This document shows positions 1 through 64,000 of a DNA stretch of 64,000 nucleotides, in pieces. A program made the translations under genes and the position numbers. The first letter of the stretch is position 1; each line of letters begins with the position of its first letter. The stretch comes from Planctomycetaceae bacterium. GTDB lineage: Bacteria > Planctomycetota > Phycisphaerae > Phycisphaerales > SM1A02. The stretch is from contig CANLHK010000002.1 in assembly GCA_947490615.1 (NCBI GenBank), forward strand, positions 124,001-188,000. Reading direction: 5' to 3'. The notes below the pieces were generated by a model. The model was not told the DNA's origin, did no database searches, and saw nothing but the letters and a program-made list of their open reading frames with translations.

Positions 1-273
1 GGCCTCTGGGAACTCGAACTTGTGGAAGCGCATCACGAAGTCGATGGCATTTCCGCCTGCACCGCACGCGAAGCACTTGAAGAAGCTGTCCGCGCCGTAC
101 CCCGATTTGTGGGTGACGACGCTCATTGACGGACTCTTGTCGTCGTGGAAGGGGCAAATGCCCGCGTGCTCGCGACCCTTTGGGACAAGGCGAACGACCT
201 CTCCAACGATCGACAGTAAGTCGGTCGCCGCAAGGACGCGGTCGCGATCATCGTTGTGATGGGTGCCAGCCAC
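1..273 (-). CDS. dnaG: DNA primase DnaG, N-terminal zinc-binding part (truncated by window edge)
   Basis: Reverse-strand translation reads ...DRVLAATDLLSIVGEVVRLVPKGREHAGICPFHDDKSPSMSVV...FFKCFACGAGGNAIDFVMRFHKFEFPEA, the DnaG CHC2 zinc-finger signature; GTG start proposed at 273. Confidence 0.9.
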   Translation of the reverse strand, partial: MAGTHHNDDRDRVLAATDLLSIVGEVVRLVPKGREHAGICPFHDDKSPSMSVVTHKSGYGADSFFKCFACGAGGNAIDFVMRFHKFEFPEA

Positions 274-1023
274 TGGTTGGATCAATCAGATTGAAAGGTG
301 AGTCAGATGCGACTCGAAGTTTCGGAGGTCGTCGTGGGTTCGTTGTCGTTCAGGGGTGCATCAGTCGTTGGTTCTTCAGTCACGGGCCATCGGTTCAATC
401 GTCGTCGCTGCTCACACGAGCGCCCACGCGCGGCTCGCGCATGGCCGTTGCTCTGTTGACTCCTTCGATCGAAACAGATTCGTTCGCAGGCTCACTTCTC
501 AGTCCAGGATTGCCCGTCGCGACGGACAACTTCGCAGGCCATCCGCTCAGGTCTGTGGGCGGATTCGAATCTTCGGTTGGCACACTCGGTGAACCGCCAT
601 GCATCTCGGCACACCGCCGAGAACGCCCGCTTCGAAGGCACCCGAAGTTTCGAAGTGTCGAAGTGTCGAAGCGCGTAGGCGCTCGATCGATGAACAAAAA
701 CGCCATCGCTCGGCGCGGCGGTACAGCAAGATGTCTGGCGGCATCGGAGAGTTTGTCCTGCCCGACAGTGCGGGTCGTGGGACGGAGTGAGCAGCCGAGG
801 CAGACCATAGCCTGATTCGCGAAGCCGTCAACGAATCACCTAGTTTTTGCGGTCGAAATCGAGCGCTCACCAATGCGTGCACGAGGTGCATGCAGGGCTG
901 GAAGAGGCGTCTCGGACCATGGAGCGCCTCCAGCGTGTTTGGGGCACCACAGCGTCCGTCGTTTGCGACGGGTGATCTCATCACTCCAAAATGGCCAAGA
1001 TGTCTCGCGCGTGGGCGGCGTGA

Positions 1024-1302
1024 TCAGACAGGCTGACCGAGCTTCAGTCGGCGCGTGTAGGCGTACTTGCGCTTGATCGGCTTGACGACGAGCCCTTCGC
1101 GGATCGCACGCACCGATGCCTTCACACGGCGCGGCGCGCCGTCTTCGACGATGGTGACCGTCTGGAGGTTGGGCTTGAACGTGCGCTTCTTGCGCGAGGT
1201 CGTCTTGATGCCGACGCCGCCAAGGTACTTCGCCTTGCCGCGATACTTGCAGACCCAGCCTGAGGAAGTGGAAGCACCGGTGAAGTGGCAGACGCGTGGC
1301 AT
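1024..1302 (-). CDS. rpmB: 50S ribosomal protein L28
   Basis: 92 aa MPRVCHFTGASTSSG...KYLGGVGIKTTSRKKRTFKPNLQTV, L28-like. Confidence 0.9.
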   Translation of the reverse strand: MPRVCHFTGASTSSGWVCKYRGKAKYLGGVGIKTTSRKKRTFKPNLQTVTIVEDGAPRRVKASVRAIREGLVVKPIKRKYAYTRRLKLGQPV

Positions 1303-1373
1303 GGAGGAACTCGATTCAAAGCGCCCAACGGGGCGAGCCGCGCACTATAGCGAAGTGCCGATTCCTTGCAAGC

Positions 1374-1898
1374 CTACGGCAGGCGGTCGCTACGGAGCGG
1401 CAAACGTCGATCGAGGAGTCCAGCCGCGGAAAGGATGGCGGACAGCCCTGACGAGTCGGCGTCGCTGAAGCACGCCAACGCATGGCTGTCGAGGTCAAGG
1501 ACTCCCCAGGGTTTCGATGGGTTGGTCTTCCGATAAATGGGCACCACGATCTCGGAGCGGTCTCGGGGATCACAAGCGATGTAGCTAGGCCCAAGGAGCG
1601 CCGTGTCCTCGACAAGGCGAATTGCCTCTTCCTGGAATGCCTGACCGCACACCCCGTGAAGGCCGATCGGCGAACAGGCAGGTTTGTCGCGGCGGGCCGC
1701 AAGCTCGAGTTGCAAGGCGTCCTCGTTGGAAGCGAGATAGAAGCCGACCCAACTCAGACCGCGTGACGCCAAGGCATCCCACAGAAGATCGCAGAGCGGC
1801 GAGAGTCGCTCGTTCGCGTCGGCGTGGCGCTCCCGAATGGTGCGTGCAGCACCTTCGAGTTCGTCGTAGAGCTCAACATCACCACATCCACGGCGCAT
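1374..1898 (-). CDS. GAF domain protein, free methionine-(R)-sulfoxide reductase-like
   Basis: WVGFYL...GLHGVCGQAFQEEAIRLVEDT...SEIVVPIY...WGVLDLDSHALACFSDAD matches the fRMsr-type GAF pattern. Confidence 0.75.
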   Translation of the reverse strand: MRRGCGDVELYDELEGAARTIRERHADANERLSPLCDLLWDALASRGLSWVGFYLASNEDALQLELAARRDKPACSPIGLHGVCGQAFQEEAIRLVEDTALLGPSYIACDPRDRSEIVVPIYRKTNPSKPWGVLDLDSHALACFSDADSSGLSAILSAAGLLDRRLPLRSDRLP

Positions 1899-1945
1899 CG
1901 GTCACCAGTCCATTCACGAGCGGATTCAGACTTCGAGCCCTCGCG

Positions 1946-3418
1946 TCACGCAGATTCTTTCGCCTCGTGGCGAACGATCTGTGCGAGTGCGACGCGGCGT
2001 TCGATGGCGTCCGCCGTCAAGGTGTAGACGGCGTCGCGATTCTCAAGCTCAGGCAGGTGGTACATGTGCGGCACCATGATTTCATCGATCACGGCGCGCA
2101 GCGCGCGCGCGCCTGTGTCGCGCGAGAGGGCGCGATCGGCGATGAGCTCGAGTGCATCGCGGGAGAACTCAAGACGCGCGCCTTCAATCGAGAACATGTA
2201 CTGGTACTGACGCACGATGGCGTTCTTGGGCTCGGTGAGGATCGAGATCATCGCGTCGCGGTCAAGCGGCATGAGCGGTGTGATGATGGGAAGCCGGCCG
2301 ACGAGCTCGGGGATCATGCCGAACTCCAGCACATCCTGCGGAAGAACCTGCGCGAGCACTCGACGCATCGCGTCTTCCTTGCTCTGCGACTCGTGAATGT
2401 CGGCGCCGAAGCCGATGCGGCGCTTGCCGAGGCGCTTGCGGATGATGTCGTCGATTCCGACGAACGAACCACCGCAGATAAAGAGGATGTGCGTGGTGTC
2501 CATCTGGATGTACTGCTGCTCAGGATGCTTGCGACCTCCCTGCGGCGGCACATTGGCAATGGTTCCTTCGAGCATCTTCAGAAGCGACTGCTGCACGCCT
2601 TCGCCCGACACATCGCGAGTGATCGAGACATTCTGCGACGTCTTGCCGATCTTGTCGATCTCGTCGATGTAAATGATGCCGCGCTGCGCGTTCTCAAGGT
2701 CGTAGTCCGCGGCCTGCAGGAGCTTCAGCAGCAAGTTCTCGACATCCTCGCCGACATAGCCCGCTTCGGTGAGCGTCGTGGCGTCGCCGATGGCAAACGG
2801 AACATTGAGAATGCGCGCGAGAGTCTTGGCGAGCAGCGTCTTGCCGGTTCCTGTCGGACCGATGAGCATGACATTGCTCTTGTCGAGTTCGATCGAATTG
2901 TCTTCGCCCTCGACGACGCTGAGGCGCTTGTAGTGGTTGTGCACCGCGACCGCGAGCGCGCGCTTGGCGCTGTCTTGGCCGATGACATACTGGTCGAGGA
3001 ATTCTTTGATCTGTCGTGGTGCGGGGATCGTTGCAAAGAGTGGACGCGCCGAAGCAACCCGGCGCTTCTCTTGCTTGAAGATGTTTTGGCAGAGGTCCGT
3101 GCAGTTCGCGCAGATGTAGACTTCGCCTGGGCCTTCAACCATCGCGCCAACCTCACGGGAGGTCTTGCCGCAGAAGGAACAGGTGGTCATCTTCTTGCCG
3201 CGGAATCCGCCGTCGCCGCCGCTTCCACCGCTGCCACCACTGCCGCCAGCGCCACCGCCGCCCGCACCAAAGTCGCTCGAGTCACCACGGCCAGGTCCGC
3301 CTGGCCCGCCAGGCCCACGCCGAACGGGTCCACTGGCGTTGATGATGTCGCCCGCGGGCCCGTCGAGGACGGTGTCTGCGGGGACTTGAGGCGTGGCTTT
3401 GCGGTTCGGATTCTTCAT
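1946..3418 (-). CDS. clpX: ATP-dependent Clp protease ATP-binding subunit ClpX with Gly-rich N-terminal extension
   Basis: C4 zinc finger [31 protein letters not shown], Walker [16 protein letters not shown], Walker [11 protein letters not shown]. Confidence 0.95.
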
Positions 3419-3517
3419 AGATTCTGCGCCGAAGAGGGCATCGTTCGAAGTGGAGGGACTCTATCGCCAGATCGGCGTGAGGCGCTCCAGACAACATTGG
3501 AGCGCGCGATTTGGCCG

Positions 3518-4159
3518 TCAGTCGAGTTGAGAAGGGCGTTTGGGAGGGTTGGGGATCCGAGTCCCATTCGCTGCATCCGGCGGAGTTTGTCCCAGTGCAG
3601 AGGGGCGAACAGGAGTGGCTGGGGTAGTCGCCTGAGTTGCGGCGGCAGCAGTGGTTGGAGCTGATGAATCGCCCCGCTGAGCCGATCGTTTCGGGGAGAG
3701 AGTGGGGGTTTTTGCTGGCGGCGTCGATGGTTGGACGGGCGGAACACTTCCCCCAGTCGCGTTGAGCATGGCCGCGCGCGCACGCTCAAACTCCTCGTCG
3801 GACATCTTCCCCTCACGGCGAAGCTGGCGAAGCGATTCGAGGGTAAATGCGCCGCCGTTCGACGGCCCTTCCCGCATCCACGCGCGAATGCGCACGATCG
3901 CGAACCAACCGGTCACCGCCACGACGATCAAGCCAAGGAGTGGCAGGCTGACATGCTTGAACAGGCTTGCGGGGTCCACCTGTCCAATGCTCGACACCAA
4001 CGCAAGCGCATCGTCGGCGCGCGTCTCGAGCGGGTGAAGCGGTGCGGTGTTCAACGACTGCATCGATGCCTCAGACTCATTGCGACGTGCGCGGACGCCG
4101 CCCACGGACTCCTGCAACGAAGCCCGAAGGGACGCGGGTGCGGTTCCTTCGGGCCTCAT
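3518..4159 (-). CDS. Hypothetical membrane protein with SHOCT-like short segment
   Basis: One hydrophobic segment (LLGLIVVAVTGWFAIV) followed by LRQLRREGKMSDEEFERARAAML; start uncertain. Confidence 0.6.
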   Translation of the reverse strand: MRPEGTAPASLRASLQESVGGVRARRNESEASMQSLNTAPLHPLETRADDALALVSSIGQVDPASLFKHVSLPLLGLIVVAVTGWFAIVRIRAWMREGPSNGGAFTLESLRQLRREGKMSDEEFERARAAMLNATGGSVPPVQPSTPPAKTPTLSPKRSAQRGDSSAPTTAAAATQATTPATPVRPSALGQTPPDAANGTRIPNPPKRPSQLD

Positions 4160-4196
4160 GTTCCTGCCGATCGATGACCTTCATCATCAAACTGGT

Positions 4197-5585
4197 TTAG
4201 TCCTTCGCGCGCGCCTCAACGAGCTTGTTCCACTCTTCGGCGGGGACATCGGAGGCCTTGGCTTGGCTCAGAATGCGGTCGCTCACCTTGGCGTCGCGGA
4301 TGACGGTGAGAACTTCGGACATGCGACCAGCCTTTTCAATCTGCTGGCGCATCTGCTCGGGACGCATGTTTTGCTGCGTCGCCATGAAGGAGATGCGTCC
4401 GTTCACTTCTTGCTCGGTCACTTGCACGCCGAAGTGCTCGGCAAGGCGCGACATGATGAAGAAGATCTTGAGGCGGTCCTTGGCTGACTTCTCGCTCTTG
4501 GAGCGGAGCTCGGCGAGACGATTCTCGACGGCCGCAGCCTCGAGCCCGCGCGAGAGGAGTTCCATGCGCTGCTGCTCAAGCGTGCGCGCGACCTGTTCTT
4601 CGCTGAGCTTCGAGGGAAGGGGAAAGTCGATGGCTGCCAGCAGTTGTTCTGCGACTTGCTCGCGCATCGCGGTGCGTTGTTCGCCATCGCGGCGTTGCTC
4701 GAGCGCGTCACGCACCTGCTCCTTGAAGAGCTCTTCCGTCTCGACGCTGAACATGTCCGCGAGCTCCTTGGTCGAGCGCGGCGTGATCCGCTCTGCCTCG
4801 CCAATGGTGTAGGTCACGGTGATGTTCTTCCCGCGAAGTTCTTCGCGCTCGTGCCCGTCAGCGCCCTTGGTCGACACCGTGACAGTGTCGCCAGTCTTCT
4901 TGCCGAGGAGCGACTTGTCGAGGCCTTCGATCAGGAGTCCAAGGAGCGCGCCCTTGCCTTCATCTTCCTTGGCGGGCACGACGCAGAGCGCTTTGTCGGT
5001 TTCAAAGTAGACGCCCTCGCGGCCCTCGACGACCACCACGGCCTTGCCGAGCATGCGATCGAGATGCTCGAACGGTCCTTCGGTGCGCGTGGGGGTGCCC
5101 CAGCGGTAGCTCTGACGGAGAATTTCGCCATCGATGTGCTCTGCGCCGACCTCGATGATCGGCTTCCTGACTTCGAAATTTCCGAACTCCGGAATGCTGA
5201 AATCAGGCGCGACTTCGATCTCGACGGCGAACTTGAAGGGCTTGCCGCGGACGAGCTCGGGCATGGCGTCACCGTCGACGGGACGCGGCTCGCTGATCGG
5301 GCGAAGGTTGTGGTCCTCGATCGCGCGCGAGTACGCCTCAGAGATGAGTTGGCCGCGGGTCTCGTTGAGGAGTGCATCCCCGACGCGCTTCTCGACAAGC
5401 GCGCGCGGAGCCTTGCCCTTGCGGAAGCCAGGGAAGTTCGCGGTGCTCATGAAGGCGGACAATGCGTGCTCAAGGCGCTGGTCAATCGTCTTGGCGGGAA
5501 CACTCAGCGCGATGCGCTTGGTGCAGGGTGCGGATTCGGTGATCGAGATCTCGACGTCGAGCTTGGTTTCGGTCGCAGTGGACAT
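4197..5585 (-). CDS. tig: Trigger factor (ribosome-associated peptidyl-prolyl isomerase)
   Basis: 462 aa with NFPGFRKGKAPRALVEKRVGDALLNE N-terminal signature and a PPIase-like middle domain. Confidence 0.93.
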   Translation of the reverse strand: MSTATETKLDVEISITESAPCTKRIALSVPAKTIDQRLEHALSAFMSTANFPGFRKGKAPRALVEKRVGDALLNETRGQLISEAYSRAIEDHNLRPISEPRPVDGDAMPELVRGKPFKFAVEIEVAPDFSIPEFGNFEVRKPIIEVGAEHIDGEILRQSYRWGTPTRTEGPFEHLDRMLGKAVVVVEGREGVYFETDKALCVVPAKEDEGKGALLGLLIEGLDKSLLGKKTGDTVTVSTKGADGHEREELRGKNITVTYTIGEAERITPRSTKELADMFSVETEELFKEQVRDALEQRRDGEQRTAMREQVAEQLLAAIDFPLPSKLSEEQVARTLEQQRMELLSRGLEAAAVENRLAELRSKSEKSAKDRLKIFFIMSRLAEHFGVQVTEQEVNGRISFMATQQNMRPEQMRQQIEKAGRMSEVLTVIRDAKVSDRILSQAKASDVPAEEWNKLVEARAKD

Positions 5586-5730
5586 GATGGTGTAGTTCCG
5601 ACAGAGGCCCCGTTTTGGGGAAGCGGCGAGTATACAGCAGGTCGCCGTGGTGACGATTGCCTGTTTCGCTGCGCGCGGGAAAGCGTGTCAGCGCTGTGAG
5701 GCGCGCGGCAAGAGCCCGCAGCGAATGCGG

Positions 5731-7905
5731 TCAGTTCTTGGTCGAGAAGAGCAGTTCCGCGTAGGTCGGCAACGGATAGAGATCCGCAGGCATGACCTTC
5801 TCAAGGCCGTCGCAAAGCTTTCGCACTTCGAGCATCGCGGGAACGAGAGCGTCGCGGTAGTGGCGAGCCTCCTTCTCAGGATCTCCATGGAAGGCTTCGG
5901 ACTTCTCGAGCTTCGCGACTGCCGTGCGCAGCGCTTCAGTTTGGCTGACGACTTCGCGCAGTTGCGCGCTCGTCCCTGGGCACTCGATGTCGCAGGCTTG
6001 CGTCGCGCCGACGATGTCCGCGAGCTCCGCTTGGAAGCGAAGCGCGCAAGGAAGGATCGCGGTGCGAACCATCGACTGGAGCGTGCGGCTCTCGATGCGC
6101 AGCAACTTGATGTACTGCTCGATCATCACGCCGTAGCGTGCTTCGAGCTCGCGCTTACTCAGCACGCCGTACTTGGCGAAGAGGTCCGTCGCACGCTTGG
6201 TACCGAAGCAGGCGATGGCGTCCGCGGTGGAAGTGTGGTTCGGGAGTCCGCGCTTCTTCGCTTCGTCGTGCCAAGCTTTCGAATAGCCATCTCCGTCAAA
6301 GCAGACGCGACGGTGCTCCTTGAGGACATCCTTGAGAAGGCTCTTGACCGCGGTCTCGAGCTTGGTTGCTGACGGGTTCTTGCCCGCGCGCTTCTCGAGC
6401 TGCGTGGCCATGAAGTCGAGGCTCTCCGCGATCATGGTGTTGAGCACGGTGTTTGGCCAAGCGACCGATGCGCTTGAGCCCACGGCGCGGAACTCGAACT
6501 TGTTGCCCGTGAAGGCGAACGGCGAAGTTCGGTTGCGATCGCTGGTGTGACGCGGAATCTGTGGAAGCGTCGTCGCGCCGAGTTCGAGCGCGCCGCCCTT
6601 CATCGTCTTCTTGGGGTTGCCCGACTCGAGTTGATCGAGGATGTCGGTGAGCATGTCGCCGAGGAAGATCGACATGATCGCTGGCGGAGCTTCGTTGGCG
6701 CCAAGTCGATGATCGTTGGCAGCGCTGGCGATGGAGCCACGAAGGAACTCAGCATGCAGATCGACCGCGCGAATGATCGCGCAGAGGATGGTGAGGAACT
6801 GCATGTTGGTGTGGGTATCGTCGCGCGGATCGAGCAGGTTGACGCCCGTGTCGGTCGCGATCGACCAGTTGTCGTGCTTGCCGGATCCGTTCACTCCCGC
6901 GAAGGGTTTTTCGTGGAGTAAGCAGGAGAAACCGTGGAGTTCCGCGGTCTCGCGAAGCACACTCATGGTGATCATCTGGTGATCGACCGCGACATTCGCG
7001 TTCTCGAATGTTGGCGCGAGCTCGAACTGTCCAGGCGCGACTTCGTTGTGTCGCGTCTTGACGGGGACGCCAAGCTCAAAGAGTCGCTGCTCGACATCGG
7101 CCATGAAAGCGATGACGCGCTGTGGGATGGCGCCGAAGTAGTGATCCTCGAGCTGCTGTCCCTTCGGGGCGGGCGCGCCGATGAGCGTGCGTCCGCAAAT
7201 CGAAAGATCGGGGCGCTCCGCGGCGAGTTCGCTGTCAACGAGGAAGTACTCCTGCTCCACTCCGAGCGTGGTGATCACATTCACGCCTTGATCGGCGCCG
7301 AAGATCTTCAGGATGCGCATGGCATGCTTGGCGACCGCTTGGATCGATCGAAGCAGCGGCGTCTTCTTGTCGAGCGCTTCTCCGGTGTAGCTCACGAAGA
7401 CGGTTGGAACGCAGAGTGTGGTCTGTCCACCAGAACGGTAGAGGAACGCAGGGCTCGTGGCGTCCCATGCGGTGTAGCCGCGGGCCTCGTAGGTGTCGCG
7501 AATTCCACCGTGAGGGAAGCTCGACGCATCGGGCTCGCCTTGGATCAGTTGTGATCCGCTGAACTTCTCAATCGCGCCGCCGTCTGAGGTCGTCGAGAGG
7601 AAGGCGTCGTGCTTCTCCGCGGTTGTCCCTGTGAGTGGTTGGAACCAGTGGCAGTAGTGGGTCGCGCCATGCTCGAGCGCCCAGTCCTTCATCGCCGCGG
7701 CGATGGTGTTGGCGATCGCAGGATCGAGCGGCGATCCGTTGCGGATCGTGCGCTGCAGATTCATGAAGACTTCTGGCGGAAGTCGCTTGAGCATCACATC
7801 GCCAGCGAACACGAGAGAGCCAAAGATGTCGGAAGCGCGGTTGGGCATCAGCGTGTCCTGGGTCTGCAAATCAACAGCGGAGCGGTGGGGATTGCCGGAG
7901 TACAT
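5731..7905 (-). CDS. glnN: Glutamine synthetase type III
   Basis: 724 aa; [75 protein letters not shown]. Confidence 0.95.
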
Positions 7906-8022
7906 GGGGGGATCGCAGAAGCGAGGCGAAGGGTCCTGAGGGCGCCCTCAGGAAGGGGGAGAGTATGGGATGGGTTCGCCATCACCGCAAGGGCTTCTTT
8001 CGCGGTGTTTTGCGAACTAGGC

Positions 8023-9234
8023 TCACGGAGCAGGTGAGCGAGGGCTCTGCGGTTTCTTGCCGCGGCGGCGCGTCAGGAGCATCGCCATGGTGGTCTGCGC
8101 TCGAGCCAGCATCTGCGCGTGAGCAGCGTTGGCGCTCGCGCGCGCCTTGCGGCGTTTGAGTGGATCGCCGATCCATCCCTTGTGCCAGAAGAACGCGAGC
8201 AGTCCAAGGGCACAAAGCAGCATGAGACCGAGCGCGTAGGGGTAGCCATACTTCCACCGAAGCTCAGGCATCGCCAACGGACCCATGTCCTCGAAGTTCA
8301 TCCCGTAGATGCCCGCGATCAGCGTGAGCGGCATGAAGATCACGCTGATGACCGTCAAGACGCGCACGATCTCGTTCAGTCGGTTGCTCGCGGCGTTGAG
8401 GTAGAGGTCGAGCAGATGTTGGGCACTGTCCTTCTGAAACGCGACGACATCGAGGAGAGCGCCTGTTTCATCCTGCAATTCACGCAGCGCGGCGAGGCGC
8501 GACAGTGTGTCGGCGTCGGATTGCTCGCGCAGCGCGATGGACGCTTGGAGATTCGCCAACGCTTCGTGAAGCGGCGCGAGGCCTTGGCGCAGAAAGAGCA
8601 GATGGCGGCGGTGCTCGTGGATGCGATCAAGCATCGAGGCATCGGGTCGGCGAACCAGCGCGCGCTCGAAGCGCTCGAGGCTCTCGTTGTACTGCTCAAG
8701 GAGCGGACGGTAGCCCTCGCAGATCGAACGACCGAGGAGGAGAAACAACATGTTCTGGTCGGCGCGCAGGAGGTGAGCGCTCTGCGAACGGAGTCTCGCC
8801 CTCACGCTTCCAAAGGTGTCACCGCCGACTTTCTCCTGCACCGTGATGAGCAGTTTCGGGGCGATGAGGAAGTCGATGAACTCAACGAGGCCGTCAGGAG
8901 TGTGACTGCGCATCGTGACGATGGTGATCTCACCGAAGTCGTCGGCACCGGGGCGTTGGACACCCTCGATCAAGGTGTCGCAGGCGAGCGGCGTCAACGC
9001 GATGATGCTCTCAAGTTGTATCGCGCACTCGGCGGCCGTGACCCCTTCGATATCGATCCACGCGAAGCGGTACTGCGACAGCGCGGCTGTCGCTTCTCGC
9101 AGCGTGAGGTAGCAGCGGGATTCGATGGAGTTGGCGGTCCATCCGAACACTTCGATTCGGGTTCCGCTCGACGACGAGATCTCGGCCATGCCTGCAAATC
9201 TAACGAGTTGTGCGGGAGCCTGCGATGCACGCAT
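8023..9234 (-). CDS. CorA-family divalent cation transporter
   Basis: YGMNFEDMG (GMN motif) between two C-terminal TM segments; CorA-type coiled-coil region. Confidence 0.9.
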   Translation of the reverse strand: MRASQAPAQLVRFAGMAEISSSSGTRIEVFGWTANSIESRCYLTLREATAALSQYRFAWIDIEGVTAAECAIQLESIIALTPLACDTLIEGVQRPGADDFGEITIVTMRSHTPDGLVEFIDFLIAPKLLITVQEKVGGDTFGSVRARLRSQSAHLLRADQNMLFLLLGRSICEGYRPLLEQYNESLERFERALVRRPDASMLDRIHEHRRHLLFLRQGLAPLHEALANLQASIALREQSDADTLSRLAALRELQDETGALLDVVAFQKDSAQHLLDLYLNAASNRLNEIVRVLTVISVIFMPLTLIAGIYGMNFEDMGPLAMPELRWKYGYPYALGLMLLCALGLLAFFWHKGWIGDPLKRRKARASANAAHAQMLARAQTTMAMLLTRRRGKKPQSPRSPAP

Positions 9235-9252
9235 GCTGTGTCGCGGCGGTGC

Positions 9253-9774
9253 TTAGTCCCGACGAGTGCCGTTGTCGGCATCGATGTCGATCCATTCGGC
9301 TTCGCCCGATGCGGGATCGAGAAGCATCACCGTTCGGCGCGCCGCGCGATGAAGGGCACCTGGATTGAGCAAGCGAGTGCCACGAATGCAGTCGTCGCGG
9401 ATCTCGTGGGTGTGGCCGTGCAAGAGGAAGTCCAAGTTCGATGCAAAGAGCCTGTCGAGCTCGCTCTCGAGATGCCCGTGGGTCAGGCCAATGCGTTTGG
9501 ACTTCACTTCGATGACCGCGCCGGGGTGCACGACATGGAGTCCGAGGATCTCCGCGTAGCGCGCCATGCTTCGCTCATCATCGCAGTTCCCGAAGACCAC
9601 CGTTGCTTCGATGCCAACCAGCAGATCAAGGATCGCTTCATTGCCGACATCGCCGAGATGGATGATGCGCGACGCGCCGCGGGCGAGCAACAACTCGATG
9701 GCCTTTCGCGTGCATGGCGTGCGCCCATGGGTATCCGAGATGATTCCAAGTCGATCTGGCATCGCAGTCGTCAC
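9253..9774 (-). CDS. YfcE/MJ0936-type metallophosphoesterase
   Basis: LGIISDTHGR...IHLGDVGNEA...VFGNCD...LTHGH...LLHGHTHEI...NPGAL metallophosphoesterase motifs. Confidence 0.9.
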   Translation of the reverse strand: MTTAMPDRLGIISDTHGRTPCTRKAIELLLARGASRIIHLGDVGNEAILDLLVGIEATVVFGNCDDERSMARYAEILGLHVVHPGAVIEVKSKRIGLTHGHLESELDRLFASNLDFLLHGHTHEIRDDCIRGTRLLNPGALHRAARRTVMLLDPASGEAEWIDIDADNGTRRD

Positions 9775-9897
9775 CGTTGACTGTGACAGGCGGAAGGGTC
9801 ATGTCAATGCCTTTCTCGGGAAACCGCGGGTTTCCGCTTCGGATACCCTGTTCGATTCTCCGTGCGACGACGGGTGCGCGGAAGAGTCGAGCATGCC

Positions 9898-11601
9898 ATG
9901 ACCACCACCAACAGCGCCATTCCAGTCACTCGGTTCGCCCCCTCACCGTCAGGCCACCTCCACGTCGGCGGCGCGAGGACCGCGCTCTTCAGCTGGGCAT
10001 TCGCCAAGGGCCGAGAGGGGAAGTTCCTCATTCGGATCGAGGACACCGACCAAAAGCGCTCGTCCGACGCGGCCAGCGTGGGGTTCCTTCGAGATCTTGA
10101 GTGGCTCGGAATCCGATGGGACGAAGGCCCTGAATTCACCGCACCCGACGGCACTCGCGTTGGTGGTGGACCTCACGGTCCGTACTTTCAGAGCGAGCGC
10201 CTCAGCCTCTACAACCGCTACTGCCAGCAATTGATCGACGCGGGGAAAGCCTACGAATCCTGGGACACGCCTGAGGAACTCGACGCGCTGCGGAAGGATG
10301 CGACGGCGCGCAAAGAGGCATTTCGCTACCGATGTCGCGGCGAAACGACGGCGGCCGATCGCGCGCGTTTCCTCGCGGAGGGTCGGCAGTCGGTCGTGCG
10401 CTTCCGTTCGGGCTTCGAGGCCGTGACCATTCACGATGAAGTCCTCGGCGAGGCGACGCTTCCCGCGGGCGAAGTCGATGACTTTGTGATCCGCAAGAAG
10501 GATGGCTTTCCAACCTATCACTTTGCCGTCGTGGTGGACGATGAGCTCATGGGTGTGACGCACATCCTGCGCGCGCAAGAACACTTCACCAACACGGCCA
10601 AGCACATACTTCTTCAGGATGCGCTGGGTTTCCGTCGGCCCGTGTACGGGCACTTGTCGATCATCAAGAACCCTGACGACTCGAAGATGTCCAAGCGCGA
10701 CAAGGACAAGGTGCTTCGCAAAGCAGTGAAGGAGCGGGGGCTCACTGCGCCGCCGGCGGATTCGGTCTCACTGGTTGAATGGGCGTCTTGGATCGGTGAT
10801 GAGAATGTCCAACTGAGTCTTGAAGGCGCGATCGCGTTGGCGCAAGCGCTGAAGGTGACGCTTCCCGAGATCAATGTCGATGACTTCCGCCGCTCGGGCT
10901 ACCTGCCCGAGGTCCTTTGCAACTTCCTCGCGCTGAACGGCTGGAGCCCGGGTGGTGACGTCGAGAAGTTCGACAATGCGTTTCTCCTCCAGCGATTTGG
11001 TCTCGATCGCGTGATGAAGACCCCCGCGAAGTTTGACCGCCTGAAACTTCTCGCGTTCAACACCGACGCGATCACGGGGATGCCGCCAGAGGTGTTCGCA
11101 AAGCGCTGCCACGAACATGCACGGCAGTTTCGCCCCGAGTTTCTCGCCAAACTTGGCGACGCGAAGTTCGCGCTGTTGATGACCGCGTGCCAAGAGCGCT
11201 CGAAGACCCTTGACGATCCCTTTAGGAGCACCGCGTTCCTCTTGACCGAGGATGCCGCACTCGAATTCAGCGACGACAAGAATGTTCGCAAGGCGCTGGG
11301 AATCGGCACTCCTTCCGCGGATGGCGGAAAGTCAGGGCTCGACCACCTGCGCGCCATGCGTGTCATCCTTGGAACTGTCGGTGATTGGTCTCAGCCGACA
11401 CTTGAGGCGGTCGCCACTGCCTACGCCAATGAGCAGGCGGGTGGGAAGATCGGAGCGGTGGCGCAGCCGCTGCGGATTGGTGTGTCGGGTTCCACAGTGA
11501 GCCCCCCCATCTGGGACACCTTGGTGCTCGTCGGAAAGTCCAGCGCACTCCCGCGACTTGATCGCTGCATTGCTTGGGCCGCCGCGACAGCGGGACAGTG
11601 A
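9898..11601 (+). CDS. gltX: Glutamyl-tRNA synthetase
   Basis: RFAPSPSGHLHVGGARTALFSWAFAKG and SKMSKRD class I motifs; ATG at 9898 preferred over the longer ORF start. Confidence 0.95.
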   Translation: MTTTNSAIPVTRFAPSPSGHLHVGGARTALFSWAFAKGREGKFLIRIEDTDQKRSSDAASVGFLRDLEWLGIRWDEGPEFTAPDGTRVGGGPHGPYFQSERLSLYNRYCQQLIDAGKAYESWDTPEELDALRKDATARKEAFRYRCRGETTAADRARFLAEGRQSVVRFRSGFEAVTIHDEVLGEATLPAGEVDDFVIRKKDGFPTYHFAVVVDDELMGVTHILRAQEHFTNTAKHILLQDALGFRRPVYGHLSIIKNPDDSKMSKRDKDKVLRKAVKERGLTAPPADSVSLVEWASWIGDENVQLSLEGAIALAQALKVTLPEINVDDFRRSGYLPEVLCNFLALNGWSPGGDVEKFDNAFLLQRFGLDRVMKTPAKFDRLKLLAFNTDAITGMPPEVFAKRCHEHARQFRPEFLAKLGDAKFALLMTACQERSKTLDDPFRSTAFLLTEDAALEFSDDKNVRKALGIGTPSADGGKSGLDHLRAMRVILGTVGDWSQPTLEAVATAYANEQAGGKIGAVAQPLRIGVSGSTVSPPIWDTLVLVGKSSALPRLDRCIAWAAATAGQ

Positions 11602-11663
11602 GTCTTCGACATCGACAGCGACTCGTTTGCAAGCGAGCCGGGAGCCGATATACTCGGCGGCAC

Positions 11664-11737
11664 GGACCGTTGGCGCAGTTGGCTAGCGCGTCTCCATGAC
11701 ACGGAGAAGGTCACTGGTTCAAGTCCAGTACGGTTCA
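11664..11737 (+). tRNA. tRNA-Val (GAC)
   Basis: Acceptor GGACCGT/ACGGTTC, D arm GCGC..GCGC, anticodon stem TCTCC/GGAGA with loop ATGACAC (anticodon GAC), T arm ACTGG TTCAAGT CCAGT; CCA not encoded. Confidence 0.93.
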
Positions 11738-11743
11738 CTAAGT

Positions 11744-11780
11744 GCAGCAGCCCCCGACCTCCGGGGGCTGCTGCTTTTTT
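11744..11780 (+). terminator. Rho-independent terminator after tRNA-Val
   Basis: GCAGCAGCCCCCG...CGGGGGCTGCTGC stem followed by TTTTTT. Confidence 0.9.
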
Positions 11781-12206
11781 GGCTTGTGGCGCTGAACTGC
11801 AAACCGCTGTGGGCTCGAGACGAGTGCTTGGAGTTTGAACGAGCGTTCGGCTGAGTGTGGGGGGGGCACGGTCTCAGCGCGGTCCATCACGCGCAACTCA
11901 CGCCGCAGGATGAACTTGCTCTGGCGTGCCGCGTGGCGAGCACTTTGGAGGCACGCTCGCGCCTCGAACGCCCCAATGATTCGTCGGGGAATTGATTGGC
12001 ACAATCCCGACGAGTTGGTATTCATGCACGGGCAAAGAACTCTGATGGGTTGTTCGTGTGCCCGTCTAGCCCCCTCTCGTCGCGGCGCACTCGTGGAGTT
12101 ACAACTTAAACGGATGGCCGCTGGCGTTGGTCGGCGGTATCCGACATGCTTTGGGGCGTGATGGCAGGACGACCCGCGAAAGCGGTTGCCGCAGCTCCAA
12201 CTCTTT

Positions 12207-12240
12207 CCCCGCCCGCGGGCCCGCGGGCGGGGATCTTTTT
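12207..12240 (+). terminator. 26-bp perfect palindrome followed by T-run, probable terminator
   Basis: CCCCGCCCGCGGGCCCGCGGGCGGGG then ATCTTTTT. Confidence 0.7.
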
Positions 12241-12282
12241 AACCATGGACGACGCGTTGGAAGCGGACCGTAGACTGCAAAA

Positions 12283-12852
12283 ATGTCTCTGCTCGCGCTG
12301 TCCTCGTTCTTGCTGTCCAGCGCCATTGCTGGAGCGGCGGTTGCCATGACGCTGGGGCTGCTCTGGGGTTTCAAACGGAAGCGGTCGAGCACTCCCGCGC
12401 TCCCGTCGATCCCGAACGAGCCGACGTTTTCTGAGCGGCCGATTGCTGACATCGAGCGGATGTTCGAGACACTTCTCGCGCGTGGAAGGATCATTGGGAC
12501 TCGTGCCGCGGCCGAGGACCGCGCCCGCGCCCGACTACCTGCGCACGCGGGTCCCGTCTTTCGCAAGCTCGCAGGAACCTACCAGTCGCTTCGGCTGGTG
12601 GACGCCGATGTCACGATCAATTTGCACGCTGGATCGATTGTGGAAGATGCCCTTGGCGGTTGGCGCCTCGATGCGATCCCCGACGAGATCGATATTCGAC
12701 TCGCGCCACAAGGTGCCGAAGTCAGCAACGCCTCGGGTGATGTGGTTTTTGACGCGATGCGCGGCACGCGCAGCACACGGGAGATTGTGCTGCACTCCAC
12801 GCTGCTCCATTGCATCGTGCGCGCAGTGGTTGGCGATGGCGATGGAGGTTGA
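12283..12852 (+). CDS. Hypothetical protein with N-terminal TM segment
   Basis: 189 aa ORF, N-terminal hydrophobic segment, cytosolic-looking remainder; no family recognised. Confidence 0.6.
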   Translation: MSLLALSSFLLSSAIAGAAVAMTLGLLWGFKRKRSSTPALPSIPNEPTFSERPIADIERMFETLLARGRIIGTRAAAEDRARARLPAHAGPVFRKLAGTYQSLRLVDADVTINLHAGSIVEDALGGWRLDAIPDEIDIRLAPQGAEVSNASGDVVFDAMRGTRSTREIVLHSTLLHCIVRAVVGDGDGG

Positions 12853-13446
12853 TCAGCTTCCAGCACCGAGCGCGATGCAGCGGTGAGCGATGATCGCGCA
12901 GGCTCGCGCGTCACTCAGTGCGTCATGGTGTTTCAGATCGATGCGCAGATGTGTCGCGACGCTCTTGAGGTTGTGTCGAGGAAGTTCGGGGAAGGCGCGC
13001 CGGGCCATGGACACGGTGCATGCCAGTCGAAACGGAAGCGGCTCGCCAAGGGCGTGCTCGATCTGAAAGCGATCGAATTGCGCATTGTGAGCCACGAAGA
13101 GTGGGGGACGGTCGAGGTCGTCAAGATCAGCGAACAGCCGAGGAGGCCGGGTGCTCTCCACTGTGTCGTGGATGAAGCGACGGACCTCAGGCCAAACGCC
13201 GCGGAGATGAGGCTTCCCTGCGATCATGTCAGGCGTGATGCCGTGGATCTCTATGAACCGTGGGTCGAAGCGCGTGCCTGGATCCACATACCAGTGCTCG
13301 CCGCGCACCACCGATCCTTCACAGACCACCACGACCCCGATCGCACACACGGCACCATGCTCGGAGCACGCTGTTTCGACATCGATGCCAACGATGGCGC
13401 CGGCGTGTTCGATGGCGATGCGTGGAACTCGTGGTGCCCTGGCCAT
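12853..13446 (-). CDS. DEDDh 3'-5' exonuclease (DnaQ-like)
   Basis: IVGIDVET, FIEIHGITPDMI, LFVAHNAQFDRFQIE, HDALSDARACA exonuclease motifs. Confidence 0.85.
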   Translation of the reverse strand: MARAPRVPRIAIEHAGAIVGIDVETACSEHGAVCAIGVVVVCEGSVVRGEHWYVDPGTRFDPRFIEIHGITPDMIAGKPHLRGVWPEVRRFIHDTVESTRPPRLFADLDDLDRPPLFVAHNAQFDRFQIEHALGEPLPFRLACTVSMARRAFPELPRHNLKSVATHLRIDLKHHDALSDARACAIIAHRCIALGAGS

Positions 13447-13503
13447 GTCGGAAGTATCTCGCCGTCAACGAAATTGTGTCAGAGGCGCGTGAGGTCGTGA
13501 GCG

Positions 13504-14862
13504 CTACGGATTGGAGGAGTGCGTTACAGGGGCGCTGCGAAGAAGCGTTTCCAGCTCGGCGCGGGGCCGGGACCCGACGAAGGCGCATTCGATCCGCCCA
13601 TTCTGATCGAGCACCACGCACGTCGGAAATGCCGCCACGGAGTCGAGCGGGGGCGGAAATGTGGCGGAGGTTCCTGCCACGGGAGTCTCGATGCCGTGCT
13701 TGAGCACAAACGCGCGGACGGACTCTGCCGCAACGAGGGGATCGCACACGAGGAGCTTGCAACCACCCTCGAGCTCGACGAGCTCATGGAGAAGGATCAG
13801 AGCGTCAGCAGATGGAGAGCTCTCACAGCTCACGAACAGGATGAGGAGCCGTGAAGTCTCGGGCGGAGCTGCGAGCGAGAGCTCGTGGAGTCCACCGCCA
13901 TCAAGAGCCTGAATTGCCGTGCTTTCCACCGTTCGACCGCGCCAACGCTCGACCTCGCGCATCGCATCTCTTCCAAGCAGAACACTTGCGAGCAGTGATC
14001 CCCAAAGGATGAGCGCGACAATGCTTGCGAGGATTGCGCAGGAGCTCGCGCCGATCCCGACAAGCACGACAGCTCGCCGTGATCCTGAGCTCCACAGGTC
14101 GATGCCAGCACGGAGCCCAAGGGCACCGAATCCAAGTCCAAGCAGGAGCGGGCTGGTGGCAAGTCCGATGACTCCCCAGGCCAAGGGAGCGACACTGGCT
14201 TTTCGCCGACGCCACTGTTCGTCGAGGTCATCGAGCTCGTGATTGCTCTCGGAATCGAGCTCAGGCGAGAGCTCGTGTTCGAGCTCTGAACCGAGCTCAG
14301 GCTTCACCGCTGGCCTGAGCTCTGGCGTGAGCTCACGCCCGAGCTCTGGCGTGAGCTCTCGCCCGAGCTCTCGCCCGAGCTCTCCCCCGAGCTCTCCCCC
14401 GAGCTCTCCCCCGAGCTCTCCCCCTGGGGCGCGCTCATCGGAGCTCCCGATCCTCAGTGGCAGGCTGCTCTTCCTTCGTAACAGCTTTCGTAACAGCTGA
14501 CGCGCTCTGGACGGCAACGACCGTTCTGCGGAATTGGCGAGGCGGCGTGAGGGCTCACTGACAGCGACGAGCATCATGACTCCGACAACGATCAGCGGGA
14601 TCCCCGGCACGATCGGCAGGACTCCGAGGATGAGGCCGACCACGATGAAGAACCCGCCGGTCAGTCCCATGGCAACGCGGGCAAGCTGGGAGCGCTTGGC
14701 GGTCGAGGGCGGAAACAGCTCATCGGAGCTCGGGAGAGCGGACGGAACGGGTTGTGGGTCGTCAGGCATGGTGCTCAAAGGCAACGCTGAGCGTCGCGGA
14801 CCAGAGGGTAGAGACGACGGCCAACAGGACCGGCGGGTCCCGTGGTCGCGCGCGGAGCCCAA
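13504..14862 (-). CDS. Membrane protein with (xxEL)n tetrapeptide repeat and thioredoxin-fold-like C-terminus
   Basis: Hydrophobic N-terminal pair, GGELGGELGGELGRELGRELTPELGRELTPEL repeat, second TM cluster, C-terminal LLILFVSCESS...FPTCVVLDQNGRIECAFVG. Confidence 0.6.
   Translation of the reverse strand: MGSARDHGTRRSCWPSSLPSGPRRSALPLSTMPDDPQPVPSALPSSDELFPPSTAKRSQLARVAMGLTGGFFIVVGLILGVLPIVPGIPLIVVGVMMLVAVSEPSRRLANSAERSLPSRARQLLRKLLRRKSSLPLRIGSSDERAPGGELGGELGGELGGELGRELGRELTPELGRELTPELRPAVKPELGSELEHELSPELDSESNHELDDLDEQWRRRKASVAPLAWGVIGLATSPLLLGLGFGALGLRAGIDLWSSGSRRAVVLVGIGASSCAILASIVALILWGSLLASVLLGRDAMREVERWRGRTVESTAIQALDGGGLHELSLAAPPETSRLLILFVSCESSPSADALILLHELVELEGGCKLLVCDPLVAAESVRAFVLKHGIETPVAGTSATFPPPLDSVAAFPTCVVLDQNGRIECAFVGSRPRAELETLLRSAPVTHSSNP
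14228..14440. repeat. GAGCTC array, 12-bp period
   Basis: On the minus strand: GAGCTCGGGGGA x4, GAGCTCGGGCGA x2, GAGCTCACGCCA, GAGCTCGGGCGT, GAGCTCACGCCA, GAGCTCAGGCCAGCGGTGAAGCCT, GAGCTCGGTTCA, GAGCTCGAACAC, GAGCTCTCGCCT, GAGCTCGATTCC. Confidence 0.95.
14475..14498. repeat. Perfect tandem 12-bp duplication TTCGTAACAGCT x2
   Basis: Read directly. Confidence 0.95.
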
Positions 14863-14899
14863 GACGCTGGATCGGTGCCGCTTAGGAAGTGGAGTGCCA

Positions 14900-14931
14900 A
14901 AAACGACTTCGCCCCGCTAGGCGAGGCGAAG
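14900..14931 (-). terminator. Putative terminator downstream of tRNA-Arg
   Basis: Minus strand GCTTCGCC...GGGGCGAAG hairpin followed by TCGTTTTT. Confidence 0.55.
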
Positions 14932-14934
14932 CAA

Positions 14935-15008
14935 CGCGACCGGAAGGAATCGAACCTTCAACCCCGAGCTTCGTAGGCTCGTGCTCTATCCAATTGAGCT
15001 ACGGTCGC
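14935..15008 (-). tRNA. tRNA-Arg (ACG)
   Basis: Minus strand GCGACCG TA GCTC AATTGGATA GAGC A CGAGC CTACGAA GCTCG ... GAAGG TTCGATT CCTTC CGGTCGC. Confidence 0.95.
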
Positions 15009-15067
15009 ACTTGGGGTGGGGAGTATAGCGAAATCTCAATCGGGGAAGTTCTGCTGCTGCGCCGAAA

Positions 15068-16723
15068 TCAGCGTGCCGCGAGGTTCGCCGCGTCGCTTGC
15101 CGTGGTGTCGCTCGGAGCGGCGGCAACCTTCGCACTGGGCTCGGTGGAGCTCGACGCGAATGCCACCAGTTTCGCAAGCCCGAGCGGAAGAACCAAGACG
15201 CCGACGCCGCAGACCACCGCAGCAAACCTTGGCCAACGGCTGGGCACCGCTTGCACCGTCTCGGTGCGCGCATTGGGCTGCCCGAACATCGGCACCGCAA
15301 CAAGTTGCAGGTAGTAGAACGCACTGATCGCGCTGCACACAGCAGCGATGATGACCAACGTGGTTTGGCCTGCTTCGATGGCGCTGCTGAAGAGCGCGAG
15401 CTTTCCGAAGAACCCTATGAAGGGCGGCATACCGATCAGACTGATCGCGCTCGCAGCGAGCATCCATGCCAGCACAGGGTGCCGTGTGCGAAGTCCTGCG
15501 AGGTCGTCAAGCGTCTCAACATCCTCACCGTGTCGCTCAAGCGAAGCGAGCACCGCGAACATCGCGGTGTTGGTGACGCCGTATCCGAGCAGATAGAACA
15601 GCACGGCGTCGTAGCCCGACTGCGGGCCAGCGATCAAGCCGACGATGAGGTAGCCCGATTGTGCGATCGAGCTGTAGGCAAGCATGCGCTTCACATTGCT
15701 CTGCAAGAGGGCGGCCACATTGCCGAGCACCATGGTGAGGACCGCCACCATCCACAGCACTGCTGTCAGCGGCGCGGGAAGTCCTGGGAGTGCAATGTGT
15801 GAGCCGCCAGCGACGGTCGAGTGACCTGAGTACCCAAAGGTCGAGAGCAGGATCATGAGTGCGAGCACGCCGGCGATCTTGGGAACGAAGCCAAGGAAGG
15901 CGGTGGTTGGTGAGCTCGCGCCCTCGTACACATCGGCGGCGTAGAAATGCATGGGCACGGCAGCGAGTTTGAAGCCGATCCCGAGGATCGCTAGGACGCC
16001 TCCGAGAATCGCCAGCGCCGAGATTCCCGTCGTCGCCGATTGCGTGGCGAGGCGCTCTGCCATCACAGGCAACTCGAGCGTCCCCGTCGCGCCATAGAGC
16101 ATCGCAAACCCGTACAGGAAGGTCGCGGCCGAGAGCGCGCCGAGGAAGAAGTACTTCACTGCGGCTTCTTGCGCGCGTCGCGTTCCGCGACTCACGGCGA
16201 CCATCACATAGGTGGGAAGGCTCGCCAATTCCAACGCGAGGAACATCCAGATGAGGTCGTTCGCGTTGGCGAGAAGCATCGTTCCAGCGATCGACAGCAG
16301 GAAGAACGAGAAGTACTCACCGCGCATGACTCGGATCGGATCGAACGACGCGCGACCCGTATCGAAGGCCTCTTCAAGGCGTCGATCGACCGATGGCCCA
16401 GCGAGCATCACCAGCAGAATGCCGATCGCGGCGATGAGTGTCTTGGCGTATCCACCAAGCATTGGCAGCATCAATCCGCTCGTTGCGACGGCGTCGGTTC
16501 GATAGACCCAGCAGGTCACCACGATGGAACCGGCGAGAAAGATCGCCGTCACCATGGGCACTGAACGACGGAGCGCTGCGTTGCGTGAGAGTCCCAGCAC
16601 GGCCACCAGGACTGCGCCGAGGAACAGCAGAATCTCTGGGGCGATGAGGGTGATCTTGGAGGACATGTTGGTCATGGTCGGAGAGGCCGCAATGAGAGAG
16701 TTCGAGAGTGCCAGCGTCGTCAT
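15068..16723 (-). CDS. nuoN: NADH-quinone oxidoreductase subunit N
   Basis: Polytopic antiporter-like subunit placed directly after NuoM; start proposed at 16723, just after the nuoM stop. Confidence 0.9.
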   Translation of the reverse strand: MTTLALSNSLIAASPTMTNMSSKITLIAPEILLFLGAVLVAVLGLSRNAALRRSVPMVTAIFLAGSIVVTCWVYRTDAVATSGLMLPMLGGYAKTLIAAIGILLVMLAGPSVDRRLEEAFDTGRASFDPIRVMRGEYFSFFLLSIAGTMLLANANDLIWMFLALELASLPTYVMVAVSRGTRRAQEAAVKYFFLGALSAATFLYGFAMLYGATGTLELPVMAERLATQSATTGISALAILGGVLAILGIGFKLAAVPMHFYAADVYEGASSPTTAFLGFVPKIAGVLALMILLSTFGYSGHSTVAGGSHIALPGLPAPLTAVLWMVAVLTMVLGNVAALLQSNVKRMLAYSSIAQSGYLIVGLIAGPQSGYDAVLFYLLGYGVTNTAMFAVLASLERHGEDVETLDDLAGLRTRHPVLAWMLAASAISLIGMPPFIGFFGKLALFSSAIEAGQTTLVIIAAVCSAISAFYYLQLVAVPMFGQPNARTETVQAVPSRWPRFAAVVCGVGVLVLPLGLAKLVAFASSSTEPSAKVAAAPSDTTASDAANLAAR

Positions 16724-16727
16724 GGCG

Positions 16728-18377
16728 TCACTCGCTCCCCACTGGTTGTGCGCGCGCAACGCCTTGTCCCATGTCGACGCGCGGCGCAACGAGGGAGCCG
16801 TCTTGCACATAGCGATCAACAAGTTTCGGATACGCCGCCAGCGTCTTCTCCACGCTCGGCGCGATGGCCTCCATCATCGGCTTGGGGTAGACGCCAATCG
16901 CGAGACACACCAGTGCCAACGGCACCAGGATTCCAATCTCGCGTGGCGAGAGATCGGCAGGAAGGCTTGAACCACTCTGCGTGGTCGCATGCGCATCGTG
17001 GTGTGGTTCCTTCAGTGGACCCCAGACCAATTTCCCGAGCATGATGAGCAGATACATCGCAGCGAGCACCAAGCCCGAGCCCGCGACGAGCGCGTACCAC
17101 GGTCCGAGCAAGCCTGGATATCCCGCGACTGAATTGGGTTCCGCGCTAAAGCAACCGAGGAGGCAAAGGAACTCGCCGATGAACCCGTTCAGACCAGGCA
17201 GTCCGAGGCTGGCCAGTGTGAAGAACACCATGAAGAACGACCACACGGGCATCACCTTGAAGAGGCCGCCGAGTTGCGCCATGTCCTTGGTGTGGTAGCG
17301 CTCGTAGATCATTCCAATGCAGAGGAAGAGCGCGCCCGTCGAGAGGCCGTGGTTGATCATGTAAAGGACTGATCCAGTCGCGCCGACGGAGTTCAGCGCG
17401 AAGAGCCCAAGCATGCAGAATCCAAGGTGGCTCACCGAGCTGTAGGCAACGAGCTTCTTCGCATCCGTCTGCACCCAACAGATCAGTGCAGCGTGCACGA
17501 TGCCAATGATGCACAGCACGGCAATGAACTGGTCGAGTTCGACGCCACCCACGGGAGCGGTGGGAAGCGCGATGCGGTAGACACCATAGGTTCCGAGCTT
17601 CAGGAGTGTGCCCGCGAGGATCACCGAGCCCGCCGTCGGTGCTTGATCGTGTGCGAGCGGAAGCCATGTGTGAACGGGGAAGAACGGGACCTTCACCGCG
17701 AACCCGATCATGAGCAGCACGAAGACCCAGTACTGCTGCGTGTTCGAAAGTTCGGAGGAGGCAAAGGTCGCCAACGCCGCGAGATCAAAGGTCCACGCGC
17801 CATCATGCGCGAGTGCATGTTGCGCAGCGATGTAGATCACGCCAGCAAGCGTGAGGACGGATCCGAGGAAGGTGTAGAGAAAGAACTTGATCGACGCGGG
17901 TCGCCGTTCGGCGCCGCCGTAGATCGCGATCAAGAAGAACATCGGGACCAGCGTGAACTCATACGCGGTGTAGAACACGATGGCATCGCGCGCGAGGAAC
18001 ACGCCGATCATGGCCGCTTCGAGAAGCATGAACCACGCGTAGTACTCCTTCTGTCGATCGACCACCGCGGTGAACGAACCGATCACTGCCAGTGGCATCA
18101 GGAATGCCGTCAGCAGAATGAGCATGACGCCCACAGAATCGGCACCCAGCGTCAGGTTGATTCCCAGCGACGGCATCACCGAGAGGCCGAGGTCGCTCGG
18201 TGCGATCGAACCATCGGTCCAACCCGGGAACCCCCAGGAGAACGCCAGAGCAACAGCGAAGACGGCGAGCGAGGCAATGGTGGCGATCCACTTGGAAGTC
18301 CGCGCAGGACCCAGCGCAATGCCGCCCGCGGCCAGCAGCGGAAGGATCAAGAGAAGTGCAGTGAGGGTTGAGAGCAT
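16728..18377 (-). CDS. nuoM: NADH-quinone oxidoreductase subunit M
   Basis: 549 aa; AYEFTLVPMFFLIAIYG, VHTWLPLAHDQAPTAGSVILAGTLLKLGTYG. Confidence 0.95.
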   Translation of the reverse strand: MLSTLTALLLILPLLAAGGIALGPARTSKWIATIASLAVFAVALAFSWGFPGWTDGSIAPSDLGLSVMPSLGINLTLGADSVGVMLILLTAFLMPLAVIGSFTAVVDRQKEYYAWFMLLEAAMIGVFLARDAIVFYTAYEFTLVPMFFLIAIYGGAERRPASIKFFLYTFLGSVLTLAGVIYIAAQHALAHDGAWTFDLAALATFASSELSNTQQYWVFVLLMIGFAVKVPFFPVHTWLPLAHDQAPTAGSVILAGTLLKLGTYGVYRIALPTAPVGGVELDQFIAVLCIIGIVHAALICWVQTDAKKLVAYSSVSHLGFCMLGLFALNSVGATGSVLYMINHGLSTGALFLCIGMIYERYHTKDMAQLGGLFKVMPVWSFFMVFFTLASLGLPGLNGFIGEFLCLLGCFSAEPNSVAGYPGLLGPWYALVAGSGLVLAAMYLLIMLGKLVWGPLKEPHHDAHATTQSGSSLPADLSPREIGILVPLALVCLAIGVYPKPMMEAIAPSVEKTLAAYPKLVDRYVQDGSLVAPRVDMGQGVARAQPVGSE

Positions 18378-18453
18378 CGGCCGTTCCGTGAGCAGTGCGA
18401 TTCAGTGTGTTGCGTGTCTGCGTGTTGCGTGGTCCGCGATGAAGTCGTCGGTC

Positions 18454-20712
18454 CTACCCGCCGTGCATCCAAATCCAAAAGACCCATGCTGCGATCAGCG
18501 CGATGCCACCAGCCATCGTGGCTGCGTAGCCCTGGAGCGCGCCGTTGTAGAGCGGTTGAAAGAGCCGGCCGAGTTCGACAGGAACGCGCGCGCCGCCGTT
18601 GACCAACAGGCCATCGATGAGCTGCTTGTCGAGGAAGTGCAACACATGCCCAAGGAACCAGGAGGGGAGTCGGAACACAGCGTGGTAGATCTCATCGACA
18701 TACCACTTGTTCTCGAGCAGCAGTGGGAGCCACCGAGTGAGACCGTTGGACAAGAGCGCGGCGCGCAGCTTGTCAGCCGCAGTTCGATTGAGGAGGTGGA
18801 ACCACAACGCCACGCAGATTCCCAGCACTCCAACGGCGCTCGCGACAACGCTCGTGGCGGTGTGCACATCCTCGATGCCCGTGAAGGAGAGCGCGTGGTG
18901 CGCGGCGGCGCCTGCCTCATGGCCGTGCGCAGCGTGCTCATGCGAGGGAATCCCGCTCGCTGCCGACGAGTGCGCCACCATCGTCTCCACCCAATTGGGC
19001 TTGTGCTGAAGTTCACCGTTGTACGACGGCACGGCCGCCAAGAGCGCGCCGATGCAGATCACCAACAGGACGCCATTGATCGCCCAGCGAGGGCCATGCG
19101 GATGCCAGTCGTGCGAGTGAGCGTGCGCCGCGGCATGGGAATGAGCATGACCATGAGCATGACCATGAGCATGACCATGAGCATGACCATGAGCCTGTCC
19201 ATGATCGTCATGACCATGCGCATCGTGGGCTCCGTCGTCATGACTATGGACTTCGTCGCCCGCTTCGTACTTCTGCGGCCCAGCGCAGACGCGGAACCAG
19301 ACGCGGAAGGTGTAGTACGCGGTGAGGAACGCGGTAAAGAGCGCCACCCAACCCAACCAGGCGAAAGTCGGATTTCCGCTGGCAAACGCCTGCGCGATGA
19401 TCGTGTCCTTCGAGAAGAAGCCAGCTGTGAACGGAAAGCCTGCGAGACAGAGGCACCCGATGAAGAAGGTCCAGCTGATGATGCCGAAGCCCTTTACGGT
19501 GCGGACTCCCGAGAGCTTGCGCAAGTCGAGTTGCCCCGCCATGCCGTGCATGATCGCGCCGCAGCAGAGGAAGAGCAGTGCCTTGAAGAACGCGTGCGTA
19601 AACACGTGGTAGACCGCGCCGAAGGTCGTGCCGACGCCGAGGCCAAGGAACATGTACCCAAGCTGCGAGACGGTCGAGTACGCCATCACGCGCTTGATGT
19701 CGTATTGCGCCATGCCGATGGTCGCAGCGACAAACGCTGTCAGGCAGCCGACGCAGGCGACCACGAGGAGCGCGTTGGGATCGAGAGAAAACAGCGGGAA
19801 CATGCGGGCGATCAGATAGACGCCCGCCGTCACCATGGTCGCTGCGTGGATGAGTGCCGACACGGGAGTCGGTCCCTCCATCGCATCAGGCAGCCAAACG
19901 AAGAGTGGGATCTGTGCGCTCTTTCCGAAGGCGCCAAGCATGAGGCAGTACGGAATTGCCCACGCGCCCCACGCACTCGCATTCGCCGCGGGCGCAGCGC
20001 CAGACGAGATCGCCTTGAAGAGCGCGTCGTACTCGACGGTGCCGTAGTTGGTCCAAATCAGGAAGCCGCCGAGCGCGAGCCCGAGGTCGCCGATGCGGTT
20101 CATGATGAACGCCTTCTTCGCCGCCGCCACCGCTGATGGCTTGGTGTAGAAGTAGCCAATCAAGAGGTAGCTCGCGAGGCCAACGCCTTCCCAACCGAGG
20201 TAGAGCACGATGAGGTTGCCGCCCATCACCAGAGCGCCCATCGCAAAGAGGAAGAACGCCACCGACGCAAAGAAGCGCGCGTAGCCCTTGCCCACATCGG
20301 CTTCCATGTACTCCGTCGCGTAGATCGAAATGAGCGATCCGAGTCCGGTGACGAACAGCATCCACAGCAATGTCAGCGAATCGACATAGAGCGCAAACGG
20401 AGCGAGAAAGCTCGTATTGGGTGCGGTACCCGACCACGCGAAAGCGACCCAATCAAAGAGGTGCACCGTGCGCGGCGCGTCATCAGGAAGACGCAGGAAC
20501 AGCATGAGCGTCGTGACGAATGACGCGATCAGCGCAATCGAGGTGATGGCGCCGGGCAACTTGCCCTTGACTCCGCGCGCCCCACAGATCGTGCTGAGAA
20601 CCGCCGCAAGGACGGGAAGGAGCAAGATGAGTCCAGCCCACGCGAATTCGGGCGAGGGAATCGCTGCGGGGATCGAGACGACGGCGGGCTGGATGCTGGC
20701 AGGGTCGAGCAT
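18454..20712 (-). CDS. nuoL: NADH-quinone oxidoreductase subunit L with His-rich insertion
   Basis: 752 aa; WEGVGLASYLLIGYFY, PTPVSALIHAATMVTAGVYLIAR; internal HGHAHGHAHGHAHGHAHSH segment. Confidence 0.95.
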   Translation of the reverse strand: MLDPASIQPAVVSIPAAIPSPEFAWAGLILLLPVLAAVLSTICGARGVKGKLPGAITSIALIASFVTTLMLFLRLPDDAPRTVHLFDWVAFAWSGTAPNTSFLAPFALYVDSLTLLWMLFVTGLGSLISIYATEYMEADVGKGYARFFASVAFFLFAMGALVMGGNLIVLYLGWEGVGLASYLLIGYFYTKPSAVAAAKKAFIMNRIGDLGLALGGFLIWTNYGTVEYDALFKAISSGAAPAANASAWGAWAIPYCLMLGAFGKSAQIPLFVWLPDAMEGPTPVSALIHAATMVTAGVYLIARMFPLFSLDPNALLVVACVGCLTAFVAATIGMAQYDIKRVMAYSTVSQLGYMFLGLGVGTTFGAVYHVFTHAFFKALLFLCCGAIMHGMAGQLDLRKLSGVRTVKGFGIISWTFFIGCLCLAGFPFTAGFFSKDTIIAQAFASGNPTFAWLGWVALFTAFLTAYYTFRVWFRVCAGPQKYEAGDEVHSHDDGAHDAHGHDDHGQAHGHAHGHAHGHAHGHAHSHAAAHAHSHDWHPHGPRWAINGVLLVICIGALLAAVPSYNGELQHKPNWVETMVAHSSAASGIPSHEHAAHGHEAGAAAHHALSFTGIEDVHTATSVVASAVGVLGICVALWFHLLNRTAADKLRAALLSNGLTRWLPLLLENKWYVDEIYHAVFRLPSWFLGHVLHFLDKQLIDGLLVNGGARVPVELGRLFQPLYNGALQGYAATMAGGIALIAAWVFWIWMHGG
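19135..19200. repeat. 12-bp minisatellite ATGAGCATGACC, about 4-5 copies, encoding HGHA repeats
   Basis: atgagcatgaccatgagcatgaccatgagcatgaccatgagcatgaccatgagc read directly. Confidence 0.95.
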
Positions 20713-20802
20713 GAAGAAGACTCAAGTTGGTCGCTGTCGCTGTCGTTTCTCAGTCGTCGTCGCGGTCAAAGAAACCGTGGTCGAAACCGTGGTCGAAGCC
20801 GT

Positions 20803-21147
20803 TCAGCTCGTCTCGCGCAGCTCGCTCCACGCTTCGGAGTCAAGCGTCTCGCGGCGGCGGTAGAGCAGCACGACGAGACCGAGTGCGAGCGCCGCTTCGG
20901 CGGCAGCCACAGTCAGAATGAAGATCACGAAAACTTGCCCTGAGAGATCCTGATGCACTTTGCCGAAGGCGATCAACGCCAACGCTGCAGCCTGGAACAT
21001 CAGTTCGGTGCAGAGAAACATGATGATCATGTTTCGGCGTGTGAGGAAGCCAACGAGTCCGCAGGTGAAGAGCAGGGCGCTCACCAACAGCGCAGCATTG
21101 ATCGTCTGCGCGTCGGTTGCTGCGAGCGAAGTGGTCCACGGCATCAT
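20803..21147 (-). CDS. nuoK: NADH-quinone oxidoreductase subunit K
   Basis: ALLFTCGLVGFLTRRNMIIMFLCTELMFQAAALALIAFG; FVIFILTVAAAEAALALGLVVLLYRRR. Confidence 0.93.
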   Translation of the reverse strand: MMPWTTSLAATDAQTINAALLVSALLFTCGLVGFLTRRNMIIMFLCTELMFQAAALALIAFGKVHQDLSGQVFVIFILTVAAAEAALALGLVVLLYRRRETLDSEAWSELRETS

Positions 21148-22238
21148 CGGTTCGCTCCAAGAGTGGCGGAACTTCCACCTGCTTCGCCTTCGACGGTCAA
21201 CCGCCGCATGCCTGCGATCGTCCGTCGCTCATCCTCACCAAGTTCAATCTGCTTGCGGGCGAGGATCACTGCGCCAAACAGCGCCATGAGCAACACCACG
21301 CCTGCAATCTCGAGCCCTGCAGGAAAACGCGAGACCAACTCGACGCCGACTTGCCGACTGTTGTCAGGCATCATGCTTGGCGGCAGGGTGATCTGCTCAG
21401 ACGCGCCACTGGTCAGCACCGCGTCGAGGCGTCCGGTCTCCGGATCAAACGAGGTGATGGAGACGACGGCAGGGTTCGCAACGCGGGCGGTTTCGAGCAG
21501 CAACTTTGGCATCGACGCGAGACGCTGCCATGAAGCTACGGTGCCTGCGTGCGCGCTCTCCACCATCGTGGTGTCTCGCGCGATCTGCGCCTTGGGCGAG
21601 AAGTACGCGTCGCTCAGCGTGGCCAGAATGACGAAGCCAACGATGACACCCGAGATTGCCTCGCGCGGCATGCGGTCGTACCACGCCTCACCGACACCAG
21701 CCACGGGCGACTGTTGCGCGAGCATGAGGACGAACATGTAGGTGATGAGAATCGCACCCGCGTAGACGATGACCAGCGCAAACGCCATGAACTCAGCGTC
21801 AAGCAGCAGGAACATGCCGCCGCCGGCGAGGACCACGAGCATGAAGTAAAGCGCTGCAAAGACTGGCCGCGGATTGGTCATCACCCGCACCGCGCCGACG
21901 ACAGCGAGCAAACCAAACACGACAGGGAAGACGGGTGGAATGCCGCCATCAGCTCCCGCAGGGACTGCGCGCTTCAGTACCTCAACGATCAGCATGGCAA
22001 AGCCAGCCAATCCCAAGACGGTGCCGCCAAGGCGCAAGCTCTGTTGCCCGGGTTGCATCAGCAGCACAAGGCCGACCGCGCAAATCGCGACGGCACCAGT
22101 GAGGAGGAAGGCGCTCGGCACGACGGCCGCGGTTTCGAGCAAGGCGGTTGGGAGCATGGAGAGATGGCCAAGAAGCGGATCGGGCAGCGCGACAGCGTCG
22201 GAAAGGTGGGAGGCGGTGGACGACAAGTTCGGCGACAT
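21144..22238 (-). CDS. nuoJ: NADH-quinone oxidoreductase subunit J
   Basis: ALYFMLVVLAGGGMFLLLDAEFMAFALVIVYAGAILITYMFVLML; start trimmed to ATG at 22238 because the longer ORF overlaps pgsA. Confidence 0.88.
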   Translation of the reverse strand: MSPNLSSTASHLSDAVALPDPLLGHLSMLPTALLETAAVVPSAFLLTGAVAICAVGLVLLMQPGQQSLRLGGTVLGLAGFAMLIVEVLKRAVPAGADGGIPPVFPVVFGLLAVVGAVRVMTNPRPVFAALYFMLVVLAGGGMFLLLDAEFMAFALVIVYAGAILITYMFVLMLAQQSPVAGVGEAWYDRMPREAISGVIVGFVILATLSDAYFSPKAQIARDTTMVESAHAGTVASWQRLASMPKLLLETARVANPAVVSITSFDPETGRLDAVLTSGASEQITLPPSMMPDNSRQVGVELVSRFPAGLEIAGVVLLMALFGAVILARKQIELGEDERRTIAGMRRLTVEGEAGGSSATLGANR

Positions 22239-22427
22239 GTGCGACACGAGGAAAGCCAGAAACACCAACGGGCCTGCGCGGGAGCCCGACGCGGCAACGG
22301 CCGTGTTCTCGGGCTCGCGCGGCGAGCAGGCACCCACGCGCGGAAGGTTGGGAATGTAGGGCTGACCGAGCGTTCCCGCAACCGAGCGCCCGCGCACCAC
22401 CACCTCGGCGCGCGGTAGCATCCGCCG

Positions 22428-23081
22428 ATGCAGACTCCGCTTCGGCGAAGCCTTCCGAATGCGATCACACTCGCGCGCCTTCTGCTCGCTGTCGTCTTCT
22501 TCGTGCTGCTCGAACAGATCGATCGGACGGCGCCAGCGACCGAGATTGCGCGGCTCGGAGCGTGGTCGATGGCGATCTTCGCTTTCGCAGCAGTCAGCGA
22601 CATTGTCGATGGTCACCTCGCGCGGCGATGGGGAGTTGTGAGCGCGTTTGGCCGCATCATGGATCCCTTGGTCGACAAGATCCTCGTGCTCGGCGGCTTC
22701 ATTTACCTAGCGTCGCCGCTGTTCGAACCGCTGCCCACCAACTCGATGATCGGATCAGGGATTCTTCCATGGATGGTTGTGGTGATGCTCCTGCGCGAAC
22801 TCCTCGTGACGGGCATTCGCTCCTACGCCGAATCGCGTGGCATTCCATTTCCAGCGGACTGGTCGGGAAAGATCAAGATGTTTGCCCAGTCGTTTTGCGT
22901 GGGATGCTGCGTGTATGTCGGGACACGAGTCGAGCCGTTCGCGTGGCAGGTCATCCTGCGTGACACCTTTATCTGGAGCACGGTGATTCTCACGATTCTG
23001 AGCTCAATCACCTACATCCGCCGCGCGCTGCAGGCGCCGACCTTCCATGATGCACGAGATCCGCAGGAGAGTGCTTCATGA
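22428..23081 (+). CDS. pgsA: CDP-diacylglycerol--glycerol-3-phosphate 3-phosphatidyltransferase
   Basis: NAITLARLLL, SDIVDGHLARRWGVVSAFGRIMDPLVDKILV (CDP-alcohol phosphatidyltransferase motif). Confidence 0.93.
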   Translation: MQTPLRRSLPNAITLARLLLAVVFFVLLEQIDRTAPATEIARLGAWSMAIFAFAAVSDIVDGHLARRWGVVSAFGRIMDPLVDKILVLGGFIYLASPLFEPLPTNSMIGSGILPWMVVVMLLRELLVTGIRSYAESRGIPFPADWSGKIKMFAQSFCVGCCVYVGTRVEPFAWQVILRDTFIWSTVILTILSSITYIRRALQAPTFHDARDPQESAS

Positions 23082-23599
23082 CACAGTCTCAACGAGACCA
23101 AGGCGGCTTTGGCATGTGGATCGTGACGGGGATGGGGACAGGGCTCCTGCGCCCTGCACCTGGAACTTGGGGTTCGCTGCCGCCGGTCATCCTTGCCTGC
23201 GGGTTGGCGTTCGGGCAGGTCGCGCCGCGCACCATAGACATGGCGCTCGCAGGCATGGGGATCGTGTTTGGACTGGGCTGCCTGATCTGGGGCGAGTCTG
23301 CCGAGCGTCGATTTGGAAAGAAAGACCCTGGATCAGTCGTCGCCGATGAAGTCGCTGGGCAATCGCTCGCGCTGATGTGGCTGCCGTGGAGCACGCCCAA
23401 TGTCGGCTCGGGAAACGCACACATCATCGCCACCTGCGCCATCGCGTTTTTCGCGTTTCGCTTCTTCGACATCCTCAAACCGCCACCAGCGCGAGGCTGG
23501 CAACGGTTTCCTGGCGGGCTTGGAATCCTGATCGATGACATCGTCGCAGGCTTCTATGCGCTGGTCCTGACGCAGGTGCTCGTTCGCGTCCTCTGGTGA
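23078..23599 (+). CDS. pgpA: Phosphatidylglycerophosphatase A
   Basis: GTGLLRPAPGTWGSLPP, KKDPGSVVADEVAGQSLAL, FFDILKPPPARGWQRFPGGLGILIDDIVAGFYA. Confidence 0.93.
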   Translation: MTQSQRDQGGFGMWIVTGMGTGLLRPAPGTWGSLPPVILACGLAFGQVAPRTIDMALAGMGIVFGLGCLIWGESAERRFGKKDPGSVVADEVAGQSLALMWLPWSTPNVGSGNAHIIATCAIAFFAFRFFDILKPPPARGWQRFPGGLGILIDDIVAGFYALVLTQVLVRVLW

Positions 23600-23617
23600 A
23601 ACTCGCACTGGTCTTCG

Positions 23618-24883
23618 ATGCGTGAATTCGATCTGCTTGCGCGTGTCATGGAGGGCAACCCACGGTTGCCCGCGGCTGTGCGCGTGCCTCCTGGTGACGA
23701 CATGGCTGCGATCGAAGTCGCGGAGCCTGTGAGCACATTGCAATTGCGATCGACCATTTCACTCGACGCGCCGCTTCAGAGCGACGCAGAGAGTTGGCGC
23801 GCGTTCGGCGCGCGGTCGATCGAGCGCGCGCTGTCTACAGGCTCAAACTCAGCGATGGCCTGTGTGGTTGGCGCGACGCTCTCCCAGGGGCTGAGTGACT
23901 CCGCGGCTCTTGCGTTTCATACGGGATTGCGCCAAGCGTCCGAACGCGGCAACGCGCCAATCATTGGTGGCGACCTCTCGATCATGGCACGAACCGTCGT
24001 GTGTGTCGGGACTCTCGTGAGCAGCGCTTCTTCTCGATCCGCCCTGGCCATAGGAACGCCTCAATCCCTCGCGCTTGTTGCGTGTGACAGTGCCATCGAA
24101 GGCAAGCATGTGCCGCGCGGCTGCGACGCGTTTGTCCTTGGTCGCAAGGCGATGCTGCGAAACTTCAGCGATGTCGCTGCGATGGGAAATGCTCTGCCTG
24201 TTGCAACTTCCGCAGGCATCGTCTTTCCACTGGGCACCACTCCAGAACGCTTGCAACGGCTCGAACAAGGGTTGCGCGAGACGGCGTCACGCTGGGGTGC
24301 GCCACTGCTGAACATCGCGTGGCTTTCCGATGCCGCGAGCGATCAAGAGACTGGCCTCTATGCCTGCGTGACGATTCTGGCGCGGAAGCTCGACGAGGCA
24401 CGGCCGCTCGCGTTGCGCAGCGATGCACGCGCGGGTGATGGCGTGTATGTCACGGGCATCATCGGCGGTGCGTGGGATCCAGTGAGCGGGCTCGGCCGTC
24501 ATCTCGACTTCACCCCACGCCTTGCAGTTGCGCAGGCATTGGTTCGGGAACTCGGCGATGGACTGGGCGCGATGATTGATGTGAGTGATGGGCTTGGCCG
24601 AGATCTTGGCCACATCGCAGAACTCTCCCGCGTGCAAGTGCGCCTGCAACTTGCTGATCTCCCGCTCGCTGAAGGGACTGTCGCGCGAATCGCCATCGCG
24701 CAAGGCGAAGACTACGAGCTCGCGTTTACCGCGCGCGGAAGCGTTCCGGACTCGATCGCAGGAGTTCCCATCACGCGGATCGGCGTCATCGAGACAGGTT
24801 CGCCGTCTGTCCTCATTCAAGAAGACGGCGAGTGGCTCGACGCGTCCAAGCTCGGTTTCGAGCATGATGGCGGAGCGTCATGA
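23618..24883 (+). CDS. thiL: Thiamine-monophosphate kinase (AIR synthase-like fold)
   Basis: GDDMAAI, IIGGDLSI, MIDVSDGLGRDLGHIAELS, QGEDYELAFTA. Confidence 0.82.
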   Translation: MREFDLLARVMEGNPRLPAAVRVPPGDDMAAIEVAEPVSTLQLRSTISLDAPLQSDAESWRAFGARSIERALSTGSNSAMACVVGATLSQGLSDSAALAFHTGLRQASERGNAPIIGGDLSIMARTVVCVGTLVSSASSRSALAIGTPQSLALVACDSAIEGKHVPRGCDAFVLGRKAMLRNFSDVAAMGNALPVATSAGIVFPLGTTPERLQRLEQGLRETASRWGAPLLNIAWLSDAASDQETGLYACVTILARKLDEARPLALRSDARAGDGVYVTGIIGGAWDPVSGLGRHLDFTPRLAVAQALVRELGDGLGAMIDVSDGLGRDLGHIAELSRVQVRLQLADLPLAEGTVARIAIAQGEDYELAFTARGSVPDSIAGVPITRIGVIETGSPSVLIQEDGEWLDASKLGFEHDGGAS

Positions 24884-25611
24884 CCGCCGATCTTCCACTC
24901 TCGTTTCATCTCACGGACTCCGAGCAAACCGAGCAGTTTGGCGAGGTCCTCGGCGATCTCCTGCGCTCGAAGGACGCGCACTCGGGTTGTGTGCTGTTGT
25001 TGCTCTCGGGTGAACTCGGCGCGGGGAAGACCACCTTGGTACGCGGCTTGGCGGAGGGGCTTGGCGCAGACGCGAGCACTGTGGCGAGTCCGACCTTTGT
25101 GCTCCGTATGGACCATCGCTCGAGCGAGCGCATGCTGATTCATCTCGACGCGTGGCGCATGACCTTGGCCGATCTCGACTCGATTGGATTCGACGAGCTC
25201 TTGAGCTCAGAGGCCGTGGTCGCGCTCGAGTGGCCCGAGCGGCTCGCCGATGCGTTACCAGCGCGAGGAATCTGCGTACGACTCGAACACGCGCCGAGCA
25301 GCGAGGAGGACGGCGATGTGGGCCGTTGCCTCACGATTGATGCGTTTGGAGTTCATGCGCTGCAGCGCCAGCGACTGTCGGAAGGCCTGCAATTGCTCGT
25401 TCGAGCTGCGCAGATCAAGCCACTGGTGTGTCCTGTCTGCGGAGGCGTGCCAGCAGCGGGGGAGTCGTCGCTCGCGCCCTTCTGCTCGTCTCGTTGCAAA
25501 CTCGTTGATCTGGGAGACTGGCTCTTCATGCGCCATCGCATCGCTGGGACCGCCACCGACGCGATGGATCAGGATCAAGCGCACGACGCGTCATCCGAAT
25601 CGTCATCGTGA
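24880..25611 (+). CDS. tsaE: TsaE (tRNA t6A synthesis ATPase) fused to C-terminal YacG-type zinc finger
   Basis: LSGELGAGKTTLVRGLAEGLGA...VASPTFVL...LIHLDAWR...ALEWPERLADALP (TsaE) followed by CPVCGGVPAAGESSLAPFCSSRCKLVDLGDWL (YacG). Confidence 0.88.
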   Translation: MTADLPLSFHLTDSEQTEQFGEVLGDLLRSKDAHSGCVLLLLSGELGAGKTTLVRGLAEGLGADASTVASPTFVLRMDHRSSERMLIHLDAWRMTLADLDSIGFDELLSSEAVVALEWPERLADALPARGICVRLEHAPSSEEDGDVGRCLTIDAFGVHALQRQRLSEGLQLLVRAAQIKPLVCPVCGGVPAAGESSLAPFCSSRCKLVDLGDWLFMRHRIAGTATDAMDQDQAHDASSESSS

Positions 25612-25617
25612 CGACAG

Positions 25618-26124
25618 TCACGAGTCGTCGCGCGGACTCACAGCAAAGATCTGGAATCGGTGACCAACGGGACTCCAGCCGAGCTCGCGACAAATGCGAT
25701 CGCGCAGCACGATGAGTTCCTTGTTGCTGAATTCGACGCGTCGACCAGTCTTCATGCAGACCATGCAGTCACGCGGTTCGCGACCGTAGAGCAGTTCGTA
25801 ATGTGACTGCTTGGAGTCGAACAGCGACTGGGTGATGATGCCTGCATCAAGGAGCAGCCGCAGCGTGCGATAGACCGTCGCCTTGGAGACATCGTGCTGG
25901 CGAGCGCGCAGATCAAGGAGGAGTTCCTCTGCCTCAAACGCACCGTCCCTGCCGATGATCGCGTCGAGAATGTCCGCGCGCTCCTGGGTGTACTTCAGGT
26001 CGTGGCTCTTGAGAAACCGTCGGAACACCGAGCACAGCGGCGCAAAGGACTGCATCTGCGGCGTGTCGAGCGGATCGTGAAACAGATCCGCAGTGTCAAG
26101 TGGCTCATGCGCGCTGGTGGTCAT
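25618..26124 (-). CDS. Fur-family metalloregulator
   Basis: LKYTQERADILDAI...FEAEELLLDLRARQHDVSKATVYRTLRLLLDAGII...HYELLYGREPRDCMVC. Confidence 0.9.
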   Translation of the reverse strand: MTTSAHEPLDTADLFHDPLDTPQMQSFAPLCSVFRRFLKSHDLKYTQERADILDAIIGRDGAFEAEELLLDLRARQHDVSKATVYRTLRLLLDAGIITQSLFDSKQSHYELLYGREPRDCMVCMKTGRRVEFSNKELIVLRDRICRELGWSPVGHRFQIFAVSPRDDS

Positions 26125-26270
26125 GCTCGAATCGTAAGGAAACCCAGTCTGAGTTCGAGGCGCATGAGCTCCGCTTGGCTTGCCGCCGTGAGTTCTGCGG
26201 TCGTCAAACCGCCAAGCTCCACCGCTTCAAAGTCTCATAATATGTATTCTGTAAAGTGGAGTGCTGAGGC

Positions 26271-26356
26271 GATCAGCTCTCGCAGTGAGCTCTCGCGCCG
26301 AGCTCTCTTGCTCAGCTCTTCTGAGCAAGAGCTGACTCGTAGAGCTCTGCCCGAGC
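26271..26356. repeat. GAGCTC/CAGCTC array, about 13-bp period
   Basis: cagctctcgcagt gagctctcgcgcc gagctctcttgct cagctcttctgagcaa gagctgactcgta gagctctgccc gagcg. Confidence 0.9.
26305..26331. other. Hairpin over the kinase stop codon
   Basis: CTCTTGCTCAG CTCTT CTGAGCAAGAG perfect 11-bp stem, 5-nt loop; no T-run. Confidence 0.8.
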
Positions 26357-28802
26357 GTTGTCCCCGGTTGCTTTCGCTGCCTGCGCGGCAATCTCAAGTG
26401 CCCTCCGCTCGAGTCGGGTCAAGGTTTGTGGGCGCGCGGCGAGGCTTCCAGCCTCCGGGAGAACTTCCAGAGCTCGCGCTGGCTGGTTGAGGCCAAGTCG
26501 AGCGCGCGCAAGCGTGGTTCGCGCGGCGAGACACTGCGGATGAGGAAAGCCCAACGCCTGTTCGATGAGCGGCACAGCGCGCTCGAGCACGACCACGGCC
26601 TCCGCAAACCGCTCTTGCTCGGTGAGGAACGCTGCGTAGTTGCCATCGTTGGCCAGCGTGATCCGATGCGACGGGCCGAGGGTTCGCAGCGCAGAGTCTG
26701 AGACGCTCTTGAACTCGCGCTCCGCTTCGGCGTGTCGTTGATTCAGCGCGAGACACTGGGCGAGATTCGCGCTCGCAAGCAGGGTCCTCGAATCCGCGGG
26801 GCCACCACGCGATTGAAAGGCGCTGCGGTTCTCTTCATAGAGCGTGAGCGCGCTCGCAACATCCCCGAGTTCGAGTGTGGCCGCAGCGAGGTTGTTCCGC
26901 GCCGAAAGAGTGTCCGCGTGCGTCGGTCCGAGGACTTCAGCCAGCGGCGCGATGGCGTCGACGAGCAATGCCTTCGCTTCAGCTGCTTGACCAAGCGCAA
27001 GAAGCGACTCTGCGAGGTTGTTCGCGGCGCGAAGCGTGCTTGGATGGCGCGCGCCAAGGAGCCCGAGCTTTGACTTGTAGAGCGCACGCGCGATCGGCTC
27101 TGCGTCGGCATACCGTCCCCGCTGCGCAAGAATCAGCGCGAGCTCTTGCTCGGTCTCGAGTCGACTCATCACGGGTGTTTCTGGGAGCAGCGCCTTGCGC
27201 GAGAGCGACTCGCGCAGCAGTTCGTCGGCGCGCTCGATATCGCCGTTGGCGTTGGCGAGTGCAGCGAGGTTGTGCACTGCGTTGGCTGCAATGAGATCGA
27301 CGCCGTTGGCAGCATGCTCGAGCGGCGCGCGCGCTTCGTCGAGCGCACCTGACTCGACCAACGCGTGACCAATGGCGTTGTCGATCTCGCGAATCGCAGG
27401 GCCGTCCACCGGGGAGCCCGCGGTCAGCCGCAGACCTCGCTCGGTGCGGAATTGTCGGAGCGCTTCCGCGAAGTTCCCTGTCGCCGCGTGGGCCAGTCCA
27501 AGCGCGGAGCGAACCTCAGCTTCAACGGTGGGATCACGCTCGGAACGCTCGAGTTCGAGTTCTGCTTCAACGAGCACAAGTTTGAGGAGACGCGGGTCGA
27601 GTCCTTGAGCCACCGCTGGATCGAGCGCCGTGAGCATGGAACGGTTCAGCCGAGCGATCTCGCGCCAGCGCCCTGCTTGCCGCTGACTTTCGATCAGCCC
27701 GTACGCGAGGCCACCGACGGCCAGCGTGAGTGATCCCAATGCAATACACGCGACCACCAGCGGAGCCTTGTGGCGCCGCGCGAGCTTGCGCAGTCGATAG
27801 ACCGTGGTGAGTGGTCGTGCCGACACAGGCGCGCCCGTGAGCCACCGCTCGAGGTCATCCGCCAACTCGTCAGGTGTCGTGTAGCGGCGCGCAGGTGATC
27901 GTTCCAGTGCGCGCAGCGCGATCCAGTCGAGGTCATCTTCGAGTGCAGCGCGAACCGCGCGTGGCGCGTTGGGCGCCAACATCGCGCTCGGTCGCGGCGC
28001 GCGCTCCTCGAGAATCTGCCGCTGCAATTCCAGTGCGCCAGCCATGCCTTCCCGATCGCTCGTGAAGGGCCGCGTCGCGACGAGCGCCTCAAAGAGCATC
28101 ACGCCGAGAGACCAGACATCCACGCGCCCGTCGATTTCCGACGAACCCGAAGCGATTTCGGGCGACATATACGCGGGCGTCGCCGCGGTGGGTCCCTGCC
28201 GCGTCTCAGTGCGCAGCGCGTCGTTACCCACGAGCTTCGCGACACCGAAGTCGATGATGCGCGGCTCATCGGTCGCAGAAAGATCAGCACCAACACCGAC
28301 GCCTCGCACGAGCACATTGGCGGGCTTGAGGTCGCGGTGCAGGATGCCTTGGCGGTGCGCGTATCCGATGGCTCGACACACAAAGACCAGCATGCGCACG
28401 CGCGCTTCGAGCGAGTCTCGATGTTTGTGGCACCACGCGTCGAAAGGAACTCCCTCGACATACTCCATCACGAGGTACGGCGCGCCGTCGGCGGTGTTGC
28501 CTGCATCGAGAATGTGGGCGATGTGCGGATGTTCGAGACGCGCGAGGGCGATCTTCTCTGCCTCGAAGCGTCGCAGCGCCGACGAGCCAAGTGCTCCGAC
28601 GCGAAGGATCTTCACCGCGACAGGCCGCACGACGGGCTCGAATTGTTCGCCCTTCCAGACGACGCCGAACGCACCTTCACCAATCATTGCGTCCAAACGA
28701 ACACCGCGGACGCGTGGAGGCGGGACCGAATGGCCCTTGTCCACGCTTCCAAAGAGGAAATCCGTTGCGCCTTGCGTCTCGCCTGGTTCCATGCGCGCAT
28801 TC
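26312..28802 (-). CDS. Serine/threonine protein kinase with C-terminal TPRs
   Basis: IGEGAFGVVWKGE, VAVKIL, GILHRDLKPANVLV, IIDFGVAKL, TPAYMSPE; one TM; tetratricopeptide-like repeats. Start at MEPGETQ (28802) preferred. Confidence 0.9.
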
Positions 28803-28952
28803 CCAGCGTTGCGTCGGTGCAAACCGCTGTTGTTGGAATGTAACCGCGTGCCCCCCGCTTCCAAGCGTGCGGCGGTGAAGGCGGTCAAAAACTCGCGGAC
28901 CTGCCCGCGCAATCGGGAGAATCGGCGTCAAAGGTGACGCGATCGAACCTGC

Positions 28953-30206
28953 TCAGCGCACGGCTGCGTGTTGCAACGCGCCGACCTGATCGAGACCGAA
29001 GACCTCGTGTGAAATCGCCAACGCGCGTTGCGCGTGCTCTTTTCCGAGGATGCAGGAGATCTTGATCTCGCTCGTGGTGATGTTGTGGATCGGGATGCCC
29101 GCTGCCCCAAGTGCGGTGAACATCCGGGCCGCGACGCCGACATGGCTCTTCATGCCCGTGCCCACCACAGAGATCTTGGCGAGGCCGATCTCGATGGCGA
29201 GTTCACCCGTGCCAAACCGATCGAGCACCTTCGAGGCTGCGATCTTCACATCCGCGAGGTCGCCGTGATCGACGGTAAACGAGATCGAAGCGATCTCGCC
29301 AAACTCCGTCTGCATGATGTCATCGACCATGATGCCAGCCTTGGCCACCGCGTCGAAGAGCAGGCCTTGGACGCCCGCGTTGTTGGGGATGCGTCGCAAG
29401 CTCACTCGACCAAGGTCTTGCTTGAGCGCCGCGCCGACGACCATGACTTCTTCCATCTCTGGTGTCTCCCTGCAAATCATCGTCCCTTCATCGGGACGCT
29501 GGCTGTGTCGAACATGAATGGGAACGCCATAGCGCTCACCGAAGAGGACCGCGCGCGGATGCATCACCTGCGCGCCGAGCAGCGCGAGCTCCAACATTTC
29601 CTGATAGCTGATGCGTGCGAGCTTTGAAGCGGATGGGACCAGCCGCGGATCCGCGGTGTAGACGCCATCGACATCGGTGAAGATCTCGCAGCAACCGCCC
29701 TGCTCCGCGACGCGCAGCGTGGCCGCAAGCGCGACAGCGGTGGTATCCGAACCACCGCGACCAAGCGTGGTGACCTCGCCGGTGCTCGAGAGTCCCTGAA
29801 ATCCGCAGACGACAGGCACACGCCCTTCCGCAAGCTCGGCTTCAAGTCGACCGCGGTCGACGCGCGTCACGCGTGCACGCCCAAACGCGCCGTCGGTCGT
29901 GATGCCTGCTTGTCCGCCCGTCAGACTGACGGCGGGAACGCCCACGCGCTGCAGTGCCATCGCAACAAGCGCCACAGAGACCTGTTCGCCCGTGGCCATG
30001 AGCATGTCGAGTTCGCGTCGCTCAGGACGATCGCTGACGCGGGAGGCAAGCTCGATGAGGTCGTCGGTGGAGTGGCCCATCGCGCTCACGACCACGACGA
30101 CTTGATGACCTTCATCGACGCGCTGCTTCACGCGTCCTGCGCAGCGCGCGATGCGTTCAGGGTCTCCGACCGAAGTGCCACCGAATTTCTGTACGAAGAC
30201 GGCCAT
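28953..30206 (-). CDS. lysC: Aspartate kinase
   Basis: MAVFVQKFGGTSVGDPERI, FTDVDGVYTADPRLV, two C-terminal ACT domains. Confidence 0.95.
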   Translation of the reverse strand: MAVFVQKFGGTSVGDPERIARCAGRVKQRVDEGHQVVVVVSAMGHSTDDLIELASRVSDRPERRELDMLMATGEQVSVALVAMALQRVGVPAVSLTGGQAGITTDGAFGRARVTRVDRGRLEAELAEGRVPVVCGFQGLSSTGEVTTLGRGGSDTTAVALAATLRVAEQGGCCEIFTDVDGVYTADPRLVPSASKLARISYQEMLELALLGAQVMHPRAVLFGERYGVPIHVRHSQRPDEGTMICRETPEMEEVMVVGAALKQDLGRVSLRRIPNNAGVQGLLFDAVAKAGIMVDDIMQTEFGEIASISFTVDHGDLADVKIAASKVLDRFGTGELAIEIGLAKISVVGTGMKSHVGVAARMFTALGAAGIPIHNITTSEIKISCILGKEHAQRALAISHEVFGLDQVGALQHAAVR

Positions 30207-30290
30207 GCTCGCATCCTTGCAATGGCGCTCGACTCGGAACGCCGTGGCTCACAAATCTACACGGAAACTCCGTTGGCGTGCAGCGAAAAG

Positions 30291-32150
30291 TCAGCTCACC
30301 CAAGCGGCGCGGTCGCGGTCCGACCGTTCCGAGCGCTTGCGGGCGCTCTCGTCCAAGATGCGCTTGCGCATGCGGATCGAGGATGGAGTGACCTCGACGA
30401 GCTCGTCGCCCTCGATGTATTCCAAGGCCGCCTCGAGCGAGTAGTCGCGCGATCCGCGGAGCACAACGGTCTGATCTTTGCTCGTCTCACGAAAGTTCGA
30501 GAGCGGCTTGAGGCGGGTGATATTGATGACGAGATCGTTGTCGCGGTTGTGCTCACCCACGAGTTGGCCAAGATAGACCTGGTCACCAGGCTTCACGCAG
30601 AAGATGCCGCGGTCGGCCAGCCCCTCGAGGGCGTAGGCCGTCACGCGTCCCGCTTCGAGCGCGATCATCACGCCGTTCTTTCGCTTCTGCATGCCACCAG
30701 CGAGTGGTTTGTACTGCGAGAAGGTGTGGTACATGACCGCTTCGCCGCCCGAGGCATTGAGGATGCGCGTGCGCAGACCGATGAGTCCGCGCGCAGGAAT
30801 TTCCGCCTCAACATGCATGCGGCCCGCGCGCTCTTCCATCTTGACGATCTCAGCGCCGCGCGAACCAAGCAATTCCAGTGCGCCACCGAGTCCTGAGCCT
30901 CCGACATCGAGCGAGAGCCGCTCGTAGGGTTCACAGGTCACGCCATCGATTTCGCGCTGGATGACCTCAGGCTTGCCGACGGTGAGTTCGAATCCTTCGC
31001 GGCGCATGTTCTCAAGCAGCACGCCGAGATGGAGCAAGCCACGGCCAGAGACATGAAACTCATCGGCCGTATCGCCAGCAGCAACACGGAGCGCGACGTT
31101 GGTTTCAAGCTCTCGATCGAGTCGCTCGCTAATCTGACGACTGGTCACGAACTTGCCTTCGCGACCGCCGAATGGGCCGTCGTTGATGCGGAAGACCATG
31201 TGCAGCGTCGGATCATCCACCTTGACGCGGGCCATGGGCAGCGGATTGTCGGGATCGCAGAGTGTGTCGCCGATGTCGATCTTGCCAAGGCCTTCAACGG
31301 CGCAGAGATCGCCCGCAGGAATCGAAGGAACTTCGCGTCGCGCCAGACCTTCAAAGCGATTGACCTTGAGTACGCGCACCTTGCGCACGCTTCCATCCGC
31401 GCGGCAAACCGAAACCTGCGCGCCACTACGGAGCACTCCGCCGTAGACGCGGCCGATGGCGATGCGGCCGACATAGTCGCTCCACATCAGGTTGGTCACG
31501 AGCATCTGCAGCGGCGCGGCCTCGTCTCCGACTGGAGCGGGAACGCGCTCAACGATTTCTTGGAAGAGTTCATCGACGCCCTTGTCGCGGGTATCGATGT
31601 GTCGCTCGGCCCAGCCATCGCGTCCCGACGCGTAGATCAGCGGGAAGTCCAGCGCGTGATCATCCGCGCCAAGATCGACGAGAAGATCAAAGACCTCGTT
31701 CACCACACCTTGGATGCGCGCCTCGGGGCGGTCGCACTTGTTGATGACCACGATCGGCTTCAGACCAAGTTCCAGCGCCTTGCTCAGGACGAAGCGCGTC
31801 TGCGGCATCGGGCCTTCGAGCGCATCGACGAGCAAGAGGCATCCATCAGCCATGCGCAACACGCGCTCAACTTCGCCGCCGAAGTCGGCGTGTCCTGGAG
31901 TGTCGAGGATGTTGACGCGGAAGACTTCCCCGCGCCGAGGACCCCCACGAATCGTGTAGGTCACAGCGCAATTTTTGGCAAGGATCGTGATCCCGCGCTC
32001 GCGCTCGAGCGGGTTCGAGTCCATCACGCACTCGCCTCCCTCGTCGAGTTTGACTGCACCAGATTGAGAGAGCATCGCATCGACGAGCGTCGTCTTGCCG
32101 TGGTCAACGTGGGCGATGATTGCGATGTTGCGGAGGTTCGGATCGGCCAT
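30291..32150 (-). CDS. typA: Ribosome-associated GTPase TypA/BipA
   Basis: [56 protein letters not shown]. Confidence 0.95.
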
Positions 32151-32267
32151 AGGAAAACTTTGGGGAAGAGGGAAAGTGTAACACGAACCCGCACTTCCAC
32201 CGATGGCTCGGTGCAGAGTGTGATCGCGGTCAGAGTCCCGCAGTGATCACGCTCCCACGCCGCGTGT

Positions 32268-33812
32268 TTAGATTCCGTACAGAGGCCGCAATTTGCCTTC
32301 AAGATGGCGCATGAGCGGCTCGGCGGAGAGCGGCGCTCCCGTCACCCTTTGCACCAATTCCGCGGGCGTATAACGCCGTCCGTGCGCGTGGATGTTCTCA
32401 TTGAGCCATCGCTTGAGGCCTGAGAATTCACCGCGCGCGAACCCATCGACCAGCCCTGGCATTTGCGCGCACGCCGTCTCAAAGAACTGCGACGCATAGA
32501 GATTTCCCAGCGTGTAGGTCGGGAAGTAGCCCATCGCGCCCATCGACCAGTGGATGTCCTGCAAGCAACCGCGACGATCATCGGGGACATCCACGCCGAG
32601 CATCTCTTTGTAGAGGCGGTTCCACAATGCAGGAATCCCCGCGACCTCGAGGGAGCCACCGATGACAGCGCGCTCGATCTCGAACCGCACCATGACATGG
32701 AGGTTGTAGGTCGCCTCGTCCGCATCCACGCGGATGAAGCCTGGCTCCACCACATTGGCCGCGGAGTAGAGGTCATCCGCACTGAAGCGTGAAGCGTCGG
32801 GGCCGATGATTCCGAGCATGCGTGGCGTGAGCCAGGACCAGAAGGCGCGACTGCGGCCGACCTGGTTCTCCCACATCCGGCTCTGGCTCTCGTGGATTCC
32901 TAGCGAGACCGCTTCGCCGAGCGGCGTTCCGATGGCGCGAGCGTTGAGCCCCTGCTCATAGATTCCATGCCCCGATTCATGCATCGTGGAACCGAGCGCG
33001 TCATTCACGCAGCGCTCGTTGTAGCGCGTGGTGAGTCGCACATCATTGCAGTGAGTTCCGCCGCAGAACGGGTGGGTCGAACGATCGAGCCTTCCGCGCT
33101 CGAAGTCGAAGCCGATCGATTCCGCGACAAACTTTGAGAGCTGCTCTTGGCGCGTGACCTCAACGAAGAAATCGTTGAAGCCGTCGGCCGGACGCTTGGT
33201 GGCAGCCTTGATCTCTGCGACGAGCCCCTGCAGGCGCGGACGCAGCGGTGTGAACACACTCGCAACCGCGCGTGCGGTGCAGCCAGGTTCGTAGAGGTCC
33301 GCTAGCGCGTCCCATCGCTCGCCGTCGCGCGCGAATCCGTAGCAATCGGCTTGCACGCGAAGAAGCGCGACGAGCTTCTCGAGCCATGGAGCGAACCGCT
33401 TGAAGTCGCTGGCGGCGCGTGCTTGCGCCCACTCGTGCTTGGCGAGACTGGATGTCTTGGCCATTTCTTCCACGAGGCTCGCGGGAAGTTTGGTGGCCTT
33501 GCTGTGGTCGCGGCGTGCTTCGCGCACGAGTGCGGCAGAAGCAGGATCCGACATCGCTTGCTTGTCGGCTTCGACGGCGGCAATGAGATCGCCGCGCTCA
33601 AGCGAGGCCGTGCGCTCATGCACCATCCTTGCAAGGAGCGCTTGTTGGCGCGCGCGCCACTCCAACCCACCCGATGGCATCAGCGTTTCCTGATCCCAAT
33701 CGAGAAGGTTGTTCGAGCTCGACAGCAGCGCCGTTTCCTGCAAGTGCGCGATGAGCGCCTCGAGGTTGGTGGCGGCGTGCGTGGAGGGAACGGACGGTGT
33801 GAGCGTGCTCAT
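32268..33812 (-). CDS. M32 (Taq) carboxypeptidase
   Basis: DWDQETLMPSGG, HPFCGGTHCNDVRLTTRY, STMHESGHGIYEQG (HExxH), LGIHESQSRMWEN. Confidence 0.93.
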   Translation of the reverse strand: MSTLTPSVPSTHAATNLEALIAHLQETALLSSSNNLLDWDQETLMPSGGLEWRARQQALLARMVHERTASLERGDLIAAVEADKQAMSDPASAALVREARRDHSKATKLPASLVEEMAKTSSLAKHEWAQARAASDFKRFAPWLEKLVALLRVQADCYGFARDGERWDALADLYEPGCTARAVASVFTPLRPRLQGLVAEIKAATKRPADGFNDFFVEVTRQEQLSKFVAESIGFDFERGRLDRSTHPFCGGTHCNDVRLTTRYNERCVNDALGSTMHESGHGIYEQGLNARAIGTPLGEAVSLGIHESQSRMWENQVGRSRAFWSWLTPRMLGIIGPDASRFSADDLYSAANVVEPGFIRVDADEATYNLHVMVRFEIERAVIGGSLEVAGIPALWNRLYKEMLGVDVPDDRRGCLQDIHWSMGAMGYFPTYTLGNLYASQFFETACAQMPGLVDGFARGEFSGLKRWLNENIHAHGRRYTPAELVQRVTGAPLSAEPLMRHLEGKLRPLYGI

Positions 33813-33842
33813 GGGGATCTCCGTGCGCGGAGTGTAAAGGCC

Positions 33843-33880
33843 AAAAGCAGCGTCGCGCCCCGAAGAAGGGCGCGACGCGT
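33843..33880 (-). terminator. Rho-independent terminator downstream of the ankyrin protein gene
   Basis: GCGTCGCGCCC/GGGCGCGACGC stem; TTTT on the minus-strand 3' side. Confidence 0.75.
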
Positions 33881-33922
33881 GATTCCATGGTGTTCCACTC
33901 GCTGTGGCCGAGTGATCAGCGC

Positions 33923-35767
33923 TCACTTCGTGGCGGGCGCTGCGGCTGCAGAGGCAGCCTTCGAAGGTGGGCTGACGGGCTTCAACACTTCGATGAGGCG
34001 GGTCTTGTCGCCCGTCGTGCGGTTCATCGCGTGATCAAGCGCAGTCCAACCCTTGCCATCCACCGCAGCTGGATCAGCCTTGGCCGCGAGCAGAAGTTCG
34101 ACCTTCTCCGGCGAGCCACTGGCAGCAGCGAGATGCAGCGCCGTCTGACCAGCCTTGTTCTTTGCCGTGACATCGGCGCCTTCAGCCAGGAGCGTCTTGA
34201 GGCACTCGGGCTTGCCTGTGCGAGCGCCGCGCAGGAGCGGCGTGTCGCCAGTCTGCTTGTCGGCAGCCTTGAGATCGGCGCCTGCTTTCACGAGGATCGC
34301 CACCGTCTGTGGGTCGCCAAGTCCTGCTGCCCAGATGAGCGGAGTCCAACCGTTGTCGTCGGTCGCCTTCACATCGGCGCCCTTACTCAGAAGGAACGCG
34401 ACGGCCTCGGGCTTACCGAAACCCGCGCACCAGAGAAGTGGCGACGAGTGGATCTGGTCGGCAGCGTTCACCTTGGCGCCGTGCTCGACGAGGTACTTCA
34501 CGGTTTCGAGATTCACTTCCACCGCGCCCCAGAGCGGAGTGCGACCCTGGCGATCCGCGATGTTCGGGTCGGCCTTGGCGGCGATGAGAACTTCCATCGC
34601 AGCGCGGTTGCCACCCTTGGCAGCCCAGTGGAGCGCTGTGCGCGAACCAGCGCGGTCGCGCTCGTTCACATCGGCGCCTGCAGCAATGAGCGCACTGACC
34701 TTGGCAAGATCACCAGCGCGGACTGCGTTGATGAGGTCGGTCGTGCCCGGACCCGCTGGGGTCACTGGCGCCGTTGGCGGCGTGGGGCCGTTGGCGGAGA
34801 TTGCGCGCTTCACGAGCATGGTCATGCTCGCTGCCTTCGGATTGTCGGTCTTGATGAGGATCTTTGGTTGGCGACCCGCCTCTTCCCACATCGCCCAATC
34901 CACCACGAGGACATGCTTGGTTGCAGCATCCATCGGTGGGTTCTTGATGACGGGAGGAACGATCTCAGTCACCTTGAACGACACGCCTTCGGTCGACTCA
35001 AGCGTGATCTCGGTTGGCTTCAATCCTGCGGCGCTCGTGTCTGCTGGCGAATCGATGATGTCGGGCGTCATCGTCACATACGCCACAACATCGCCTTCGA
35101 CCGAGAGCACGACTGGCGCATGCTCTTCGATTTGGAAGGTGACCTTCTTGCTGAGCTTGAGGCCCTGCTTCGGTCCTGGGCGCAGCGTGATCTCGCAATC
35201 GCCTGTGGCGCCTGGCGCGATCGGGTCCTTCGGCCAATTGGGGGTGGTGCAACCGCAGCCTGGAATCGCCTTGGAAATGCGAATCGGCTTGTCGGTCACA
35301 TTGCGAATCTTCACCGTGATCGTCTTGGGCACATCGGCGATCATCTCGCCCATGTCCGCGATCTCAGGCTCAAACTTGATCGCTGGCGGCTCGTTGGGAT
35401 CGAAGTTCTGCGGCGTGCCGATGGCATCCTTCGGCTTCGACGAGCCGATCACATTGCGAAGGTCCTGCTTGATGATTCCATCGACGGGCGAATCGGGCGC
35501 CGCGCCTTCAACGGTTCCGTTTGGAGTCACGGCAGGTGGCGTGATGCCAGTGCCGCGCACGGGAACGCCCGCTGGCGCTCCCTTCGTCGGCGAGTTGGCG
35601 GGGCTACTCGGCGCGCCGCCTGGAGTGAGCGTCGGCTGAGTCGGCGTCTTGGGTGGATTCGTTGGCGCAGCCTTCGGCGGGTTCTGTGCCGAGGCGCTCG
35701 TCCCGAGCGTGAGTGCAAGAATGGTCAGAGCAGACGAACCAAGCAGTGTCCAACTATCGCGTCGCAT
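33923..35767 (-). CDS. Secreted protein with DUF1573-like N-terminal part and ankyrin repeats
   Basis: Signal peptide; IKFEPEIADMGEMIADVPKTITVKIRNVTDKPIRISKAIPGCGCTTPNWP (DUF1573-like); six or so ankyrin repeats (DRAGSRTALHWAAKGGN..., DRQGRTPLWGAV...). Confidence 0.85.
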   Translation of the reverse strand: MRRDSWTLLGSSALTILALTLGTSASAQNPPKAAPTNPPKTPTQPTLTPGGAPSSPANSPTKGAPAGVPVRGTGITPPAVTPNGTVEGAAPDSPVDGIIKQDLRNVIGSSKPKDAIGTPQNFDPNEPPAIKFEPEIADMGEMIADVPKTITVKIRNVTDKPIRISKAIPGCGCTTPNWPKDPIAPGATGDCEITLRPGPKQGLKLSKKVTFQIEEHAPVVLSVEGDVVAYVTMTPDIIDSPADTSAAGLKPTEITLESTEGVSFKVTEIVPPVIKNPPMDAATKHVLVVDWAMWEEAGRQPKILIKTDNPKAASMTMLVKRAISANGPTPPTAPVTPAGPGTTDLINAVRAGDLAKVSALIAAGADVNERDRAGSRTALHWAAKGGNRAAMEVLIAAKADPNIADRQGRTPLWGAVEVNLETVKYLVEHGAKVNAADQIHSSPLLWCAGFGKPEAVAFLLSKGADVKATDDNGWTPLIWAAGLGDPQTVAILVKAGADLKAADKQTGDTPLLRGARTGKPECLKTLLAEGADVTAKNKAGQTALHLAAASGSPEKVELLLAAKADPAAVDGKGWTALDHAMNRTTGDKTRLIEVLKPVSPPSKAASAAAAPATK

Positions 35768-35996
35768 GTCGTTCCTTTGGTGAGTTCGTGGTAACCACAA
35801 GTCTTGCAAACTGTCTCGTCCGCTCGGCCAGCTCGCTCAGTGCGGCCGCCGCGGGGAGAGAACTGTATCGGGCCGCATACCGTCGATGTTTGAGCGGAGT
35901 TGAGCCAAACTTGATTCTGCCTGCCAAGTTCGCCGACCTGCGCCGCAGTCGCGAACGCCGAAGATACACTGCCGACCCCTTTGAGGCATCCAATCT

Positions 35997-37199
35997 ATGA
36001 GCACTGCTGATCTCGCCGAGCATCTTCAACGCCCCGCCCTTCGTCGCATCCACCCGGTGCAGCTGCAGAAGGACAACCAGGTGTTTCTCGGACTTCAGGA
36101 TCCGTGCATGCTCTGTCCGCAGATGATGGTGGTTCCGCCGCAGGCGTTCCAGGTCATGCAGTTCTTTAACGGCGAGCGCTCGGTCGATGAGATCGCCAGC
36201 ACGCTGAAACTCGCTGACATGGCACCCCTGCTCGAACTCCTGCGAAAACTCGATGAATTCGGCCTGATCTGGGGTCCAACCTGTGAGGCCCTCGAGGACA
36301 AGAAGAAGCATGAGCTGCAGTCGGGCGGAGCATTCGCCGCTGGTGCCACGAAGAGCCTCGGTGAGGATCCCGCAGCGATCCGCGCGCAACTTGAGAAGTG
36401 GCTCGATGAAGCGGAAGATGCCGAACTCGAAGGCACCGTCGCGGGCATCGTCGCGTGCCACCTCGATTACGGCCGCGGGCATCCCGTGTACGCCTCGAGC
36501 TACCGCACCATTGCCAAGGGTCCGCGTCCTGATCGCGTCGTGGTCCTCGGAACCAACCACTTCGGCCTCGGTGACGGCGTGGTCATGGCGGATCTCGGCT
36601 TTGAGTCGCCGCTTGGAAGAGTCTCGGCGGATCAGAAGATCGTCGAGCGCATGCGCGCCGCGACCGGGCGAAAGCTCTTCGTCGACATCTTGGATCATGT
36701 GCCTGAGCACTCGATTCAGTTGCACTTGCCTTGGATTCAGCATCTCTACGGTGATGTACCAGTCGTTGCGGCGCTCGTACCCGACCCCGTGGTCGGCTTG
36801 ATCGCCGATGACGGTGCTCGCGTTGGCGTCGATGAGTTTGTCGACCTCCTCGGCCATGCGCTCGCGGCGGAGGGTGGTCGCACGCTCTTTGTCGCGAGCG
36901 CCGATCTCTCGCACGTGGGGCCCGCTTTCGGTGAGCCAAGCCCCGTCGGCGACCAGCGTCGCCGCGAAGTTGAATCGCACGATCGCGCGATGATGAAGGA
37001 GTTCCTCGCAGGCGGCAACAACCTCGTTGCCAAGATGCGTGAACTGAAGAACCCCACGCGGTGGTGTTCGGTTGGCTGCATGAGCGCCGTCGCGCGCTTG
37101 GCCAAGCCTTCGTGCATCGAACTCATCGACTACCGCCAGGCCGTCGACGAGCAAGGCCACGCACTGGTTTCGAGCGCCTCGATGGCGCTTCTCACCTGA
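35997..37199 (+). CDS. Memo-family (AmmeMemoRadiSam system protein B) with PqqD-like N-terminal region
   Basis: RVVVLGTNHFG, DILDHVPEHSIQLHLPWIQHLYG, FVASADLSHVGP; N-term MMVVPPQAFQVMQFFNGERSVDEIASTL. Confidence 0.82.
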   Translation: MSTADLAEHLQRPALRRIHPVQLQKDNQVFLGLQDPCMLCPQMMVVPPQAFQVMQFFNGERSVDEIASTLKLADMAPLLELLRKLDEFGLIWGPTCEALEDKKKHELQSGGAFAAGATKSLGEDPAAIRAQLEKWLDEAEDAELEGTVAGIVACHLDYGRGHPVYASSYRTIAKGPRPDRVVVLGTNHFGLGDGVVMADLGFESPLGRVSADQKIVERMRAATGRKLFVDILDHVPEHSIQLHLPWIQHLYGDVPVVAALVPDPVVGLIADDGARVGVDEFVDLLGHALAAEGGRTLFVASADLSHVGPAFGEPSPVGDQRRREVESHDRAMMKEFLAGGNNLVAKMRELKNPTRWCSVGCMSAVARLAKPSCIELIDYRQAVDEQGHALVSSASMALLT

Positions 37200-37208
37200 G
37201 TTCCACTG

Positions 37209-37655
37209 ATGATCGCCGTCGTGCAGCGCTGCAGTAGTGGACGCGTCTGCGTTTCCGGCGAAGAGGTCGGCGCGTTGGGAGCGCGCGGCGGACTGCTCGT
37301 TCTTCTTGGTGTCGAAGTTGGCGACGCCTCGGCACAAGCTCAGCGCATGGCAGAGAAACTCTGCAAGCTGCGGATCTTTGACGATGCCGCGGGAAAGATG
37401 AACCTCGCGGTGAGCGATGTTGGTGGCTCCATCCTCTTGATCAGTCAGTTCACGCTTGCGGGCGATTGCTCAGGCGGAAATCGTCCGAGCTTCATCACCG
37501 CACAACGGCCCGAAGCCGCGGAGCCACTGATCCATGAGGTCGTCCAACACATCGTCCAAGCAGCAATCCCCGTCGCGACCGGTCGCTTCCGCACCACGAT
37601 GGAAGTGTCGATGGTGAACGACGGACCAGTCACACTGATTGTGCGCGTTGCGTGA
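37209..37655 (+). CDS. dtd: D-aminoacyl-tRNA deacylase
   Basis: MIAVVQRCSSGRVCV, ILLISQFTLAGDCSGGNRPSF, VATGRFRTTMEVSMVNDGPVTL. Confidence 0.95.
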   Translation: MIAVVQRCSSGRVCVSGEEVGALGARGGLLVLLGVEVGDASAQAQRMAEKLCKLRIFDDAAGKMNLAVSDVGGSILLISQFTLAGDCSGGNRPSFITAQRPEAAEPLIHEVVQHIVQAAIPVATGRFRTTMEVSMVNDGPVTLIVRVA

Positions 37656-38649
37656 GCGACTGTTCGCCGCGCGTAGGAAGCGCGCGACCGAGCGCGCTGA
37701 CAACCAACTTCAAATCCTCCCAGGCTTCTCTTCGAGCCTCGGTGGTTTGGTTTCGCAACAGGAACGCAGGATGAAGCGTGGGCATGACCGACGCTTCGAA
37801 CGAAGTCCCTTCTGCTGACGCGAGGCGCACAGCCACAAATCGGCCGCGCAAGGCACTGATCCCGAGCTCCGTCGTGAGAAAGAGTTTCGTCGCGGGCCCG
37901 CCGAGCGTCATGATGACGCGCGGCTGGATGATCGCCAATTGCGCCATGAGGTAGGGACCACACCCATCGATCTCGCTTTGAGTTGCCGGGCGATGCTCGG
38001 AGGGCGGCGCCTTGAGCACGGTGGTCGAATACACGGTCTCACGCGAAAGTCCGATGGCACGGAGCATCTCATCAAGCTTTTCGCCGACGCGCCCTGCGAA
38101 CGGTCGCTGAGACTCCCCTTCCGCGGCACTCGGCGCATCGCCGATGAGAACGAGTTCCGCCTCCGCAGTGCCTTCACCAAAGACCAGCGCACTGCGCGCT
38201 CGACGACTTGAACAGAAGCTGCACTCCTGGGCGTGCGAATGCTCGAGAGCCCGCAATTGCTCCGATTTCGTCGTTGCCCGCGGAACAGAAACGGCCGCCG
38301 AGATGCGCGGCTCGATGCGCGCGACACTTCTCTGAGCAATGAGGGGAGACGGGCGCGGCGCGGCGGCGTGTGCTTGCGGCGGGACCACAGTTTCCGCTTG
38401 ACGCGGCAGCGGCGCGGCACTGGTCGGAATTGCAGCGCGCTGCGGAGCGAAGAGCGCGGCGTCAAATCCTCGACTCGGAGCGTGCCGCTGTGGAAGCGAC
38501 GCTTCAGGCGATGGCGATTGCAACGCAGCCGCTGTTGCTGGGGCAGCGGAAGCAGTTCGAACGAAACCGACGGGCAGCAGCACATCCTCGACGCCGAGCA
38601 GCAGATCGGTCTCGACCTCAAGCATCCCGCGTCGAAGAAGTCCTGTCAT
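37630..38649 (-). CDS. Family 4/5-type uracil-DNA glycosylase with variable N-terminal region
   Basis: CSFCSSRRARSALVFGEG...LVLIGDAPSAAEGESQRPFAGRVGEKLDEML...PTLHPAFLLRN. Confidence 0.85.
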   Translation of the reverse strand: MTGLLRRGMLEVETDLLLGVEDVLLPVGFVRTASAAPATAAALQSPSPEASLPQRHAPSRGFDAALFAPQRAAIPTSAAPLPRQAETVVPPQAHAAAPRPSPLIAQRSVARIEPRISAAVSVPRATTKSEQLRALEHSHAQECSFCSSRRARSALVFGEGTAEAELVLIGDAPSAAEGESQRPFAGRVGEKLDEMLRAIGLSRETVYSTTVLKAPPSEHRPATQSEIDGCGPYLMAQLAIIQPRVIMTLGGPATKLFLTTELGISALRGRFVAVRLASAEGTSFEASVMPTLHPAFLLRNQTTEARREAWEDLKLVVSALGRALPTRGEQSLTQRAQSV

Positions 38650-38683
38650 CGATGGAGGCCTCGTGCGTGTCCTGAGCCGCGCC

Positions 38684-39451
38684 TCAGCGCTTGCGAGGAT
38701 CGCGTGCGTTGGACGGCTTGCCGACGGCAGACTTGCCGACAGCGGCTTCGCCCTTCTTCGCAGCCTTGGGCGTCACGATTTGGATCATCGATTGCGTGCG
38801 CAGCACCAAGCCGCAGTCCGAGCGAAGGTGGAAGCCCTGCACATGGGTCTCATTGCGGAAGTGCTGCACATCGATCAAGGACAGATTGTGCTTTCCAGCT
38901 GCGTCGGTCCACGCTGCGAAGAGCGAATCGTTCTCACGAGCGTGCTGCATCATCTCCTTGTAGGTCCCGATGTAGAGGTGATCCGACAAGGTCTCGGTCT
39001 GCATTGTCGTCATGTAGACGAGGTTGTCAGCGACCTTCTCTTCGAAGTCGCGCTCGCCCGCACAAGGAAGTGCAGCGATGAGTCCGCGGTCTGGAATCTG
39101 GTCGATGTGCTCAACCACGATCTCCGTCATGCAGAAGCCGTTGAGCGTGAAGCGCAGGCTGTGTCCGCCGCGGAAGATCCACGCCTCGGTCTCGTAGTCG
39201 CCGTGCTGAACGCGCTGGCGACCCTCGATCCCGAAGAACTCAGGGTGGAGCGCCTTTCGGAAGGAGAGGAGGTGGTAGCCCTGAAGGCTGTTTGCCTTCG
39301 TGGCGCCTGATGCCCCGCCATGCGAAGAAAAAGTTGGCGCAGCGCCGCTCGCGTGTCCCTCAGATCCCGCGTTGCCGCCGAATCCATTGGGAATGAAACC
39401 GCCCTGGCCCGTATTCGCGTCGTGATTCTGGTTCTGCATGAAATCCTGCAT
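38684..39451 (-). CDS. Hypothetical protein
   Basis: 255 aa ORF with Gly/Asn-rich N-terminus and well-folded-looking remainder; no family recognised. Confidence 0.6.
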   Translation of the reverse strand: MQDFMQNQNHDANTGQGGFIPNGFGGNAGSEGHASGAAPTFSSHGGASGATKANSLQGYHLLSFRKALHPEFFGIEGRQRVQHGDYETEAWIFRGGHSLRFTLNGFCMTEIVVEHIDQIPDRGLIAALPCAGERDFEEKVADNLVYMTTMQTETLSDHLYIGTYKEMMQHARENDSLFAAWTDAAGKHNLSLIDVQHFRNETHVQGFHLRSDCGLVLRTQSMIQIVTPKAAKKGEAAVGKSAVGKPSNARDPRKR

Positions 39452-39820
39452 TCAGGACTCGGGTTCATACCGAGTCGTTCGCCGCTTCGAGGTGCCCTGC
39501 TTGCCGACACCGCCTTTGATCAAACTGCTCGATCCAGTCGTGCCGTGCCCGTCCGTGCTTCGTTCTTGAGCACCACGGGAGATTCTCGAAGTTGCAGCCG
39601 CGGCCGCTGCCGTGCGAGTGCCGCGCATCGGGCGCCAACAGGGCGCCCTCCTCCAACGCCTGCTGGCCGTTGGGGTGGCGTATCTTTGCGGTTCATCGCC
39701 GAAAGACAAGGACAAAGTACGAACTTCGAGGCCTTTGCTTGGCGTGGCGGAGTCGGGTTCTCGGAAGATCGAAGACTCAGAATGCCGAATTCGGACGCTC
39801 CGCTGAGTGCGGGACTCTTG

Positions 39821-39856
39821 AAAAAGGCGGATGGCCTGCCCTCGTCGGACAGGCCA

Positions 39857-39859
<3 letters not shown>
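39821..39859 (-). terminator. Rho-independent terminator of rnpB
   Basis: Minus strand GGATGGCCTG...CAGGCCATCC GCC TTTTT. Confidence 0.85.
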
Positions 39860-40272
<413 letters not shown>

Positions 40273-40391
40273 ACTCTACCTTGTCGCTGGCCTCACGGTG
40301 AGGTGTTCCGAGGGACTTGAGCAATCCGCGGGAGTTGCTATGCTCCTCCATTCGCCCCAGAACAGCCTGAGGGCGAGAAGGAACTTTCGCC

Positions 40392-40712
40392 ATGTACGCA
40401 ATCGTCGAAGACAGCGGTACCCAAATCAAGCTCCAGAAGGGCGATGTCGTTGATATCGATCTTCGCGACGCCGAGGATGGGTCAACCATGACCTTCGATC
40501 GTGTGCTCGCGGTAGGCGATGTGTCTGGCACGGCGCCCGCCAAGCTCGGACTCCCCTATCTCACAGGCGCGACGGTGACCGCGAGAGTGCTTGGCGAGGC
40601 CGACGGACCAAAGGTTCTTGTTGGCAAGTACAAGCGCCGCAAGGGCTATCGCAAGACGATTGGCCACAAGCAGCACTACATCCGCATCGAAGTTCTCTCG
40701 ATCAATGCGTGA
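40392..40712 (+). CDS. rplU: 50S ribosomal protein L21
   Basis: MYAIVEDSGTQIKLQKGDVVDIDL...VLVGKYKRRKGYRKTIGHKQHYIRIEV. Confidence 0.95.
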   Translation: MYAIVEDSGTQIKLQKGDVVDIDLRDAEDGSTMTFDRVLAVGDVSGTAPAKLGLPYLTGATVTARVLGEADGPKVLVGKYKRRKGYRKTIGHKQHYIRIEVLSINA

Positions 40713-40769
40713 TCGTTGACGCCGCGCTGCCCGAACGGGCGTGCGCTCCGTCGACCACCACTCGGACAA

Positions 40770-40799
40770 GGCCGCGCGTTCAGCGCGGCCTTCTTCTTT
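40770..40799 (+). terminator. Terminator after rplU
   Basis: GGCCGCGC GTTCA GCGCGGCC TTCTTCTTT. Confidence 0.8.
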
Positions 40800-40822
40800 G
40801 GTTGATCACTTTGAAGTGCCCG

Positions 40823-41754
40823 TCACTCGCCGCGCAGCGTGAGCTCGATCGGGTCGACATCAAATCCCCGCAGCATGGCCTCGACGCTCTCACTGTGCGC
40901 GGTTCGAGCAGAGAGCCGAATGGTGTCGGCGAGCGCAGCGATGCGCAGTCGCATGCGTCGGTGTCCATCCTGAAGAGCCGCCGCGCCGGCGGCCGTCGGC
41001 CGCTCCGCCTCGATGATCGTTTGGATCGTCGGCTCATCACGGTCGAGCTCGACCGCCGACTCCTCGACGGATGAGCCGTCGCGTCGCCGCCACGCCAAGA
41101 GTGCAGACGAGATCGTGGCCAGACCACCGTCACCGACGAGTGTGAATGCCGTCGCTTCGGCGCCCGCGCCGACGGCGAGTGTTCCAAGTCCGCGTTGCCC
41201 GACGACGCTCGCCGTGATCGTTCCATCCTTACCGCCGAACGCGATGACTTCGTCGATCGTGCCAAGAACAGTGAGTGCGGACGCCGCAGCAACCCGCAGA
41301 CCTTCAGCGAGATGAAACTCGCTTGGCACCGCGATCGCTGCCTGAAAGACGCTGACACGGCCAAACGCCTCGCACACACTCAGCAGCGTGCGGCCCGTCT
41401 GCATCCTGCGAAAACTCGGAGCGGTCTCACATTGTGGGACGGCGAGAAGAAACGGAAGCTCGCACGCGCCAGCGACGATGGCGATGTCTTCGCTGGCCAG
41501 TGCCTCGCGATCAAGTTCTCCCAGCGGCGCGCACCGATCAATCCACAGTGCGTCGGTTGTCGCGACGGCAAGTTGGCGAAGGTCATCGAAGGCCTCGGCG
41601 CCAAAACGCTCGCTCAGCATTCGGCGAACGCGCACGTCATCACTGCCAACCCGCGTTGGAGCCAAGCGGGGATCCGACAAGATCCGCACAGCGCGATCAG
41701 CGCGCGCGCCTTCGATCCATGCGGAGATTTCGCGCGGTTCAAAGGGATGGCGCA
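40823..41754 (-). CDS. Hypothetical protein
   Basis: ORF continuous from GTG at 41754 (VRHPFEPREISAWIEGARADRAVRILSDPRL...); the upstream part of the 402-aa ORF overlaps the aminotransferase and is rejected. Confidence 0.55.
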
Positions 41755-42959
41755 CGCGCGGGCTCCTGCTTGAGCTCTGACGACGCGCCGCGGCCAAACC
41801 GCGCCGCGTACGCGGACAACCGCTCCAACGCGCCGTCGATGGTCGCGTCCTTCTTACAGAACGCGATCCGAACGAGCGACTTCGCTTTGGCCTTGTTGAG
41901 ATAGAACGCGCCTGGTGGAATCGCGGCGACTCCACCGTGTTCAACAAGATGGCGGCAGAACGCGAAGTCGTCAGCGAATCCAAACCGCCCGTGATTCGCG
42001 AGCACGAAGTAGCTCCCCTGCGGCGCCTCACAGGAGAGTCCGCAGGCGCGCAATCCCGTCACCATGCGGTCGCGGCGTGCGCGGTATTCGCTGCGGAACT
42101 CTTCGTAGTACGCGTCAGGCGCGGTGAGTGCGACCGCGGCCGCAGCCTGTAACGGAGTCGGCGCACAGAAGCTCGCGAACTGATGCGCTGAGCGGACGGC
42201 GGCCGCGAGCGGCGCAGGAGCGATCGCCCAACCGACTTTCCATCCTGTAAACGAGAAAGACTTTCCGAGGCTTCCCAGCACAATCGTGCGCTCGCGCATG
42301 CCTGGCTCAGAGGCGAGGGTGCGATGACGCGTCTCGTACCAGAGTTCCTCGTAGACCTCATCGCTGAGAACGATGAGATCAAACTCCACCGCGACACGCA
42401 CGATCGCCGCGCGCTCCTCGTCATCCAAGATGCGCCCACTGGGATTGTGCGGACTGTTGACGAGCAGCATCCTCGTCTTTGGTGTGATGGCAGCACGCAG
42501 CGCCGCTTCATCGACGCGAAAGCCGGGCGCTTCGAGCGTCACAATCTTGGCTACGCCGCCCGCCATCACGACCGACGCTGGATACGAGTCATAGAACGGC
42601 TCAAAGAGCACGACTTCATCACCAGGTTCAAGGAGCGCGAGCATGCAATCGAGAATCGCTTCCGTCGCGCCGCAGGTCACGACGACATCGCGCTCGGCGT
42701 CGTAGGTCAGACCGCTGGTCTTCTCAAAGCGCTCGACGATGGCCTTGGTCAACTCAGGCAGGCCCGTCATCCGCGCGTATTGCCCACTTCGATCGCGGAT
42801 CGCTTTGATCGCCGCCTCTTTGAGAAACTCTGGGCCATCGAAGTCGGGCGCACCTTGTCCAAGATTGAGCGCGCCGTGTTTGACAGCCAGCGCAGTCATC
42901 TCCGCGAAGATCGTCGCACCGAAAGGCTTGAGCCGCGAGTTGACACCGAAGCTGCGCAT
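41739..42959 (-). CDS. PLP-dependent class I/II aminotransferase (methionine/kynurenine type)
   Basis: LNLGQGAPDFDGPEFLKEAA, NSPHNPSGRI, LGSLGKSFSFTGWKVGWAIAP; start trimmed to 42959. Confidence 0.9.
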   Translation of the reverse strand: MRSFGVNSRLKPFGATIFAEMTALAVKHGALNLGQGAPDFDGPEFLKEAAIKAIRDRSGQYARMTGLPELTKAIVERFEKTSGLTYDAERDVVVTCGATEAILDCMLALLEPGDEVVLFEPFYDSYPASVVMAGGVAKIVTLEAPGFRVDEAALRAAITPKTRMLLVNSPHNPSGRILDDEERAAIVRVAVEFDLIVLSDEVYEELWYETRHRTLASEPGMRERTIVLGSLGKSFSFTGWKVGWAIAPAPLAAAVRSAHQFASFCAPTPLQAAAAVALTAPDAYYEEFRSEYRARRDRMVTGLRACGLSCEAPQGSYFVLANHGRFGFADDFAFCRHLVEHGGVAAIPPGAFYLNKAKAKSLVRIAFCKKDATIDGALERLSAYAARFGRGASSELKQEPARAPSL

Positions 42960-43003
42960 GACTCGATCGTACCGATCTGCGCACTGCTCGGTAGACTCGC
43001 AGC

Positions 43004-43753
43004 GTGGGCCAACCAGAACCAAATGCAACGCTCCGACTTGAGATCGTCCACGAGGATGCCTTGGTGATCGTGGCCAACAAAGCACCTGGCATGGTGTCGG
43101 AGCCGGGCACTTCGCATCGCTCGGACAGCCTGCTGAATGCCTTGGTTTCCCGCTATGGCGGCAAGTTGCTCCGCCTCGGAGAGCGCCGCGACTACGGGCT
43201 CCTCCATCGACTCGATCGGCAAACCAGCGGATGCGTCGCCTGCGCGCTCGACCCTGATGCCTACGACGCGATCCGTGCGCAATTCGAGGCGCGCACCGTC
43301 GACAAGTGTTATCTCGCGATCGTGCGAGGGAGCATGCCTGCGGGGAAGTGCACCGTTGATCGACCACTCCTCGAGAAGCGCGTTCCGTCGGATGAAGGCA
43401 CTCGATTGGTGAGTCTGCTTTCGTCGGAAGGGAAACCAGCGACGACAGACTTTGAAGTGCTCGCAACCAGCGCGAAGAACTGCCTCGTCGCGTGCACGCC
43501 GCACACGGGCCGACTCCATCAGATTCGCGTGCACCTCGCCCATCTCGGATTCCCCGTCGAGGGCGAAGCGCTTTACGGCGTAGGCGCTCGTGTGCTGCCT
43601 TCGATGAAGGGTGCCGATCGCACGCTCGGACTCCACGCGTGGAAGCTCGGATTCACACACGGATCGGGACGCGTCGACGCCTGCGCGAAGCCGAGCAAGA
43701 AGTTTCTCGCGCTCGCGAGAGAACTCGCGCTCCAACACGATTCCCTCCAATGA
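43004..43753 (+). CDS. RluA-family pseudouridine synthase
   Basis: LLHRLDRQTSGCVACAL (HRLDxxTSG), PHTGRLHQIRVHLAHLGFPVEGEALYG. Confidence 0.92.
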   Translation: MGQPEPNATLRLEIVHEDALVIVANKAPGMVSEPGTSHRSDSLLNALVSRYGGKLLRLGERRDYGLLHRLDRQTSGCVACALDPDAYDAIRAQFEARTVDKCYLAIVRGSMPAGKCTVDRPLLEKRVPSDEGTRLVSLLSSEGKPATTDFEVLATSAKNCLVACTPHTGRLHQIRVHLAHLGFPVEGEALYGVGARVLPSMKGADRTLGLHAWKLGFTHGSGRVDACAKPSKKFLALARELALQHDSLQ

Positions 43754-43756
43754 AAC

Positions 43757-43781
43757 AGGCCGCCCATGAGGGGCGGCCTGT
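43757..43781. terminator. Bidirectional terminator hairpin
   Basis: AGGCCGCCC ATGA GGGGCGGCCT between convergent genes. Confidence 0.6.
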
Positions 43782-43804
43782 GGACTTTCCATTGGATGCG
43801 AAGA

Positions 43805-46300
<2,496 letters not shown>

Positions 46301-46658
46301 GATTTGGCTGTCTTCCTATTGCGTGGCGTCGCGAGACGGCACAAGGAGTAATGAAACGAGCACTGAAGCTGACCCGACGCGCTCGACCCCGTTCCCTGAG
46401 CTCGATTCGGATCGAGTTTGGGAGCAGAACGACGAACGATTCGAATCGACGGAGAACTGACGAACGGGATGTCTCTGGCGTTTGAGGACTTGGTGGTGGC
46501 CGTTGGGTTCCTCCACCCATCGACCTGCCACGAACCCCTGCGCGCATCTCTCGGCAAGGGGGCGGAATCGTAACGAGTTTTCATCCCCTCGGATGGTGGG
46601 GCTCGAGGCATCGCGTGCCTCATCTTCGGTCACGATCGGCTATATTCTCGCTCCCGCT

Positions 46659-46730
46659 GCGGGCGTAGCTCAGCGGTAGAGCGGCAGCCTTCCAAGCTGC
46701 ATGTCGAGGGTTCGATCCCCTTCGCCCGCT
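46659..46730 (+). tRNA. tRNA-Gly (TCC)
   Basis: GCGGGCG TA GCTC AGCGGTA GAGC G GCAGC CTTCCAA GCTGC ATGTC GAGGG TTCGATC CCCTT CGCCCGC. Confidence 0.95.
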
Positions 46731-46757
46731 TTCGCACTGTCTCGTGCGAGTGCGATT

Positions 46758-47420
46758 TCACTTCAGGTGCGGCTTGCGCGCGATGATGTGGTGCACATGC
46801 CACCGCTTCGAGGCGCCGCGTCCGATGTGTCCAAGCCGATTGACCTCTTCGCGGTGAAGAAACTCGAACCCCTCGAAGAGTCCGCTGAGTTCGCTGTCGG
46901 TGTGCGCGGACATGGTGTTCGGTGCGGCGTGCACGATGAAGTCGTCGTCGTGACCAAAGAACTGCGCCACGAAGAGACCCCCGGGCTCAAGGCACGAGAG
47001 AAGCGTCGGCATCACACGCGATAGGTCAGCGCTCCGCACGAAGGGCAGGACAAAGCCTGCGTGCACGAGGCCAAACTGCCCTGCGCTGAGTTGGCTCGCG
47101 AACTGTTCCGCCGTGGCATGATGAAGTGTGAGGAACGCACCGTCGAGGCTCCGCTCTCCCGCGACCGCCGCGGCGGTCTGCTCGAGCATCGAGGCATAAG
47201 GGTCGAGGGCCACGACCTTGAATCCATGCTGGAGGAGGAGAACGACCTCGCGACCTGGACCGCAGCCTACATCGAGCGCCGTCTTCCTGACACTTGGTTC
47301 AAAGAGCCCCAGCGCGCGGACGAGCTCTGCCCGAGGCGGCATCCCCGCTGTTCCAGAAAGATATTGCTCGAGACGCGCTCGATCGAAAGCAGGGACGAAA
47401 GGGTCAGGTGAAGGGGTCAC
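46758..47420 (-). CDS. Class I SAM-dependent methyltransferase
   Basis: KTALDVGCGPGREVVLLLQHGFKVVALDPYASML. Confidence 0.85.
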   Translation of the reverse strand: MTPSPDPFVPAFDRARLEQYLSGTAGMPPRAELVRALGLFEPSVRKTALDVGCGPGREVVLLLQHGFKVVALDPYASMLEQTAAAVAGERSLDGAFLTLHHATAEQFASQLSAGQFGLVHAGFVLPFVRSADLSRVMPTLLSCLEPGGLFVAQFFGHDDDFIVHAAPNTMSAHTDSELSGLFEGFEFLHREEVNRLGHIGRGASKRWHVHHIIARKPHLK

Positions 47421-47701
47421 TCACGCAGGCTACGGTGCCGCCGCCACTTCGGAAGTCGAGACCGCGAGAGAGTTTGGCTCCCGAGACTCCAACCGCGTCC
47501 CATAGGTAATCGCCCTAGGGCAAATGCCTTACGCGCGGAGAATTAGAGATGTCAACTCCAACCCGAGATACAGGAATTCACGAGAAAGGCCCGACCCTGA
47601 GTTGCGCCTCGGAGCACTCGCCACACACTCCAAGTCTCAGCGTGCGTGTCGCGAGAGGGCGTACTCCAACAACACCCACTGCTTGGGAGAGGAAAGAAAA
47701 G

Positions 47702-48466
47702 ATGTTTGCACCCACCCCCACGTCTCTGCGTGCGATTGCCGCCACCGCCTTGTTTTGCGGTGCGGCGTGTGCTTTGCCAGCTTCCGCAGACTCCCAGATC
47801 AACCTTGCGCTCGTCGGACCGACGACCCCTGTGGTTGTGAACCAAGTCATCGATGTCAAGCTGCGCGCCACGCAGGAGCAGATCGGCTCCCTCGTCGGTA
47901 CGAGTTTCGTCGCCATTGACTGCATCCTGGGCTGGAACCCAAAGCAACTGCAACTCGTCGGACTCGTGTCGGCAGGTTCGGTGCCGTTACTCAGCTCTTA
48001 CTTTCCGACACCGACCAGCGACTACACGGGCATCAACGAGATCGTGCCTCCCGCCGACGGCAACGCGCTCTACTACGCACTCGCGCCGCTGGGCAATCCC
48101 GTGCAGGTGCCGCTGACGGGCGTGCAAGTCGTGACCTTCCGCTTCCGCGTGAAGACCGCCTTCGCGAAATCGACCATCACCATTCTGCCGACCCTGAACA
48201 TTCGTACGCCTGCGGACACCATCGTCTATGACGGCACGGTCCCAGGGCTCGATGTCACTGGAACGCTGAGCCCATCCGTCGTGGTGCAGGCACCCGCCTG
48301 CCCTGCTGACTTTGACGGTAATGGCGCGGTCGGTTCGCCCGACCTTGCCACCATGCTGAATTCATGGGGTACTGCAGGCCCTGCTGACCTCAATGGCTCG
48401 GGCGTCGTGGACGCTCCTGACCTCGGCATCCTGTTGGGCAGCTGGGGCGCGTGCCCTGGAACCTAA
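47702..48466 (+). CDS. Secreted protein, cohesin-like domain plus C-terminal paired dockerin-like tail
   Basis: Signal peptide; SQINLALVGPTTPVVVNQVIDVKLRA... cohesin-like; tail DFDGNGAVGSPDLATMLNSWG...DLNGSGVVDAPDLGILLGSWGACP. Confidence 0.8.
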   Translation: MFAPTPTSLRAIAATALFCGAACALPASADSQINLALVGPTTPVVVNQVIDVKLRATQEQIGSLVGTSFVAIDCILGWNPKQLQLVGLVSAGSVPLLSSYFPTPTSDYTGINEIVPPADGNALYYALAPLGNPVQVPLTGVQVVTFRFRVKTAFAKSTITILPTLNIRTPADTIVYDGTVPGLDVTGTLSPSVVVQAPACPADFDGNGAVGSPDLATMLNSWGTAGPADLNGSGVVDAPDLGILLGSWGACPGT

Positions 48467-48510
48467 GTTGTTCCGTTGAGGAATCTCGGTTCGTGGCTCG
48501 GACAAGCATC

Positions 48511-49458
48511 ATGGAGAACACATTGCGCTCAAATCCGTGGTGGCACCTGCTCAGCGCAGTCGGGATCTCTGTTGCTTGTCAATGGGCGCATGCTGGAGGC
48601 GTAAGCGTTGAACTCGCGACACCGCGATGCGTGGAGATCGGCGGAGAGATTCTGGTCGATCTCCATATCGGCGTGAATGCGCCCAATGTCGTGGGACTTC
48701 AGAGTGCTCTCACCTACGACGCGAGTGTGCTGCAATTCATTGGGCCTGAAGCGGGCGATGCGCCGTTCGATCTTCCGATCTTCTTCACTCACAACGCAGT
48801 CCTGCACAAGATCGATCTTGCGGTCGGCATCTCGCCAGGCGGGTCGCCGTCCGTTGGAAACGTTGTCGCCAAGCGGCTCCGCTTCCTCGTGCTAGGAAAT
48901 GAACTCGACTGTCTTCCCGCGCACTCCGTGAGTTTCCGCTCGGACAAGCAGATCCGGAACTTGCTCACGGACTCAGAGGGCACGCCGATCTTGCCCGCGC
49001 TCTCGAGTCTCACCGAGCTCAACACTGGACCGCGTCCAAATGTGGTGGCAGGAGCCGATGTCTTGGGAGTGCCGCCGCTGGGATCCATGACGCTCGTGAC
49101 CACGCTTGGCGTCGTGACCGCTTCGGGATGCGGACCAGGGTTGTCGTTGACTTTCGTCCGCAGCGACGGTGAAACGAACATCTCCGCGGGCTACAGCCGC
49201 ATCAATAGCCCAGTGCAAATCACTTGGCGCGTCACCGATGAGTGCGGACGGTTCGCCGAAGATTCGCAACTCGTCATCGTGCAGGTTGGACTTGGCGACC
49301 TGACGCAAGATGGAACGGTCGATGGTGGTGATCTCGCGGTCCTGCTGAACGCGTGGGGCCCCGCCCCGAGCGGTCTCGGCGACATCGACGACGACCAGGT
49401 CGTCGACGCCAGCGATCTCGCGATCCTGCTCAACAATTGGGGCCCCGTGGCACCTTGA
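48511..49458 (+). CDS. Secreted protein, cohesin-like domain plus C-terminal paired dockerin-like tail
   Basis: Signal peptide ending WAHAGG; NVVGLQSALTYDASVLQFIG cohesin-like; tail GDLTQDGTVDGGDLAVLLNAWG...DIDDDQVVDASDLAILLNNWG. Confidence 0.78.
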   Translation: MENTLRSNPWWHLLSAVGISVACQWAHAGGVSVELATPRCVEIGGEILVDLHIGVNAPNVVGLQSALTYDASVLQFIGPEAGDAPFDLPIFFTHNAVLHKIDLAVGISPGGSPSVGNVVAKRLRFLVLGNELDCLPAHSVSFRSDKQIRNLLTDSEGTPILPALSSLTELNTGPRPNVVAGADVLGVPPLGSMTLVTTLGVVTASGCGPGLSLTFVRSDGETNISAGYSRINSPVQITWRVTDECGRFAEDSQLVIVQVGLGDLTQDGTVDGGDLAVLLNAWGPAPSGLGDIDDDQVVDASDLAILLNNWGPVAP

Positions 49459-49507
49459 ACGAGGTGCGCGCTCCGACGATTCTCTGTCGGTGCTGTATCG
49501 TGGACGC

Positions 49508-51136
49508 GTGCCCAAGACTTCGATTCAATCCCTCCTTGTCGCGGCGTTTGCTGCGCTGTCGGTGAGTGCCTGCGCCCCTGCTGCGCTTCAGGGAGCCGCG
49601 GACCGAACCGAGGTCGTGATCCTCTCCCCGAATCCAGCAAACACCAGCGAGTGCGATGTTGCGGATTTGCGCGGCGTCGCGCTTACAGAGATCCAAGGGC
49701 AAGCGCGCAGCGCGAGCGATGCTCCTGACCTTGCACCTGCGCTGCGCAACCTCCGACAGCACTCGACCTTTACCATTGGTGCGGGCGATTTCATCCTCCG
49801 CGCAACCGTCGTCTTTGATGAAGCCAACGGTCGTGGCGCTGGGGTCGTCTTCGATGGCGGAGTGGTACGACTCGATGATCCCGAGTGGGGCGCCGTGCTC
49901 ACGGGCCGACTCTTCGGTGGCGGAACTTTCCCCCTCGAGACCGAACGACCGGCCAGTGCGCGGCCTGGTGCACCCATCGAGGTCGAGATTGAGCGACGCG
50001 ATGGCACCCTGACTGTGCGCCTCAACGAGTTTGAGATGGGGAGCCTCGGGATCAAGGGTTTTGCGCTTGGTCGCATCGGATTCGACCTTGCCGGTGGCGG
50101 CATGCGCGTCCTCGAGTGTCGAGTCGAGGGAGATGTGAGCAAGCTCGAGCGACCGCTCGCGCTCTTTACCGCGGCCGACGGCGACATTGACGAGTTTCGC
50201 GATCCGAGCGTTGCGTCCGACGGCGCGCAGGCCATCGTCAGCGCCATCGCTGTGTCGACCGCCGAAGATGGATCAACGCAGACGGCGCTTCATGTCCGCC
50301 GTGTCTCGACCACTGGCCTACCGAGCCCTGCCGCGATCGTCGACACACTCGGTGCGAGCGTGGACTTGGCAGTGCTCGGATTTCGCAGGGGCGACGCGCG
50401 GCCCTGGAAGTTGCTCATCCAAGAGGTCACTCCCCAACGACTCGTCGAGAAACTGGTCGCGCTCGATTCTGCGGATGGGTCTGTGTTCTCGAAGGTCGCG
50501 GAAGTCGAATCCACCGCTGACGGAGCGAGTGCACCACTCCAGTTGGTCGCAGGAGCCATTCGAACGCTGGCGGATGGACGCATGGTCGCTGGAGCAACGC
50601 GTCTGGTCGGGCGAAGCGTGCGCGCCTGCGTGGTCACGCTCGATACGGCCGACCACTGGATGGTGAGCGAGCTCGATGCGCAACCAGCCTGCGACCCGAT
50701 TTGGATGACGGATTCCACAGTCCTCCTTCGCGTTCCGCGTGAGGGAACGCGCGAGCTCCTCCATGACTCTGTGCGCACGCCCGCAGCGGGATTGACGGGC
50801 GGGTCCGCCATTGCTGCCTCGATCACAGCGGTTGGAGGCTCCGTCAAGCTCGCCCGCGCCGATGCGGCGTTTCCGTATCCGTTCGACGAGCTCACAAGCG
50901 CCGATGGAGGGAAGTCGTGGGCGGTCAGCCGCGTGCTGTGGGGTGGATCCTCTGGTCAGGCGTGTGCAGCCGACCTTGGCGCCAATCGCCTGATCGTGTT
51001 CGAGGGAGGGGATCGCGCCCGTCGCGAACATGTATTGGTCCTTCAACTCCCGCCCGCCCTCCCGCTGACTCCATCTGACGCGCCGTCGAGCGCTCCCGCG
51101 GGTGAGCGCGCACGAGCTCCCAAACCGAATCCATAA
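49508..51136 (+). CDS. Secreted/lipoprotein-like hypothetical protein
   Basis: N-terminal SLLVAAFAALSVSAC lipobox-like; later beta-rich, possibly BNR/sialidase-like (FDELTSADGGKSWAVSR); GTG start proposed. Confidence 0.7.
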   Translation: MPKTSIQSLLVAAFAALSVSACAPAALQGAADRTEVVILSPNPANTSECDVADLRGVALTEIQGQARSASDAPDLAPALRNLRQHSTFTIGAGDFILRATVVFDEANGRGAGVVFDGGVVRLDDPEWGAVLTGRLFGGGTFPLETERPASARPGAPIEVEIERRDGTLTVRLNEFEMGSLGIKGFALGRIGFDLAGGGMRVLECRVEGDVSKLERPLALFTAADGDIDEFRDPSVASDGAQAIVSAIAVSTAEDGSTQTALHVRRVSTTGLPSPAAIVDTLGASVDLAVLGFRRGDARPWKLLIQEVTPQRLVEKLVALDSADGSVFSKVAEVESTADGASAPLQLVAGAIRTLADGRMVAGATRLVGRSVRACVVTLDTADHWMVSELDAQPACDPIWMTDSTVLLRVPREGTRELLHDSVRTPAAGLTGGSAIAASITAVGGSVKLARADAAFPYPFDELTSADGGKSWAVSRVLWGGSSGQACAADLGANRLIVFEGGDRARREHVLVLQLPPALPLTPSDAPSSAPAGERARAPKPNP

Positions 51137-51523
51137 ATCGACTCCGAAGACGGTGGCTGTGAAGGCCTGTCTTCAACGATGACCGCCTGCGAGATGCTCG
51201 GTGTCCAGTTCAGCACGATCCACGGTCAGCGTGGCGAGGTCCGCAACTGCCAAATTTCGAAGGGTGAGAATCGGTCTCGGCTGCCTTAGACCCCGCACGA
51301 GCATGGAATTGAACACCCCAAAGATCGCTCAGAGGGGCCGTTGGAGAAGGTCTTTATCGATTCTGCGGGGATCCGAGTTGGCATTCAAAGGTTGCGCGAC
51401 ATCTTCATTATGGATCCGCAGGCCCATCCACCGTACGGCTGGGTTTGTCCAATGGAATGAGAGAGAGCCCAGCGAGTAGGCTCGGCCAAGTACTTGCCCC
51501 AAAGACTCTAAAGGAGCTTGAAG

Positions 51524-54397
51524 ATGCGTTCGACGAAGTGGACCTTCATCTGTACCGCGGTTTCCGCGGCACTCACCGGCGCCGCGATGGCGCAGGATTG
51601 CGCGACGGCACCAGCCGCAGCCGTGGGCGCCAATGCCTACGACACCACCGGTTCGGTGACCAATGTCGTGATGCCCGCCGGAGCTGGTTGCGCGACCGCG
51701 CACACCATGTTTGCCTGCAACTTTTTCACCTTCACAGCAGGCGATGCGGGTGTGTACACCTTCGTCACCTGTGGCGGAGCGACCTACGACACCCGCATCG
51801 CGGTGATGAACACCTGCGATCCGTTGGCTGGCGTTCTTGGTTGCAACGATGACTCGTGCGGCTTGCAGAGCAGCACATCGGTGAACCTCCTCGCTGGTCA
51901 GGTTTGCGTGCTCGCTATGGGTGGTTTCGGCGCCGCGAATGTCGGCCCGAGCTCGATGATCATCACGGCGCCAAGCGCTGGTGGTGGATGCGGCCCAGGC
52001 AGCGAGGCTCCAATCGTCCTCAACGCCGGCGACAACCTGTTCGCGAACACCGCGACGGGCACCCAGACTGCGCTCGCTGGCTTGTGCGACCCAGGTCCAG
52101 CCGGTGACGACACGGTGTGGAACACGAACTACTTCAGCTTCACGCCGGCGGAGTCGGGCTCGTACCGATTCTCGACCTGCAACACGGCTGACTTCGACAC
52201 CAAGATCGCGATCATGAACAACTGTGATCCGACTCTTGGTGTGCTCGCGTGCAATGACGACGGCGCGGGCTGCGCTAGTTTCACCAGCTTCATCGCGGCT
52301 GTCGACCTCGTTGCTGGAACGACCTACTCGGTGGTCCTCGGCGGCTACGCCGCTGGCACGCCAGTGGGATCGGGAACGCTCTCGATCACCTTGAACACCA
52401 CCGGTGGCTGCCTTGCGGCAACTCCGATGGTTGATGGGCTCAACGCGTTCAGCACCATCGGCATGAGCGAGTCCGTTAACCTCACTGGCGTCTGTGATCC
52501 AGGCCCAGCTGGCGACGACGTCATGTACAACTGCGCGTTCTTCACCTACACGCCGCTGACCTCGGGCGCGTACACGCTGTCGACCTGCAATCTTGCTGCG
52601 TTCGACACTCGCATCGCCGTCCAGAACAGCTGCGATCTTCTCGATGGTGTCCTCGCCTGCAACGACGACGGCCCAGCGAGCTGCGCAAACTTCTCGAGCC
52701 TCATCCCAGCCGTCGACCTGACTGCTGGCGTGACCTATGTCATTGTCATCGGTGGATACTCCGCCGCGGACCTTGGCGCAGGCGAGCTCTCCATCGCTCC
52801 GTTCGTCCCCTGCCAGCTCCCGACTCCGACTGGTTTCGAAGTCGAACTCTGCGGCGAGGATCTCAACGGTGGCTGCAACGACCCAGTCTTCGGCACCGAG
52901 GCGATCGCTGTCGGCGACACCATCGGCGGCACCTTCTGGGCTGACTTGGCGACGCGCGATACCGACTGGTACACGGTCACCCTGACCGAGGGCACCGAAG
53001 TCACCCTCACGATCAACTCGAGCCTCGATTGCTTCGCTGCATTCGTGGACACCGCCTGCGGCGGCATCATCGGCGCGACGACCGCGGGCACCTGCCCTGG
53101 TTCGACCGCCGTCTGCCTCGCAGCTGGTTCGTACTACATCGTCTGCCTCCCAAGTGTGTTTGACGGTTACCCATGCGGTGGTGCAGTTGGTAACGACTAC
53201 ACGATCGCCGTCTCGGGTATCCCCTGCGCTGCGAAGCCCCCAGTGAACGACCTCTGCGCCAACGCAACGGTCGCGATCGAGGGCGCCAATCCGTTCGACA
53301 ACACCTTCGCGGGCACTGAAGTCCCTGTCGCCACCTGTGGCTTCGGCGGAACTCCGTTCACCAAGGATGTCTGGTTCACTTTCACCGCCTCGCAGACGGG
53401 TGACTACAACCTGGAAACCTGCACTGGCCTTGCTCCGTTCGACACTGGTATTGAGGTCTATGACGCCTGCCCAGATCTGGGTGGACTCATGCTCGCCTGC
53501 AACGACGACGGCGCAGGATGTGCGAACTTCGCATCCAACCTGAACTTCGCGGCCGTGGCACTGAACACCTACACGATCCGTGTCGCTGGTTGGGGTGGCG
53601 CAGTGGGCGCGACCGACCTCATGATCACCTTCGTCGGCGATGCGCCGAGCTGTGGCGATCCTGGCATCGGTTCGTGCTGCGTTGCACTGGCTACTCCGTT
53701 CTGCGAGGACGCCGCGTGCTGCACGCAGATCTGCGCTGCGGACGCCTTCTGCTGCGACACGCAGTGGGATCAGGTTTGCGCCAACGCAGCCGTCGCTGGC
53801 TGCTCCAACTGCCAGGTTGCTCCTCCAACCAACGACGAATGCGCTGCGGCGATTAACCTCCCGCTCGGCATCACGCCGTTCAACACGGCTGGCGCAACTG
53901 GCACGACGGTGGCCTGCCTGAAGTTTGGCAACACCAATGTGTACAACGACCTGTGGTATGTCCACACCGCCACTGGCGACTCGACCCTCACGATCTCGGT
54001 TTGCGGAGCCAGCTATGACTCCAAGATCGCGGTCTTCGAGGATTCTTGCCTTGGCGCGATGGTGGCCTGCAACGACGACGCGATCGCTCCTGCGCTCTGC
54101 GCCGGTACGCTGCAGTCTGAGGCGGTCCTGACCGCGGTGTGCGGCAAGACCTACTACATCTCGCTCGGTGCGTTCAGCGCAGTGGGCTTCGGTGCGGGTG
54201 ACATCAATGTGACGCAGGCTGGTACCTGCGCCCCAGCGTGCCCGACCGACATCAACGGCGACGGCAGCACCGGCTCACAAGACCTCTCGATTCTGCTCAA
54301 CGGCTGGGGCACGGCATCGCCGGACCTCAACGGTGACGGCGTCGTCGGTTCGGCCGACCTCTCCATCATGCTCAACGGTTGGGGCGCCTGCCCGTAA
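51524..54397 (+). CDS. Large secreted repeat protein (PPC-like repeats, one Cys-rich module, dockerin-like tail)
   Basis: Signal peptide; repeated YxFSTCNxxxFDTxIAxxNxCDxxxGxLACNDDG units; CCTQICAADAFCCDTQWDQVC; tail DINGDGSTGSQDLSILLNGWG...DLNGDGVVGSADLSIMLNGWGACP. Confidence 0.88.
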   Translation: MRSTKWTFICTAVSAALTGAAMAQDCATAPAAAVGANAYDTTGSVTNVVMPAGAGCATAHTMFACNFFTFTAGDAGVYTFVTCGGATYDTRIAVMNTCDPLAGVLGCNDDSCGLQSSTSVNLLAGQVCVLAMGGFGAANVGPSSMIITAPSAGGGCGPGSEAPIVLNAGDNLFANTATGTQTALAGLCDPGPAGDDTVWNTNYFSFTPAESGSYRFSTCNTADFDTKIAIMNNCDPTLGVLACNDDGAGCASFTSFIAAVDLVAGTTYSVVLGGYAAGTPVGSGTLSITLNTTGGCLAATPMVDGLNAFSTIGMSESVNLTGVCDPGPAGDDVMYNCAFFTYTPLTSGAYTLSTCNLAAFDTRIAVQNSCDLLDGVLACNDDGPASCANFSSLIPAVDLTAGVTYVIVIGGYSAADLGAGELSIAPFVPCQLPTPTGFEVELCGEDLNGGCNDPVFGTEAIAVGDTIGGTFWADLATRDTDWYTVTLTEGTEVTLTINSSLDCFAAFVDTACGGIIGATTAGTCPGSTAVCLAAGSYYIVCLPSVFDGYPCGGAVGNDYTIAVSGIPCAAKPPVNDLCANATVAIEGANPFDNTFAGTEVPVATCGFGGTPFTKDVWFTFTASQTGDYNLETCTGLAPFDTGIEVYDACPDLGGLMLACNDDGAGCANFASNLNFAAVALNTYTIRVAGWGGAVGATDLMITFVGDAPSCGDPGIGSCCVALATPFCEDAACCTQICAADAFCCDTQWDQVCANAAVAGCSNCQVAPPTNDECAAAINLPLGITPFNTAGATGTTVACLKFGNTNVYNDLWYVHTATGDSTLTISVCGASYDSKIAVFEDSCLGAMVACNDDAIAPALCAGTLQSEAVLTAVCGKTYYISLGAFSAVGFGAGDINVTQAGTCAPACPTDINGDGSTGSQDLSILLNGWGTASPDLNGDGVVGSADLSIMLNGWGACP

Positions 54398-54460
54398 CCA
54401 AGTGACCTGCTGAGGTTTGGCTCGCCAACACCTCAGCACCGTCTCTGAAAGTGTTTCTCC

Positions 54461-54497
54461 GAGCCCCCGACCCGCAAGGGTCGGGGGCTCTGCTTTT
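54461..54497 (+). terminator. Terminator after the 958-aa secreted protein
   Basis: GAGCCCCCGACCC GCAA GGGTCGGGGGCTC TGCTTTT. Confidence 0.88.
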
Positions 54498-54572
54498 CGG
54501 CGGGGCGCAATTCGGGTTGTTTCTGAAGGTTGCGCCGACACCCACCGCCGATTTGCGTACTTTTAGGCACGC

Positions 54573-56357
54573 ATGCTCCGCTCCAGTTTCCCACGTTCCA
54601 TTTCGGTCGCCCTCGGGGCCGTGGCGCTCCTCGCAGCGCCCGCTTGGTCGCAGTGCCCTTCGAAGCAGTCCTGCCTTTCGACGCACGCCACGACGGGCTG
54701 TGACGGAGCAGACTGCTGCCTGACCGTCTGTACGCTCGACCCTACTTGCTGCATCAACGACTGGGACGCGAGTTGCGTGAACATCGCCAACATCAGTTGC
54801 GTCGGCTACTGCGGCGCCCAGGCCAGCGGCAGTTGCTATGTCGCGCACTCCAACCCATCGTGCGACAACAGCATCTGCTGCGCCGCGGTCTGCGGTATCG
54901 ATCCCTTCTGCTGCTCAGGAAACTGGGACTTCACCTGCGTGCAGTACGCGGGGTTCGCCTGCCCAGGGACTCCTGGCACTTGCGGGGTCGCGAGCGGAAG
55001 CTGCTTCGAGCCACATGCGCAGGCTGCCTGCAACGATGTGGATTGCTGCAATGCTGTTTGCTCCATTGATCCGAGTTGCTGTTCTCAATCGTGGGACGCC
55101 ATCTGCGTCTACGCGGCGGAACAAACTTGCGTCGCGGGGTGCATCCCGTTTGCGCCAGCCAACGCAGTCACCGAGTTTGAAGGGTGCGACGAGCGCTACA
55201 ACGATCCGTGCTATGTCACGAGTGGCGGTACGCCAGAGATCCTGACTCCGGGTGTCTCGATCGTCGGCATGATCGGTCGCCCGCCGAGCTCTCTCAACGG
55301 CGCCGATGTCGATGTCTATCGCATCGTGCTGCCTGATCCTGATCTCGATGGTCAAGCTCGGATCGAGGTGAGCTTCTCGTCGAGCCCACTTGCCTGGGTC
55401 GCGCTCGTGTCCGATGCAGCCTGCGCACCCGTGAGTTCGAGCATCCTGCACTTGTCGAGCAATCTCTGTGTTGATGCCGTCTCGACTCCGATGTGCATTC
55501 CTGCTGGTGCCTACCGCCTCGTAGTGTGTGGCGGGACCTATCCAGCCTTTGGCGGCGCGACAACGGGCTGCCTCAACGGCAACAAGTACACACTTGGGGT
55601 CACGGTCACACAGAACTGTGTCGCCTGTTCCGCGAATTCGGGAAGCTGTTACGCGCCTCACGCCACGGGCGGATGCAACACGATCGCATGCTGCAACAGC
55701 GTGTGCGCAGCAGATCCGTTCTGCTGCAGCGCAGCATGGGACACGGATTGCGTGACGCTCGCGGCGACCACTTGCCTCACAGGTCCACCCGCGACGGACA
55801 CCTGCTCTGGTGCGCTTGCGCTCACCATGAATGGTCTTGTGGTGCTGAACACCGCCCGCAGCGGCGTGGAACTCGCACAGCCAACAGGCTGCGGCAACGG
55901 CGTCTTTGGTCGCGATGTCTGGGCGATGTACGACGCGACTTGGACGGGCACCGTGGAAGCCCAGACCTGCGGAAGCTGGTTTGACACCGTGCTGGCGGTG
56001 TACACCGGGAGTTGCAAAGCTCCTGTCTTACTCGCGTGCAGCGACGACAGCGTGATTTGTAACGGTGTCGGCGCGAGCCGCGTGGGCTTTGCGGTGCAAT
56101 GTGGTCAACGCTATTACATCCGCGTCGGACCTAAGACTGGTCATGGCGGCGAGGTGACTTTGCGCTTGAACGCACTCGAAGCTGTTGCCTGTCCTGTGTG
56201 TGTTGCCGACTTCAACAACACGGGTGCGGTCGACGCGCAAGATCTCGCGATCCTGCTCAACGGCTGGGGAACTGCCGCGACTGACTTGAATGGCGACGCG
56301 AACACCAGCGCTCAGGATCTTGCGGTGTTGCTCAACGCGTGGGGACTCTGTCCCTGA
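54573..56357 (+). CDS. Secreted protein with four Cys-rich modules and dockerin-like tail
   Basis: Signal peptide; four copies of SCxxxHxxxxCxxxxCCxxVCxxDPxCCxxxWDxxCVxxAxxxC; tail DFNNTGAVDAQDLAILLNGWG...DLNGDANTSAQDLAVLLNAWGLCP. Confidence 0.85.
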   Translation: MLRSSFPRSISVALGAVALLAAPAWSQCPSKQSCLSTHATTGCDGADCCLTVCTLDPTCCINDWDASCVNIANISCVGYCGAQASGSCYVAHSNPSCDNSICCAAVCGIDPFCCSGNWDFTCVQYAGFACPGTPGTCGVASGSCFEPHAQAACNDVDCCNAVCSIDPSCCSQSWDAICVYAAEQTCVAGCIPFAPANAVTEFEGCDERYNDPCYVTSGGTPEILTPGVSIVGMIGRPPSSLNGADVDVYRIVLPDPDLDGQARIEVSFSSSPLAWVALVSDAACAPVSSSILHLSSNLCVDAVSTPMCIPAGAYRLVVCGGTYPAFGGATTGCLNGNKYTLGVTVTQNCVACSANSGSCYAPHATGGCNTIACCNSVCAADPFCCSAAWDTDCVTLAATTCLTGPPATDTCSGALALTMNGLVVLNTARSGVELAQPTGCGNGVFGRDVWAMYDATWTGTVEAQTCGSWFDTVLAVYTGSCKAPVLLACSDDSVICNGVGASRVGFAVQCGQRYYIRVGPKTGHGGEVTLRLNALEAVACPVCVADFNNTGAVDAQDLAILLNGWGTAATDLNGDANTSAQDLAVLLNAWGLCP

Positions 56358-56363
56358 TGCGAC

Positions 56364-57857
56364 TCACGCTGCTGGTGCTGTCGAATCGACGGCACCAACG
56401 GTATCTGCAGTCAGTTTCCTGCGCATGATCTTCCCAGTGGGATTGCGCGGCAACTCAGCGATGAGCCGAATCTCACGCGGCACTTTGAAGCCAGCAATGT
56501 GTTCGCGGCACCACGACTTGAGTGCCGACTCGTCGAACTGCGCGCCATCCTTGATCTCCACGAACGCAAGAGCTACTTCGCCGCGCATCCCATCGGCGAC
56601 GCCAATCACAGCGGAATCCTTCACGCTCGCGTGACGGTTCAGCACTTCTTCGATCTCGCGTGGGAAGACATTCTCGCCACCGATGATGAGCATCTCCTTG
56701 ATGCGACCAGTGATCGAGAGGCGGCCCTGCTCATCGAGCCGTCCCATGTCTCCCGACTTGAAGAATCCTTGATCGTCGAACGCCGCAGCGCTTTCATCAG
56801 GGAGATTGAGATACCCCTTCATGATGTTGGGTCCGCGCATGCGAACCTCACCATCTTGGTTGGCTCCGAGGATGGCGCCGTCGGGTGCAACGATGCGTTG
56901 CTCGATGCCCGGAAGCGCGCAACCGACGCACTTTCGGCGTTGCTCCTGCGGGCGACACCAGTTGGTCACAGGCGCGGTCTCGGTCAGGCCGTAGCCTTCG
57001 TTGATCTCGATACCGAAGCGCTCCTTGAACCCTTCAAAGACCGCTTCGGCAAGCGGTTCACCGCCTGAGACCGCGAATCGCAGTGACGCAAATGAATCGC
57101 TTGGCGCGTCGCGCAGCAGTCGAAGGGCGTTGTACATCGAGGGAATTGCGACGAATGCCGTGGGCTTGTGGGTTCGAGCGAGCTCGACAAGCTTCCGCGG
57201 AATGAAGCGCGCGGTGTAGACGGCGGTGGCGCCAGTGGCCAGCGGCAACATCGTGAGCACAGTGAGCCCGAAGGAATGGAATTGCGGGAGCACACCGAGG
57301 ATTCGATCGTTGGGTCCAAACGCGACCCACTCTTGCATCTGTCGCGCGTTGGCGCTGAGATTGCCGCAGGTCAGCATCACCCCCTTGGGGCGCCCGCTGG
57401 TGCCTGAGGTGTAGAGCACGACGGCCAGATCATCGCGCCGCAGCGGATTGGTCATGCGAATCGGGGGCAGACCTTTGAAGCTCATGCGGTCCAATCGGAC
57501 TTCTTTGAGTCCAGGCAAGGAGCCGCCGATGAGGTCGAGCATCGGGCCAACCGTCACAAGACAGTCGAGGCCCGCATCGCGCGCGACATACTCAAGATCG
57601 CTCCGCGACAACAAGTAGTTCAGCGGGACCACGGTGCGCCCGAGCGTCCAACAAGCGATCGCAGCCGCGGGAAACATCCCCGAGGTTGGGAGCATGACTC
57701 CGATGCGCGGCGCAGCGCTGACGGGCTCAATCGCCCGCGCGAGATGCCACGACGCAACCATGAGATCGATGCCCTTCCAAGTTCGGAAGTCGTCGACGAC
57801 CACCGCGCGCAACGGACGCATGAGAAGATGCCTGCGAATCGAGGAGAGAAGTTCCAT
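56364..57857 (-). CDS. AMP-dependent acyl-CoA synthetase/ligase
   Basis: VVLYTSGTSGRPKGVMLT, YGLTETAPV, KSGDMGRLDEQGRLSITGRIKEMLIIGGENVFPREIEE, NPTGKIMRRKL. Confidence 0.93.
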   Translation of the reverse strand: MELLSSIRRHLLMRPLRAVVVDDFRTWKGIDLMVASWHLARAIEPVSAAPRIGVMLPTSGMFPAAAIACWTLGRTVVPLNYLLSRSDLEYVARDAGLDCLVTVGPMLDLIGGSLPGLKEVRLDRMSFKGLPPIRMTNPLRRDDLAVVLYTSGTSGRPKGVMLTCGNLSANARQMQEWVAFGPNDRILGVLPQFHSFGLTVLTMLPLATGATAVYTARFIPRKLVELARTHKPTAFVAIPSMYNALRLLRDAPSDSFASLRFAVSGGEPLAEAVFEGFKERFGIEINEGYGLTETAPVTNWCRPQEQRRKCVGCALPGIEQRIVAPDGAILGANQDGEVRMRGPNIMKGYLNLPDESAAAFDDQGFFKSGDMGRLDEQGRLSITGRIKEMLIIGGENVFPREIEEVLNRHASVKDSAVIGVADGMRGEVALAFVEIKDGAQFDESALKSWCREHIAGFKVPREIRLIAELPRNPTGKIMRRKLTADTVGAVDSTAPAA

Positions 57858-57906
57858 AGCGAATGCTCCATCTAACACGACGAGGATCGTGCCGTACAGT
57901 ATCCGA

Positions 57907-58821
57907 ATGCGGCTCGAGTCCTTCGTCACACAACTCCGCAGTGCGCTGCTTGGACTCTTCCTCGCGCTTTGGTGCGTCCCTGCGTCTGCTGCGCCGCCAA
58001 CTCCTTCTCGATCGCTGAGTGAAGCGCTGACGGCCTTTCACCAAGCGGACTACCGCAGAGCGGCGACGCTGTCGCGCATGGCGGGAGATCGCGCACTCGG
58101 AGTCGAGCGAGAAGGAGCGCGCTACCTCGAGGGACTCGCGCTTGTCAAAGCGGGCGACTTTGAGCAAGCCACCAAACCGCTGCGCACGGCTGCGACTTCG
58201 AGCGATGCGTTCATCGCGGCACAAGCGGGCGTCACCTTAGGAAGCGCCGAGATCGGCCTGAAAAAGTTTGACGCAGCGGGTTACGCCTATCGGCGCGCCG
58301 CAGTGACGATGACTGGAGCTGAAGCGCTGCGCGCGCACTCCATCGCCGCGCGCTGCTTCGATGGCGCGGGCTTGTCGGTTCTTGCCGAAGAAGAACGCGC
58401 CGCTGCCGGTGAGGCACGCACGCCACCTGCTCCTCTCGCCGTAGCCCCCGAAACGCCGCCAGCTGCACCAGTACTCGGCGAATCGCAGCGGGCGATCCCT
58501 GAACCGAACCTCCGCGTGGGACCCGAAGACAAGCCACGCGTTGCCCACATCGCGCCCGTTCGCTACGCCATTCAGATTGGTGCATTCAGTTCGCTCGAGA
58601 AAGCGACGGCCGCCGCGGAGCGCCAGCGCGCGCGTTGTGCGGAGCTCCATCTTGAAGAACCTCGGGTGATAGCTCGTGAAGGCAGCGATGGAACCAATCT
58701 GCACGTGGTGCAGTTCGGTAAGTTCATGAACCGCGGCGGAGCGAGTAAAGCGCTGCTCGGTTTCCCCCGCTCGGCGTATCGCATCGAGGTCTATCTCGCT
58801 GGCGGTGACTCGTCCGAGTGA
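57907..58821 (+). CDS. Secreted TPR-like protein with C-terminal SPOR-like domain
   Basis: Signal peptide; TPR-like repeats; RYAIQIGAFSSLEKATAAAERQRA...LHVVQFGKFMNRGGASKAL. Confidence 0.75.
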   Translation: MRLESFVTQLRSALLGLFLALWCVPASAAPPTPSRSLSEALTAFHQADYRRAATLSRMAGDRALGVEREGARYLEGLALVKAGDFEQATKPLRTAATSSDAFIAAQAGVTLGSAEIGLKKFDAAGYAYRRAAVTMTGAEALRAHSIAARCFDGAGLSVLAEEERAAAGEARTPPAPLAVAPETPPAAPVLGESQRAIPEPNLRVGPEDKPRVAHIAPVRYAIQIGAFSSLEKATAAAERQRARCAELHLEEPRVIAREGSDGTNLHVVQFGKFMNRGGASKALLGFPRSAYRIEVYLAGGDSSE

Positions 58822-59237
58822 TTGATCATGAACGCCGAAGCGTGTGCGAAGTAGGCACGCATCTCTGCGACCGTCGCGGCATCAATCGTGTGTCTCGCGG
58901 CGATCTCCTCGAGCGCCGCGAGCGCATGCGAGAGCCAGACATCCCGTGCTGCTTGACCAATCGTGAAGCGGAGATGCCGCGCTCGAAGGCGCGGGTGGCC
59001 CTTTCGCGTCGAGTAGCCAGCGGGACCGCCAAAGAACTGGATCAAGAACTCGCGCATGTCCGTGACCGCGTCGCTTCCCTCGGAGAGGTCGGCGGAGAAC
59101 ATCGATCGAATCGCAGGGTCACTCTCGATGCGGCGATAGAGCGACTCGGCAAAGCCCGTGAGTGCCACCTCACCGATGCGGTCGTAGACGGTCGGATTGG
59201 TCGATGACGGCTGGTTGTCCGAAGGAGAAGGCTGCAC
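58791..59237 (-). CDS. Truncated hemoglobin (globin-like)
   Basis: TVYDRIGEVALTGFAESLYRRIESDPAIRSMF...FLIQFFGGPAGYSTRKGHPRLRARHLRFTIGQAARDVWLSHALAAL; GTG start proposed. Confidence 0.85.
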   Translation of the reverse strand: MQPSPSDNQPSSTNPTVYDRIGEVALTGFAESLYRRIESDPAIRSMFSADLSEGSDAVTDMREFLIQFFGGPAGYSTRKGHPRLRARHLRFTIGQAARDVWLSHALAALEEIAARHTIDAATVAEMRAYFAHASAFMINHSDESPPAR

Positions 59238-59379
59238 GCGCCGAGGGTAGCGAATTCCCGAGTTTGTTCTCAAACCCGGCTCAATCGGCGGGATCCTGCG
59301 ATGACCTGAGCAGGCCGTTCGTATAGTTTGGACTGCCTCGGAGCAACCTGTCACAGCGCACGCGCGAAGGATTTGATCC

Positions 59380-60426
59380 ATGTTGACCTCACTCCTGCTC
59401 GCTGCGTCACTTCTCGCCTGCGCGCCCCATTCGCCCGTTCAACCGACGCTTGGCAAGGAGACGCAGGAATCCGCCTCCTCGGAACTTCTTCGAAGTTTCG
59501 GCAGCGACGAGGTGCGACAACTCCTCGCACAAGCCGCGCGCGCACAGCCGAAATCCAGCGACGCACTTCAGGAGCGCGCGACCTGCGCCGCGCTGCGCCA
59601 GTTGGTCCTACGCGGATTTCATGGTGGGCCCACGGGTACACCCCCGATCACCGCGGCTGAGCGGACACTCGCGCTCACCACGCTGAGCACGCTGAACACT
59701 CCGATGGAGATCCAGTGCGCACTGAAGGTGCTCGACGGAGAAGGCTCGCGGCCCAACTACATCGCCTGTGATGCGCAGGTGCGACGCGCTGCGTTTGCGG
59801 CGCTCGCCCGCGAACCGCAAGTCGGACAGCCACGCTTGGTGCAGTTTGCCATCGAAGGTGAAGATCCCGTTCGACAGCGGGCGTTCGATGCGCTGCCGAG
59901 CGAACTGTCCAAACAGGCGTTGGAAGAGCTCATCCGACATCTCGCCTCCGACCGCGAAATGCACATCAATCGCGCCGCGAGCATCGCGAGCGGGTACTCC
60001 AACGCCGCCGCCACCTTGATCCCCGCACTGGTCAGCGCGCAATACGACGCGCCGACAGCGAAGCGCGGTGACGAAGCGTGGATCGCGATCGGGAAGACTG
60101 TCTCGTATGTTCAGAATCAGATTCCGCTCGTCGGCGACGCGTCGACTTCCTTCCAGCCCGTCGTTGGAACGCTCTATGAAGGAAGCCTTCTGAGGATCAT
60201 GGAGTCGATGGTGGAAATCTTCCGCACTGAAGTCCATCTGAGCCTCGACACCATGATCGAAGAGGCGACGGGAGTGCCTCCGCCGCCGCTGGGGTATGAC
60301 GAAGACCGCTGGATGGTTTGGTACCGCGAGGAGTTCCCTCGGCTCGCGGCAGAGCACCGAGCACAACGCGCCCTCGAACTCGAGATCAAGCAGGCGGTCA
60401 CACTGCCGGCGGCACGCGATGCGTGA
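59380..60426 (+). CDS. Hypothetical lipoprotein, HEAT-repeat-like
   Basis: MLTSLLLAASLLACAP lipobox; helical Ala-rich repeats. Confidence 0.7.
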   Translation: MLTSLLLAASLLACAPHSPVQPTLGKETQESASSELLRSFGSDEVRQLLAQAARAQPKSSDALQERATCAALRQLVLRGFHGGPTGTPPITAAERTLALTTLSTLNTPMEIQCALKVLDGEGSRPNYIACDAQVRRAAFAALAREPQVGQPRLVQFAIEGEDPVRQRAFDALPSELSKQALEELIRHLASDREMHINRAASIASGYSNAAATLIPALVSAQYDAPTAKRGDEAWIAIGKTVSYVQNQIPLVGDASTSFQPVVGTLYEGSLLRIMESMVEIFRTEVHLSLDTMIEEATGVPPPPLGYDEDRWMVWYREEFPRLAAEHRAQRALELEIKQAVTLPAARDA

Positions 60427-60486
60427 GGTCTGAAGCACTCCTGCATGGCCACAGATCCTCTCGATCAAGCGTGAGCTCTCGCCGAG

Positions 60487-60927
60487 TCACTTCTCAGCTG
60501 CGACGAGCTCGAGGAAATTCACGCGTCCCTCTTCCACAAGCACGCGCGCTCCGTCTTCGCCGATCCGTTCGATCTTCACTGAGTAGGTGCCGCCAAGCGC
60601 GTAGCTCGTCACCATGCCCTCAGGCACGGGGATCTTCCCGCTGACGATGTCGTCCACCGAACTCGCGAGCTTCGCGCTGTTGGTCGTGATGACCACCGTC
60701 GTGCCGGGCGCGAAGTAGTTCGATCGGGACCTCGGTGCAAGGATGACGAGCTTGAGCTGTGTGATAGGAGCGCGTGGGTCGACCCACTTTCCGATACTCG
60801 CTGACTCTGCGAAGAGCTCGTAGACCTTGGCGGCGGGCTTCGCTCCACCGACATCACAGCTTGGAAGAACAGTGAGCCAGAAGACAAGGCACGCGATGGT
60901 GAGCAGTCGAGTGAGCGACCCAAGCAT
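60487..60927 (-). CDS. Hypothetical lipoprotein
   Basis: N-terminal hydrophobic stretch ending LPSC; 146 aa. Confidence 0.6.
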   Translation of the reverse strand: MLGSLTRLLTIACLVFWLTVLPSCDVGGAKPAAKVYELFAESASIGKWVDPRAPITQLKLVILAPRSRSNYFAPGTTVVITTNSAKLASSVDDIVSGKIPVPEGMVTSYALGGTYSVKIERIGEDGARVLVEEGRVNFLELVAAEK

Positions 60928-60990
60928 GGCGCCTTCGTCGGCATTCCACCGCGGGCTGATGCACTCAAGCGGCGCGCAAGGGCCGCCCTG

Positions 60991-62181
60991 CTACCGCCGC
61001 AGGCCGAGAACCACCTCTGCGAGTCGCTCGGCATCCTTTGGCGTGGTGTGGAGATGGCAGGAGATTCGGATGTGCCACGCACCCTTCCAATCGATCACGG
61101 GAATCTCGATTCGATGTGCGTTGTAGAGTGTCGCTTGCAGTGCTGCAGGCGACTCGAATCGTGACTGCACTCCCTCGGGCAGCGACACCGCGGCCATCGA
61201 CGCGAGCATCGAGCCGTCAAGCGGTGACAGCGGCGCAACATCCCACGCACGGCAGAGCATCTGCTGCGACCACACCGCCAGAGCGTGGTTGTGATCGCGC
61301 ACTCGATCCCAACCGAACCGTTCGAAGAACTCGATCGCGTTCGGGGTTGCCAGCCATGCGCTGAAGTCGCGGGTCCCTTGCCAATCGAACTCGCGTGCGA
61401 AGCCCTCACCAAAGAAGTGGCTCGTCGCCAAAGGGTGAAGCGTCGCGGCAAACCCGCTCGTCGCCGCAAGAAACGCAGAGCCTTTCGGCGCGCACACCCA
61501 CTTGTGCAGGTTCGCGGTGTACGCGTCCGCACCGATGCTCGCAACCCTCAGTGCGATGGATCCTGGCGCGTGCGCGCCGTCGATCAAAGTGAGAATGCCT
61601 CGCGATTTCGCGGCCGCGACCAGCTCCTGAGCTGGAAGCACCAGTGCTGTCGGACTCGTGATGTGGTCGAGCAACAAGAGCTTGGTACGCGGGTTGAACG
61701 CGCCCGTGACGGCGTCGATCCAGGCCTGTGAGCTCTCAATCGGAATGGCCACAGACGCCTCGCGCAGCACGATGCCAAACTCGCGCTCCAACCGCCGAAG
61801 CGACTGCCGCATAGCACCGTAAACATGATCGACGACCACGACCTCATCACCGCGCTCCCAGCGCATAGAGCGCAGAACCGCATTGACTCCTTCGGTAGCG
61901 TTCACCACAAAGCCAAGCGCGTCAGCGGGTACGCCAACGAACTGCGCCACCTTGGCGCGCGCCTCAGGCAGCAAGACCTTCATCTGTCGATCCAACATCT
62001 CGATGGGCCGCGCTTCGAGCTCAAGCCGAATCGCCTGTTGCGCGGCCAGCACTTCCAACGGGGTCGAACCGAAGCTTCCATGGTTCAGGAAGGTGTAGGA
62101 CCGATCGAGCGGGAAGAGCTCTGCGAGTTCGCCCTCGGCAACTGGAACTGGCGCTGCGGGGATCAAAGAAAGGGAGGCCAT
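60991..62181 (-). CDS. Class V aminotransferase (isopenicillin-N epimerase-like)
   Basis: YTFLNHGSFGSTPLEVLAAQ, DHITSPTALVLP, LIDGAHAPGSIAL, ANLHKWVCAPKGSAFL. Confidence 0.9.
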   Translation of the reverse strand: MASLSLIPAAPVPVAEGELAELFPLDRSYTFLNHGSFGSTPLEVLAAQQAIRLELEARPIEMLDRQMKVLLPEARAKVAQFVGVPADALGFVVNATEGVNAVLRSMRWERGDEVVVVDHVYGAMRQSLRRLEREFGIVLREASVAIPIESSQAWIDAVTGAFNPRTKLLLLDHITSPTALVLPAQELVAAAKSRGILTLIDGAHAPGSIALRVASIGADAYTANLHKWVCAPKGSAFLAATSGFAATLHPLATSHFFGEGFAREFDWQGTRDFSAWLATPNAIEFFERFGWDRVRDHNHALAVWSQQMLCRAWDVAPLSPLDGSMLASMAAVSLPEGVQSRFESPAALQATLYNAHRIEIPVIDWKGAWHIRISCHLHTTPKDAERLAEVVLGLRR

Positions 62182-62395
62182 CCCACCACCCTAACGGCCC
62201 GAGCTCACCCTGATGAGCTCCGCAACTCGTGGCCCTGAACCAAATTGTGGACGGCCGCCCCCAACCCCCTTGCGGACGGAGTTCGTTTGGGCGAACATCT
62301 CCCAAACAAATTCTATTGCTCATACCGAACAACCGCCGAATACCTCCTCGTCATGCAGCGCACCACCCACAACTCCGCACAGTTTGGCGACTCCG

Positions 62396-62618
62396 CCGAG
62401 CTCGGGGAGAGCTCACGGGCTGGCGCGTCGGCAACCCGTGCGGGCGATGGAACATCGCTCGCGTTCCATCTAGTTGTTCGTCTGCAGCCGCGGGGGAAAC
62501 GCGCGCTCTGGACCTCGCCACGAGCTGACTCGAGAGCTGACTCACGAGCTGGTTCACGAGCGGCCTCAGGAGCTCACTCGAGAGCTCACTCGAGAGCTCT
62601 GGCGACAGCTCTCGCGAC
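62396..62618. repeat. GAGCTC-type array, mainly 12-bp period
   Basis: GAGCTCGGGGA GAGCTC at 62399; then from 62522 GAGCTGACTCGA GAGCTGACTCAC GAGCTGGTTCAC GAGCGGCCTCAG GAGCTCACTCGA GAGCTCACTCGA GAGCTCTGGCGA CAGCTCTCGCGA CAG. Confidence 0.93.
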
Positions 62619-62634
62619 AGAAAGTGAGTGCCTC

Positions 62635-63324
62635 ATGCACCGCGACGCGTCCTCTCATTCTTCTTCTGCCTCTTCTGCTTCTGCTGCCGCCGTCCAACTC
62701 GACCCAGCTCTGCTCGACACCGACTCCGCGCCGAGCAGCTCAACGCGCAACCGAAGCTCGGTCGACGAGCTCAGCACTCGCGACGAGCTCCGCGAGTGGC
62801 CGCTCCTCATCCTCGGACCCGGTGCGGACTACACGCATCGGTATGTGGCAGTCGGAGGTGTTGTCGAGCGTCGCCTTGGCGAGTCCACGCACGAAACCCT
62901 CGCTGTACCGACTCAACCGATTCTGCCGCTCCTCTTCGGCGCACTTCGCGCGTTGAAGACGCAGTTCCGCTCATTCGCGCTTGAGATCTTCACAACCGAC
63001 GGTGTGCCGTCGGTCGTTCCACTCTCCATTTCCGCCTCTCGATTCCCATCTCGATCCGCCCGTACCTCAAACTTCGAGCACCACCATGGCAAGCAAGTCG
63101 AAAACACCAGGCAGCCCGCTCAGTCTCACCCCGAAGCAGCTGCGGGTGTTGCAGCTGGTGGACCACGACCGACGAACCAAGGGCTACTCGCCGACGATGC
63201 AGGAGCTCGCAGACCAACTCGGCATCAGCAAGGTCACGGTGTTCGAGCACATCGAGGCTCTCATCGCCAAGGGCGCCCTGATGCGCGATGCGAACAAAGC
63301 ACGCTCTTTGACGCTGTCGCCTGA
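62635..63324 (+). CDS. Doubtful ORF upstream of and overlapping lexA
   Basis: Open frame with a plausible middle segment (RDELREWPLLILGPGADYTHRYVAVGGVVERRLG) but it overlaps lexA by about 240 bp in another frame. Confidence 0.25.
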   Translation: MHRDASSHSSSASSASAAAVQLDPALLDTDSAPSSSTRNRSSVDELSTRDELREWPLLILGPGADYTHRYVAVGGVVERRLGESTHETLAVPTQPILPLLFGALRALKTQFRSFALEIFTTDGVPSVVPLSISASRFPSRSARTSNFEHHHGKQVENTRQPAQSHPEAAAGVAAGGPRPTNQGLLADDAGARRPTRHQQGHGVRAHRGSHRQGRPDARCEQSTLFDAVA

Positions 63325-63787
63325 AGTCGCGTTGCCGATGATGGAGGAAGATGTTCCGTCGAGGCAGATCGACAGCGACATCGAGGAACGGCTCGCGTTT
63401 CCGCTTGTGGGACGCATTGCTGCGGGCCATCCTGTCGAAAAGTTTGAGCAACACGAATCGCTGGCCCTCGAAGAGCTCTTTGGTCCCCGCAGTCGTTCTG
63501 GATCGCGCCGCGCAGGAACGACTTTCGCGTTGCAGGTCGACGGCATGTCGATGCGTGAAGAGGGGATCCTCGACGGCGACTATGTGCTCGTCGATCAACG
63601 AAGCACTGCGCGCAACGGTGAGCGCGTCGTGGCGCTTCTTCCCAACGGCGAGACGACGCTCAAGACTTTCTACAAAGAGGCAGACGGCCGCATTCGGTTG
63701 CAGCCCGCCAATCCAGATTTTGAGCCGATCATCGTCTCGGACTGCACGATTCAAGGCGTCGTCATCGGCGTCCTAAGGCGATACTGA
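63086..63787 (+). CDS. lexA: LexA repressor
   Basis: LTPKQLRVLQLVDHDRRTKGYSPTMQELADQLGISKVTVFEHI; GRIAAGHP; QVDGMSMREEGILDGDYVLVDQ; GERVVALLPNGETTLK. Confidence 0.93.
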   Translation: MASKSKTPGSPLSLTPKQLRVLQLVDHDRRTKGYSPTMQELADQLGISKVTVFEHIEALIAKGALMRDANKARSLTLSPEVALPMMEEDVPSRQIDSDIEERLAFPLVGRIAAGHPVEKFEQHESLALEELFGPRSRSGSRRAGTTFALQVDGMSMREEGILDGDYVLVDQRSTARNGERVVALLPNGETTLKTFYKEADGRIRLQPANPDFEPIIVSDCTIQGVVIGVLRRY

Positions 63788-63824
63788 GGCGAGACTGAGG
63801 CGAGACTGAGGCGAGACTGAGGCG
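63783..63824. repeat. Tandem 11-bp repeat ACTGAGGCGAG, 3.8 copies
   Basis: actgaggcgag actgaggcgag actgaggcgag actgaggcg read directly. Confidence 0.95.
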
Positions 63825-64000
63825 TTACCGCGCGGTCAGTGCTCGAACGCATGCCAGCGCGGCATCAGCTGCTGAAGAGCTCGCCGAACCGTCGTTCATC
63901 GCCTGCGTCATCGCGCGCACGATGGCGCTTCCAACAATCGCACCGTCCGCGTGCGCCCCAACGGCGCGCACCTGTTCTCGCGTCGAGATTCCGAAACCCG
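63825..64000 (-). CDS. trpA: Tryptophan synthase alpha chain, C-terminal part (truncated by window edge)
   Basis: Minus strand GFGISTREQVRAVGAHADGAIVGSAIVRAMTQAMNDG... to TAA. Confidence 0.88.
   Translation of the reverse strand, partial: GFGISTREQVRAVGAHADGAIVGSAIVRAMTQAMNDGSASSSAADAALACVRALTAR

Follow-up and report, generated by a model that had tools for sequence, protein, structure and literature searches.

In the window analysed here, a stretch of 64,000 nucleotides, a tandem array inside a membrane protein frame keeps the palindromic hexamer GAGCTC constant, while the 6 nt between successive copies vary. This locus raises the question of what holds one half of a 12-bp unit fixed: the encoded protein, a factor that reads the DNA word, or the way in which the array is copied.

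Array A and its gene frame

14228–14446, minus strand: array A, a GAGCTC array of 12-bp units located by hexamer mapping, at the junction of two genes of relatives
13504–14763, minus strand: single open frame spanning two membrane protein genes of relatives, from the frame and comparison with 13 relatives
About 14458–14763, minus strand: small membrane protein gene, weakly DUF5362/DUF454/PGPGW-like, part of the joined frame
About 13507–14220, minus strand: second membrane gene, part of the joined frame
13753–13883, no strand: AGCTC cluster adjoining array A, in the coding part of the second membrane gene (halo, see below)

Array A contains 15 exact GAGCTC copies (14233–14446), of which 14 share one 12-bp register (14233–14418) that is interrupted by two degenerate units, gcggtg and gagagc; the 15th copy, at 14441, is out of register. 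Some of the minus-strand spacers recur (GGGGGA three times, GGGCGA and ACGCCA twice each), and others occur once (GGGCGT, AGGCCA, GGTTCA, GAACAC, TCGCCT, GATTCC and GATGAC). Read on the minus strand, the frame gives (xxEL)n. The first-pass annotation had described about 15 minus-strand units of constant GAGCTC plus variable 6 nt that encode (xxEL)n, and both the mapping and the frame agree with this description.

The locus holds two genes with a stop between them in all 13 relatives read, and a single open frame here. The putative gene fusion at array A is read from this frame only, because the stop-removing change gave an ambiguous alignment.

GAGCTC arrays across the genome and the level of constraint

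A whole-genome pattern search detected GAGCTC-N6 triplets at four loci only: A, B, C and D. Coordinates outside the window refer to C2, the contig that carries it (window position 26230 is C2:150230), or to contig C16.

C2:206158–206373, outside the window: array B, 18 of 18 GAGCTC exact, noncoding, between the polA stop and tRNA-Asp
C16:35292–35513, different contig, outside the window: array C, protein linker in the EL frame
62519–62620, plus strand: array D, a weaker 12-bp array upstream of lexA (3 GAGCTC, 3 GAGCTG, GAGCGG, CAGCTC)
62706–62789, no strand: AGCTC cluster adjoining array D
26215–26346, no strand: loose AGCTC-rich cluster touching the dif site, in the fur/kinase intergenic region and the kinase gene 3' end

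A scan that made no use of the hexamer and covered 1.66 Mb of the 3.26-Mb genome ranked B, C and A first by length among 12-bp arrays, and GAGCTC is the invariant part of each; one unit of array C reads GAGTTC and lies outside the longest run. Among 85,462 species genomes, with the source genome excluded, only 45 stretches with four GAGCTC-N6 units occur, the longest having 11. A literature search retrieved nothing specific on a GAGCTC 12-bp array. GAGCTC arrays had been announced at 26.3 and 62.4–62.6 kb as well: the array at 62.5 kb exists but is weak, with three exact units at 62570–62599, and the site at 26.3 kb is a non-periodic cluster of seven AGCTC words in 131 bp, with exact hexamers spaced 13 and 42. 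No other 5-mer in the genome is as clustered as AGCTC, with 8 clusters versus 0.2 expected. Contig C16 carries one of them, and the other seven span C2 between 12.5 kb left and 91 kb right of dif. One of these seven, at C2:240.8k, was rejected as an array, as it reads as a coding coiled coil. The idea that the arrays are copies of one another is not supported, because their spacers differ.

The surroundings of array D show features of their own. Some 700 bp upstream of lexA, noncoding DNA (about 62262–62370) is 74–88% conserved in 12 siblings and carries GTTTGGGCGAACAT and CCGAACAAA words; by its sequence it could be a promoter with putative LexA-type operators. Directly before lexA lies a small ORF (62629–63063) without a Pfam match, and a stretch related to it, with about 33–41% identity, is found upstream of lexA in 12 siblings. 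The lexA 3' end contains an 11-bp tandem repeat, AGGCGAGACTG, in 4.5 copies (63776–63824).

The window has 87 GAGCTC sites versus 40.6 ± 6.1 in dinucleotide shuffles. The expectation that the count would also exceed a Markov model genome-wide is not borne out: 402 sites were counted in 464 kb versus 390.9 expected (4th-order Markov), and the excess is therefore local rather than genomic. Outside the arrays, coding and intergenic DNA have the same density (0.75/kb), and GAGCTC pairs show no preference for 12-bp spacing. The signal is thus confined to the arrays and their surroundings.

The constraint on the arrays acts at the DNA level, because array B is noncoding. The EL-frame ORF of this array continues into the tRNA; in 14 relatives this locus consists of no more than a short spacer that carries the tRNA promoter. 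The proposal of a DNA-level signal is borne out by the 18 of 18 hexamers in this polA/tRNA-Asp spacer and by the occurrence of GAGCTC in all three of the longest 12-bp arrays. Selection of Glu-Leu tetrapeptide repeats (xxEL)n in protein, with codon preference yielding GAGCTC, would account for the translation of arrays A and C in the EL frame and draws on preferred codons, GAG (62%) and CTC (49%). It is nevertheless very unlikely and already refuted for array B. Codon choice fails to explain A and C too, because GAGCTC encodes only 27% of the EL pairs in other genes, where GAACTC is commoner; the cores of A and C hold no EL pair with another codon pair. EL is also not kept at the array sites in relatives, and the extra GAGCTC sites around the arrays occur in the SS frame too.

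How firmly the fixed half is established depends on whether the arrays are taken singly or together. In neutral simulations, P is 0.23 (A), 0.024 (B) and 0.20 (C) if the register may be chosen freely, and 0.03 (A), 0.002 (B) and 0.03 (C) if the hexamer is fixed beforehand. The case is modest or weak for each array taken singly and strong jointly, because one hexamer is common to all three. The fixed half, which suggested selection or a copying mechanism to the first-pass annotation, is thus supported for the arrays together and weakly for each alone; of the two suggestions, selection on the hexamer is the less likely and the copying mechanism the likelier.

The comparison with relatives, which records presence or absence between species with one genome per species, bears on the age of the arrays. 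Array A is absent from the same site in all 13 genus relatives and array B in all 14, which is why the GAGCTC arrays are judged young and appear to be lineage-specific. At the array C linker, the orthologous proteins of relatives have other short repeats, e.g., VVED, EVEA, VVVED and LEDE, which marks the linker as a hot spot of repeat turnover. In the C16 membrane protein (L024:14656–16413), the acidic linker has a short tandem repeat that differs from species to species almost throughout the genus.

Ordinary neutral minisatellites of a repeat-rich genus, with the common hexamer and its constancy due partly to chance and partly to a detection effect, are an unlikely explanation, even though A and C fit neutral drift with free register. 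Relatives do have short tandem arrays whose units are constant in part, and no period is commoner here than 12 bp. In the parts read, short-period arrays number about 100/Mb in the relatives G001 and G004 versus 26/Mb here; those of G001 and G004 use motifs other than GAGCTC, and the conserved cores of relatives' arrays are often non-palindromic. Against chance stand the recurrence of GAGCTC in the sample's three longest arrays, the clustering of AGCTC beyond that of any other 5-mer and the halo of extra GAGCTC sites.

The CTCGAG arrays of relatives were considered as a sign of a general palindrome rule. Palindromy is not general in the genus, because these arrays are chiefly coding LE/ED repeats, with a few intergenic ones. 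The most clustered 5-mer in relative G001 (L240–L259) is CATGA, with 7 clusters versus 0.04 expected, at several loci and with periods of 11–16; another species may thus have a recurrent core of its own.

The dif site, the halo and possible readers of GAGCTC

26230–26257, plus strand: candidate dif site (replication terminus), AAGTCTCATAATATGTATTCTGTAAAGT, 28 bp, with XerC/XerD-arm sequence; candidate by sequence and skew

The 28-bp sequence at 26230–26257 (C2:150230) is a strong dif candidate, as it is present in single copy and lies near the skew switch; the maximum of the cumulative GC skew of C2 is broad, around 150–170 kb. A near-identical sequence occurs once per genome in 9 of 16 genus genomes, including the source genome, and it coincides with the GC-skew maximum in G004 (208.3 versus 209 kb) and in G001 (81.6 versus 81 kb). 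An earlier genome-wide prediction of dif failed for Cyanobacteria and Planctomycetes (PMC3025954). The site is worth notice beside this failure for Planctomycetes, since the genus looks planctomycete-like.

Three of the four array loci (A, B and D) and the 26.3-kb cluster all lie within 56 kb of dif, a clustering that was recognised after the fact; array C is on the unplaced contig C16 and may be far from dif. The AGCTC cluster beside dif is absent in all eight relatives read. The arrays are also flanked by additional GAGCTC sites: the DNA within 500 bp of the four arrays holds 22, versus about 2.7 expected, a count that rests on four loci examined once the arrays were known. At B, C and D, a weaker excess continues for a few kb. 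The halo sites in the genes next to A and B mostly align gap-free to siblings and are substitutions, which fall in EL and SS frames; at one of them, a PolA Glu-Arg pair that is kept in 14 of 14 siblings has its Arg replaced.

Selected binding sites, at which a DNA-binding protein, e.g., a terminus-organising or regulatory one, reads GAGCTC and leaves the spacers free, would suit a hexamer that is constant in noncoding DNA, arrays close to dif and a halo substitution that hits the conserved PolA pair. This reading has a low probability, since none of the relatives read has the arrays at the corresponding sites, and a gene junction, a 3' spacer and a protein linker have no common regulatory logic. 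In addition, GAGCTC density across the terminus region is near background once 1 or 2 kb around the clusters is removed (ratios 1.18 and 1.11). A dispersed terminus-wide binding motif is therefore disfavoured and was rejected, as the extra sites do not extend beyond 1–2 kb of the arrays. The more specific version, in which GAGCTC is a newly recruited terminus-proximal signal, its arrays and single sites around dif are bound by a protein specific to the species, and selection introduces the hexamer into coding DNA despite conserved residues, is considered quite improbable. If a protein does read the arrays, they would be a newly evolved terminus signal.

A restriction-modification footprint, with a GAGCTC-specific (SacI-like) enzyme or methyltransferase driving or protecting the arrays, was suggested by the first-pass annotation and would suit the hexamer, a classic type II site. 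The cognate methyltransferase envisaged there did not emerge: a search that covered C5-methyltransferases gave no match in this genome. GAGCTC is also neither in excess nor avoided genome-wide, and a footprint of this kind is highly unlikely.

Proposed slippage and template switching, and known systems

The preferred reading, which is given about an even chance of being correct, is that the GAGCTC arrays are young lineage-specific minisatellites that form at the DNA level, are concentrated near dif and grow by palindrome- or microhomology-anchored slippage plus template switching. Slippage and template switching, like the part played by the terminus, are what we infer; observed are the arrays with their DNA-level signal, the lack of them in relatives, the closeness of dif and the extra sites around them. 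The many short-period arrays of G001 and G004, built on other motifs, also count in favour of this reading. The self-complementary hexamer would be the anchor of array growth. GAGCTC copies 12 bp apart could misalign on each other whatever the spacer sequence, and each pair could form a hairpin with a 6-bp stem and a loop of 6 nt. Because misalignment and folding would be independent of the spacer, units with an intact hexamer would go on being copied while the spacers drift. Template switching between short inverted-repeat arms would homogenise the arms, might invert a spacer and could put new GAGCTC into neighbouring coding DNA as indel-free substitutions. Homogenised arms and inverted spacers are known from template switching at short inverted repeats (PMC8604942), and the quasipalindromes of E. 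coli undergo the same class of event (PMC7202029).

Reverse-complement spacers are present in array A (P = 0.001), and none are inverted in B and C. Relative to dinucleotide shuffles, A, B and C all fold much better (z −4.8 to −6.7), and two other arrays have z of −1.6 and −2.9 on the same comparison. The spacers were considered as the source of this hairpin potential, but only array A folds better than spacer-permuted controls. Since B and C gain nothing over these controls, the palindromes alone suffice for their folding. The hairpin nuclease SbcD (TIGR00619) has matches in 13 of 14 control genomes and in none of the 16 from the genus. Its apparent absence is possibly permissive; being genus-wide, it cannot explain arrays that are specific to one species. 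Counting against slippage and template switching are the lack of inverted spacers and of extra folding in B and C, the halo sites up to a few kb distant, which is far for short-range template switching, the often non-palindromic cores of relatives' arrays and the position of array C, which may be far from dif. If true, this origin would make the genome a natural record of the process, with arms that stay fixed, loops that vary freely, spacers that invert and substitutions that enter genes, near the terminus of a genus in which SbcD is not detected, and a testable case of a mutational process that mimics selection on a DNA motif.

With bacterial minisatellites (VNTRs), whose units range from about 10 to 60 bp, the arrays share head-to-tail 12-bp units, species specificity and a location in spacers and protein linkers; they differ in that half of each unit is a constant palindrome, which recurs at several unlinked loci. 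CRISPR arrays have repeats of about 23–47 bp, longer unique spacers and cas genes, and the 6-bp constant part with 6-nt spacers does not fit this class. The sites matS (bound by MatP) and KOPS (FtsK) are dispersed and kept between species; matS is palindromic and KOPS is polar. GAGCTC resembles them in its position near dif, whereas it is arrayed and lineage-specific, lacks region-wide enrichment of the matS kind (1.18 and 1.11) and, being its own reverse complement, cannot be a polar word like KOPS. REP/BIME elements are likewise palindromic and partly intergenic, but REPs are dispersed elements of 20–40 bp (PMC3733652) and not a hexamer within a 12-bp tandem array. HIP1 of cyanobacteria (GCGATCGC) is also a short palindrome repeated within one lineage; it is dispersed and in excess genome-wide, whereas GAGCTC is clustered and occurs at expectation, 402 versus 390.9 (PMC4390886 for HIP1). 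Quasipalindrome template-switch mutation (PMC7202029, PMC8604942) acts on single inverted repeats at short range, whereas here the event is inferred and the arrays are tandem, with a halo that extends across hundreds of bases; the likenesses are homogenised arms, indel-free substitutions and, in array A but in neither B nor C, inverted spacers.
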